Shown here piece after piece: positions 1-44,665 of a stretch of DNA of 44,665 bases. Position 1 is the stretch's first letter, and every line of letters begins with the position of its first letter. This DNA is from Candidatus Levyibacteriota bacterium (GTDB lineage Bacteria > Patescibacteriota > Microgenomatia > Levybacterales > UBA12049). The stretch is from NCBI GenBank assembly GCA_016204465.1, contig JACQKQ010000034.1, positions 1 to 44,665 of the forward strand. The letters are read 5' to 3'. The notes beneath the pieces are model-generated. The model made no database searches, was not told the DNA's origin, and saw only the letters and a program-made list of their open reading frames with translations. The position numbers and the translations under genes were made by a program.

Positions 1-26
1 CCGTTATAAGAGATATTCATGTTTTA

Positions 27-932
27 TTGATTAAAAAACTGGTTAGTGTAACAGGAAAGGCTAGAGCTACAATATATTTTTCCAAAGTTCAAAACCCGCT
101 TCTTCGCGAGTTTAACCTTGAAAGATATTTCGCCGATGATCCAGACAATAGAATTGGTGCCAGAAAATCATTTGATTTTGAGATATTTAAAAACTTGCAT
201 GATTTATTGACGCCGGAAGAAATAAACACCTTAGAGAAAGTGGCACTAAGTTTTAGAGAACAGACGATGAAACTAAGTCCTGACCTTTTGAAAAGGGAAT
301 TAGAAAGGTTTGTCATTGAATTGTCTTGGAAATCATCCAAAATTGAGGGCAATACTTACACGCTTTTAGAAACAGAGTCTTTAATTAAGGAACAAAAAGA
401 AGCAGCTGGTAAGAGTAAAGATGAGGCAATGATGATTCTTAATCACAAAGCAGCTTTTGAAGAAATACTAAAAGCAAAAAATGATTTTAAAACTATTTCT
501 GTTTCAGGAATTAATCAGCTGCACAATATTTTAACTAAAGGGTTGGGGATTTCCTCTGGTATCAGAAAACAAGCAGTGGGAATTACCGGAACAACTTATC
601 ATCCTCTTGATAATGAACATCAGACAAAAGAGGTTTTTGAAAAAATGATTAATGCTGTAAATAGGAGTAAAAGCCCTTTTGAAAAAGCGCTGATTGTTCA
701 TTTTATGATTCCTTATATTCAACCATATACTGATGGTAACAAAAGAACTGCCAGAATGCTGACTAATGCGATTTTATTAGCCTACGATTTATATCCACTT
801 TCATACCGCAGCGTTGACGAAGATGAATTTAAAAAAGCTTTAATTTTGTTTTACGAGCAGGAAAGTATTTATGAAATCAAAAAGTTGTTTATAGAACAGA
901 TTAAATTTGCCAACGAGACTTATTTTAGATAA
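27..932 (+). CDS. Fic family protein (class II-like, N-terminal inhibitory motif SSKIEGN)
   Basis: ORF; Fic core IQPYTDGNKRTAR; SSKIEGN matches (S/T)xxxE(G/N). The ORF starts near the window edge, so the true N-terminus is uncertain. Confidence 0.88.
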   Translation: MIKKLVSVTGKARATIYFSKVQNPLLREFNLERYFADDPDNRIGARKSFDFEIFKNLHDLLTPEEINTLEKVALSFREQTMKLSPDLLKRELERFVIELSWKSSKIEGNTYTLLETESLIKEQKEAAGKSKDEAMMILNHKAAFEEILKAKNDFKTISVSGINQLHNILTKGLGISSGIRKQAVGITGTTYHPLDNEHQTKEVFEKMINAVNRSKSPFEKALIVHFMIPYIQPYTDGNKRTARMLTNAILLAYDLYPLSYRSVDEDEFKKALILFYEQESIYEIKKLFIEQIKFANETYFR

Positions 933-1015
933 TTTATCTGTGGTTATATTAGAGTTACGATTATCGAGCTGAATTTGTCTTAATCTGACCAGTGAATTAA
1001 CAAATATTATCGATT

Positions 1016-1885
1016 ATGACTAAACCGGAAGTAATAGCTAAGCTTCAAGAATTGGCAAAAAAATTAGGAACAGATACCTTAAAGCAGGAAGATATTAGAA
1101 AAGCTGGATTTATTTACCAAGTAATGTTGCATTTTGGTGGGAAAATTAAACCAGCGCTCTTAGCAGCAGGACTTAAACCGAGTCGTCTTGGAGAGGCAAT
1201 GTCCACAACTGAGGAGGAATTACTTCAACATATCCGATACCTTCAAAAAAAACTTAGAAGACCTCCAGTAATAATAGATTTAAGACGAGAAGGTAAGTTC
1301 TCAGATAAAATTTATGAAACTAGATTTGGGAGTTTCCCTGAGGCACGAGCTATTGCTTTAGGAGGGACTCCACCTACTCAATCAAAAAGAACTCAAAAAC
1401 CAGGAGATTCAGATAATATAGGTGATCATTTCAATTATATTGGGAAGGCAGGAGAAATGTATATAATTTCAGAGTTACTTTACCAAGATTATAATGCAAA
1501 TCTAGCCTTGGTTGATACCGGAGTAGATGTAATAGCAACAAAAAATGATAAAACATTCTATTTCCAAGTCAAAAATGTTTCATTCAAGAATACAAATATC
1601 AGAACAGTCCCTATTACCAAAAGCTCATTTATTAATAACCAAAGAGGTAATATGTACTATATGTTCGTCCTTCAGATGGAAAATGAAAAGAAAGTTCTAA
1701 TTGTACCGTATCAAAACATTCATCAATATATTCAAAAGGAAATTATCCAGTTCGATGAACAAAAAAGACAATTTAACATAACTATTTCTATTGCAGATAA
1801 CACATTTAAAATTCACTCTGCTTCAAATACCCAGCGAGACGAAGATGTGAAGCACATGGTTGAAGACTGGAAAGTTATTGCTTAA
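1016..1885 (+). CDS. PD-(D/E)XK-like nuclease with N-terminal homing-endonuclease-associated-repeat-like region
   Basis: C-terminus GKAGEMYIISELL...DTGVDVIATK...FYFQVKNVS fits a GxxGE...D...QVK nuclease core; N-terminal repeats of the type TEEELLQHIRYLQKKLRRPPVIIDLRREGKFSDKIYETRFGSF. Confidence 0.6.
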   Translation: MTKPEVIAKLQELAKKLGTDTLKQEDIRKAGFIYQVMLHFGGKIKPALLAAGLKPSRLGEAMSTTEEELLQHIRYLQKKLRRPPVIIDLRREGKFSDKIYETRFGSFPEARAIALGGTPPTQSKRTQKPGDSDNIGDHFNYIGKAGEMYIISELLYQDYNANLALVDTGVDVIATKNDKTFYFQVKNVSFKNTNIRTVPITKSSFINNQRGNMYYMFVLQMENEKKVLIVPYQNIHQYIQKEIIQFDEQKRQFNITISIADNTFKIHSASNTQRDEDVKHMVEDWKVIA

Positions 1886-1934
1886 CTTTCTTAATCTGAC
1901 CAAGTTATTCTCCGCCCAGAAGGAGGTGAACAGA

Positions 1935-2846
1935 ATGAAAAATATAAAGATTCAAAGACATCTGTTAGTTCTCATCATATTGATCGGATTAATGTTTTGT
2001 TCTTCAAAAGGTGTTAAGGCAGCAGAATGTAGCACTTTGACGACTTGCGGAAGTACTTGCTCGTATGGAGGAGTTACTTATAATACTGTCATAATCGACA
2101 GCCAATGTTGGTTTAGAGAGAATCTCAATGTTGGGGCAATGATTACAAATTTAGAAATTCCTGATAATACAGCTCCAACTCTCAATGATCCAAACACTGT
2201 TTCAAAATGGTGCTATAATGATAATCCGATTTACTGTAATCAAGAAGGAGGATTATATACTTGGGCTGAAACCAACGCTTTGTCTAATTCTTGTAACTTA
2301 AATTCCTGCAGTGTCCCAACTCCCAATCAGGGTATTTGTCCCATCGGTTGGCACATTCCAACTGATGCCGAATTTTATACGCTGGAAAATTATTTAACAT
2401 CACCAGGGTAGACGTGTGATGCGACAAGAGATGGTTGGGGTTGCTCTGGTGCCGGAATCAAACTCAGACTGGGTGGAATCTCCGGTTTCGATGCGATAAG
2501 CGCCGGTAATCATGAAACGAATGGAAATCTCAGCTTTTTCGACAAGCGTGAGCCATCCATACACTTTTGGTCATCTTCCCCTTGCCTTGTTTGCGCTAAT
2601 TGGGGTCACGCGTATGGTCGCAGCTTGATAGGTTGGGGTGATAACCCCTTTGTTGCCCGTGGTTGGAGTCATATGGCGCATGGTATGTCTGTTCGGTGTT
2701 TATCTGACACTGCCGTCATTGGTCCTCCGACAAATAAGAACCAGTGTAAAAATAATGGCTGGCAGATATTTAATAATCCAACTTTTAAGAATCAGGGAGA
2801 TTGTGTCAGTTACGTCCAAAGTAGTCCGAATGCGATAGGCAACTAG
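1935..2846 (+). pseudogene. FISUMP (Fib_succ_major paralogous domain) secreted protein interrupted by one in-frame TAG at 2409-2411
   Basis: ORF 1860-2411 and ORF 2625-2846 are in the same frame, and 2412-2624 is open in that frame. WHIPTDAEFYTLENYL...AGIKLRLGG...SVRCLSD is FISUMP-like; SD aggaggtg lies upstream of ATG 1935; N-terminal signal sequence. Confidence 0.8.
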
Positions 2847-2872
2847 ACTAAATAGTAAGTTGGTTTATAGGC

Positions 2873-2912
2873 AACAACCCATCTTTTACGGCGGGCTGTT
2901 TGTTTAATTTTG
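2873..2912 (+). terminator. possible intrinsic terminator after the FISUMP gene
   Basis: aacaaccc / gggctgtt stem (one mismatch) followed by a T-rich tract. Confidence 0.35.
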
Positions 2913-3159
2913 TTTAATGATGAAGATTTAAATCGTAGCGGCATGAGTGAGTATCCTGATCTGATTTAATCTTTCTCTCGCTTGCTCAGACGACACTGGA
3001 TTCTGAAAAGCCTTTATAATTGAATTCAAACCATCAGATCGATTAAAACTAGGATTACGGAGCACTTCGACTAGTCACGACAGTGAGTGAAATCGGATTG
3101 CTCAGTGTTATAACCAGCTGGCACTTAATATACCTAAAATTTGATATAGTTAACTAAGT

Positions 3160-3648
3160 ATGAATACTGATTTAACACCCGAAGAAAAAAAGTTGGTTGA
3201 GTATTCAAAGGATGCTGTTGTTAAATACAATAAAATCCGTCATGCAAATGGAGGTATAGACACTCTGTATTCGTTTTTATTGTCAGATAGCGGGAAGATT
3301 CATGATGGAGCAAGTTATGAGCCGAATATTGCTCATGCTTCAGTTTGTGGGGAAAGATGCGCAATTGCGAATATGGTATTGCAGGAATCATATAAAGCCA
3401 AGATTAAAAGCATTGTTGTGGCGGATCCAGTTCCCGAAGTTCAAGAAAATAGAACTCCACCATGCGGAACTTGTCGTCATCTTATTTGGACTCATGGGAC
3501 ACCTGAAACAACTGTTATCTTAATGCAATATGTTCAAGGAAAAGATGGTTGGACTTTCTCAAAAATAGAGAAATATACGGCTAAAGATTTTTATCCGCTT
3601 CCGTACGAACCTAAAGAAGGACTTTGGGATAATTTCCAACGTAAGTAG
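3160..3648 (+). CDS. cytidine/blasticidin-S-deaminase-like protein
   Basis: HASVCGERCAI and PPCGTCR resemble C(A/G)E and PCxxC zinc motifs. Confidence 0.75.
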   Translation: MNTDLTPEEKKLVEYSKDAVVKYNKIRHANGGIDTLYSFLLSDSGKIHDGASYEPNIAHASVCGERCAIANMVLQESYKAKIKSIVVADPVPEVQENRTPPCGTCRHLIWTHGTPETTVILMQYVQGKDGWTFSKIEKYTAKDFYPLPYEPKEGLWDNFQRK

Positions 3649-3837
3649 TAGATTTTTAGATAGCAAGAGCTAGGGATGGTTTTACTCTTTCGATACCTTC
3701 TCTTATTTGAGCAACCAGCCTGCAATCTTCGAATGTCTTGATTAAACAAGCTAATTGACTGGTTATATTAACATTACGATCCTCGAGCCAAATAGTTCTT
3801 ACTCGAACTTAACGTCATTTTAGATGCATTTTATGTA

Positions 3838-3866
3838 TTGACAAAGTATGTACAAGTTTATATAAT
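3838..3866 (+). promoter_or_regulatory. consensus sigma70-type promoter of the TA operon
   Basis: TTGACA (3838-3843), 17 bp, TATAAT (3861-3866). Confidence 0.85.
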
Positions 3867-3872
3867 ATATTT

Positions 3873-4172
3873 GTGCAATATAAAGGTTACAGAATTGAGT
3901 TTTCTGAAGAGAAGAATTTATTACTAAAGGAAACAAGAGAACTATGTTTTGAAGATGCTTTAAAAGCAATTGAAGAAAAGAAAATTTTGGATGACCTTAA
4001 GTCTAGTAGCAAAAAGTATCCTCATCAAAGAATATTAGTAATAAAAAGAGAAGAATATACTTATGCTGTGCCCTATGTGATAGACAAAAAAAGGAAAGTA
4101 ATTTTTCTTAAAACAGTCTACCCAAGTAGGGTTTTGACTGATAAATATCTGAAAGGAGGTGGGAAAATTTGA
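3873..4172 (+). CDS. BrnT-like toxin of a type II TA pair
   Basis: RILVIKREEYTYAVPYVIDKKRKVIFLKTVYPSRVLTDKYL; overlaps the downstream RHH-type gene by 4 nt. Confidence 0.6.
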   Translation: MQYKGYRIEFSEEKNLLLKETRELCFEDALKAIEEKKILDDLKSSSKKYPHQRILVIKREEYTYAVPYVIDKKRKVIFLKTVYPSRVLTDKYLKGGGKI

Positions 4173-4453
4173 AAGTAATACTTGATAAATATGAGAAAGA
4201 TTTAGAAGCTGCCCTAGAAAAGGGTGAATTTGTTAATGCGCCTAATTTAGAAGATACTAAACAAATGTTTCAGGAAGCAGCTAGAAACTTTAGGCAGTTA
4301 CAAGAAACAAAGAGTATTACCTTAAGGGTTAATAGAGAGGATCTTATTAAAGTTAAATCTAAAGCCAAGAGAAATGGTATAGCTTACCAAACCTTGATAA
4401 GCTTGTTAATTCGTCAATATATAAAAGGGGAGAAAGAAGTAATTTTAGATTGA
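4169..4453 (+). CDS. ribbon-helix-helix-like antitoxin
   Basis: ITLRVNREDLIKVKSKAKRNGIAYQTLISLLIRQYI; translationally coupled to the toxin ORF. Confidence 0.65.
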   Translation: MKVILDKYEKDLEAALEKGEFVNAPNLEDTKQMFQEAARNFRQLQETKSITLRVNREDLIKVKSKAKRNGIAYQTLISLLIRQYIKGEKEVILD

Positions 4454-4534
4454 GAAGATAAGTTCAAATTGATACTTTAAGTTCGATTAAAACTAGGAAT
4501 ACGGAGTCAAGTGTTATAATGAGTAAGCGGCTAT

Positions 4535-4555
4535 CCGAGGGTTTTTAACCCTCGG
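4535..4555. repeat. 9-bp perfect hairpin upstream of the tnpA remnant
   Basis: CCGAGGGTT-TTT-AACCCTCGG. Confidence 0.85.
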
Positions 4556-4589
4556 CTGCAAAGCTCTTGCAACAGGTCTGTAAAGAGTA

Positions 4590-4622
4590 GTAGACTTCAA
4601 TCGTGAAAGGATTGAAGTCTAC
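4590..4622. repeat. 13-bp perfect hairpin with the tnpA GTG start in its loop
   Basis: GTAGACTTCAATC-GTGAAAG-GATTGAAGTCTAC; GTG at 4603. Confidence 0.9.
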
Positions 4623-4794
4623 GGCACAAACAAAGTACGATTTGAGATATCACTTTGTCTTTGTACCAAGGTATCGCAAGCGAGTACCGAGGAGAAAAAT
4701 TTTAACAATTGTTGTGAACCTTGTTAATTTGAAAAATGCAAGGCTATCAGAGAGTAAATACAGTATTGCAATAGTCGAAGAAAAGATAAAGTAG
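4603..4794 (+). mobile_element. decayed IS200/IS605-type TnpA (Y1 transposase) N-terminal remnant
   Basis: TKYDLRYHFVFVPRYRKRV matches the conserved IS200 TnpA N-terminus, including HFVF; the rest of the ORF no longer resembles TnpA and no HUH motif is seen. Confidence 0.75.
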
Positions 4795-4880
4795 TACGGC
4801 TCGTGCAAGTAGCCCCAGCCGAAGATATTGCTGATGAAAAAAATATAAATAAACGCAATGGCAATTGGCGTATCGAGCAT
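4650..4880 (-). CDS. short hydrophobic ORF, possible truncated membrane protein
   Basis: MLDTPIAIAFIYIFFISNIFGWGYLHEPYYFIFSSTIAILYLL; minus-strand TGATATAAT lies 7 nt upstream of the ATG; overlaps the tnpA remnant. Confidence 0.3.
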   Translation of the reverse strand: MLDTPIAIAFIYIFFISNIFGWGYLHEPYYFIFSSTIAILYLLSDSLAFFKLTRFTTIVKIFLLGTRLRYLGTKTK

Positions 4881-5006
4881 CTAATCCATTATATCATCTG
4901 CTATTTACCGGCTTTGTTCCAGAGCAACCACTTCTTTTACCATAGGCAACATAGTAGCACAGTATGTTTTTTCTGCCAAGAGAGAAACCTCTGCTATACT
5001 AGTGGT

Positions 5007-5792
5007 ATGGAGGAATATCTTGATTTTGCCGTTTCCCTTGCGCTAAAGGCTGGGGAAATGATAAGAACTGATTTTCGAAAAGCCATTGTCCGCGAGTGGA
5101 AAGCCGACGAAACGCCGATTACAACGACTGATCGTAAGATAAACCAAATGGTAATTGAGCAGGTGGCAAAGCGTTATCCGACATACGCCATTTTGGCAGA
5201 GGAGGGCAGCAGGCCAAAGGAGAGCGAGTATGCCTGGGTGTGCGACCCAATTGATGGTACGGTGCCATTTTCCAACAAGTACCCAACGTCTGTATTTGCC
5301 CTTGCGCTTACCAAGAATGGAGAAAGCATGCTCGGTGTTATCTACGATCCATATATGGATCGGTTGCTCACAGCAGTAAAAGGCCAAGGCGCGTACTGCA
5401 ATAAAGAGCGCATTCATGTTTCAGAGTCAGATGAATTCAACAAAACGACAATTGATGTTGAAGCAGCTAGGGAGCCATTTTTACACGATATAAGTAAGCT
5501 ATATGAGCTGTTGCTGAAGAAAAATAGCGTTGCTATATCACTTCGTTCCGTTTCGTATGGGGGAATGCTTGTTGGCATAGGACAAATAGCTGCAGTTGTT
5601 GGAGCGCCACATTCGCCATGGGATGGCGCAGCGTCAAAGGTTATTGTTGAAGAAGCTTTAGGAAAAGTAACAGATTTATTCGGAAACAATCAGCGATATG
5701 ATCGAGAACTAAAAGGTATTATTATAAGTAATAGCTGTATACACGATGCTATAATCAAACTTGTTAGACCCCTTCTTGAAAAAAAGGTGTGA
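5007..5792 (+). CDS. inositol monophosphatase family protein
   Basis: ILAEEGS, WVCDPIDGT and PHSPWDGAA motifs; internal ATG at 5007 preferred over the longer ORF. Confidence 0.85.
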   Translation: MEEYLDFAVSLALKAGEMIRTDFRKAIVREWKADETPITTTDRKINQMVIEQVAKRYPTYAILAEEGSRPKESEYAWVCDPIDGTVPFSNKYPTSVFALALTKNGESMLGVIYDPYMDRLLTAVKGQGAYCNKERIHVSESDEFNKTTIDVEAAREPFLHDISKLYELLLKKNSVAISLRSVSYGGMLVGIGQIAAVVGAPHSPWDGAASKVIVEEALGKVTDLFGNNQRYDRELKGIIISNSCIHDAIIKLVRPLLEKKV

Positions 5793-5805
5793 TATAATAC
5801 AAGCC

Positions 5806-6072
5806 ATGGCGACTAAAAAGAAAAAAACCATTGAACAGACGTTTTATGTTTCGGGCGAAAAGCTCATCGATAAAGTGAAAGAACTTGTCAGAGAGGGAAA
5901 CGTTCGCCGAATTATTATTAAAGACAAAAATGGTAAGGTGCTTGTTGAATTCCCTCTTACTTTTGGTGTTGTCGGTGCAGTGTTAGCTCCAGTTTTAGCC
6001 GCCGTTGGCGCGATTGCCGCGCTTGTTACCGAGTGCTCCATTACCGTGCAGCGCGAAGAGGAAAATATATAG
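5806..6072 (+). CDS. DUF4342-like small protein
   Basis: KLIDKVKELVREGNVRRIIIKDKNGKVLVEFPLTFGVVGAVLAP. Confidence 0.75.
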   Translation: MATKKKKTIEQTFYVSGEKLIDKVKELVREGNVRRIIIKDKNGKVLVEFPLTFGVVGAVLAPVLAAVGAIAALVTECSITVQREEENI

Positions 6073-6123
6073 TATTTTCTTTGCACTCGACACTTAAGAT
6101 ATGCTATGGTGAGAGTACGAGAT

Positions 6124-6768
6124 ATGAACAAAGTGCGCATCATGTGCCTTCTCGTAATAGTTGCCATATTTTTTGGCGCATTTCCTTCTTTAACAAACGC
6201 GCAGGTACAAAATCTTCCAAAAGTATCTGTATTGCCGGATAGCCCATTCTATTTCTTAGTAAGCATTGGTGAGCAATTAAGCGTATTTTTAACACCAGGA
6301 GGGTCTGGGAAAGCAAAGCAGGAAATGCTGCTTGCAGACACAAGACTTGCGGAAAGCTATGCGTTGCTTATGAAGCGTAAACCAAGCGACGTGCTTACCG
6401 TTTTGGAAAAGTATGAAGAGTACGTTTTACACATCACAGAAAGACTAAGACGGGAAACGGGACGAGGTTTGGAAACAGACCAAATGGTTTCTATCATATC
6501 TGAGAGATTTTATCCGCAGCAAATGACATTGGCAGATTTGTACGTGATTTCGCCAGAACAGATACAGCCTGCAGTATTTTTGGCAATGCAAACAAGCAAA
6601 GACGCATACAAAAAGGCAATAACGTACTTATCGCCCGACCAGCAAGGAAATCTAATGAGAAATACAGCAGCGGTAAAAGAACAGACACTACAGTATATTT
6701 CCAACTTAAGAATCCAAGGTAATGACTTACCATACTTTCCGCTTGAGATAGAGCAAGATGCTTTTTAG
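6124..6768 (+). CDS. DUF5667-like secreted protein
   Basis: Signal sequence then VLPDSPFYFLVSIGEQLSVFL...LADTRLAES. Confidence 0.65.
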   Translation: MNKVRIMCLLVIVAIFFGAFPSLTNAQVQNLPKVSVLPDSPFYFLVSIGEQLSVFLTPGGSGKAKQEMLLADTRLAESYALLMKRKPSDVLTVLEKYEEYVLHITERLRRETGRGLETDQMVSIISERFYPQQMTLADLYVISPEQIQPAVFLAMQTSKDAYKKAITYLSPDQQGNLMRNTAAVKEQTLQYISNLRIQGNDLPYFPLEIEQDAF

Positions 6769-6771
6769 GGT

Positions 6772-7542
6772 ATGAATAAAAAAATACTTTTTTCCTACAT
6801 TGTTTTTGGAGTCATCTTGGTTGGTTTAGGGGCGATTGTTTTTTGGAATGTACAGCAAGCGCCAAAGGCGTCGCAAACGAAAAATACAACAGTCGTTCGT
6901 TCTCCGGCAGAAGGTACACAAGCAAGTTTTGACCAACCTAAAAAAAGCGCCCACTACGAATCCAATACACCGCAGCACGGTGCAGTGCTTGCAGGAGTGC
7001 CGATTAATGTTGTTATAGATTTTAATTTCGATTTGTCAGAAGGGTCACGTATTTCAATCATAAACAGTGGAAAGGAGTATGGAACCACAGATACAAGTAT
7101 TGATGAAAATATGCTTACCATGCGAAGATCAGTTGATCTAAATTCTCCAGAAGGTCTATATACCGTAATATACAATGCCTGCTGGCCTGACGGAAGCTGT
7201 CACGACGGAAACTTCCAATTTGTCGTTGATAGAACAAAGGCTGATACCCTTACTGATATGCGCGGACAAAGGGAAATTTTCGTTTCGCTTGCTGATATAA
7301 CACTTAAGCCGCAAAACGTTCGTATTCTAAAGGGAACAAAAGTTACGTGGCGAAATGATGATACGGTTGTTCATTATGTCAATACGGATAGTCATCCGGC
7401 ACACACCTATTTTCTTACACAAAATTCTAAAGCCTTGCAGAAAGGTGATGCATATTCGGTACAATTTGATACACCCGGAATTTACACATACCACTGTAGC
7501 GCACACGCAAATAGCATGGTTGGAACAATTCTTGTTGAGTAA
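6772..7542 (+). CDS. membrane-anchored CopC-like domain fused to a C-terminal cupredoxin
   Basis: HYESNTPQHGAVLAGVPINVVIDF (CopC-like); WRNDDTVVHYVNTD...YTYHCSAHANSMVGTILV (type 1 Cu: H...CxxHxxxM). Confidence 0.8.
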   Translation: MNKKILFSYIVFGVILVGLGAIVFWNVQQAPKASQTKNTTVVRSPAEGTQASFDQPKKSAHYESNTPQHGAVLAGVPINVVIDFNFDLSEGSRISIINSGKEYGTTDTSIDENMLTMRRSVDLNSPEGLYTVIYNACWPDGSCHDGNFQFVVDRTKADTLTDMRGQREIFVSLADITLKPQNVRILKGTKVTWRNDDTVVHYVNTDSHPAHTYFLTQNSKALQKGDAYSVQFDTPGIYTYHCSAHANSMVGTILVE

Positions 7543-7587
7543 AAATACTACTTGACAATGAGTTAAAAAACTGTTGTAGTATATAGT

Positions 7588-7833
7588 ATGATTAAGAAAT
7601 CAGACTCCCACTCAACAGCAAAAGCTATCATCATGCTCATGGTGGTGATGCTAGCCTTTCTTATATTGGTTATCTTTATGGATCGCAAGGAAGCATTAGC
7701 CCAATCAGGTGATCTGACAACATTTATTAACTTAACTATTGTTGGTATGGGTTTTCTGATTGTGCTTGTTTATTTTGTTAATCAATCCGGCCACCACCCG
7801 CACGATTCTTCAAAGAAAAAGAAGAAAAGGTAA
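7588..7833 (+). CDS. small two-TM protein
   Basis: Two hydrophobic segments, Lys-rich tail; TTGACA upstream. Confidence 0.5.
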   Translation: MIKKSDSHSTAKAIIMLMVVMLAFLILVIFMDRKEALAQSGDLTTFINLTIVGMGFLIVLVYFVNQSGHHPHDSSKKKKKR

Positions 7834-7862
7834 CATTTTCTTTTTATCAGATAATTTTTCGT

Positions 7863-8363
7863 ATGAATCGTATTTCAAGGTTTATTGTTTTTCTTCTTCC
7901 AAAAGCGTACACACATTGCGATATTCCCTGCGGCATCTACGATCCGCATGCTTCGCAGCTTGCAGCGCACACGGTTATTCGGATGGTAAGCCTTATTAGT
8001 GAACTCACACCAAGCAGTTCTGAACCTCCGTTTGAGGAAAGAAAAAGGATTATCCACCAAATCGCCCGCTACACAAAGGTAAAAGAAGAACATGCCGAAG
8101 CTTTAAAGCATGAAATTCGCGTTCTGTGGGGAGATTATTTTAAGGAAGAACACTTAAAGGAGTATCCGGATCTTCATAATTTAGTTTTTAAAACCATGAA
8201 ACTTGCTTCCAAAGCGCGCCAGGAAGTAAATCACGATGCGGCGCAAGAACTACTCGTTACCGTACAAAAGATTGCTGAAATCTTTTTTAAAACAAAGGGA
8301 CTTACGCCTGTTCGTGTCAAATCTCCCTACCCAACAGGAGGAGAGATTGTTCTCCATAAATAA
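7863..8363 (+). CDS. sodN: nickel superoxide dismutase precursor
   Basis: Ni-hook HCDIPCGIYDP after a cleavable leader; EEHAEALKHEIRVLWGDYFK. Confidence 0.95.
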   Translation: MNRISRFIVFLLPKAYTHCDIPCGIYDPHASQLAAHTVIRMVSLISELTPSSSEPPFEERKRIIHQIARYTKVKEEHAEALKHEIRVLWGDYFKEEHLKEYPDLHNLVFKTMKLASKARQEVNHDAAQELLVTVQKIAEIFFKTKGLTPVRVKSPYPTGGEIVLHK

Positions 8364-8366
8364 ATA

Positions 8367-8663
8367 ATGCTTCTTTCGCTCTTTCGTATCCACGGCCACA
8401 GCATGGAACCAACCATCTTAAATGGTTCAATCGTTCTTGCGAGCTTGCTTCCATTTTTTTTTCGAGAACCAAAAACAAACGATATTGTTGCATTTGCAGA
8501 TCAACAAACTAAAAAAATATTTATCAAGCGAATTGTAAAACATGAAGGTCAAAAATTCTATCTTACCGGTGATAACAAACATGATAGTCTTGATAGCAGA
8601 AAAATCGGGTGGGTAGGTCGCAACGATATTGTTGGAAAAGTTATACTAAGATTACATTTATGA
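8367..8663 (+). CDS. S26 signal-peptidase-like Ni-SOD maturation protease
   Basis: GHSMEPTI (Ser) and FIKRIV (Lys); starts 4 nt after sodN. Confidence 0.85.
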   Translation: MLLSLFRIHGHSMEPTILNGSIVLASLLPFFFREPKTNDIVAFADQQTKKIFIKRIVKHEGQKFYLTGDNKHDSLDSRKIGWVGRNDIVGKVILRLHL

Positions 8664-9184
8664 GTTTTTTCCTAGTAAATCTTATTCTATTAATCATTAT
8701 TGCATTGCTGCTTATTCTACTATCCTGGATCTGGCCGCCGGATTCTCCTTGGAGCCCGTGGTGGACGACAAAAGATCACGAAATTCGCCAAGCATTGAAA
8801 CTAGCTAAGGTCACGAAAAAAGACACTGTCTACGAGTTGGGATGCGGGAATGGAAGATTTTTAATTATTGCCGCAAAGGAGTTTGGCGCAAGGGGGGTTG
8901 GGATTGAGATTGATCCTCTGCGATTCTTCATTGCCACTCTAATGATACATATCAATAGAGTAAGCGATAAAGTAGTTATCAAACGAAAAAATTTCTTCGA
9001 CGAAAACCTTTCAAAAGCAACAGTGGTATACGTTTATCTTGTCCCAAAAGCTCTCAAACGGCTTGCTCCTAAGTTTAAAGAGGAGCTAAAGAAAGATACC
9101 CGTATTGTCAGCTACCGTTACGAAACCCCCTTAATGCTAAAAAAACACCGTACGGCAAGCAATCTTAGACTGTATCTAGTATAG
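8660..9184 (+). CDS. membrane-anchored class I SAM-dependent methyltransferase
   Basis: DTVYELGCGNGRFLIIAAKEFGARGVGIEID; N-terminal TM; 4-nt overlap with the previous gene. Confidence 0.8.
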   Translation: MSFFLVNLILLIIIALLLILLSWIWPPDSPWSPWWTTKDHEIRQALKLAKVTKKDTVYELGCGNGRFLIIAAKEFGARGVGIEIDPLRFFIATLMIHINRVSDKVVIKRKNFFDENLSKATVVYVYLVPKALKRLAPKFKEELKKDTRIVSYRYETPLMLKKHRTASNLRLYLV

Positions 9185-9216
9185 ATAACTTCAACTTTTT
9201 AGTGAAAACTTACACG

Positions 9217-11016
9217 CTAGCTCTTAAGAATTGATAAAAATGCCTCTTGGGGGATTTCTATCCTGCCAACCATCTTCATCCTTTTCTTTCCCTTTTTCTG
9301 CTTTTCTAACAGCTTGTCTTTTCTGGTCCTATCGCCACCATACAGTTTGGCTGTAACATCCTTCCTGTAGGCGGATAGTGTTTCTCTGGCAATGACTTTT
9401 CCTCCTATGGCTGCTTGTATTGCTACTTCAAAGTTTTGTCGTGGTAAAACCTCTTTTAACTTCTCCACCATTTTTCTGCCTATAGATAACGCTTTTTCTC
9501 TCACTATGATTTGCGATAGCGCATCTACCTTTTCACCTGCCACTATAATATCCAATCTCACCGCATCAACAGCCCTAAATTCTAAAAACTCCCAGTCAAG
9601 CGAAGCAAAACCAGAGGAAACCGACTTTAACCTATCATAAAAATCTGTTACCATCTCGGATAGGGGCATTTCGTATGTTAAGGCAACTTGAGACCCGAAG
9701 TGCTGCATGTTTTTAAAAATACCTCTTTTGTCTTGTGCTAAATCCATGACGCTACCAATGTATGTTTGCGGTACAAAGATCTCCAACCGTGCCCAAGGTT
9801 CATGTAAGTCCTTTAATTCCTCTCCTTGAGGGAAATCAGAAGGGTTATGGACCCTTTTACGACCAAACATGTATTCGACACTTGGTACAGTAGCAATTAC
9901 ATCCGCGCCAAATTCCTCTGACAACCGCTCCTGTACCACCTCTGCGTGAAGCAAGCCTAAAAATCCGCACCGAAAACCAGCGCCCAAAGCATGGGAATGC
10001 TCCAGCTCAAACGTAAAAGCCGGATCTGTGAGTCTAAACTTACCTAACGCTTCTTTTATATCCTGGAACTCCTTCTGAGCTATTGGGTAGAGTCCGACAA
10101 AAACCATGGGTTTTACTTCTTTGTACCCTGGTAAAGGTTTCGCATCGCATGTATTAGAAATAGTATCTCCAACCCTCACTTTATCCGGTTCCTTAATGCC
10201 TGTAGCTATATAGCCAATTTCTCCCTCTTTAAGGCTTTCTGTGGGTGTAAGCTGTGGGGCAAAATAACCTTTCTCTAAAACTTGTCCTTTGGCTTTTGTT
10301 CCCAAAAAATTAATCTCTGATTGATTCGGAGGAACATCGCCTTCTACTACTCTTACCTGTGCTACCACACCTTTAAAAGAGTCAAAAAAAGAATCAAATA
10401 TCAGAGCCCTTAGATTTCTGTCTATATCAATCTTGGGGTTTAATACGTTCACACCTAAGGATTTTGGGGGTGGGATACACTTAACTATGGCTTGTAAAAG
10501 TTTGTCTACTCCTTGGCCGGTTTTCCCAGAAACCAAAAGTATCTCACCCTCATCGAAACCAAAGGTTTCTTGAAGCTGTTTTTTAACTTCCTCTATATCT
10601 GCGTTGGGAAGGTCAATCTTATTCACTGCTGGAATGAGCGTGACATTTTGCTCCAGCGCAGCCAAACCATGTGATAGCGTTTGGGCCTGAATCCCCTGCG
10701 TTGCATCAACAAGAAGAATTGCTCCCTCAACAGCAGCAAGTGTCCTTGAAACTTCGTAGGAAAAATCAACATGGCCTGGGGTGTCAATTAAATTTAAAGT
10801 ATAGGGTATAGCGTTTAGCGTATAGTTAAGACGAACTGGTGCGAGTTTAATTGTAATTCCCCGTTCTCTTTCTAGGGCAAGAGAGTCTAAAAACTGGGGC
10901 TTAAGCTTCTCTTTTGGGATAGTACCGGTTATCTCAAGCATCCTGTCAGCAAGTGTAGACTTACCGTGATCAATATGCGCTACTACACAAAAGTTTCTGA
11001 TATTATTTTGCTGCAT
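9217..11016 (-). CDS. lepA: translation elongation factor 4
   Basis: AHIDHGKSTLADRMLE, RGITIK, DTPGHVDFSYEVSR, NKIDLP; full-length LepA architecture. Confidence 0.97.
   Translation of the reverse strand: MQQNNIRNFCVVAHIDHGKSTLADRMLEITGTIPKEKLKPQFLDSLALERERGITIKLAPVRLNYTLNAIPYTLNLIDTPGHVDFSYEVSRTLAAVEGAILLVDATQGIQAQTLSHGLAALEQNVTLIPAVNKIDLPNADIEEVKKQLQETFGFDEGEILLVSGKTGQGVDKLLQAIVKCIPPPKSLGVNVLNPKIDIDRNLRALIFDSFFDSFKGVVAQVRVVEGDVPPNQSEINFLGTKAKGQVLEKGYFAPQLTPTESLKEGEIGYIATGIKEPDKVRVGDTISNTCDAKPLPGYKEVKPMVFVGLYPIAQKEFQDIKEALGKFRLTDPAFTFELEHSHALGAGFRCGFLGLLHAEVVQERLSEEFGADVIATVPSVEYMFGRKRVHNPSDFPQGEELKDLHEPWARLEIFVPQTYIGSVMDLAQDKRGIFKNMQHFGSQVALTYEMPLSEMVTDFYDRLKSVSSGFASLDWEFLEFRAVDAVRLDIIVAGEKVDALSQIIVREKALSIGRKMVEKLKEVLPRQNFEVAIQAAIGGKVIARETLSAYRKDVTAKLYGGDRTRKDKLLEKQKKGKKRMKMVGRIEIPQEAFLSILKS
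10799..10830. repeat. heptanucleotide array (GTATAGC-type) inside lepA
   Basis: GTATAGG GTATAGC GTTTAGC GTATAGT; encodes YTLNAIPYTLN on the minus strand. Confidence 0.85.
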
Positions 11017-11063
11017 GCATGGTATTATAGCGGATTAATAGGTATGAGGCTACTTGCCTTATG

Positions 11064-12725
11064 TCAAGGATTGATCTGGTGAGTTCCTTCGATAGTTTCT
11101 TCCCTCTGCTCTAAGATCTCACGCCAGTTGCCGATGCGTTTAAAAATAAGAATATATGTTGCTGCTTCCTTTACATTAAAAAGCCAGGTTAAAAAAAGAT
11201 ATAACGATAATCCAACAAAGCTTGAAATGCCAGTTATAAGCAGCAGCCCAATTGTTCTTGTTGTATCAATAACAAGTTGGTCGAGAAGTTTTATCGGGAT
11301 ATACAGTGCAAAACCCGTAAAAACAGATGCAGTAAAAATTTTAACAGTTGGGTAAAAAAGCGCATTTCTTTCAAACCCTCCAGTTTTTTTGCCAAGAAGT
11401 ATTAGCAACGCAACAAGACTGACAACTCCGGAAATTGAATGGGCAAGCGCAATGCTCTCAACGCCAAAATTCAAGCCAAGCACAAAAAGAAAACCTAGTA
11501 TAATTGTCAACCCTGTTGTAAAGATACCGACAACGAGTGGTGTTTTTGTGTCGTGCAACGCGTAAAAACCTCGAGAAACAAGGTATATAAGCGCTTGTGC
11601 AAAAATCGCTACGGAGAAAAATGCAAGCGTTTTTCCAGTAAGCACGGTTGCTTCCCAGTCAAACTGCGCTGCACCAAAAACAAGGCGAACAAATGGTATG
11701 CGTAGCACTAAAAACAGTGCAGAAACGGGGAGTACAAGATAGAGCATTTGCGTGAAACTTGCCAAGAATGTTGCCTTAAATTCTAAAAGCCGTTTCCGTT
11801 CGGCAGACAAAACTGGGAAGGCAGCCTGCGCTATTGTTTGACCAAAAAGGACGACTGGCGCAAACGCAAGTGTCTGCGCGTAGTCAAAAATTACATAGTT
11901 TCTCCCAGGAGAAGCAAGCAAAGAGATAAGCGCCACAATTGCTATGGTTCCTAACTGAAAAACGCCAATAGATAGCGTCCTGGGCCACATAAGCCGAAAC
12001 ACTTCCTGCACACCTTCATTTCTCCATGATAATGTGGAATAAAACCGATAGTCAACTTTTTTGATCATGGGAATTTGTGCAAGACAAAAGATAAGTGCAC
12101 CTAAAATAACGCCGTAGGCTGCAGCATAAATCCCAACAAATGGCGAAAGGATAACAATACCAATAATAATTCCAAGATTGTACATCGCCGCAGCAATCCC
12201 AGGAACAAAAAAATGGTTATATGACTGCAAAACCGTTGAAAGAAAACTTCCTACAATAAACAACAGTTCCCCAAATATAACAATTCGCATTAAAGAGCCC
12301 ATCAGAGCAATGTGCTCACTGTCAAATCCCGGTGCAATAATCCTTGAGAAAAACTCCGGAAAGAGAAACAGAAACAATGCGCAGAAAGAAAAGGCAATCA
12401 ATCCAAAAAATAGAAGCGACGAGGAAAATGCGTATGCTTCTTCCTTCTTCTCTTTTGCAAGGTAATCAGAAAAAACAGGAATAAATGCCGATGATAGTGC
12501 GCCGGCAATAAGAAGTTGGAAGAAAAAGTCAGGCAGTTTTGTTGAGGCAAGATACACTCCTAATGTATCTGATGCGCCAAAGATTGAAACAAGCAAACGT
12601 TGTCTAACAAGGCCAAGAATTTGGGAAAAAATAACAGTAGCCATAATAATAAACGCGGCAGACAGTATATTTGTTTGCCGCCGCATGAGCATTGCAATGC
12701 TTTTTTGAAAAAGGTTTAAGGGCAT
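11064..12725 (-). CDS. murJ: lipid II flippase MurJ (MviN)
   Basis: MATVIFSQILGLVRQRLLVSIFGAS...LPDFFFQLLIAGALSSAFIPVFSDYL. Confidence 0.92.
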   Translation of the reverse strand: MPLNLFQKSIAMLMRRQTNILSAAFIIMATVIFSQILGLVRQRLLVSIFGASDTLGVYLASTKLPDFFFQLLIAGALSSAFIPVFSDYLAKEKKEEAYAFSSSLLFFGLIAFSFCALFLFLFPEFFSRIIAPGFDSEHIALMGSLMRIVIFGELLFIVGSFLSTVLQSYNHFFVPGIAAAMYNLGIIIGIVILSPFVGIYAAAYGVILGALIFCLAQIPMIKKVDYRFYSTLSWRNEGVQEVFRLMWPRTLSIGVFQLGTIAIVALISLLASPGRNYVIFDYAQTLAFAPVVLFGQTIAQAAFPVLSAERKRLLEFKATFLASFTQMLYLVLPVSALFLVLRIPFVRLVFGAAQFDWEATVLTGKTLAFFSVAIFAQALIYLVSRGFYALHDTKTPLVVGIFTTGLTIILGFLFVLGLNFGVESIALAHSISGVVSLVALLILLGKKTGGFERNALFYPTVKIFTASVFTGFALYIPIKLLDQLVIDTTRTIGLLLITGISSFVGLSLYLFLTWLFNVKEAATYILIFKRIGNWREILEQREETIEGTHQINP

Positions 12726-12761
12726 ATTGTTTTTTACAGTATATCATGCTAAAATGCGTCC

Positions 12762-12989
12762 ATGCCAGTAATAAAATCAGCAAAAAAAAAATTACGACAA
12801 GATCGAAAAAGGAAACAAAGAAATGATGCGTTCTACTCACATGTTAAAAAATTGTTAAAGCAGGCAAGGAAAAGTCGTTCAAAAGAATCAGCTCGCAAGG
12901 CAACACAAGCTGTTGATAAAGCGGCAAAGAGAGGACTTTTACACAAAAATAAAGCTGCGCGGATAAAATCTTCTCTGGTAAAAAAATAG
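12762..12989 (+). CDS. rpsT: 30S ribosomal protein S20
   Basis: MPVIKSAKKKLRQDRKRKQRN...KAAKRGLLHKNKAARIKSSL. Confidence 0.95.
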   Translation: MPVIKSAKKKLRQDRKRKQRNDAFYSHVKKLLKQARKSRSKESARKATQAVDKAAKRGLLHKNKAARIKSSLVKK

Positions 12990-13001
12990 ATGCATTTTGC
13001 T

Positions 13002-13030
13002 TTGACAAACAATTCAAATTCTCCTAGACT
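13002..13030 (+). promoter_or_regulatory. sigma70-type promoter of the pilN-like operon
   Basis: TTGACA, 17 bp, TAGACT. Confidence 0.65.
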
Positions 13031-13039
13031 ACAATTAGT

Positions 13040-13624
13040 ATGGGGAAAAATCTGCCAAACGCTAGACCATTTTTACCTGCGATTAATTTATTTAAAGGAC
13101 GACAGCAACACCTCGCAGATAAAATTATTAACTGGGCTCTCTCTGTTGGCCGTGTCATTGTAATTGTTGCCGAAGCAGTCGCGCTATCGGCATTTCTCTA
13201 TCGTTTTTCTTTAGATCGAGAACTAATTGACCTTAATGACAAAATAGAACAACGTCTCGCAATAGTTGATCGTGCAAAAAACACCGAAGGTGCGTTTCGC
13301 AACCTTCAAGAACGGCTGACTGTCATAAAGAATCTTTCTGCATCTGGAAAAGAAGTTGTTTCTCTTATGCAAGTTGTTTATTCTCTTGCTCCCTCTGGTT
13401 TTGTTATTAATGACTTATCTATCCTGGAAGATAAAGTAAAAATTGATGCATCCGTTCAATCTCCATTACTGATAACAACCTTTGTAAAGGAGCTAAAAAA
13501 ATATCCCAGTATTATTAATGTCAGTTTAGATCGGATAGAAAACAAGACGTCTTCGGCAAAGATTGGTATTGTGCTCTCCGCGCAGTTAAAACAAGAAAGC
13601 AAGCAAAAAGACAAAAATAAATAA
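13040..13624 (+). CDS. PilN-like type IV pilus assembly protein
   Basis: Single N-terminal TM, coiled coil and ferredoxin-like fold pattern, next to a PilO-like gene. Confidence 0.65.
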   Translation: MGKNLPNARPFLPAINLFKGRQQHLADKIINWALSVGRVIVIVAEAVALSAFLYRFSLDRELIDLNDKIEQRLAIVDRAKNTEGAFRNLQERLTVIKNLSASGKEVVSLMQVVYSLAPSGFVINDLSILEDKVKIDASVQSPLLITTFVKELKKYPSIINVSLDRIENKTSSAKIGIVLSAQLKQESKQKDKNK

Positions 13625-13625
13625 T

Positions 13626-14222
13626 ATGGTAAAACTATTCCATCAATCTATAGGAAATCTCACCGTACCTCCTGCTTTTAAAAATAAACGTACACAAATG
13701 TACACATCACTTGTGCTCACGCTCTGCGCGCTTTCATTTTTTGGTATATTTGTTATAAACCCGAGCCTTTCAACAATAACCCTACTGCAGAAAAAACTTG
13801 CAGACAGCAGAGAAGTCGAAAAAAAACTTCAAGAAAAAATAACTAATCTTCGCATGCTACAAGAACAATACGTAGCAATTAAAAACGATGTTCCCTTGGT
13901 GCTGCAAGTTTTGCCAAATAGTCCCCTTGTACCAATTCTTGTAGGGCAACTGCAGACGGTTGCTAAACAGTCAAATGTCAAACTTACAAAGCTACAGGCA
14001 TTTCAAGTTGAGCTTTCGCCAATGCTGGAAAATCCCGATAAGTACATAGCGTTTAATGTTGCGCTCGATGTATCCGGCACCTATGGAGATATTGCAACAT
14101 TTATTAATACACTTACTAACTTTGATCGAATATTCTCAGTTAAAAGTATTTCTCTGACGAGAAGTGCGACCTTGGATGAGTATTCCCTTACCATACGGGG
14201 AGAAGCATATTTCAAGAAATAG
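13626..14222 (+). CDS. PilO-like type IV pilus assembly protein
   Basis: TM, coiled coil, VLQVLPNSPLVPILVGQLQTVAKQSNV; order PilN-PilO. Confidence 0.7.
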   Translation: MVKLFHQSIGNLTVPPAFKNKRTQMYTSLVLTLCALSFFGIFVINPSLSTITLLQKKLADSREVEKKLQEKITNLRMLQEQYVAIKNDVPLVLQVLPNSPLVPILVGQLQTVAKQSNVKLTKLQAFQVELSPMLENPDKYIAFNVALDVSGTYGDIATFINTLTNFDRIFSVKSISLTRSATLDEYSLTIRGEAYFKK

Positions 14223-14223
14223 T

Positions 14224-14550
14224 ATGAAAAAACGTGAGATTATTTTTATCCTCTCGTCAACATTTGTTGTAGTTGTTGCATGGATTGCATTTAGCATTTA
14301 CCACAACAGAATCACATCAACGATTCCCGATGCCCTAAGTATCAAGATAGCGCCAATTGAAAAAAGCTTTGATCTTGAAACAATCGAAAATCTTAAAACA
14401 AGGGAGCGCATCTCACCAATTTCTGAATCTGATTTTCTCTTGCTACAACAGACAACTCCTCCGCCAACTGGCGGACCAACGCCACAAGCGACGCAGTCAG
14501 CATTGCTATCTCCAACTCCAGCAACGCAAGGAGGAACGCTTGGACGATGA
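14224..14550 (+). CDS. short single-TM protein in pilus operon
   Basis: MKKREIIFILSSTFVVVVAWIAFSIY, Pro/Thr-rich tail. Confidence 0.55.
   Translation: MKKREIIFILSSTFVVVVAWIAFSIYHNRITSTIPDALSIKIAPIEKSFDLETIENLKTRERISPISESDFLLLQQTTPPPTGGPTPQATQSALLSPTPATQGGTLGR
14460..14475. repeat. GC-rich palindrome TCCGCCAACTGGCGGA
   Basis: Near-identical 16-mers at 16646 and 28992. Confidence 0.8.
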
Positions 14551-15950
14551 AACGAAGTTTATGGGAACTAAGGATTCCGACATTGCTTGTTTTAGTATTT
14601 CTTGTCATCGGAACATTTGCGACGTCTTATCTTGTACAAATAGGCATAAATCTTACCGGCAAAGCATCTATTCCTGAAAATCCAGAAAATGTCCGGCTGG
14701 CTAATATAGAAGATACATCGTTTACTGTTTCTTACACAACACAAGCAAGTGTCCTAAGCAGTGTTGCTTATGGTGAAGATGCATCTCTTGGCAACACAGC
14801 GGTAGATGAGCGTGATGGCACTAAGGTAAGCCAGCGTAAGACACACAGTATTATCGTGAAAAACCTCGAGCCTGAAACGACTTATTTTTTTTCTATACTT
14901 TCAGGTGGAAAAACTTTTCTTAATGGAAATAAACTCTTTGAAGTGACAACAGGAAAAACTTTGCAATCAAAACCACCAAAGCGCGTCGTAAAAGGAAAAG
15001 TGCTTGTTCAAAATGGCCAATCATCAGAGGAAGTTATTGTGTACCTGACCGCCGACAATACCCAAATGCTCTCGTCTGTTCTAAACGAAGAAAATGAATA
15101 CACATTTAACATAAGTAAACTACGAACCGAAACGCTTGCATCTCTTGCCGGACTTTCAGACAACACACCACTTAACATTCTTGCAATCTCAGAAAGTATG
15201 CAATCAACAGCAACGATTCTGGCAAAAAACGCAGAAACTATTCCGCCAATCACACTTTCTCAAAATTACGATTTTACAGCAAGTCCACTTTCCATTGCAC
15301 CAAAAGCTTCTTTCTCTGCAACGCCGCTTGCAGGCAATATCGGGTTTCCAAGTTTATTGGCAAGTCAATCTGCATCAATAAAACCCGAAATTCTTACCCC
15401 AGATGAAGGCGAACAATTTTCCGATCAACGCCCTATTTTTAGAGGCAAAACAGCACCAGGCGAGAAAGTTGAAATCACCATTGAATCGGAGCCAATAACA
15501 GCAGAAGTAACTGCAGATAAAAGCGGTAACTGGTCGTACCGTCCACCCTCGGCGCTTGCACCGGGAGAGCACTTAATAACAATTACGACAAGAGACAAAT
15601 TTAGTATAGCGCAGAAAATTACTAAATCCTTTACCGTCTTTGCCGCCGGTACGCAAGTGAGTCAAACGGCAACACCATCGGGAGAGCTGACAATAACACC
15701 GTCTCCTACAGTACCAATATCGGCAACACAGGCGCAATTACCAATTACACCAACAGCGGTTCCCTCGCTATCACCTAGCCCAACACCAACAGCGCAACCA
15801 ACTCTTATTCCAACAGCAGTTACGACATCGCTTCCAACGCTTCCGCCAGCAGGGGATACGTCAGTAAACATTGTTGGACTGGGCGCATTGACAATTGCTG
15901 GCATTGGGATTATTCTATTGCTTCTTAGCCGCATACCTAGCCCGCTATGA
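14547..15950 (+). CDS. surface protein: FnIII-like and Ig-like domains, Pro/Thr-rich stalk, C-terminal TM
   Basis: PENVRLANIEDTSFTVSYTT...; TAPGEKVEITIESEP...DKSGNWSYRPPSALAPGEH; TPSPT-rich; C-terminal TM. Confidence 0.75.
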   Translation: MKRSLWELRIPTLLVLVFLVIGTFATSYLVQIGINLTGKASIPENPENVRLANIEDTSFTVSYTTQASVLSSVAYGEDASLGNTAVDERDGTKVSQRKTHSIIVKNLEPETTYFFSILSGGKTFLNGNKLFEVTTGKTLQSKPPKRVVKGKVLVQNGQSSEEVIVYLTADNTQMLSSVLNEENEYTFNISKLRTETLASLAGLSDNTPLNILAISESMQSTATILAKNAETIPPITLSQNYDFTASPLSIAPKASFSATPLAGNIGFPSLLASQSASIKPEILTPDEGEQFSDQRPIFRGKTAPGEKVEITIESEPITAEVTADKSGNWSYRPPSALAPGEHLITITTRDKFSIAQKITKSFTVFAAGTQVSQTATPSGELTITPSPTVPISATQAQLPITPTAVPSLSPSPTPTAQPTLIPTAVTTSLPTLPPAGDTSVNIVGLGALTIAGIGIILLLLSRIPSPL

Positions 15951-17236
15951 AAGTTGCAATAGTTGGCGCCGGATTCACAGGATTATCTGCTGCATACGAG
16001 CTTATTAAATACGGCCATCAGGTGACTGTTTTTGAGAGAGACGAGAAACCGGGCGGGCTTGCAATTGGATTCTCGCATAGGCACTGGCAATGGACGCTTG
16101 AGGCACACTACCACCATTGGTTTACCAACGATACAGCGGTTTTATCCTTAGCAAAGGAAATTAACTTTCCCGTTCTTATCAAACGACCGAAAACTTCTAT
16201 GTACCTGGATGGTTCAGTAGGCCAATTTGATTCCCCTCTTTCTGTTTTAACATACTCTAAGCTTTCAGTCTTGAGCAGGCTTCGTATAGCAGGTGTCATT
16301 GGCTTACTTCGATATAATCCATTTTGGCAGCCACTCGAAGCATTCCATGCAAACACATTTTTAGAGCGCGCCATTGGAAAGGAAGGATATAAAAAGATTT
16401 GGGAACCATTACTTGTTGGAAAATTTGGCAAACAAGCAAGTGATGTTTCGCTTGCCTGGTTTTGGGCACGGGTTAGGAAACGGACCCCATCCCTTGCGTA
16501 TCCAGAAGGAGGCTTTTTACAGTTTGCAAGAGCACTGCAAAAAGCGATTGAGCAACAAGGTGGAACCATTCACTTTAACACTGATGTAGCTGAAATCAAA
16601 AGCAATAAGGATGTTGTGATAAAATTTAAAAGAATTGGAAATTCGTCCGCCAGCCGGCGGATTGAAATTAGAAATTATGACGCCGTCGTCGTCACTCTCC
16701 CTTCATTTCTTTTCTTGCGCATCGCTCCACAATTACCACCAGTGTATCGAAATCAACTAACCCAACTTAAAGGACTTGGCGCGATTAATCTTATCCTTAG
16801 ACTTAGCAAACCTTTCCTCTTGGACAATACATACTGGCTTAATATTTGCGACCAACCTTCGCCCATACTTGCCGTTGTTGAGCATACTAACTTTATGGAG
16901 AAGAAATATTATAACAATGAACATATTGTATATCTTGGCAATTACTTACCCCAAGATCATCGTTATTTTCAAATGGACGAAAACGCATTGCTCAAAGAAT
17001 TCGATCCGCTCCTTAAAAAAATAAATCCGCATTACAAAAAACAAATTATTGGCGCTCATCGGTTTGTTACACCTTTTGCGCAACCGATTATTCCCATTAA
17101 CTACTCAAAAATTATGCCTTCGTTTGTAACGCCGTTGAGGAATGTATACTTAGCAAATATCCAGCAGGTGTATCCCTGGGACAGAGGGACAAACTACGCA
17201 GTAGAACTTGGTGAAAAAGTAGCAAAACTAATCTGA
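15947..17236 (+). CDS. FAD-dependent oxidoreductase (protoporphyrinogen-oxidase/amine-oxidase-like)
   Basis: MKVAIVGAGFTGLSAAYELIKYGHQVTVFERDEKPGGLA. Confidence 0.85.
   Translation: MKVAIVGAGFTGLSAAYELIKYGHQVTVFERDEKPGGLAIGFSHRHWQWTLEAHYHHWFTNDTAVLSLAKEINFPVLIKRPKTSMYLDGSVGQFDSPLSVLTYSKLSVLSRLRIAGVIGLLRYNPFWQPLEAFHANTFLERAIGKEGYKKIWEPLLVGKFGKQASDVSLAWFWARVRKRTPSLAYPEGGFLQFARALQKAIEQQGGTIHFNTDVAEIKSNKDVVIKFKRIGNSSASRRIEIRNYDAVVVTLPSFLFLRIAPQLPPVYRNQLTQLKGLGAINLILRLSKPFLLDNTYWLNICDQPSPILAVVEHTNFMEKKYYNNEHIVYLGNYLPQDHRYFQMDENALLKEFDPLLKKINPHYKKQIIGAHRFVTPFAQPIIPINYSKIMPSFVTPLRNVYLANIQQVYPWDRGTNYAVELGEKVAKLI
16646..16661. repeat. GC-rich palindrome TCCGCCAGCCGGCGGA inside an AAATTNG-type degenerate heptad tract
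   Basis: Flanked by ggaaattcg and GAAATTA GAAATTA. Confidence 0.75.
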
Positions 17237-17247
17237 ACAATACAACA

Positions 17248-18906
17248 ATGAAACAATTTCTAACAAAAAACAAGACAAGCCTGTTACTTATCGCAATGAT
17301 CTTTATAGCAGGATTACTTCGTTTTTACAATTTAAATTGGGGCGTGCCATTCTACTTCCATCCTGATGAACGAAATATCGCATCTGCGGTTTCTCAACTG
17401 CGTTTCCCGGAGCAAATGAATCCGCATTTTTTTGCATACGGAAGCTTCCCGATGTATACAATTTATTTTTCGGGAATACTGATGAACTTCTTTTCCAATT
17501 TCAAATTTCCAATTTCAAATTTCCAATTTCAAATGATAAACGCTATTTCTTTTGAACAAGCTATACTTATGTCTCGGTTTTTCTCGGCCGTGCTTAGTGT
17601 TCTGCTTATTCCTTTATTTTACCTTATTGGAAAAGCATTAAAAGATAAAAACACTGGGTTACTTGCGGCATTTTTGGGTGCATCAAGTGTTGGTTTTATC
17701 CAGTTTGCGCATTTTGGAACGTTTGAAATGTGGCTTACGTTTTTTTCCCTGCTGCTTTTTTACTTCGTTTACAATATTGCACTTACTGGAAAACTACAGT
17801 GGATGGTGCTTTCGGGAATCATTATGAGCATGTTGCTATCGATTAAAGTATCAAGTGCGGTGCTGTTGCCGCTTGCCCCTTTCGCTGTTTTTTTCTACGA
17901 ACTAAAGTACGCAACACGTGCGAAAAAGAAAAAGGCGTTGCTTATATCAGTTGCTGCTTCGTTTTTACTCATCTTTCTTTCCGCAAGCACTGCGCTTCTC
18001 TTTTCGCCATATGCGTTGCTTGATTTTCAATCATTCCGATCAACCATCATATATGAATCCTCCGTTGCGCTCGGAACACTTTCGGTTTTTTATACGCAGG
18101 GTTTTTACGACATACCCTTTCCAAATGTATTTCAACTTGTGCATATTTATCCATTTCTACTCAATCCGCTCTTGACTGTTGTATTACCTATTGCGATGAT
18201 TACCGTTTTGTATCAAGGATTGACAAAGAAAGATACTGGAATGCTTTTGGTATTGATCTTTTTTAGTATACTTTTTTTCTCCCAAAGCTTCTTTTTTGCG
18301 AAGTGGACACGATATATTGTTCCTACATTACCCTTTGCATACGTTACCATTGCTATTTTTTTTTCCTCCCCGATAAAAAATAAAAGGTTGTATTTTTTTA
18401 TGATAGGGATTTTTGTCTTTAGTGTTATATATACACTTTCTTTTTTAATTGTTGTCTATACAAGAGAAGACACTCGAATTGCAGCGAACAAGTGGGCAAA
18501 GAAAAATATTCCGCAACATGCTCAAATGTTAAGTGAAGTCTATGATCTTGGTATTCTTCCTTTTAACAATAACTTTCCTTCGATTACCCTATTTGATTTT
18601 TATAATCTTGATAAAAATGCACAAAAAAAGAGTGAGTTGAACATGCAATTACAAACAACAGATTACATTATTCTTCCAAGTCAGCGAATTCTCAAGAACA
18701 GACTGATAAATTCAAAAAGATATCCTGATGGAAACCGATTCTACAAATCTCTTTTTAACGGATCGCTAGGATTCCAAAAAGTGTATGAAACACCATGTGA
18801 TCTTTTATGTAAACTTGTATATATAGAGAATCCTGTTTTTTCGCTTGAGGAAACGACAAGTGTTTTTGACAGACCAACGGTGTATATTTTCAAGAAAATT
18901 AAATGA
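17248..18906 (+). CDS. GT39/PMT-family membrane glycosyltransferase
   Basis: LRFYNLNWGVPFYFHPDERNIASAV; multi-TM. Confidence 0.75.
   Translation: MKQFLTKNKTSLLLIAMIFIAGLLRFYNLNWGVPFYFHPDERNIASAVSQLRFPEQMNPHFFAYGSFPMYTIYFSGILMNFFSNFKFPISNFQFQMINAISFEQAILMSRFFSAVLSVLLIPLFYLIGKALKDKNTGLLAAFLGASSVGFIQFAHFGTFEMWLTFFSLLLFYFVYNIALTGKLQWMVLSGIIMSMLLSIKVSSAVLLPLAPFAVFFYELKYATRAKKKKALLISVAASFLLIFLSASTALLFSPYALLDFQSFRSTIIYESSVALGTLSVFYTQGFYDIPFPNVFQLVHIYPFLLNPLLTVVLPIAMITVLYQGLTKKDTGMLLVLIFFSILFFSQSFFFAKWTRYIVPTLPFAYVTIAIFFSSPIKNKRLYFFMIGIFVFSVIYTLSFLIVVYTREDTRIAANKWAKKNIPQHAQMLSEVYDLGILPFNNNFPSITLFDFYNLDKNAQKKSELNMQLQTTDYIILPSQRILKNRLINSKRYPDGNRFYKSLFNGSLGFQKVYETPCDLLCKLVYIENPVFSLEETTSVFDRPTVYIFKKIK
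17493..17534. repeat. TTCCAATTTCAAAT x3 (two heptads per unit) inside CDS
   Basis: Three exact 14-bp units. Confidence 0.95.
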
Positions 18907-20633
18907 TTAAATATTCATTTCAAATTTCCCGCTTCGCACGCAAAGCGAGGCGAGCAAATTTCAAATTTCAAATTGACATAATCCTTGTCTTAATAATTGT
19001 GCTTGGTGCTTTCTTTCGATTTTACAATCTCAACTGGGACAGTAATTTTCACCTGCACCCGGACGAACGATTCTTAACCATGGTTGGCAATGCGATGCGT
19101 ATCCCTCAATCGATAGCAGAGTATTTTGATCCGTCTACGTCTCCACTTAACCCGCCAAACATCGGTTTTGGATTTTTTGTCTACGGAACTCTTCCGCTAT
19201 TTATGAACAAACTTTTTGCAGTTTTACTTCACACGGACAATTATAATAGCTTCACCATACAGGGAAGGTTTCTATCTGGCCTTTTTGATCTTCTTGTTGT
19301 TGTTCTTGTTTATAAAACAGCGCTTCTTTTCGAGAAGCATTACAAATTGAACGATGCAATTAAATACTGGGCCGCATTTTTCTATGCAATTGCCGTGCTT
19401 CCGATACAATTGTCGCATTTTTTTGCTGTTGACACGTTTCTTAATTTTTTCATGTTTGCGTCGTTCTACTTTGCGTTAAAATTTTCCTTTGAACAAAAAA
19501 GAAGACACGTTGTTTTGAGTGCTATTTTTCTAGGAGCTGCATTTGCATCAAAAATAAGTGCAATTTTTATTGTACCTCTTGTTTTGTTTTTTATTCTGAA
19601 AAATGCCTTTTTGAAAAAGAAGCTGTATCAACTAGTCATACTCCTTGGAGTATTTAGTACAGTTACATACATTACAGTTCGAATTGCAGATCCATACATG
19701 TTTGCATCGAACAATTTTTTCGACGCGCGCATAAACGAAACATTTCTGCAAAACCTCAAAACGCTGCAAAGTTTTGAAGGGAAAGATATCTGGTATCCTC
19801 CTGGAATACAGTGGATAGAAAAACTACCTATCATTTTTAGCTTGATCAATCTTATTGTTTTTGGCATTGGCATTCCTTTTTTCTTCTTCACACTTGCTGG
19901 TCTATATTGGATAGTAAAAAGAAGCAAAAATCTTATTCTTGTTATTGCACTTCTGTGGGTAACATTCTTTTTCCTCTACCAGTCAGTACAATTTGCCCAA
20001 ACAATGCGATATTTTATTCCTATCTATCCATTTCTCGCCATCTTTTCAGGCCTTGGTTTCCATTTCTGCATTACGTTTCTAAAGAAGAAACCAGGATATT
20101 GGTATGTATTTGTAGTATTGGTGCTTATTGGTAGTATTTTTCTATGGCCAATTGCATTTTTTTCCATTTATACCAAATCACATTCTCGTGTTTTGGCATC
20201 TGAATGGATATACGATAATATTCCTTCAAATAGCCTTATTTTGTCAGAGCATTGGGATGACGCACTTCCGCTCCCATTACCAAACAGAACAGATAAATTC
20301 TTCCGTTCTAAACAGCTTCCAGTTTTCGATCCAGACACCCCTGAAAAATGGGATAAAATAAATATACTTCTTGCGCAAGCCGACTACTATATCCTTTCAT
20401 CAAATAGAGCTTGGGGAAGCATTCCAACAGTGCCAGAAAAATATCCACAAATGAGCAAATTCTACGACGATCTTTTGCATGACAAAACCGCGTATAGAAA
20501 AATCCAAGAATTTACCTCGTATCCTACTTTTTCGCTTTTCGCTTTTCGCTTTTCGCTTAACGACGATTGGTCTGACGAATCATTTACCGTCTACGATCAT
20601 CCAAAAGTAATGGTATTTAAAAATAAAAGATAG
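18903..20633 (+). CDS. GT39/PMT-family membrane glycosyltransferase (paralog of previous)
   Basis: FRFYNLNWDSNFHLHPDERFLTMVGNAM; ATGA overlap with the previous gene. Confidence 0.75.
   Translation: MIKYSFQISRFARKARRANFKFQIDIILVLIIVLGAFFRFYNLNWDSNFHLHPDERFLTMVGNAMRIPQSIAEYFDPSTSPLNPPNIGFGFFVYGTLPLFMNKLFAVLLHTDNYNSFTIQGRFLSGLFDLLVVVLVYKTALLFEKHYKLNDAIKYWAAFFYAIAVLPIQLSHFFAVDTFLNFFMFASFYFALKFSFEQKRRHVVLSAIFLGAAFASKISAIFIVPLVLFFILKNAFLKKKLYQLVILLGVFSTVTYITVRIADPYMFASNNFFDARINETFLQNLKTLQSFEGKDIWYPPGIQWIEKLPIIFSLINLIVFGIGIPFFFFTLAGLYWIVKRSKNLILVIALLWVTFFFLYQSVQFAQTMRYFIPIYPFLAIFSGLGFHFCITFLKKKPGYWYVFVVLVLIGSIFLWPIAFFSIYTKSHSRVLASEWIYDNIPSNSLILSEHWDDALPLPLPNRTDKFFRSKQLPVFDPDTPEKWDKINILLAQADYYILSSNRAWGSIPTVPEKYPQMSKFYDDLLHDKTAYRKIQEFTSYPTFSLFAFRFSLNDDWSDESFTVYDHPKVMVFKNKR
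18917..18974. repeat. TTTCAAA heptads split by a GC-rich imperfect hairpin, inside CDS N-terminus
   Basis: tttcaaatttc-ccgcttcgcacgcaaagcgaggcgagc-aaatttcaaatttcaaatt. Confidence 0.8.
20527..20559. repeat. TTTTCGC heptad array inside CDS
   Basis: ttttt-cgcttttcgcttttcgcttttcgctt. Confidence 0.9.
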
Positions 20634-20635
20634 AG

Positions 20636-21763
20636 TTAAAAAACGATCGCTTCATAGGCATTAAGTGAATGATCTACTGAAAACTCTTTTTTGATAACCG
20701 CTTTTTTCTTTTGGTATAGCTTCTTATTAAATAGAACTGTAGTAATCTTTTTTGCAAGACCTATTGAATCATTAGGTTTTGCAAGTTCTCCCATTCCTGT
20801 TTTTTGTATAGGAATGCGAACTCCTGGTAAGTCTGATGCAATAACAGGCACACCGCAAAGCATTGCTTCAACTTGTACCATTCCGAATGCTTCAGTTTTA
20901 TTAACACTCGGCAAAACAAGTACGTCGAGTAATGAATAGAATGCACCCATTTCTTCTTGCGAAATTGTCCCAAGAAATATAATTTCAGCTTTATATTGAG
21001 TCAAAAGCGGCTGCAGCTTTTGCAAGTACGCTTTTTCTCCAACAGGTTTTTTGGGCCCCGCAATAAGAATTGCAAAGGAACTTTTTAGCTTTCTTTTCAA
21101 AATTGGAATTGCTTCAAAAAGATACTCCATTCCTTTTTCTGCTGCAATCCGAGCTGCGACACCAATGTAGTATTTTCGCTTTGGGATTTTTGCTCGTAAT
21201 TCTTCCTTTGCGTGCTTATTAACATTTGGAACAGGAATTGGTGGATAAATATAGTGCAATTTTTTCTTGAAAAAAGGGAGGAGAAGCGTATGATTTCCAT
21301 AATCTTTAGTATATGTCACAATAGTATTTGCAAGAGAGAGTGTGAAAAAATGCGACATATGCAAAAAAAACTCAATTAAATGATTTGCAAGTCCTTTTGG
21401 TAACGCCACCTCACAGTTGTAAATACAAATAACTTTTTTTCGATAGATTCTACCAATAATTGCAGGGATTACTCCCTCAAACTGTGGCATATTGATAACA
21501 ATGGCCTCTGCTTTTGCGATACGTTTCCAAACCTCTGAAAAGTAAGATGGCATAAAAAATCCCTTATTTACACGAAAAAGATACGGGATGCGAACAACCA
21601 GAACATTTGACATTTCTTCTCCAGTTTTTAATGCTTTCTCAAATTGTGTTGTCAGAACGCACACTGAATGATCTTTGGCAAACGCTTCGGCGAGTCGCTT
21701 GACAAGAATTGTTAATCCAGATACATACGGTGTGTAATAGGTTGTGGTAAAAAGTATTGTCAT
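20636..21763 (-). CDS. GT4-family glycosyltransferase
   Basis: MTILFTTTYYTPYVSGLTILVKRLAEAFA; GVAARIAAEKGMEYLFEA; EAFGMVQVEAMLCGVPVIASDLPGVR. Confidence 0.88.
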   Translation of the reverse strand: MTILFTTTYYTPYVSGLTILVKRLAEAFAKDHSVCVLTTQFEKALKTGEEMSNVLVVRIPYLFRVNKGFFMPSYFSEVWKRIAKAEAIVINMPQFEGVIPAIIGRIYRKKVICIYNCEVALPKGLANHLIEFFLHMSHFFTLSLANTIVTYTKDYGNHTLLLPFFKKKLHYIYPPIPVPNVNKHAKEELRAKIPKRKYYIGVAARIAAEKGMEYLFEAIPILKRKLKSSFAILIAGPKKPVGEKAYLQKLQPLLTQYKAEIIFLGTISQEEMGAFYSLLDVLVLPSVNKTEAFGMVQVEAMLCGVPVIASDLPGVRIPIQKTGMGELAKPNDSIGLAKKITTVLFNKKLYQKKKAVIKKEFSVDHSLNAYEAIVF

Positions 21764-22779
21764 GTGAATTCTAAAAGAAGATCTTTGTTTGCTTTTGCCC
21801 ATTCGTACATCATTAAAATACCAGTCTTGCATGGAGTAAGAGGTTTCCAATTAAGTATTTTTTTTGCTTTTGAAGTATCACTAACATAAACGTCTTGATC
21901 TCCCGGCCGTTTTGGCGCAAAAGAAATGTTAATCTTTTTCTTCATCATCTTCTCAAGAAGCACAATAAGTTCAAGAAGCGATAGTGATCGCGCATTTCCG
22001 CCACCGACATTGAATACCTCACCGCCCACGCGGTAAATGTTTTGCAACACTTTATCATAGAGAAAAACTAAATCATCGATATATAATACATCGCGAACCT
22101 GATATCCCGTTCCATAGATGGTGAGCAGTTTTTCAAACATTGATTGAATTAAAAAATGCGCAAGCCACCCTTGGTCTTCAACGCCAAGCTGACGTGTACC
22201 ATAAATACAGGATTGGCGAAGAACAACTGTTGGAATGCCATAAATTCTTGCGTAATCGTGCATATACTGATCTGCAGCGCCTTTTGAACAACCGTACGGT
22301 GAGTAGAAGTCAAGCGGCTCTGTTTCTGAAACGCCGTTTGGAAACGCGAGGTTACTGTAGCGCTTTCCTTTTTTAACAATTTTCCCCCGCAATTTGCCGT
22401 ATACTTTATTTGTCGAAGCGTACAGAACTGCTGGTTTATGCCCTGCAAGTCTTGCTGCCTCAAGAATATTAAATGTTCCTATCACATTATTTTCGAAGTC
22501 TGCTCTCGGATTAGCAATTGAAGTAGTAACTGCTACTTGTCCTGCAAGATGGATTACAACATCGTGCTTTTTGACTTTACGCTTTACCGTTGCAAAGTCG
22601 CGGACATCTGTTTTTACAATAGTGATGCGAGGGTATTTTTTTGACAGATATGCCGCATTATAAGTAACGCCTTTCCTTGAAAAATTATCAAGTATAGTAA
22701 CGTGTTTTCGTTTTGAAAGAAAGTAATCAGCAAGGTGCATTCCGATAAATCCAGCACCACCGGTTATTAGAATCTTCAT
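21760..22779 (-). CDS. NAD-dependent epimerase/dehydratase, CDP-paratose-2-epimerase-like
   Basis: MKILITGGAGFIGMHLADYFL; YASTNKVYG; LDFYSPYGCSKGAADQYMHDYARIYG; SCIYGTRQLGVEDQGWLAHF. Confidence 0.88.
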   Translation of the reverse strand: MKILITGGAGFIGMHLADYFLSKRKHVTILDNFSRKGVTYNAAYLSKKYPRITIVKTDVRDFATVKRKVKKHDVVIHLAGQVAVTTSIANPRADFENNVIGTFNILEAARLAGHKPAVLYASTNKVYGKLRGKIVKKGKRYSNLAFPNGVSETEPLDFYSPYGCSKGAADQYMHDYARIYGIPTVVLRQSCIYGTRQLGVEDQGWLAHFLIQSMFEKLLTIYGTGYQVRDVLYIDDLVFLYDKVLQNIYRVGGEVFNVGGGNARSLSLLELIVLLEKMMKKKINISFAPKRPGDQDVYVSDTSKAKKILNWKPLTPCKTGILMMYEWAKANKDLLLEFT

Positions 22780-22823
22780 ATCGTCAAATTTTGATTTTAC
22801 AAGTATAATAGAAAGAAGGCAAT

Positions 22824-23363
22824 ATGAACATCAGTTTTGACCTTGACGGAATATTTGTTGATACGCCTCCATTTGTCCCAAAAAAAATCATTGATATTCT
22901 TTATAGAGAAAGGAGTAATCAAATCTCGTACCGTATCCCATCAAAATTTGAACAGCATATTCGCAAGATGAGCCATATTCCTCTCTTGCGTCCTCCCATA
23001 AAAGACAACATTGCAACACTTCGCGTTATCAAAAAAAACAATACGCATTCCTACCATCTTATTACAAGTAGGTTTGGTTTTTTGAATGAGGAAACAGACT
23101 GTGTTCTCAAAACGTATAATCTCCATAATCTCTTCCACACCATTTCAATTAACAAAACTAACAATCAACCGCACCTTTTTAAGCATGCTATGATTAAGCA
23201 ATTACACATCAAGCGGCACGTTGATGATGAGCTTATTTTGCTTGAGTACCTTGCGAAAATACACCAAAACGTCTTATTTTTTTGGCTTAATAAGAAACAA
23301 AAAAAGATCTTACGAAAAAACTTGTACTCAATTACCAATCTTGCTGATGTACTACAAAAGTAA
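22824..23363 (+). CDS. HAD-like hydrolase/nucleotidase family protein
   Basis: FDLDGIFVDTPP; LITSRF; DDELILLEYLAK. Confidence 0.6.
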   Translation: MNISFDLDGIFVDTPPFVPKKIIDILYRERSNQISYRIPSKFEQHIRKMSHIPLLRPPIKDNIATLRVIKKNNTHSYHLITSRFGFLNEETDCVLKTYNLHNLFHTISINKTNNQPHLFKHAMIKQLHIKRHVDDELILLEYLAKIHQNVLFFWLNKKQKKILRKNLYSITNLADVLQK

Positions 23364-23368
23364 ACCGT

Positions 23369-25666
23369 ATGCCATTAAGTGATATATTCCTTGTTTTTCA
23401 ATGGTGGGGAATGTTTGCCATTATCGGTTTATTGTTTTTTCCGCTTGCAAACTACCTTTTCCCATCATTTATTGACCGCGGCTTCGTATTTGCAAAAGTT
23501 TTAGGAATCATCTTAACCAGTTATATTGTCTTTCTTCTTGGAACACTTCGCATTATGCCGTTTACGCAAATAAACGTGATTGTAACTATCATTGGATTAA
23601 GTATAGCGCTCTTCTTTTTTCTAAAAGGCTCGCTTCTTTTGCAACAACTTAAAAAGTCTTGGTGGTTAATAGTGCTTGAAGAACTCCTCTTTTTTGCCAC
23701 GCTTCTATTTTGGACGTATGTTCGAGCGCACCAACCCGAAATCCGTGGCCTTGAAAAGTTTATGGATTTTGGATTTGTTAATTCTATTTTACGAGCTGAA
23801 TACTTTCCGCCAAAAGATATGTGGTTTACGCCTTTTTCGATTAACTATTATTACTTCGGGCATCTGACAACTGCAGTACTGACAAAACTTATTGGCATAC
23901 CATCTTTTGTAACATATAACCTTATGCTTGCGACGCTTTTCGCATTCACCTTCACTTGTTCATTCTCAATTGGAGCAAACCTAATTCATGCAATATCGAA
24001 TATCGAATCTCGAAATTCGAAACGATCTCAAAATAAAAAACGTTTTGAAAATTCAAATTTGTTTCGTGCTTCGGATTTCGGATTTCGGATTTTAATCGGT
24101 GGATTATTAACTGCATTTCTTGTTTCACTTGCAGGGAATCTCCATACTGTCTATACCTTTTTCAAACCATACCAAACAGATAACCCGCTCCCGATTACAC
24201 AACTCGCATTTTCTCCTACATCTTTTCCAAATAGCTACTGGTACCCAAATGCGACACGGTTTATTTACAACACCATTCATGAGTTCCCTATCTATTCATT
24301 CGTCGTAGCAGATCTCCATGGCCACGTACTGGATATCCCTACAGTTCTCTTGACAATTGCAGTATTACTTTCTCTAATAAATTCGAAGCACAAATATCGA
24401 AATTCGAAACAAGATCAAAATACAAATGACCAAAAAATGAAACTTTTTGAAAATTTTAATTTCAGAAATTGGAATTTGTTTCGGATTTCGGATTTCGGAT
24501 TTCGGATTTTACTGCTAGCATTTTTGCTAGCAGTTATGTACATGACAAATATATGGGACGGAATTATCTACTTATTGTTGGTAATTGTGGTTTGTTTGTA
24601 TCTTAATTTAAAAAATGTGCCATTTTCCGCTTTACGCTTTACGGTTTACACCTTGATACTTATAGTAGGATTTATTCTTTTCTCTCTCCCTTTTAGCTTG
24701 CACTTTAAGCCATTTGCGTCTGGCATTGGCGTTCTCTGTGCGCCACAATTTTTAACAAATATTGGAAGAATTGGTCCGTTTCTTTTTGAAGCAGATCATT
24801 GCCAAAAATCTCCCATCTGGCAGCTTGCAACACTGTATGGATTTTTCTATTTTTGGGTAATTGCGTTTTTTGTTTTCCTTCTTCGAAAATTGCGCGAAAA
24901 AACATTTATGCCGTCTGTGCAAGACCTTTTTGTTATTATGCTTATTTGCCTATCAAGCATCCTCATTGTAATACCTGAATTTATTTATGTAAAAGACATT
25001 TACCCAGCCCATTACCGAGCAAACACAATGTTTAAACTTGTCTACCAAGCGTTTATCATGCTCTCAATAGCGTCTGCGTACAGCATCACAAGAATAATTA
25101 CCAATTACCAATTTCAAATTTCAAATTTCAAATATATAAGATTTATCTTTTTTATATTTGCTATTTTATTTTTTATTTTGGTAGCAATATATCCGTATTT
25201 CGCGATCACTTCGTACTACGGCAATTTGCAAACATACCAAGGATTAGACGGCATAAGATACCTAAACGCGCAGTATTCCGATGATCATAAAGCCATTCTC
25301 TGGCTTAACAAAAACATCGCTGGTCAACCGGTTATTCTTGAAGCGCAAGGAGACTCTTATACTGACTTCGCACGAATTTCTGCAAATACTGGATTACCAA
25401 CAGTTTTAGGATGGACTGTGCATGAATGGCTCTGGAGAGGCACATATGATATTCCTTCTCCTAGAATTGCAGAAGTGCAAACGCTCTACGAAACAACAGA
25501 TATAAAAGAAGCAAAGCGGCTTATTGATAAATACAATATAGAACTTATTCTTGTCGGAACGCTCGAGCGGCAAAAGTACCCAAGCCTGCAAGAAGAAAAG
25601 TTCAGCGCAATGGGGCGCATTATATCCAAGCAGGGATCAACAACTATCTATAAGCTCACTCGTTAA
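23369..25666 (+). CDS. DUF2298 / YYY-domain multi-TM membrane protein
   Basis: SINYYYFGHLTTAVLTKLIGIPSFVTYNLMLATLFAF; ~15 TM pattern. Confidence 0.8.
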   Translation: MPLSDIFLVFQWWGMFAIIGLLFFPLANYLFPSFIDRGFVFAKVLGIILTSYIVFLLGTLRIMPFTQINVIVTIIGLSIALFFFLKGSLLLQQLKKSWWLIVLEELLFFATLLFWTYVRAHQPEIRGLEKFMDFGFVNSILRAEYFPPKDMWFTPFSINYYYFGHLTTAVLTKLIGIPSFVTYNLMLATLFAFTFTCSFSIGANLIHAISNIESRNSKRSQNKKRFENSNLFRASDFGFRILIGGLLTAFLVSLAGNLHTVYTFFKPYQTDNPLPITQLAFSPTSFPNSYWYPNATRFIYNTIHEFPIYSFVVADLHGHVLDIPTVLLTIAVLLSLINSKHKYRNSKQDQNTNDQKMKLFENFNFRNWNLFRISDFGFRILLLAFLLAVMYMTNIWDGIIYLLLVIVVCLYLNLKNVPFSALRFTVYTLILIVGFILFSLPFSLHFKPFASGIGVLCAPQFLTNIGRIGPFLFEADHCQKSPIWQLATLYGFFYFWVIAFFVFLLRKLREKTFMPSVQDLFVIMLICLSSILIVIPEFIYVKDIYPAHYRANTMFKLVYQAFIMLSIASAYSITRIITNYQFQISNFKYIRFIFFIFAILFFILVAIYPYFAITSYYGNLQTYQGLDGIRYLNAQYSDDHKAILWLNKNIAGQPVILEAQGDSYTDFARISANTGLPTVLGWTVHEWLWRGTYDIPSPRIAEVQTLYETTDIKEAKRLIDKYNIELILVGTLERQKYPSLQEEKFSAMGRIISKQGSTTIYKLTR
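23992..24093. repeat. long element A copy 1 (heptad-armed inverted repeat) inside DUF2298 CDS
   Basis: ATATCGA ATATCGA ATCTCGA AATTCGA AAC...GTTTCGTGCTTC GGATTTC GGATTTC GGATTT. Confidence 0.85.
24379..24510. repeat. long element A copy 2 inside the same CDS
   Basis: aaattcgaagcacaaatatcgaaattcgaaac...gtttcggatttcggatttcggatttcggatttt. Confidence 0.85.
24628..24649. repeat. CGCTTTA heptad array inside CDS
   Basis: CGCTTTA CGCTTTA CGGTTTA C. Confidence 0.75.
25097..25131. repeat. ATTACCA x2 / ATTTCAA x3 heptad array inside CDS
   Basis: ATTACCA ATTACCA ATTTCAA ATTTCAA ATTTCAA. Confidence 0.9.
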
Positions 25667-26762
25667 GCTTTGAGGGGCTTGGTGTAACTTTGCAGTTACC
25701 GATTTCTATTTCGCATTTCACAAATGCTTGCATTTCTGTGTAATTGCCCGCCCCAAGCCGCGGAATAATAACCCATTGCCCTTCATATGCGTCTGAAACA
25801 GGCGGATTAATCACCATGCCCTGTTCTTTTTCATAGTACGGCGTATAGTAGAATACAACACTATTAGTCTTAGCGTTTTCCATTTTCCGCGCAAGTTTTA
25901 TAAAATCGTCATACTCATCCTCTTTAATATTTGTATCAATACTTTCTTTAAACACATCATACAAACTAATAATGCGCGAAGGATTTACAAGCGTCCCAAG
26001 AGAGAAGATTTTTGCCTTAAATGCATCAATGACTTTTTCCTGGCGTTTTGCCCTGGCAAAATCAGTACCTTCTTCTCCTTTTGCATGGCGTGAGCGGACA
26101 AACTTAAGCGCCGTTTCTCCATTTAGGTGCTGCAGTCCTTTTTCAAACTGTATGTGTTCAAACCGGCATGGAAACGCCTCAAGAATAGCTGAAGAAGTTG
26201 CCCGTTTTTCAAATTCCTCACCTTCAAAACCGCAGGTATCCGTTTCTTTGCCGGAAAGCGGGTATTCAGAATCTTCAAAGCTTCGTTCTACATTAACATC
26301 AACCCCGCCAATGGTGTCAATAGCTTTTATAAATCCGTTAAAATCAATTCTTACTGCGTAGTCAACAGGCTGTTGTAAAATCTTTTGCACAATAGCTGTT
26401 GTGAGCACCAACCCTCCTCCTTTACGTTTTGCCTCACCATAAGCATATGCGGTATTAATCTTTGCTTTCATTTCAGGAATCCATAAATCCCGCGGCAAGG
26501 AAACAAGTGTTGTCTTTTGTCCGTTGGAATCAATACCTGCATAGATAATAGTATCTGTAAGAAGCGGTCCGTCATGTCTTCCTCCACCGATTCCAAGTAC
26601 CAAGATGTTAATTCGAGCTTCAATTTTCTTAAGTTCGATTGCCGGCTTTAGGAAAAGCTGCCACAAAAACGGGATCTTCACGAGCACGATGCCGTATACA
26701 ACAAGTAAAAAAAATAAAACGGTAATAATAATTTTCTTCTTAGATATCTTTTTTTTACGCAT
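25656..26762 (-). CDS. LytR-CpsA-Psr (LCP) family cell-envelope transferase
   Basis: INILVLGIGGGRHDGPLLTDTIIYAGID...VSLPRDLWIP; LKFVRSRHAKGEEGTDFARAKRQEKVI. Confidence 0.88.
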   Translation of the reverse strand: MRKKKISKKKIIITVLFFLLVVYGIVLVKIPFLWQLFLKPAIELKKIEARINILVLGIGGGRHDGPLLTDTIIYAGIDSNGQKTTLVSLPRDLWIPEMKAKINTAYAYGEAKRKGGGLVLTTAIVQKILQQPVDYAVRIDFNGFIKAIDTIGGVDVNVERSFEDSEYPLSGKETDTCGFEGEEFEKRATSSAILEAFPCRFEHIQFEKGLQHLNGETALKFVRSRHAKGEEGTDFARAKRQEKVIDAFKAKIFSLGTLVNPSRIISLYDVFKESIDTNIKEDEYDDFIKLARKMENAKTNSVVFYYTPYYEKEQGMVINPPVSDAYEGQWVIIPRLGAGNYTEMQAFVKCEIEIGNCKVTPSPSKLNE

Positions 26763-27414
26763 TCTGGATGATTTGTAGGAATTCATCTACGTTGAGGCTT
26801 GCTCTACCAACTAAAACACCGTTTATATTTGGCATAAGCGTAAAATTACCTACATTTGCTGCTGTTACGTTTCCCCCATATAAAACAACTGCGTTTTGCT
26901 GTTTTTGTAAAATACTCTTTGCTGCGTTTTCTGCATTCTCTGGTGTATCGGCAGGACCAGGACTAATGGATGAAGGAGGCTCATAGGCAATAATTGAAAC
27001 ATTATGAGGAATCTGCGTACGACTATCTTGAATAAAGTATATTGATTGAAGATTGTACGTATTTGCCATTGCAACCTTTTTTTCTAACAGCTCCTGATTT
27101 TCAAACAAATATTTTTTTCTCTCGGAATGCCCTATAAGGACATAGTCTGCAAATTCTTTTATTTGTTTTCCGTTTACCTCTCCTGTATAAGCACCTTTAT
27201 CAAATGGAGAAATATCTTGCGCTCCAATCTTTATAGAAAGATTATGATTATGAATCAATGATTTTACTATAGGAAGAAGCGTAAATGATGGACAGATAAT
27301 AATTTCCTTTTCCCTAATTCCTAATTCATAATTCCTAATTCCATTGAACCACTCCTTGGCTTCAGATTCCGTTTTATTCGACTTCCAATTAGCCACAATA
27401 AAGATTCTCTTCAT
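26755..27414 (-). CDS. tpiA: triosephosphate isomerase
   Basis: FIVANWKSNKTE; AQDISPFDKGAYTGEV; VLIGHSERKK; YGGNVTAANV; GVLVGRASL. Confidence 0.93.
   Translation of the reverse strand: MKRIFIVANWKSNKTESEAKEWFNGIRNYELGIREKEIIICPSFTLLPIVKSLIHNHNLSIKIGAQDISPFDKGAYTGEVNGKQIKEFADYVLIGHSERKKYLFENQELLEKKVAMANTYNLQSIYFIQDSRTQIPHNVSIIAYEPPSSISPGPADTPENAENAAKSILQKQQNAVVLYGGNVTAANVGNFTLMPNINGVLVGRASLNVDEFLQIIQNA
27313..27342. repeat. CTAATTC heptad array inside tpiA
   Basis: CTAATTC CTAATTC ATAATTC CTAATTC. Confidence 0.9.
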
Positions 27415-27442
27415 GCTTGATCGCATAAGACTAAAACTTGAG

Positions 27443-27457
27443 CCGCGTTTGACGCGG
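27443..27457. repeat. GC-rich hairpin CCGCGTTTGACGCGG between divergent tpiA and uvrD-like genes
   Basis: 6-bp perfect stem, 3-nt loop. Confidence 0.8.
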
Positions 27458-27474
27458 TGGTATTATTATACTCC

Positions 27475-29325
27475 ATGGAAAAAGACTTTCTCAATGATTT
27501 AAATAAAGAACAAATTGCTGCAGTAACCCACACAGATGGACCAATGGTAGTATTGGCAGGAGCTGGAAGCGGCAAGACAAGAGTGATTACTTATAAAATT
27601 TCTTACCTTGTACAAAAAGGTATTGATCCATTCAGGATACTAGCTGTTACGTTTACAAATAAAGCGGCCAATGAAATGAAAGAACGTGTTAAGCGTTTCT
27701 TTCCAAAACAACCAACACCGTTAATTACCACCTTTCATGCCCTCTGTGCAAAATTTTTGCGCATTGATGGAAAGCATATTGGTCTTTCTTCATCGTTTGT
27801 GATTTATGATGAGCAAGACCAACAAGACGCAGTAAAAGAAGCTATGCTGAAATTGGCTATACCAACAAAAGAGTATAAACCAAACTCAATATTAGCTTCA
27901 ATTTCTCAAGCAAAAAATGAGCTTATTGATCCGCAAATGTATATTTCTTTAGCCAGGGGTCATTTCCAAGAAGTCGTCGCCCGCGTTTACCCTTTATACC
28001 AGAATATTTTACAGGAGAATAATGCTGCTGATTTTGATGATTTATTGCTAAAAACAGTGCATCTTTTTAATAATTTTTCCGATGTTGGCGCAAAATACCA
28101 AGATAGGTTTCAATATATTCTAGTAGATGAATACCAAGACACTAACCACGCACAGTATGTCCTCACGAAAAAATTAGCCCAAAAATGGGGCAATATCTGT
28201 GTTGTCGGCGATTTCTCGCAAAGTATCTACAGCTGGCGTGGTGCTGATTTTCGCAATCTCACAAAATTTCGAGGGGATTTTCCAAGTACCCAAACTTTTG
28301 CGCTCTCCCAAAATTACCGTTCTACACAAACAATTTTAACAGGCGCATCAACCATTATTGCCAAAAATACAACACATCCTGTACTGAAGCTTTGGACAAA
28401 AAACCCAGAAGGAGACTCTATTACCATATATGAAGCTAGAAACGAGCAAAACGAAGCAGAATTTATCATAAGCGAAATTTCTCAGCCAAAGGCTGATCGG
28501 CCTCTGGCCGAAAATTTTCAATACAATGATGTTGCCGTGCTATATCGAACCAATGCCCAATCGCGTGTCATTGAAGAAGTTTTTTTACATAATGGAATCC
28601 CATATATACTCATTGGAGGTACGCGATTCTACGAGAGAAAAGAAATTAAAGACGTCCTCGCTTACCTTCGCTTGCTTGATAACCCAAAAGATATGGTTTC
28701 TTACAAACGCATTGAAAAACTTGGAAAAGGACGCTTGCAAAAATTTCTCGATTTTCAGTCAACATTTGATGCATCAAAATTTCAAACGATCGAAGTGCTC
28801 GACCAAGTAGTTAAGCACACAGGGTATCTTGAGCTATATGACGAGCATGATGAGGACGACAAGCAGCGTTTAGAAAACATCAAAGAGCTTCGTTCTGTTG
28901 CGGTTGCATTCCCTAAGCTCACAAATTTTTTAGAAAATGTTGCCTTGGTTGAACAAGAGTATACGCCAGAAAAAAAACTTGGGACTAAAAATCCGCCAGC
29001 TGGCGGAGCAGTAACACTTATGACACTGCATGCGGCAAAAGGACTTGAATTTCCTATAGTGTTCATGATTGGTATGGAAGAGGGACTATTTCCCCATTCA
29101 AGAGCAACCATGGACAGGCATGCACTAGAAGAAGAACGCAGACTTTGCTACGTTGGTATGACACGAGCAAAAAAGAAACTCTATTTTTCATATGCCAGGA
29201 AACGGCTCTTCTTTGGCCAGCGCAGCTCAAATACTATTTCGCGGTTTTTGCTGGAGCTTCCTGAAAATGTTCTTTCACAAAATACCTCTTTGGTGTATAA
29301 AGATGATGCGCCGGAATTTCTATGA
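27475..29325 (+). CDS. UvrD/PcrA-type superfamily 1 DNA helicase
   Basis: LNKEQIAAV; LAGAGSGKTRVIT; VDEYQDTN; VGDFSQSIYSWRGAD; TLHAAKGLEFPIVF; VGMTRAKKKLY. Confidence 0.93.
   Translation: MEKDFLNDLNKEQIAAVTHTDGPMVVLAGAGSGKTRVITYKISYLVQKGIDPFRILAVTFTNKAANEMKERVKRFFPKQPTPLITTFHALCAKFLRIDGKHIGLSSSFVIYDEQDQQDAVKEAMLKLAIPTKEYKPNSILASISQAKNELIDPQMYISLARGHFQEVVARVYPLYQNILQENNAADFDDLLLKTVHLFNNFSDVGAKYQDRFQYILVDEYQDTNHAQYVLTKKLAQKWGNICVVGDFSQSIYSWRGADFRNLTKFRGDFPSTQTFALSQNYRSTQTILTGASTIIAKNTTHPVLKLWTKNPEGDSITIYEARNEQNEAEFIISEISQPKADRPLAENFQYNDVAVLYRTNAQSRVIEEVFLHNGIPYILIGGTRFYERKEIKDVLAYLRLLDNPKDMVSYKRIEKLGKGRLQKFLDFQSTFDASKFQTIEVLDQVVKHTGYLELYDEHDEDDKQRLENIKELRSVAVAFPKLTNFLENVALVEQEYTPEKKLGTKNPPAGGAVTLMTLHAAKGLEFPIVFMIGMEEGLFPHSRATMDRHALEEERRLCYVGMTRAKKKLYFSYARKRLFFGQRSSNTISRFLLELPENVLSQNTSLVYKDDAPEFL
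28482..28511. repeat. two adjacent GC-rich 15-nt hairpins inside uvrD-like CDS
   Basis: TCAGCC-AAA-GGCTGA then TCGGCC-TCT-GGCCGA, both perfect 6-bp stems. Confidence 0.9.
28992..29007. repeat. perfect palindrome TCCGCCAGCTGGCGGA inside uvrD-like CDS
   Basis: 16-nt perfect palindrome; variants at 14460 and 16646. Confidence 0.9.
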
Positions 29326-30308
29326 ACTCGTCTACATTTAATAAAACAGCCGCTCACCCTTTGCAAAGCTTTGAGTGGGGAGAATTTCGAAAGAAAACCG
29401 GCGTGAAAGTAATCCTAGGAGACTCATTCCAGCTCACCATTCATAAGATTCCCCACACACCATGGAATATAGGGTATCTGCCTAAAAGTGCGATACCAAC
29501 AAAAAAGCAAATAAGCGAACTTATTCGTATTGGTAGAGAAGAACACTGCGTTTTTATCCAATTAGAACCTAATGTTGATAAGGAATCGAATTATGAATTA
29601 GGAATTAGGAATTACGATATTAGGCCCGCGGCTCACCCCTTGTTCACAAGGTATACCTTTGTTCTCGATCTCACAAAGTCAGAGGATGAACTCCTAAAGG
29701 CTATGCATCCAAAAACTCGCTACAACATACGGGTAGCGCAAAAGCACGGTGTAGAGGTTGTTGAAGATAATTCAGATAAAGCGTTTAGAGAATATCTTAA
29801 ATTAACCGAAGAAACTACCAACCGGCAAAAATTCTACGCCCACACGAAAAGGTATCACGAGAAGATGTGGGAAACCCTAAAAATTTCAAATTTCAAATTT
29901 CAAATTTCAAATTCTCAAAGATTGACAGCTCATCTTCTGACGGCCAAATACAAAAATAAAACTCTCGTTGCTTGGATACTCTTTGTCTTCAAGGATACCC
30001 TCTACTATCCATACGGCGCATCGAGCAATGAACATCGAGAAGTTATGGCAAGTAATCTTGTGATGTGGGAGGCAATTAAGTTTGGAAAAAAACTAGGACT
30101 AAAGAAGTTTGATATGTGGGGCGCGCTTGGACCTAATCCAGACAAAAATGATAAATGGTACGGATTCCACCGATTTAAAGAGGGTTATGGAGGGCGGCAC
30201 GTTGGATTCATCGGCAGCTACGATTTGGTGATTAACCCTTTTTTGTACGAGATTTATAAGGTAACCGACACCCTACGCTGGTTTTTGCTTAAGTTAAAAC
30301 ACTATTAG
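29322..30308 (+). CDS. FemAB/FemX-like peptidoglycan bridge aminoacyltransferase
   Basis: HPLQSFEWGEFR; MHPKTRYNIRVAQKHGVEV; FKEGYGGRHVGFIGSYDLVINPFLY; ATGA overlap with the helicase gene. Confidence 0.85.
   Translation: MNSSTFNKTAAHPLQSFEWGEFRKKTGVKVILGDSFQLTIHKIPHTPWNIGYLPKSAIPTKKQISELIRIGREEHCVFIQLEPNVDKESNYELGIRNYDIRPAAHPLFTRYTFVLDLTKSEDELLKAMHPKTRYNIRVAQKHGVEVVEDNSDKAFREYLKLTEETTNRQKFYAHTKRYHEKMWETLKISNFKFQISNSQRLTAHLLTAKYKNKTLVAWILFVFKDTLYYPYGASSNEHREVMASNLVMWEAIKFGKKLGLKKFDMWGALGPNPDKNDKWYGFHRFKEGYGGRHVGFIGSYDLVINPFLYEIYKVTDTLRWFLLKLKHY
29588..29615. repeat. GAATTAG heptad array inside femAB-like CDS
   Basis: GAATTAT GAATTAG GAATTAG GAATTAC. Confidence 0.9.
29879..29920. repeat. TTTCAAA heptad array inside femAB-like CDS
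   Basis: aaaaatttcaaatttcaaatttcaaatttcaaattctcaaa. Confidence 0.92.
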
Positions 30309-30464
30309 TTTTCAACGAAAAGTATGTAAGTTTTCGATAAAAAGCAGAATCTGTTTTATACAAAAAAGTTTAATTTTAGCCTCAAATCTATACTTTCTAA
30401 AAACTATCTCCAAACTATTTGGTGAAAACTTATACCGACTCGAAGGAAAATCAAGGAATTCTTT

Positions 30465-31604
30465 TTAGAGGGCTAAAAGTAGAATGGCGCCGATAAGAAC
30501 GAGAGCAATACCGGCAATACCTACTCCTAGCACTATATCCTCCGGGCCTGTAGGTTCGATTGTTGGCTGTACTGCTACTTCCGTTGGTGTTGGAACCTCA
30601 GTTGGCGTTGCAGTTGGAACTGTTGTTGCAGATGGTGTTGCTGTTTGACCTCCTGCTCCTCCTGTGACGGTAATCGTTTGCTCGCATTTGGTATTTGGTG
30701 CGTTTACAACGTTTGCGTTATTTGTAAGTTTAGCTGTTGCTTTATATGTTCCGGCGTTTATAAAAGTATGTGCTTTCTGCAAGCTCACCTTATTTGTTCC
30801 AATGCCGCCGCCGGTTGTCACATCTTCCAACGGCCCGTCACCATAATCAAACGTTACCTTTTGGATTGTGCCCACCGCATCTGAACCGTTTACGGTGAAG
30901 GTAATGGAGAAAGGCGCACTGCCGGATGTTGTGCGATCAACGTTTAGGCTGTCACACGTTGGCGCTTGTGCAGAGGTTGTCGGTCCTGCTGTTGGCGATG
31001 GTCCTGCTCCAATTGCAATAAACGCAGCTGTTCTGCCTGAAGGTAGCAACACGTTTTCACTTGGCAAGTCGGATTCGGCGATTGAGAGCACTTGTGTTTG
31101 GGAATCAAATGTTACTTGTGTTGGTGTTGTGCCTGTTTCGGCAAGACCTTTAAATGTAACTGTCGCTACTTTTTTAGGTTCTTGTACGACGCTTGTTGGA
31201 TCAGCACCAACAGAAAGCGTCATCGTAATGCCCCCGCTTGTGTAGATATGCCCTTCAAGCGTTGCAGGGAAAGTTGTCGTATCTGGGCAGAGTGCTTCAG
31301 AACAGGAACCGCTAGCTGTAGCAAGTTTTGTTGCGTCGTACTTAATCACCAAACTGATAAAGGAGACCTGATTTTTGTTTGCACCAGGATCAACTTGTAT
31401 GTCAAGAGAGAATGTGTCACCAACTTTCTTCTGTAAAGGATTATTTTGTGACGACGAAGGAATAAAAGCAAGTGTTGTTGCCGGCGCTGCACGACTCTGC
31501 GTCTTCTGTTCTTGTTGCAGAAAGTACACCGTAAGGGGGACTGCAACCAATAAAGACACAATAAACCCTAGCAAAAGCAATTTTTTGCCTGAAAACAAAG
31601 ACAT
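30465..31604 (-). CDS. cell-surface protein with cohesin-like and PKD domains and C-terminal TM anchor
   Basis: VGDTFSLDIQVDPGANKNQVSFISLVIKYDATKL (cohesin-like); ITFTVNGSD...VTFDYGDG...HTFINAGTYKATAKLT (PKD); PT-rich linker and TM. Confidence 0.8.
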   Translation of the reverse strand: MSLFSGKKLLLLGFIVSLLVAVPLTVYFLQQEQKTQSRAAPATTLAFIPSSSQNNPLQKKVGDTFSLDIQVDPGANKNQVSFISLVIKYDATKLATASGSCSEALCPDTTTFPATLEGHIYTSGGITMTLSVGADPTSVVQEPKKVATVTFKGLAETGTTPTQVTFDSQTQVLSIAESDLPSENVLLPSGRTAAFIAIGAGPSPTAGPTTSAQAPTCDSLNVDRTTSGSAPFSITFTVNGSDAVGTIQKVTFDYGDGPLEDVTTGGGIGTNKVSLQKAHTFINAGTYKATAKLTNNANVVNAPNTKCEQTITVTGGAGGQTATPSATTVPTATPTEVPTPTEVAVQPTIEPTGPEDIVLGVGIAGIALVLIGAILLLAL

Positions 31605-31674
31605 ACATTTATAGTACGGGTCTTACAAAGATGTGTCAAGTAACATAAGCCCTCGAGATTTTAACTATAGGTTA

Positions 31675-31703
31675 TTGACAAACCGGTAGTTCTGTTGTAT
31701 AAA
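31675..31703 (+). promoter_or_regulatory. groES promoter
   Basis: TTGACA (31675-31680), 17 bp, TATAAA (31698-31703). Confidence 0.8.
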
Positions 31704-31730
31704 TTAGCAGTCACTTTCACTAAGTGATAT
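31704..31730 (+). promoter_or_regulatory. degenerate CIRCE-like operator
   Basis: TTAGCAGTC-N9-AAGTGATAT against TTAGCACTC-N9-GAGTGCTAA (14 of 18 positions), just downstream of the -10. Confidence 0.45.
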
Positions 31731-31747
31731 TTTTATCTTAAAAACGT

Positions 31748-32051
31748 ATGGCAGGAAAAGTAAAAATACGTATTCAGCCACTTTTCGATAATGTTCTTAT
31801 CAAACCGCTGGAGGCAGAAGAAAAAACTGTAAGCGGAATTATCCTGCCAGACACTGTAAAGGAAAAACCGCAAATTGGCCTTGTAATGGCTCTGGGTCCT
31901 GGAAAAGTAACTCCTAAAGGAGAAAAGCATAAAATGGTGATAAAAGTAAATCAGAAAGTTATGTATAAGAAATGGGGCGGCAACGAGGTAAAAGTAAACG
32001 GTGAAGAGTGGACACTGATCAGTCAAGATGATGTCTTGGCAATCGTAGAGT

Positions 32052-32053
<2 letters not shown>
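31748..32053 (+). CDS. groES: co-chaperonin GroES
   Basis: QPLFDNVLIKPLEAEEKTVSGIILPDTVKEKPQIGLVMALGPGK. Confidence 0.97.
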
Positions 32054-33813
<1,760 letters not shown>

Positions 33814-33860
33814 ACGATAGGGTACCACAAGTACCACGAGTATCACGAGCAAAATTGATC

Positions 33861-33879
33861 CGCCGAAAGGCGTTTTTTT
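33861..33879 (+). terminator. intrinsic-terminator-like hairpin after groEL, abutting the next ATG
   Basis: CGCC-GAAA-GGCG-TTTTTTT, then ATG at 33880. Confidence 0.65.
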
Positions 33880-34752
33880 ATGGCAACGCAAGAATTTCTC
33901 ACACAACATAATCAGCTTACCCTCTTGCGCGAGAGATTAGCAAACACGTATGAAGAGATTGAAGCAAGAGCCGTCTCTATGATACGGCAAGGGGAAGTAG
34001 TAGATAACCCAATTCTCACAGGGGAAAAACAAGATACTCGGTATGCTCTTGCAACAATTGCTATGATCACGGGAAGAGCAGATATGTTTTGCAGCCAAGC
34101 AACAGCAGCGGTACAACAAGTAGAGCCTGACATGCGAGTAGTTCCTGACGGGTTTCGTCATGTTACCTTACAGCTCAATTTTAGCAGGCAAGGACGTCGC
34201 AGTATTCTTGTTGATGCCAAGGTTGCACGCGCATACTATGAAGCATTAAGACAACAATTTTCAAGTTCTGGAAAACCAATTCGTTTAGAACTTTTGCGCG
34301 TATTACCAACGATTGATCAAGAGCAAGCTTCGGTATCTGTTGTTGGCGCATTTCTTCCAGTTGATGATATGCGAATTATCGAGGTTAGGAGGCAAGTCCG
34401 CCACGCAGCAGAGCAGAGTGGCCTTCCATTAGTAGGCAGACTTGGAGAAATACGGGTGATTTTTTCGACGTTAGGAAGACTGCCACATCCGCCTAGACGA
34501 GAGGGAGAAACAGCGCCTCTACTTGATGCAATAGATCATATCAACGGCCAAATACCAAAAGCATGCGATACAGTTATTGAGATGGTTGATATTCTCTCTA
34601 CAACGCGAATAAGCTACATGGGGTTAGATAAACACATTTTTATGGAACCGTCTCTATCATTGGTTAAGCCAAACAGAGCAGTTAAACCTCGTTTTGTTTC
34701 TGCTACTCAAAAAAACTTATTAGATAAAGTGAGGTTAACAAGATCGCCGTGA
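33880..34752 (+). CDS. conserved-looking protein of unknown function
   Basis: 290-aa ORF with coherent coding character; no family recognised with confidence. Confidence 0.7.
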   Translation: MATQEFLTQHNQLTLLRERLANTYEEIEARAVSMIRQGEVVDNPILTGEKQDTRYALATIAMITGRADMFCSQATAAVQQVEPDMRVVPDGFRHVTLQLNFSRQGRRSILVDAKVARAYYEALRQQFSSSGKPIRLELLRVLPTIDQEQASVSVVGAFLPVDDMRIIEVRRQVRHAAEQSGLPLVGRLGEIRVIFSTLGRLPHPPRREGETAPLLDAIDHINGQIPKACDTVIEMVDILSTTRISYMGLDKHIFMEPSLSLVKPNRAVKPRFVSATQKNLLDKVRLTRSP

Positions 34753-35543
34753 ATCAAACCGTTGCTTGCAACAATATCTTTTGCAAAAGCGTTCCATTTT
34801 TTGCCATAAGATGTTGTTATCTTTCCTCCAGCTTTTTGAATAAGTAGTCCTGCTGCTGCTTGATCCCACGGCTTAATCCCGCAAAACACAAATCCATCAA
34901 CCTCTCCTTTTGCAACCGCGGCCAGATCAAAAACCGCACTCCCCGACATGGTGAACGCTCTTACATTTTGAGAAAGGGGAGGAAACCATTCCTTGGCAAA
35001 TACTTTTCGTTTTGTCATATCCCATGATATGCCGCTCTCAATCCATGTTTCACGTAAAGTACTGGTTCCAGAAACATGTATAACTTGCCCATTAAGAAAA
35101 GCATAAGGGGAATCGGCCTGCGCAGTATAGAGTTCATCCTGCATTGGCAGATAAATAACAGCTGCTAGTGGCATGCCTTTTTCAACTAATGCAATAGAAA
35201 CAGCAAAATGGGGACGTCTTCTTAAGAAGTTTGTCGTGCCGTCTAAAGGATCGACAATCCAAAGACGATCAACGCTTTGCATATGAGAATAATCTTCTGG
35301 AGCGGTTTCTTCCGTAAGAATCTGCATTGTTGTAAAGCGGCGTTTTAACATTGAAGTGATTATCGCATCAATTTTTATCTCTACTTCTGTGTTAAAATCA
35401 AAATCACCTTTTGTTATTGCCCGACTTTCCCTTTTATAAAATTCAGCTCGAAGCTTGCCTCCAGCGGCTAGGGCAACATGAGAAGCAAAATCTAGCGTTT
35501 CTGCAAGGTTTAATCTACTGTGTTGATTGCGTTTATTTCGCAT
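34707..35543 (-). CDS. inositol monophosphatase family protein (second copy in window)
   Basis: ILTEETAPED; WIVDPLDGTTNF; IKPWDQAAAGLLIQKAGGKI. Confidence 0.9.
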   Translation of the reverse strand: MRNKRNQHSRLNLAETLDFASHVALAAGGKLRAEFYKRESRAITKGDFDFNTEVEIKIDAIITSMLKRRFTTMQILTEETAPEDYSHMQSVDRLWIVDPLDGTTNFLRRRPHFAVSIALVEKGMPLAAVIYLPMQDELYTAQADSPYAFLNGQVIHVSGTSTLRETWIESGISWDMTKRKVFAKEWFPPLSQNVRAFTMSGSAVFDLAAVAKGEVDGFVFCGIKPWDQAAAGLLIQKAGGKITTSYGKKWNAFAKDIVASNGLIHGDLVNLTLSNKFF

Positions 35544-35619
35544 ATAGTGCCTTATAGTGTCTCATTGGAAGATTCATTTGTCAAAGCAAGTTGTGCTGTG
35601 GTATAGTATCGGAAACTTT

Positions 35620-36465
35620 ATGAAGAAGCTTTTTGCTGTACTTTTGCTTTTTATCCTCATCGGAGTTGGGAGCGCATGGTATTTTTTGTACTTTAAGAAA
35701 AATGTTGAAAAAGGCGCGCTGCAGGTAACAGCGTTTCCAAAGAGCAAGGTATATATTAATGGAGAGTTAGTTGGTGAAACGCCACTTTGTCGCTGTGAGG
35801 CCAAAGACATGCTTTCGGCAGGTGAGTACAAGGTAAAAATAGTGCCTCAAGAAGGCGGCTTTGCTCCCTTTGAAGAGAAAGTGACAATCGTTCGATCAGT
35901 GCTTACTGTTTTGGACCGAGCATTTGGGCAGGGCGCAGAATCGCAGGGACACACTATTACCCTTCGTCCAATAAGTGACAATAAAAATCCCGAGCTTTTT
36001 ATAACTTCATTTCCCCAAGGGGCAGAAGTGCTTATAGACAAAAACGTTTCGGGGAAAACACCTAGGCTTTTGGAGAATATTACTGAATCAGACCACGAGG
36101 TGGTGCTAAGAAGAAAAGGCTATAAGGAAAAGACAATTCGGATTCGGACAGTTCCCGGCTACCAGTTAAGTATTATTGCTTACATGGGTATTGATACATT
36201 AGCAGCGTTTCCAATAGCGTCAGTCGCGGCAGAGGCAACATCTTCTGCCAAGCCAACACCTGTAGCACAGGTTGAAGTCCTCGACACGCCAACTGGGTAC
36301 TTAAATGTTAGGAAAAACGCATCGACAACAAGCAAAAAAATAGGTACGGTTACTCCAAGCGATATCCTTGAGCTGCTTAGTGAAGAAGAGGGGTGGTTTC
36401 ATGTAAAACTTCCAGACGGCACAGAAGGGTTTGTTAGTGCACAGTATGCAAAAAAGAAGGAATAG
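35620..36465 (+). CDS. lipoprotein/TM protein with two PEGA domains and C-terminal SH3b domain
   Basis: GALQVTAFPKSKVYINGELVGETPL; ELFITSFPQGAEVLIDKNVSGKTP; GYLNVRKNASTTSKKIGTV...GWFHVKLPDGTEGFVSAQYA. Confidence 0.85.
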   Translation: MKKLFAVLLLFILIGVGSAWYFLYFKKNVEKGALQVTAFPKSKVYINGELVGETPLCRCEAKDMLSAGEYKVKIVPQEGGFAPFEEKVTIVRSVLTVLDRAFGQGAESQGHTITLRPISDNKNPELFITSFPQGAEVLIDKNVSGKTPRLLENITESDHEVVLRRKGYKEKTIRIRTVPGYQLSIIAYMGIDTLAAFPIASVAAEATSSAKPTPVAQVEVLDTPTGYLNVRKNASTTSKKIGTVTPSDILELLSEEEGWFHVKLPDGTEGFVSAQYAKKKE

Positions 36466-37407
36466 TCATCCAATGATGTAGATGATGGTAGTAACAAGGA
36501 TAATCCAGATGACTACCGTTGCAAGTAGAGGTTTGTCGGAAAGTAGCACCTTGTCAGGGCTTTCTCCTTCGTGCTTTTCATAAATATCCTGCAAATACCG
36601 CATAAGACCATAAACGACAGGAATAATAGTAATCATGAGCCACTTTCGTTGCAAAAATACGGGAAGAAAATCAGGCAGTAAAATGCTTAAAGAAATCTTA
36701 AAACCAACCGGATTTTCAAGGAAGGTAAAAAGTGTGTAGGATATAAACGTAGATGTTGCAAAGATTGATGCGTAGACATCAAGGAGCCGTTCCGAGTAAT
36801 GCGATAAAGATTTACGTACAGCTGCTTTTTGTGTATCTGAATACTGGGAAATAAGAGTTAGTTCAGATCGTCTTTTTCCTATTGCCAAAAACAGCGAAAT
36901 GGCAATGGTTGTCAGCAAAAGCCAAACAGAAATATGGACACCCGATGCAAACTCTCCGCCGTAGACGCGCAAGATGTAGCCTGCAGCGATAACGAGAATA
37001 TCAATAATTGCTATATTTTTCAAAACGACAGAGTAGGCAAACTGCAAAAAGACGTAGATAACCGATAGCAAAAAGAACGCTGGGTTAATAGTGAAGCTTA
37101 ACCAAAGAGAGAAAATAATAAAAAGCAGTGCAAGGATTATTGCGTACAACAAAGAAAGATCGCCATGGGCAAGGGGACGGAATTTCTTGAACGGATGGAG
37201 CCTGTCTTTCTCTCGGTCGAAGATGTCGTTGATAATGTAGATAGCGGAAGACAGTCCGCAAAAGACTATAAACGCAGCAAGCACATCGCTTATGATTGCT
37301 CCATTGAACAACTCACCGCCGAATACCGCAGCGGCAAAAACAGCAAAATTTTTGATCCATTGCCTAGGCCTGACAAGTTTTAGTGTTCTATAGGCGAGTT
37401 TTTTCAT
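36466..37407 (-). CDS. UbiA-family prenyltransferase, decaprenyl-phosphate phosphoribosyltransferase-like
   Basis: VRPRQWIKNFAVFAA; YIINDIFDREKDRLHPFKKFRPLAHGDLS. Confidence 0.8.
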   Translation of the reverse strand: MKKLAYRTLKLVRPRQWIKNFAVFAAAVFGGELFNGAIISDVLAAFIVFCGLSSAIYIINDIFDREKDRLHPFKKFRPLAHGDLSLLYAIILALLFIIFSLWLSFTINPAFFLLSVIYVFLQFAYSVVLKNIAIIDILVIAAGYILRVYGGEFASGVHISVWLLLTTIAISLFLAIGKRRSELTLISQYSDTQKAAVRKSLSHYSERLLDVYASIFATSTFISYTLFTFLENPVGFKISLSILLPDFLPVFLQRKWLMITIIPVVYGLMRYLQDIYEKHEGESPDKVLLSDKPLLATVVIWIILVTTIIYIIG

Positions 37408-38452
37408 CCCTATCTCGTAAAAGAAAATGGAGAAAAGTAATGCCGCCGCCAATGACAATACTTATCATGATAATTGCAAATAATTTGCCTCTGCTTGAAA
37501 GCGTTAGTGAGGTTACACCCAATATAGCAGATACAAGCCAATAAAACAATGCAATACGCCTTTGAGTGAAACCAAGTCGAAGCAGCAGATGATGGAGGTG
37601 TTGGTTGTCGTGCAAAAAGGGAGAGCGTCCAGAAATGATGCGACGGCCAATTGTGAAAATCCCATCAATCATCGGCACACCCATTACCATAATCGCTGTT
37701 GCCAATTTTGCACCGGAGAGTATAGAGACAACGCTTAAGAGAAGATACACCGCAGTTGCGCCGTAACCCGGAAAAATTTTCGCCGGTGAAAAATTAAAGA
37801 GTAAGAATCCAAGTGCGCTTCCGGCCAGAATAAACGACATTGTTGCAGCAACAAACGTATTTTGATCGGAAAGCGGAAACCGCATACTCAAAGCGCCAAT
37901 GACAATGCCTGAGATAAAAACAATTCCCGGCATTTGCCCGTCAACCCCCTTGCTCCAGTTAAGCATATTCATTACCCATACAATCCAAAGAAGGGTAATG
38001 AGTTCGGAAAAGTAAGGAAAGCCTACATCTGTAAGGTATAGTATGCCGCCCAAGGGATTTGTGATAAATGTTATTGTTGTACCGCTTGTAACAATAATGA
38101 GTGCGCAAACAATATTCATCAAAAACCTAATATATGGAGAAATGTCATATTTGTCATCAAGTAGCCCAACACTGAGCGCTAGAGCAGAAGCGGCAAAAAT
38201 TGCTGCAAGTTTTGGTGTAAAAGTAATAAAAAGCGCGCTTGTTACAATAATTCCAAGGAAAAAAGGGAGTCCACCTCCCCTTGGAACAGGTTTTGTATGG
38301 ATAATCGCAGGATGTTTATGTGTCAGCGGATCATCAAAGAGTTTCAGTTTTCGAATTAATGGCAGAGAAAGGTAGGTGAGTATAGTTGTTGCAAAAAAGG
38401 AAACTAGTATGGGATACAGTGCAACAGAGATAATTGACGGCGCGTCAAGCAT
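37388..38452 (-). CDS. WecA/MraY-like undecaprenyl-phosphate sugar-1-phosphate transferase
   Basis: PRGGGLPFFLGI; GLLDDKYDISP; NMLNWSKGVDGQMPG; DNQHLHHLLLRLGFTQRR. Confidence 0.88.
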   Translation of the reverse strand: MLDAPSIISVALYPILVSFFATTILTYLSLPLIRKLKLFDDPLTHKHPAIIHTKPVPRGGGLPFFLGIIVTSALFITFTPKLAAIFAASALALSVGLLDDKYDISPYIRFLMNIVCALIIVTSGTTITFITNPLGGILYLTDVGFPYFSELITLLWIVWVMNMLNWSKGVDGQMPGIVFISGIVIGALSMRFPLSDQNTFVAATMSFILAGSALGFLLFNFSPAKIFPGYGATAVYLLLSVVSILSGAKLATAIMVMGVPMIDGIFTIGRRIISGRSPFLHDNQHLHHLLLRLGFTQRRIALFYWLVSAILGVTSLTLSSRGKLFAIIMISIVIGGGITFLHFLLRDRDEKTRL

Positions 38453-38458
38453 GCTATT

Positions 38459-38896
38459 TTAGACTACAATCCGAATTGTTCGAATGATGAAAATCAACGA
38501 TAGTACAGCAACTGTAAGGGTGGTGATGGAAATAATCCTAGATACAAGGGGTAGCTCTTTATAAAATAAGAGGGACAAAAAAGGATTAATTAAAAGAACT
38601 ATTGCAGCAATGGAGACAGGAATACCAAGCTGTATTTTCGTGCCAAGCCGTGCTTCTCCCCATGAGAGTTGGTTAAATAGCGGAAGTACAGGAGGAAGCT
38701 TTTGGTAAAAAACGATAACAAGGAATACGCAAATCATAATTGCGATAAAGGACAAAAGAATGCTAAACAGCAGGATTTTATCTGCTGTAAATTTACCTCG
38801 CGCCGCAATGTCCTGTTGGTCGGAACGTAGGTTAACCAATTTGCGCAAAAAGAAAAACCCAAATTGTGTGCGAGGTTTACTAATTAATCCGCTCAT
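38459..38896 (-). CDS. small multi-TM protein of unknown function
   Basis: Four hydrophobic stretches; operonic position. Confidence 0.6.
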   Translation of the reverse strand: MSGLISKPRTQFGFFFLRKLVNLRSDQQDIAARGKFTADKILLFSILLSFIAIMICVFLVIVFYQKLPPVLPLFNQLSWGEARLGTKIQLGIPVSIAAIVLLINPFLSLLFYKELPLVSRIISITTLTVAVLSLIFIIRTIRIVV

Positions 38897-40364
38897 AGAC
38901 TATTGCGTCTTTAATAATAATTTTTTCCCGATAATGCGCGGTTTTTGGGAATAGCGGATCTTTAGAAATAACTACGATAAACCGTGGTTTTATCCTGTCA
39001 AGCTCCGTTTGTACTTCAAGCATAGACCCTTTTGATGCGTTTATGTGATATACAACTGTATATTTTGTGGGAGGCGCTTTTTCAACGAGTTTATAAAGCT
39101 GTGCGTTGTTGCCCCAAACGAAAATAGTATCGTTTGAGAGGAGGTGGTTTTTTAAATAGTGCGAAAGTTCATAGTCGCGGGGCGTATTTCTATCAAAAAA
39201 AGCCTGATAGGTTGTTACAGTACTTTTATGTGTTAAAAAGGAGAGAAAATTTTGGTAATAAAGAAACGTTTTGATGTAGACTCTGAAATTTATTCCAATA
39301 AAAAATAGCGAAGCAATAGCGCCCATTGTGGCAGCGTTTCGCAAAAACCGTTCTCTATATAAAGTTACATTTTTTTCTGTAACACGCTCAAACGAAATAA
39401 GTCCCACAAGTAAAACAATGCTTGGTAAAAGAACAAGTAGGTAATGCGTGTAAGGCCGCTGGGCAAAAAAGGCATTAAAGAGAGAAAATGCAAACCATGT
39501 TAGGATAAAAAGAGAACTCTGCGAAAGCAGCTTTCTATATAAGAAAACTATAAGCAAAAATATTGCAAGCAGGAGCAGTTTTAGTATAAGGAAACCTTGC
39601 GGAATAAAAAATGTATTTCCATAACCTACGTACCCTACATTTTGCTTAAACGCAGCGCTAAAAAATTCATCAAGCGCATTCTGCGTAAGAAAAAAAAGTA
39701 TTGTCAGTAATATTGGAGAAATGAATGCGATAATAAAAGGGAAAGCTTTTGAAACAAGTAGACGAAGTTTTGCAAGTGAAGTATAGCTTGATATAGCCAA
39801 GAAAAAAAGAAACGCCGCAAAATCAAATATCCCGACAATTTTGAAAAGGAAAGCAATGCTTAGCGATGCGCCGGCGGCTAAGAGAAGCATGGGTTCTGCT
39901 TTGGGAGTTGTTTTAACAACAAGATATCCTGCAAGAAGAATAAAAAACAACATAAAATTTTCCGAATTTGCAATGTTGCCCTCTAAGAGTGGTAAGCCAA
40001 AAAAAACTGCATACACCCCTGTTGTAAAAAACACTGTTTTCGTGTGGGTAAAAAGACGTTTAGCTAGCAGAAAGAAAAGAAATACGCTCAAAAGACCAGT
40101 AAGAAGCGATGCAAATCTAACTCCGAATTGGTCGGATGAAAAAAACGCATACACCGCATAAAGAAGCGGGGTTTTATTGTCCCAAGTTTGCGCATAAAGT
40201 ATTTTACCCTCGCGCATAGCCATGCCTACTGCTTGGTAAATTCCTTCATCACCATACCATATTGGCTCAAAAAGGGAAGGAAGACGAAGCAAGAAGAAGA
40301 GAAACGCAATAAAGATAAGAAACCAGCTTGATTTGCTTTTTTCAATCCGGGCCAGGATTTTCAT
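38880..40364 (-). CDS. GT39/ArnT-like membrane glycosyltransferase
   Basis: LPSLFEPIWYGDEGIYQAVGMAMREGKILYAQTWDNKTPLLYAVYAFF. Confidence 0.82.
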   Translation of the reverse strand: MKILARIEKSKSSWFLIFIAFLFFLLRLPSLFEPIWYGDEGIYQAVGMAMREGKILYAQTWDNKTPLLYAVYAFFSSDQFGVRFASLLTGLLSVFLFFLLAKRLFTHTKTVFFTTGVYAVFFGLPLLEGNIANSENFMLFFILLAGYLVVKTTPKAEPMLLLAAGASLSIAFLFKIVGIFDFAAFLFFLAISSYTSLAKLRLLVSKAFPFIIAFISPILLTILFFLTQNALDEFFSAAFKQNVGYVGYGNTFFIPQGFLILKLLLLAIFLLIVFLYRKLLSQSSLFILTWFAFSLFNAFFAQRPYTHYLLVLLPSIVLLVGLISFERVTEKNVTLYRERFLRNAATMGAIASLFFIGINFRVYIKTFLYYQNFLSFLTHKSTVTTYQAFFDRNTPRDYELSHYLKNHLLSNDTIFVWGNNAQLYKLVEKAPPTKYTVVYHINASKGSMLEVQTELDRIKPRFIVVISKDPLFPKTAHYREKIIIKDAIVYERIN

Positions 40365-40406
40365 AGTTCGATTTCACTCGCTATGACCCTGAGTCTATCG
40401 AACGGG

Positions 40407-41897
40407 TCATATCTTTTCTGTAGTTTTATATTCAATGCGTTTTCCAAGCATAAGTTGAGTATGAGAAAAAATTGCAGGAAGGGTTGTTAGAAAAAAGCCA
40501 ACAACTGGCAGGAGTACAAATTCAAGGGGGAAAAGAAATTTTCGCATTGGTGATTGTGCTTGTTTAGGATTATTGCGAAAGTCAATAACAATCATTACAA
40601 CAATAGCAAAAAGACAGAGAGTAAGTATAAATCCGGCAAGCCGCGGAAGATTATAGCCAATAGTAGTTCGTGAAAATGCTGGATTGACAAATGGCATAAT
40701 GTTTGCCCCAATAGTAATAATAAACCAATTTACCGGCCAGAGAAAGTGATCAAGTAGCACATTATACAGTATAACAGTTTTTCTAACAAAGGGGACACCG
40801 GGGATAGTGAGCCACCACTTAATAAACAGCGGGTCGTCTGATGCTCCCCACGACCAGCGCTGCTCTTGTTGGTACTTATTCTTAAGACTTTTGAAATATC
40901 CAGACGACATGGGTGCATCCATTGAAGTGCGAAGAAATATCGGGTCAACCCATACGTTGCCTTTGAGGGCAAAGAAGGCCTTAAAGAAAATGCGGTAATC
41001 TTCTGGGATAACATCGGTATCCCAAAATCCGATTTGTTTGAGTAACTTAAACGAAAGCGTATAGGTTGAATTTGAAATAAGCCTGTCTTTTTGTACAAGC
41101 ACGCCCGTTCGCCAAAGGCTGCCAAAAAAAGAAATAACGCGGATAGGAGCTGGAACTCGCCAAAAATTGTTGTAATAAACGGTTGCTGATTGCCAGAATT
41201 TATTATATCTTTTTGGATCTTTTAAAAACTCATACGTAAGATATGCGAAGTATTGTTTATCGAAAATTGAATCAGCGTCAACAGATGATACAGTTGTGTA
41301 GTCAACAGTAATTATTTTCTTTTTAATAAGCTCTTCATCAGCCACACGCGCTGCGTATGCTTGGTTTGATGATTTGCCGCGTATCTCGTTTGGACTGTCG
41401 GGATGGTATGTGGCAAATATGCGGCCAAATACGCCCTTAAACTCTTTTATCAGGATGCTTGCTTTTTCCTCGGCTGCTTTTTCCCTCTGCTCCATTGCTA
41501 AGACAACATAGATCCGTTTTCTTGGAAACGTTTGCTCTGCAAGTGCCTGGAGAGTTAAGCGAAGTTTATGCACACCTTCGGTGTAGTTGGGTATGATAAC
41601 AATATGCGCAACTTTATAAAAATGTGAAAGCTTGTCAACTTTTGTAAGCCAATCCAAATTCTGCGCCTGGGCGATTTTTCTTGAAGCAATAAAAGCGGTG
41701 AAGGTAAGGGAAAACGACCGGTAAAGCCAATATACATCAAAAAAGAGGATAAAATACGCCATAATATACGGGATAAAAAATGATCCCCAGATAGGAGAAA
41801 GAATTAATGTCCATGAGACAACGCCTGGCAAGAGCTCAAGAGAGCGACGAGTTTTGATCGGATAGCGGGTGAATATGGTTTGGAAAAAGGTTGTCAT
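40407..41897 (-). CDS. membrane-associated GT2-family glycosyltransferase
   Basis: VIIPNYTEGVHKLRLTLQALAEQTFPRKRIYVVLAME; TTVSSVDADSIFD; IPEDYRIFFKAFF; QQEQRWSWGASD. Confidence 0.8.
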   Translation of the reverse strand: MTTFFQTIFTRYPIKTRRSLELLPGVVSWTLILSPIWGSFFIPYIMAYFILFFDVYWLYRSFSLTFTAFIASRKIAQAQNLDWLTKVDKLSHFYKVAHIVIIPNYTEGVHKLRLTLQALAEQTFPRKRIYVVLAMEQREKAAEEKASILIKEFKGVFGRIFATYHPDSPNEIRGKSSNQAYAARVADEELIKKKIITVDYTTVSSVDADSIFDKQYFAYLTYEFLKDPKRYNKFWQSATVYYNNFWRVPAPIRVISFFGSLWRTGVLVQKDRLISNSTYTLSFKLLKQIGFWDTDVIPEDYRIFFKAFFALKGNVWVDPIFLRTSMDAPMSSGYFKSLKNKYQQEQRWSWGASDDPLFIKWWLTIPGVPFVRKTVILYNVLLDHFLWPVNWFIITIGANIMPFVNPAFSRTTIGYNLPRLAGFILTLCLFAIVVMIVIDFRNNPKQAQSPMRKFLFPLEFVLLPVVGFFLTTLPAIFSHTQLMLGKRIEYKTTEKI

Positions 41898-42694
41898 AGA
41901 TTGAAAAGAGTCCGAACATTTTCTGTGGTTTGGTTGTCCACCTGGTTTAATTTGACGGCCTTAATTTGGGCAATTGCCTTTCCCACAAGTATAGCATACT
42001 GCGGTTCGTTTCGGCTACCTCGGTGAGGAGTAGGGGTAAGGTATGGACTGTCGGTCTCAATCACTATCCGATCAAGCGGTGTTGCTTTAACTAGATTGGG
42101 TAAAGAAGTATCTTCGCCAGGCGCTAAGCCAGGATAGGTTATGTTTCCGTCAAAACCGATATAAAAACCCATCCGTAAAGCAGATTGCAAAATATCTATA
42201 TTACCTGCAAAGCAGTGGAACATGCCAGGAGGGTTCAGAAGTTCATTCTTGTGATGTGTCAAAATCTCGAGAATCTGCTTTCCTGCGTGGCGGTTGTGGA
42301 TTTGGAGGGGTAGTTTGAGCTTGTGCGCGAGCATAATTTGCGCTTCAAACAGCTCTTGTTGCGCTTTTGGATCGGTAATGCCGTTTGATTGGTAGCGGTA
42401 GTTATCCAAACCAATCTCACCGATGGCTACTACTTTTGGTTGTTTGGCCAGCCGCTCAATTTGCGAAAGCCAGTCCGAACCAAGTTCAACTTTATCCGCA
42501 TGATGCGGATGCACGCCGACTATTGCGTATAAATTGTCGTATTTTTGCGCAAGCTCAACTGCTTTTTGGCTTGAATCAATTTTCGTGCCAACGTTAATAA
42601 TCGTTGTTACGCCGGCATCAGCAGCTCTTTTGATCACCTCATCATAATCATTCGAAAAGGCCTTAAAATTCAAATGACAATGCATGTCAATCAC
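41894..42694 (-). CDS. TatD-family metal-dependent hydrolase
   Basis: MIDMHCHLNFKAF; VGVHPHHA; AIGEIGLDNY; IHNRHAGKQ; ETDSPYLTPTPHRG. Confidence 0.93.
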   Translation of the reverse strand: MIDMHCHLNFKAFSNDYDEVIKRAADAGVTTIINVGTKIDSSQKAVELAQKYDNLYAIVGVHPHHADKVELGSDWLSQIERLAKQPKVVAIGEIGLDNYRYQSNGITDPKAQQELFEAQIMLAHKLKLPLQIHNRHAGKQILEILTHHKNELLNPPGMFHCFAGNIDILQSALRMGFYIGFDGNITYPGLAPGEDTSLPNLVKATPLDRIVIETDSPYLTPTPHRGSRNEPQYAILVGKAIAQIKAVKLNQVDNQTTENVRTLFNL

Positions 42695-42738
42695 AGTCCT
42701 ATTATATCAATATATCTAACTGATATAATAATGACACT

Positions 42739-43167
42739 ATGAAGATAAGGAAAGCTATCGTGTCAGATTATAAACAGGTGATACAGCTTTATAACGATTT
42801 TGTTGGAGAAAATAGGTATTCAAAATTCGATAATGACTCGTTTAAAAAAGTGCTACAAAGCCCAAGCAACCATATTTTTGTTGCAGAAGAAGGAAAAAAA
42901 ATAATAGGCTTTGCAAGTTTTTCTGTTCGAATGGTAGTACGCTATTCCAAGCCAATTGCAGAACTTGATGAGTTATATGTTGTACCAGAATATAGAAAAA
43001 CAGGCGTGGGTAGAAAACTAATGGAGGCAGTTCTCAAAACTGCAAATGAACTGGACTGTCACAGATTGTTTGTCGAATCACAATATAAGCACATAATCGC
43101 ACATAAGTTTTACGAGATATTAGGATTTAAAAATTACGGCTACCACTTTATAAAGGATTTGTCTTAA
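42739..43167 (+). CDS. GNAT-family N-acetyltransferase
   Basis: AELDELYVVPEYRKTGVGRKLMEAVLKTANELDCHRLFVES. Confidence 0.9.
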   Translation: MKIRKAIVSDYKQVIQLYNDFVGENRYSKFDNDSFKKVLQSPSNHIFVAEEGKKIIGFASFSVRMVVRYSKPIAELDELYVVPEYRKTGVGRKLMEAVLKTANELDCHRLFVESQYKHIIAHKFYEILGFKNYGYHFIKDLS

Positions 43168-44621
43168 ATTCGAGGAAACAGGGGTTTTTGGGAGACGATT
43201 TTTGCACCTCTGAATTGCTCCTCGATTTTTTTTGCTGTTTCGGGAAGAAATGGTTCTAAAAGCGCTGCGATTTCTTGGATTTGGTCAACGCAGTGGGCTA
43301 AAATAGACTTTAGTCTTTGGTCGTTTGTCTTTAGCAAAACCCACGGCTTTTCGTCGTTAATAAATTTATCAAGCAGGGCTATTTTTTTCCACACAACGGA
43401 AGTCGCGTCGTTAAAACGAAATTCGGAGAATGCCTGCGAATACTCTTCGGCATGAATTAAATGCACCGATTCCTTTGAGGCCGAGATCATTTGTTCAAAC
43501 TTTGCTGTCTCACACAGTTTTGCCACGCGTGAAACCAAATTCCCCAGTCCATTTGCCAAATCCGCATTGTACGCCTCTTTAAGTTTTTCTTCGGAAAAAT
43601 CACCATCGGCAAACGGCGAAATTTTTGCCAGACAATAGTAGCGCAGCGCATCAGCTCCGTATTTGTTCACAATTTCGATTGGATCAATCACATTACCTAA
43701 AGTTTTGGACATTTTTTGCCCATTTACGGTGAAGTATTCGTGGACAAAGAGTTTTTTAGGAAGCGCTAGTCCTGCAGAAAGCAGAATCGCCGGCCAGTAA
43801 ATTGCATGGAAACGGATAATTCCTTTGCCGATTACATGTAAATCTGCCGGCCACCATTTTTTATATGATTCAATGTCATTCTGCTCTGCAGAACCAAAGC
43901 CTATTCCGCTTTGATAAATGTTTAAGGCATCAAACCAGACATAGATTCGTTGTGTTGGATCATTTGGAACAGGAACTCCCCAGTTTTTCGCCCTAGTGTT
44001 ACTTCGCGAAATGCTAAAATCCTGCAAGCCTGATTTTATAAAAGATAGAATTTCATTTTTTCGAAATTCAGGGACGATTTCATATTCGTTAGATTCAATA
44101 ATTTTGATCAGATCATTTTGGTATTTGGAGAGTTTGAAAAAGTAGTTTTCTTCTTCGACTTCTTCAAGCTTTTTCCCTGGGTGTTCAAAGCACTCGCCGT
44201 TTTCGTTGAGCTCACTTTTCGTGTAGAACGCTTCGCAACCAACGCAATAAAGGCCTTTGTAGGTTTTCTTGTAAATATCTCCTGTTTTCTCGCAGAGTTG
44301 CCACAGTTTTTGGGAAGACGCATGATGTTTGGGGTCACTGCCTTTTTGAAATACATCAAACTCGACATTTAGTTTTTTTGCTAACGCTTCAAACAATTTT
44401 GCGTTTTCATCAACAAATGCTTGTACAGGTTTGCCTTCTTGCTCTGCAGCTTGGACGTTTTTAAGCGCGTTTTCATCCGAACCACACAAATAGAAAACAT
44501 TATCGCCTGTGATTTTTCGAAATCTTACGATTGTGTCTGCCTGGATAAATTCCAATGCATGGCCAATATGCGGCTTTGCATTCACATACGGAATTGCACT
44601 GGTTAAATAGAATTTTCCCAT
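43164..44621 (-). CDS. metG: methionyl-tRNA synthetase
   Basis: FYLTSAIPYVNAKPHIGHALE; YLCGSDENALKN; GKGIIRFHAIYWPAIL; KMSKTLGNVIDP. Confidence 0.95.
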   Translation of the reverse strand: MGKFYLTSAIPYVNAKPHIGHALEFIQADTIVRFRKITGDNVFYLCGSDENALKNVQAAEQEGKPVQAFVDENAKLFEALAKKLNVEFDVFQKGSDPKHHASSQKLWQLCEKTGDIYKKTYKGLYCVGCEAFYTKSELNENGECFEHPGKKLEEVEEENYFFKLSKYQNDLIKIIESNEYEIVPEFRKNEILSFIKSGLQDFSISRSNTRAKNWGVPVPNDPTQRIYVWFDALNIYQSGIGFGSAEQNDIESYKKWWPADLHVIGKGIIRFHAIYWPAILLSAGLALPKKLFVHEYFTVNGQKMSKTLGNVIDPIEIVNKYGADALRYYCLAKISPFADGDFSEEKLKEAYNADLANGLGNLVSRVAKLCETAKFEQMISASKESVHLIHAEEYSQAFSEFRFNDATSVVWKKIALLDKFINDEKPWVLLKTNDQRLKSILAHCVDQIQEIAALLEPFLPETAKKIEEQFRGAKIVSQKPLFPRI

Positions 44622-44665
44622 GCGTGAATTGTATCAGGAATAAAGGTTCTGAACAAGGATTATGC

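What the first reader, a model, noticed from the sequence alone, without database searches (positions are those of the whole stretch)
2575..2710. Adenine-depleted, NNY-codon-rich C-terminal segment of the FISUMP gene resembles a DGR variable region
By direct count, 2581-2700 has 15 A in 120 nt, while 2101-2160 has 20 in 60 and 2761-2820 has 21 in 60. From 2596 to 2703, 25 of 36 codons end in C or T (…GGT CAC GCG TAT GGT CGC AGC…GAT AAC CCC TTT GTT GCC CGT GGT…). In ordinary FISUMP proteins this segment is usually Asn/Tyr-rich. Replacement of AAY codons by NNY with loss of A is the signature of adenine-specific DGR mutagenesis, which is common in CPR and known for C-type-lectin-like surface proteins. 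No RT or A-rich template copy is present in the window, so this would need a remote or lost DGR.
Basis: partly seen in the sequence, partly recalled or inferred. Interest (0 to 1): 0.68.

Follow-up and report, generated by a model that had tools for sequence, protein, structure and literature searches.

The report
Orphan DGR-like FISUMP lectin gene, broken
A broken surface-protein gene in a tiny candidate-phylum (Patescibacteria) bacterium carries a stretch that looks like those rewritten by a known mutation-making retroelement in related bacteria, but no such element was found in its genome, so it is most likely a leftover.

Summary
The stretch encoding FWSSS...SVRC (2565-2699) has 16 A in 135 nt; none of 10,367 45-codon windows in 29 other ORFs of the contig is as A-poor, and the depletion exceeds what its amino acids predict (expected 23.9 A, P=0.002). 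A-ending codons nearly vanish (2 of 27, against 54 of 143 upstream). Relatives give real support: FISUMP genes in other Patescibacteria, one in the same class, are targets of diversity-generating retroelements (DGRs) with A-biased template/variable pairs, and their variable regions share the low A content and 3' border.

The gene itself fails the defining tests. The held genome (88.8% complete) shows no reverse transcriptase and no template. At 12 codons that are AAY in verified templates, verified variable regions are 60/60 NNY, the window 9/12. The 5' half of a FISUMP variable region is not A-depleted here. The gene has an in-frame TAG and a tail shared with the family's other secreted proteins.

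Best reading: an orphan, probably relict variable region of a known kind of DGR target. A never-diversified FISUMP, or a DGR in the unassembled part, remain possible.

The parts
1935..2846 (+). FISUMP-domain gene, 303 codons if the internal TAG is read through; signal-peptide-like N terminus
   Evidence: only Fib_succ_major match in the held genome and in 73 genomes of the family
2091..2702 (+). Fib_succ_major (FISUMP) domain, PF09603 / TIGR02145
   Evidence: E=1.3e-22 in the genome search; Pfam 79.6 bits, NCBIfam 81.1 bits
2409..2411 (+). In-frame TAG stop, aligned with the Gln of the GQTC motif of relatives L037, L038, L041
   Evidence: TAG is the normal stop of 9 of 32 long ORFs in the contig
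2484..2564 (+). Part that corresponds to the 5' half of FISUMP variable regions; not A-depleted here (A 0.30; verified VRs 0.11-0.19)
2565..2699 (+). A-depleted core (FWSSS...SVRC), variable-region-like: A 16 of 135, A-ending codons 2 of 27
2706..2843 (+). 46-residue C-terminal tail (core motif GPPTNKNQCKNNGWQIFNNPTFKNQGDCVSYV) shared with unrelated secreted proteins of the same family and class
   Evidence: no Pfam match to this part

Best explanation
The segment is the variable-face part of a FISUMP domain that descends from a DGR target. Its low A content and missing wobble A are the footprint of a template whose adenines sat in AAY codons and were rewritten by error-prone reverse transcription. 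The DGR is no longer with it: in this lineage the domain is joined to a native secreted-protein tail, it lies in a genome where no reverse transcriptase or template is found, and it carries a nonsense codon upstream of the segment. It is most likely an orphan, decaying variable region that is not being diversified. Shown: A and wobble-A depletion, FISUMP domain, TAG, tail, absence of RT and TR in the held 88.8%-complete genome, intact FISUMP DGRs in relatives. Inferred: descent from a DGR target, loss of the DGR, loss of function.
For: Core A 0.119, as in five verified FISUMP VRs (0.12-0.15) and below all 85 other FISUMPs (mean 0.246, minimum 0.162). Wobble-A avoidance 2/27 against 54/143 upstream, Fisher P=0.0015; VRs 0.04-0.11, others mean 0.26. 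Depletion beyond amino-acid content, P=0.002. Depletion ends near SVRC, where verified VRs end. The best matches of the conserved FISUMP core are Patescibacterial targets, several with a verified TR/VR pair, and 11 of the Patescibacterial FISUMP genomes searched have an RT. Same-class precedent with target, accessory-like ORF, template and RT in order (G357).
Against: Only 9 of 12 canonical AAY columns are NNY, against 60/60 in verified VRs (GAA, AAG, TGG break the rule, though the alignment is uncertain around two of them); upstream part not depleted. No RT, no TR. FISUMPs L108 and L047 show nearly the same depletion without a template in their loci, and L047's genome has no RT hit, so the signature is not fully specific. 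A tree of the conserved core does not place the gene (long branch 0.99, unresolved).
Confidence: 0.5

Rival explanations
1. An ordinary, never DGR-diversified FISUMP domain on a long branch, whose Gly/Trp/His/Arg/Val-rich loop happens to use few adenines.
For: No RT or template in the held genome; NNR codons at canonical sites and an undepleted 5' half; some FISUMPs without a visible template come close (L108, L047).
Against: Amino-acid content does not explain the depletion (P=0.002); wobble-A avoidance matches VRs and templates; no other FISUMP outside the Patescibacterial set is as A-poor in the core.
Confidence: 0.33
2. An active DGR acts in trans: its RT and template lie in the roughly 11% of the genome that is not assembled, and the TAG is a population variant or an assembly error.
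For: Genome 88.8% complete in 50 contigs; the frame stays open for 144 codons after the TAG (chance about 4e-4); wobble A has not returned; remote DGR targets are known (PMC8144416).
Against: In all six verified FISUMP DGRs the template lies 740-791 nt from the variable region, and here that side is assembled and empty of it; NNR codons at canonical sites.
Confidence: 0.12
3. The segment was brought in recently by recombination from an A-poor donor FISUMP, with no link to any DGR.
For: FISUMP is patchy in the family (1 of 73) and the gene is a chimera with a native tail.
Against: The rest of the FISUMP domain has ordinary A content (0.30) and only the core differs; the border coincides with that of verified VRs.
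Confidence: 0.05

Closest known systems
FISUMP (Fib_succ_major, PF09603 / TIGR02145) DGR targets of Patescibacteria: L036, L037, L040, L043, L067, and G357 (L131) of the same class
   Same: Domain, conserved motifs (WHIPTDAE, FWSS, SVRC), core A content and wobble-A avoidance, 3' border of the depleted stretch
   Different: They have a template 740-791 nt away and an RT of one family, NNY at all canonical sites, a depleted 5' half, and end soon after SVRC; this gene has none of these, has a TAG and a 46-residue tail
FISUMP / DUF1566 targets of gut DGRs and Bacteroides uniformis phages (PMC4159848, PMC8143477)
   Same: Same domain family named as DGR target
   Different: Known there with TR and RT; neither is found here
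Ordinary FISUMP proteins of Bacteroidota and Fibrobacterota (loci)
   Same: Domain architecture and C-terminal FWSS...SVRC block
   Different: Their core A content averages 0.246 (minimum 0.162) against 0.119 here

Membership tests
FISUMP domain protein | Match to PF09603 / TIGR02145 over the curated cut-off | tested here: met
   79.6 bits (cut-off 33.9) and 81.1 bits (cut-off 41.65) with the TAG read through
Diversity-generating retroelement | Reverse transcriptase in the genome | tested here: not met
   RVT_1 none (the same search finds RTs in 23 of 100 relatives); FISUMP-DGR RT profile none. Genome 88.8% complete
Diversity-generating retroelement | Template repeat that differs from the variable region only or mainly at adenines | tested here: not met
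   blastn, two A-degenerate 60-mers with up to 3 mismatches, TR/VR profile: only the gene itself
Diversity-generating retroelement | Variable codons of NNY type where templates have AAY | tested here: not met
   9 of 12 canonical columns NNY; verified VRs 60 of 60. Alignment uncertain in the insert-bearing parts
Diversity-generating retroelement | Adenine-poor, wobble-A-poor C-terminal stretch of a C-type-lectin-like target (supporting, not defining) | tested here: met
Diversity-generating retroelement | Hypervariation among cells of the population | not testable with these tools
   No reads available
C-type lectin fold | Fold similarity to solved C-type lectins | tested here: inconclusive
   AlphaFold model pLDDT 66.7; Foldseek hits include C-type lectins but none is significant

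The most novel reading that the evidence does not exclude
A DGR in the unassembled part of this small genome still diversifies, in trans, a FISUMP domain fused to the lineage's own secreted-protein tail, using only the 3' half of the usual variable region, and the TAG is a population variant.
Probability: 0.1. Interest if true: 0.5.

Novelty: new member of a known kind. Interest (0 to 1): 0.33.

Why it matters
If the relict reading holds, base composition alone (low A plus missing wobble A against the gene's own background) could mark former or orphan DGR targets in incomplete Patescibacterial genomes where template and RT are missing. The relatives found on the way show FISUMP as a DGR target in several Patescibacteria, whereas PMC8144416 reports that targets of the Patescibacteria-restricted DGR clade mostly carry no recognisable conserved domain.

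Tried and rejected
Stop-codon reassignment was rejected, because TAG ends 9 of 32 long ORFs of the contig. NNY richness alone was set aside as weak, since other parts of the gene reach the same value. Phages gave only a 28%-identical match in two huge-phage records, plasmids nothing. Viral contigs gave one very VR-like FISUMP, L118, without a template or RT in the DNA held. An exact 27-mer from the 3' border had no viral match. No solved structure matches by sequence, and the fold search was inconclusive. The tree of the FISUMP core could not place the gene. A 120-aa ORF between target and template (L043; a 116-aa one in G357) looks like the accessory gene avd by position and size, but has no Pfam match.

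Full report
Observation. NNY richness by itself is not unusual for this gene. The adenine depletion is: the maximal A-depleted segment of the gene is 2564-2729 (codon-shuffle P=0.0005). The core encoding FWSSS...SVRC, 2565-2699, has 16 A in 135 nt, lower than each of 10,367 45-codon windows in 29 other ORFs of the contig (minimum 17). Resampling synonymous codons with local usage expects 23.9 A (P=0.002) and 25.1 NNY codons against 33 seen (P=0.001), so the amino-acid sequence alone does not explain it.

What the gene is. 1935-2846 encodes, after read-through of one TAG at 2409-2411, a 303-residue protein with a signal-peptide-like start and a FISUMP (Fib_succ_major) domain. It is the only FISUMP in the 881-kb, 88.8%-complete genome and the only one among 73 genomes of the family. 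The TAG falls on the Gln of a GQTC motif of relatives. TAG is a normal stop in this contig, so the gene is broken, although the frame stays open for another 144 codons (chance about 4e-4), which suggests a recent change, a population variant or an error. After the domain comes a 46-residue tail whose core is found at 41-81% identity at or near the C terminus of otherwise unrelated secreted proteins of this family and class. The gene is thus a chimera of a FISUMP domain and a native tail.

The yardstick: FISUMP DGRs in relatives. FISUMP is already a documented DGR target domain (PMC4159848 Table 2; PMC8143477; PMC8934634). A search of relatives and an A-specific repeat scan found FISUMP DGRs in L036, L037, L040, L043 and L067, with most mismatches at template adenines (21/25, 17/21, 30/42, 20/25, 22/26, edges included). 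RTs of one family, 52-54% identical to that of L037, lie nearby in L040, L043 and L067; the copy in L036 appears split between frames. A sixth, in G357 of the same class as the window's genome, has target, a 116-aa accessory-like ORF, template and RT in order (18 of 22 mismatches at A). Variable regions and templates lie 740-791 nt apart in all six.

Comparison with the yardstick. The window segment agrees in core A content (0.119; VRs 0.12-0.15; templates 0.22-0.24; 85 other FISUMPs mean 0.246, minimum 0.162) and in avoidance of A at optional wobble positions (0.07; VRs 0.04-0.11; others mean 0.26; Fisher P=0.0015 within the gene). The depletion also stops near SVRC, where the VRs end. It disagrees at the codons that define the mutagenesis: 9 of 12 canonical AAY columns are NNY, against 60 of 60 in verified VRs, and the 5' half of the VR is not depleted (0.30 against 0.11-0.19). 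The breaking codons are GAA, AAG and TGG; the alignment is uncertain near the two small insertions. The signature is not fully specific either: Bacteroidota FISUMPs L108 and L047 come close without a template in their loci, and L047's genome has no RT hit. VR-like FISUMPs without a local template also occur in L039, L041 and L118; L039's genome has no RT hit.

Machinery. There is no RVT_1 match in the held genome, while the same search rings in 23 of 100 relatives, and no match to the FISUMP-DGR RT profile (the tool rightly notes that an empty answer without a positive control shows little). No template was found by blastn, by A-degenerate 60-mers with up to 3 mismatches, or by a 62-position TR/VR profile. 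About 11% of the genome is missing. On the downstream side, where templates lie in the verified cases, the contig is assembled and holds a deaminase-like gene and a CopG-type antitoxin gene instead.

Verdict. Most likely it is an orphan, relict variable region of a FISUMP DGR target (0.5). An ordinary FISUMP with an unusual loop is the main rival (0.33). An active DGR in the unassembled part (0.12) needs reads or a closed genome to test. It is a new member of a known kind, of modest interest.

Noticed in passing
window 2706-2843; L024-L026, L029-L031, L034, L035, L111: A C-terminal module of about 35 residues (CKxxGWxxFxxPxFKNQGxCVSYV) ends or nearly ends many unrelated secreted proteins of this family and class; Pfam shows no match to it in the window protein. 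It looks like a surface or sorting module.
   Followed up: partly
window 2409-2411: In-frame TAG in the FISUMP gene at a Gln of relatives, with the frame open for 144 codons after it.
   Followed up: yes
L036, L037, L040, L043, L067, L131 (G357): Six FISUMP-targeting DGRs in Patescibacteria and unclassified bacteria; in L036 the RT appears split between frames, and L040 has a second FISUMP gene (10264) that is A-poor but does not match the local template.
   Followed up: partly
L039 6834-7020; L041 588-774; L118 1225-1411: VR-like FISUMPs (all canonical sites NNY, A 0.12-0.15) without a template in the DNA held; L039 lies in a Woesearchaeota-labelled genome with no RT hit.
   Followed up: partly
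window 4603-4794: Remnant of an IS200-like transposase (weak Y1_Tnp match covering only profile positions 2-28), next to a CopG/BrnA-type antitoxin gene (4169-4453).
   Followed up: no
window 30538-31010: The strongest A-depleted segment of the contig (+ strand), inside an ORF on the minus strand (30465-31604) that encodes a Thr/Pro-rich surface-type protein.
   Followed up: no
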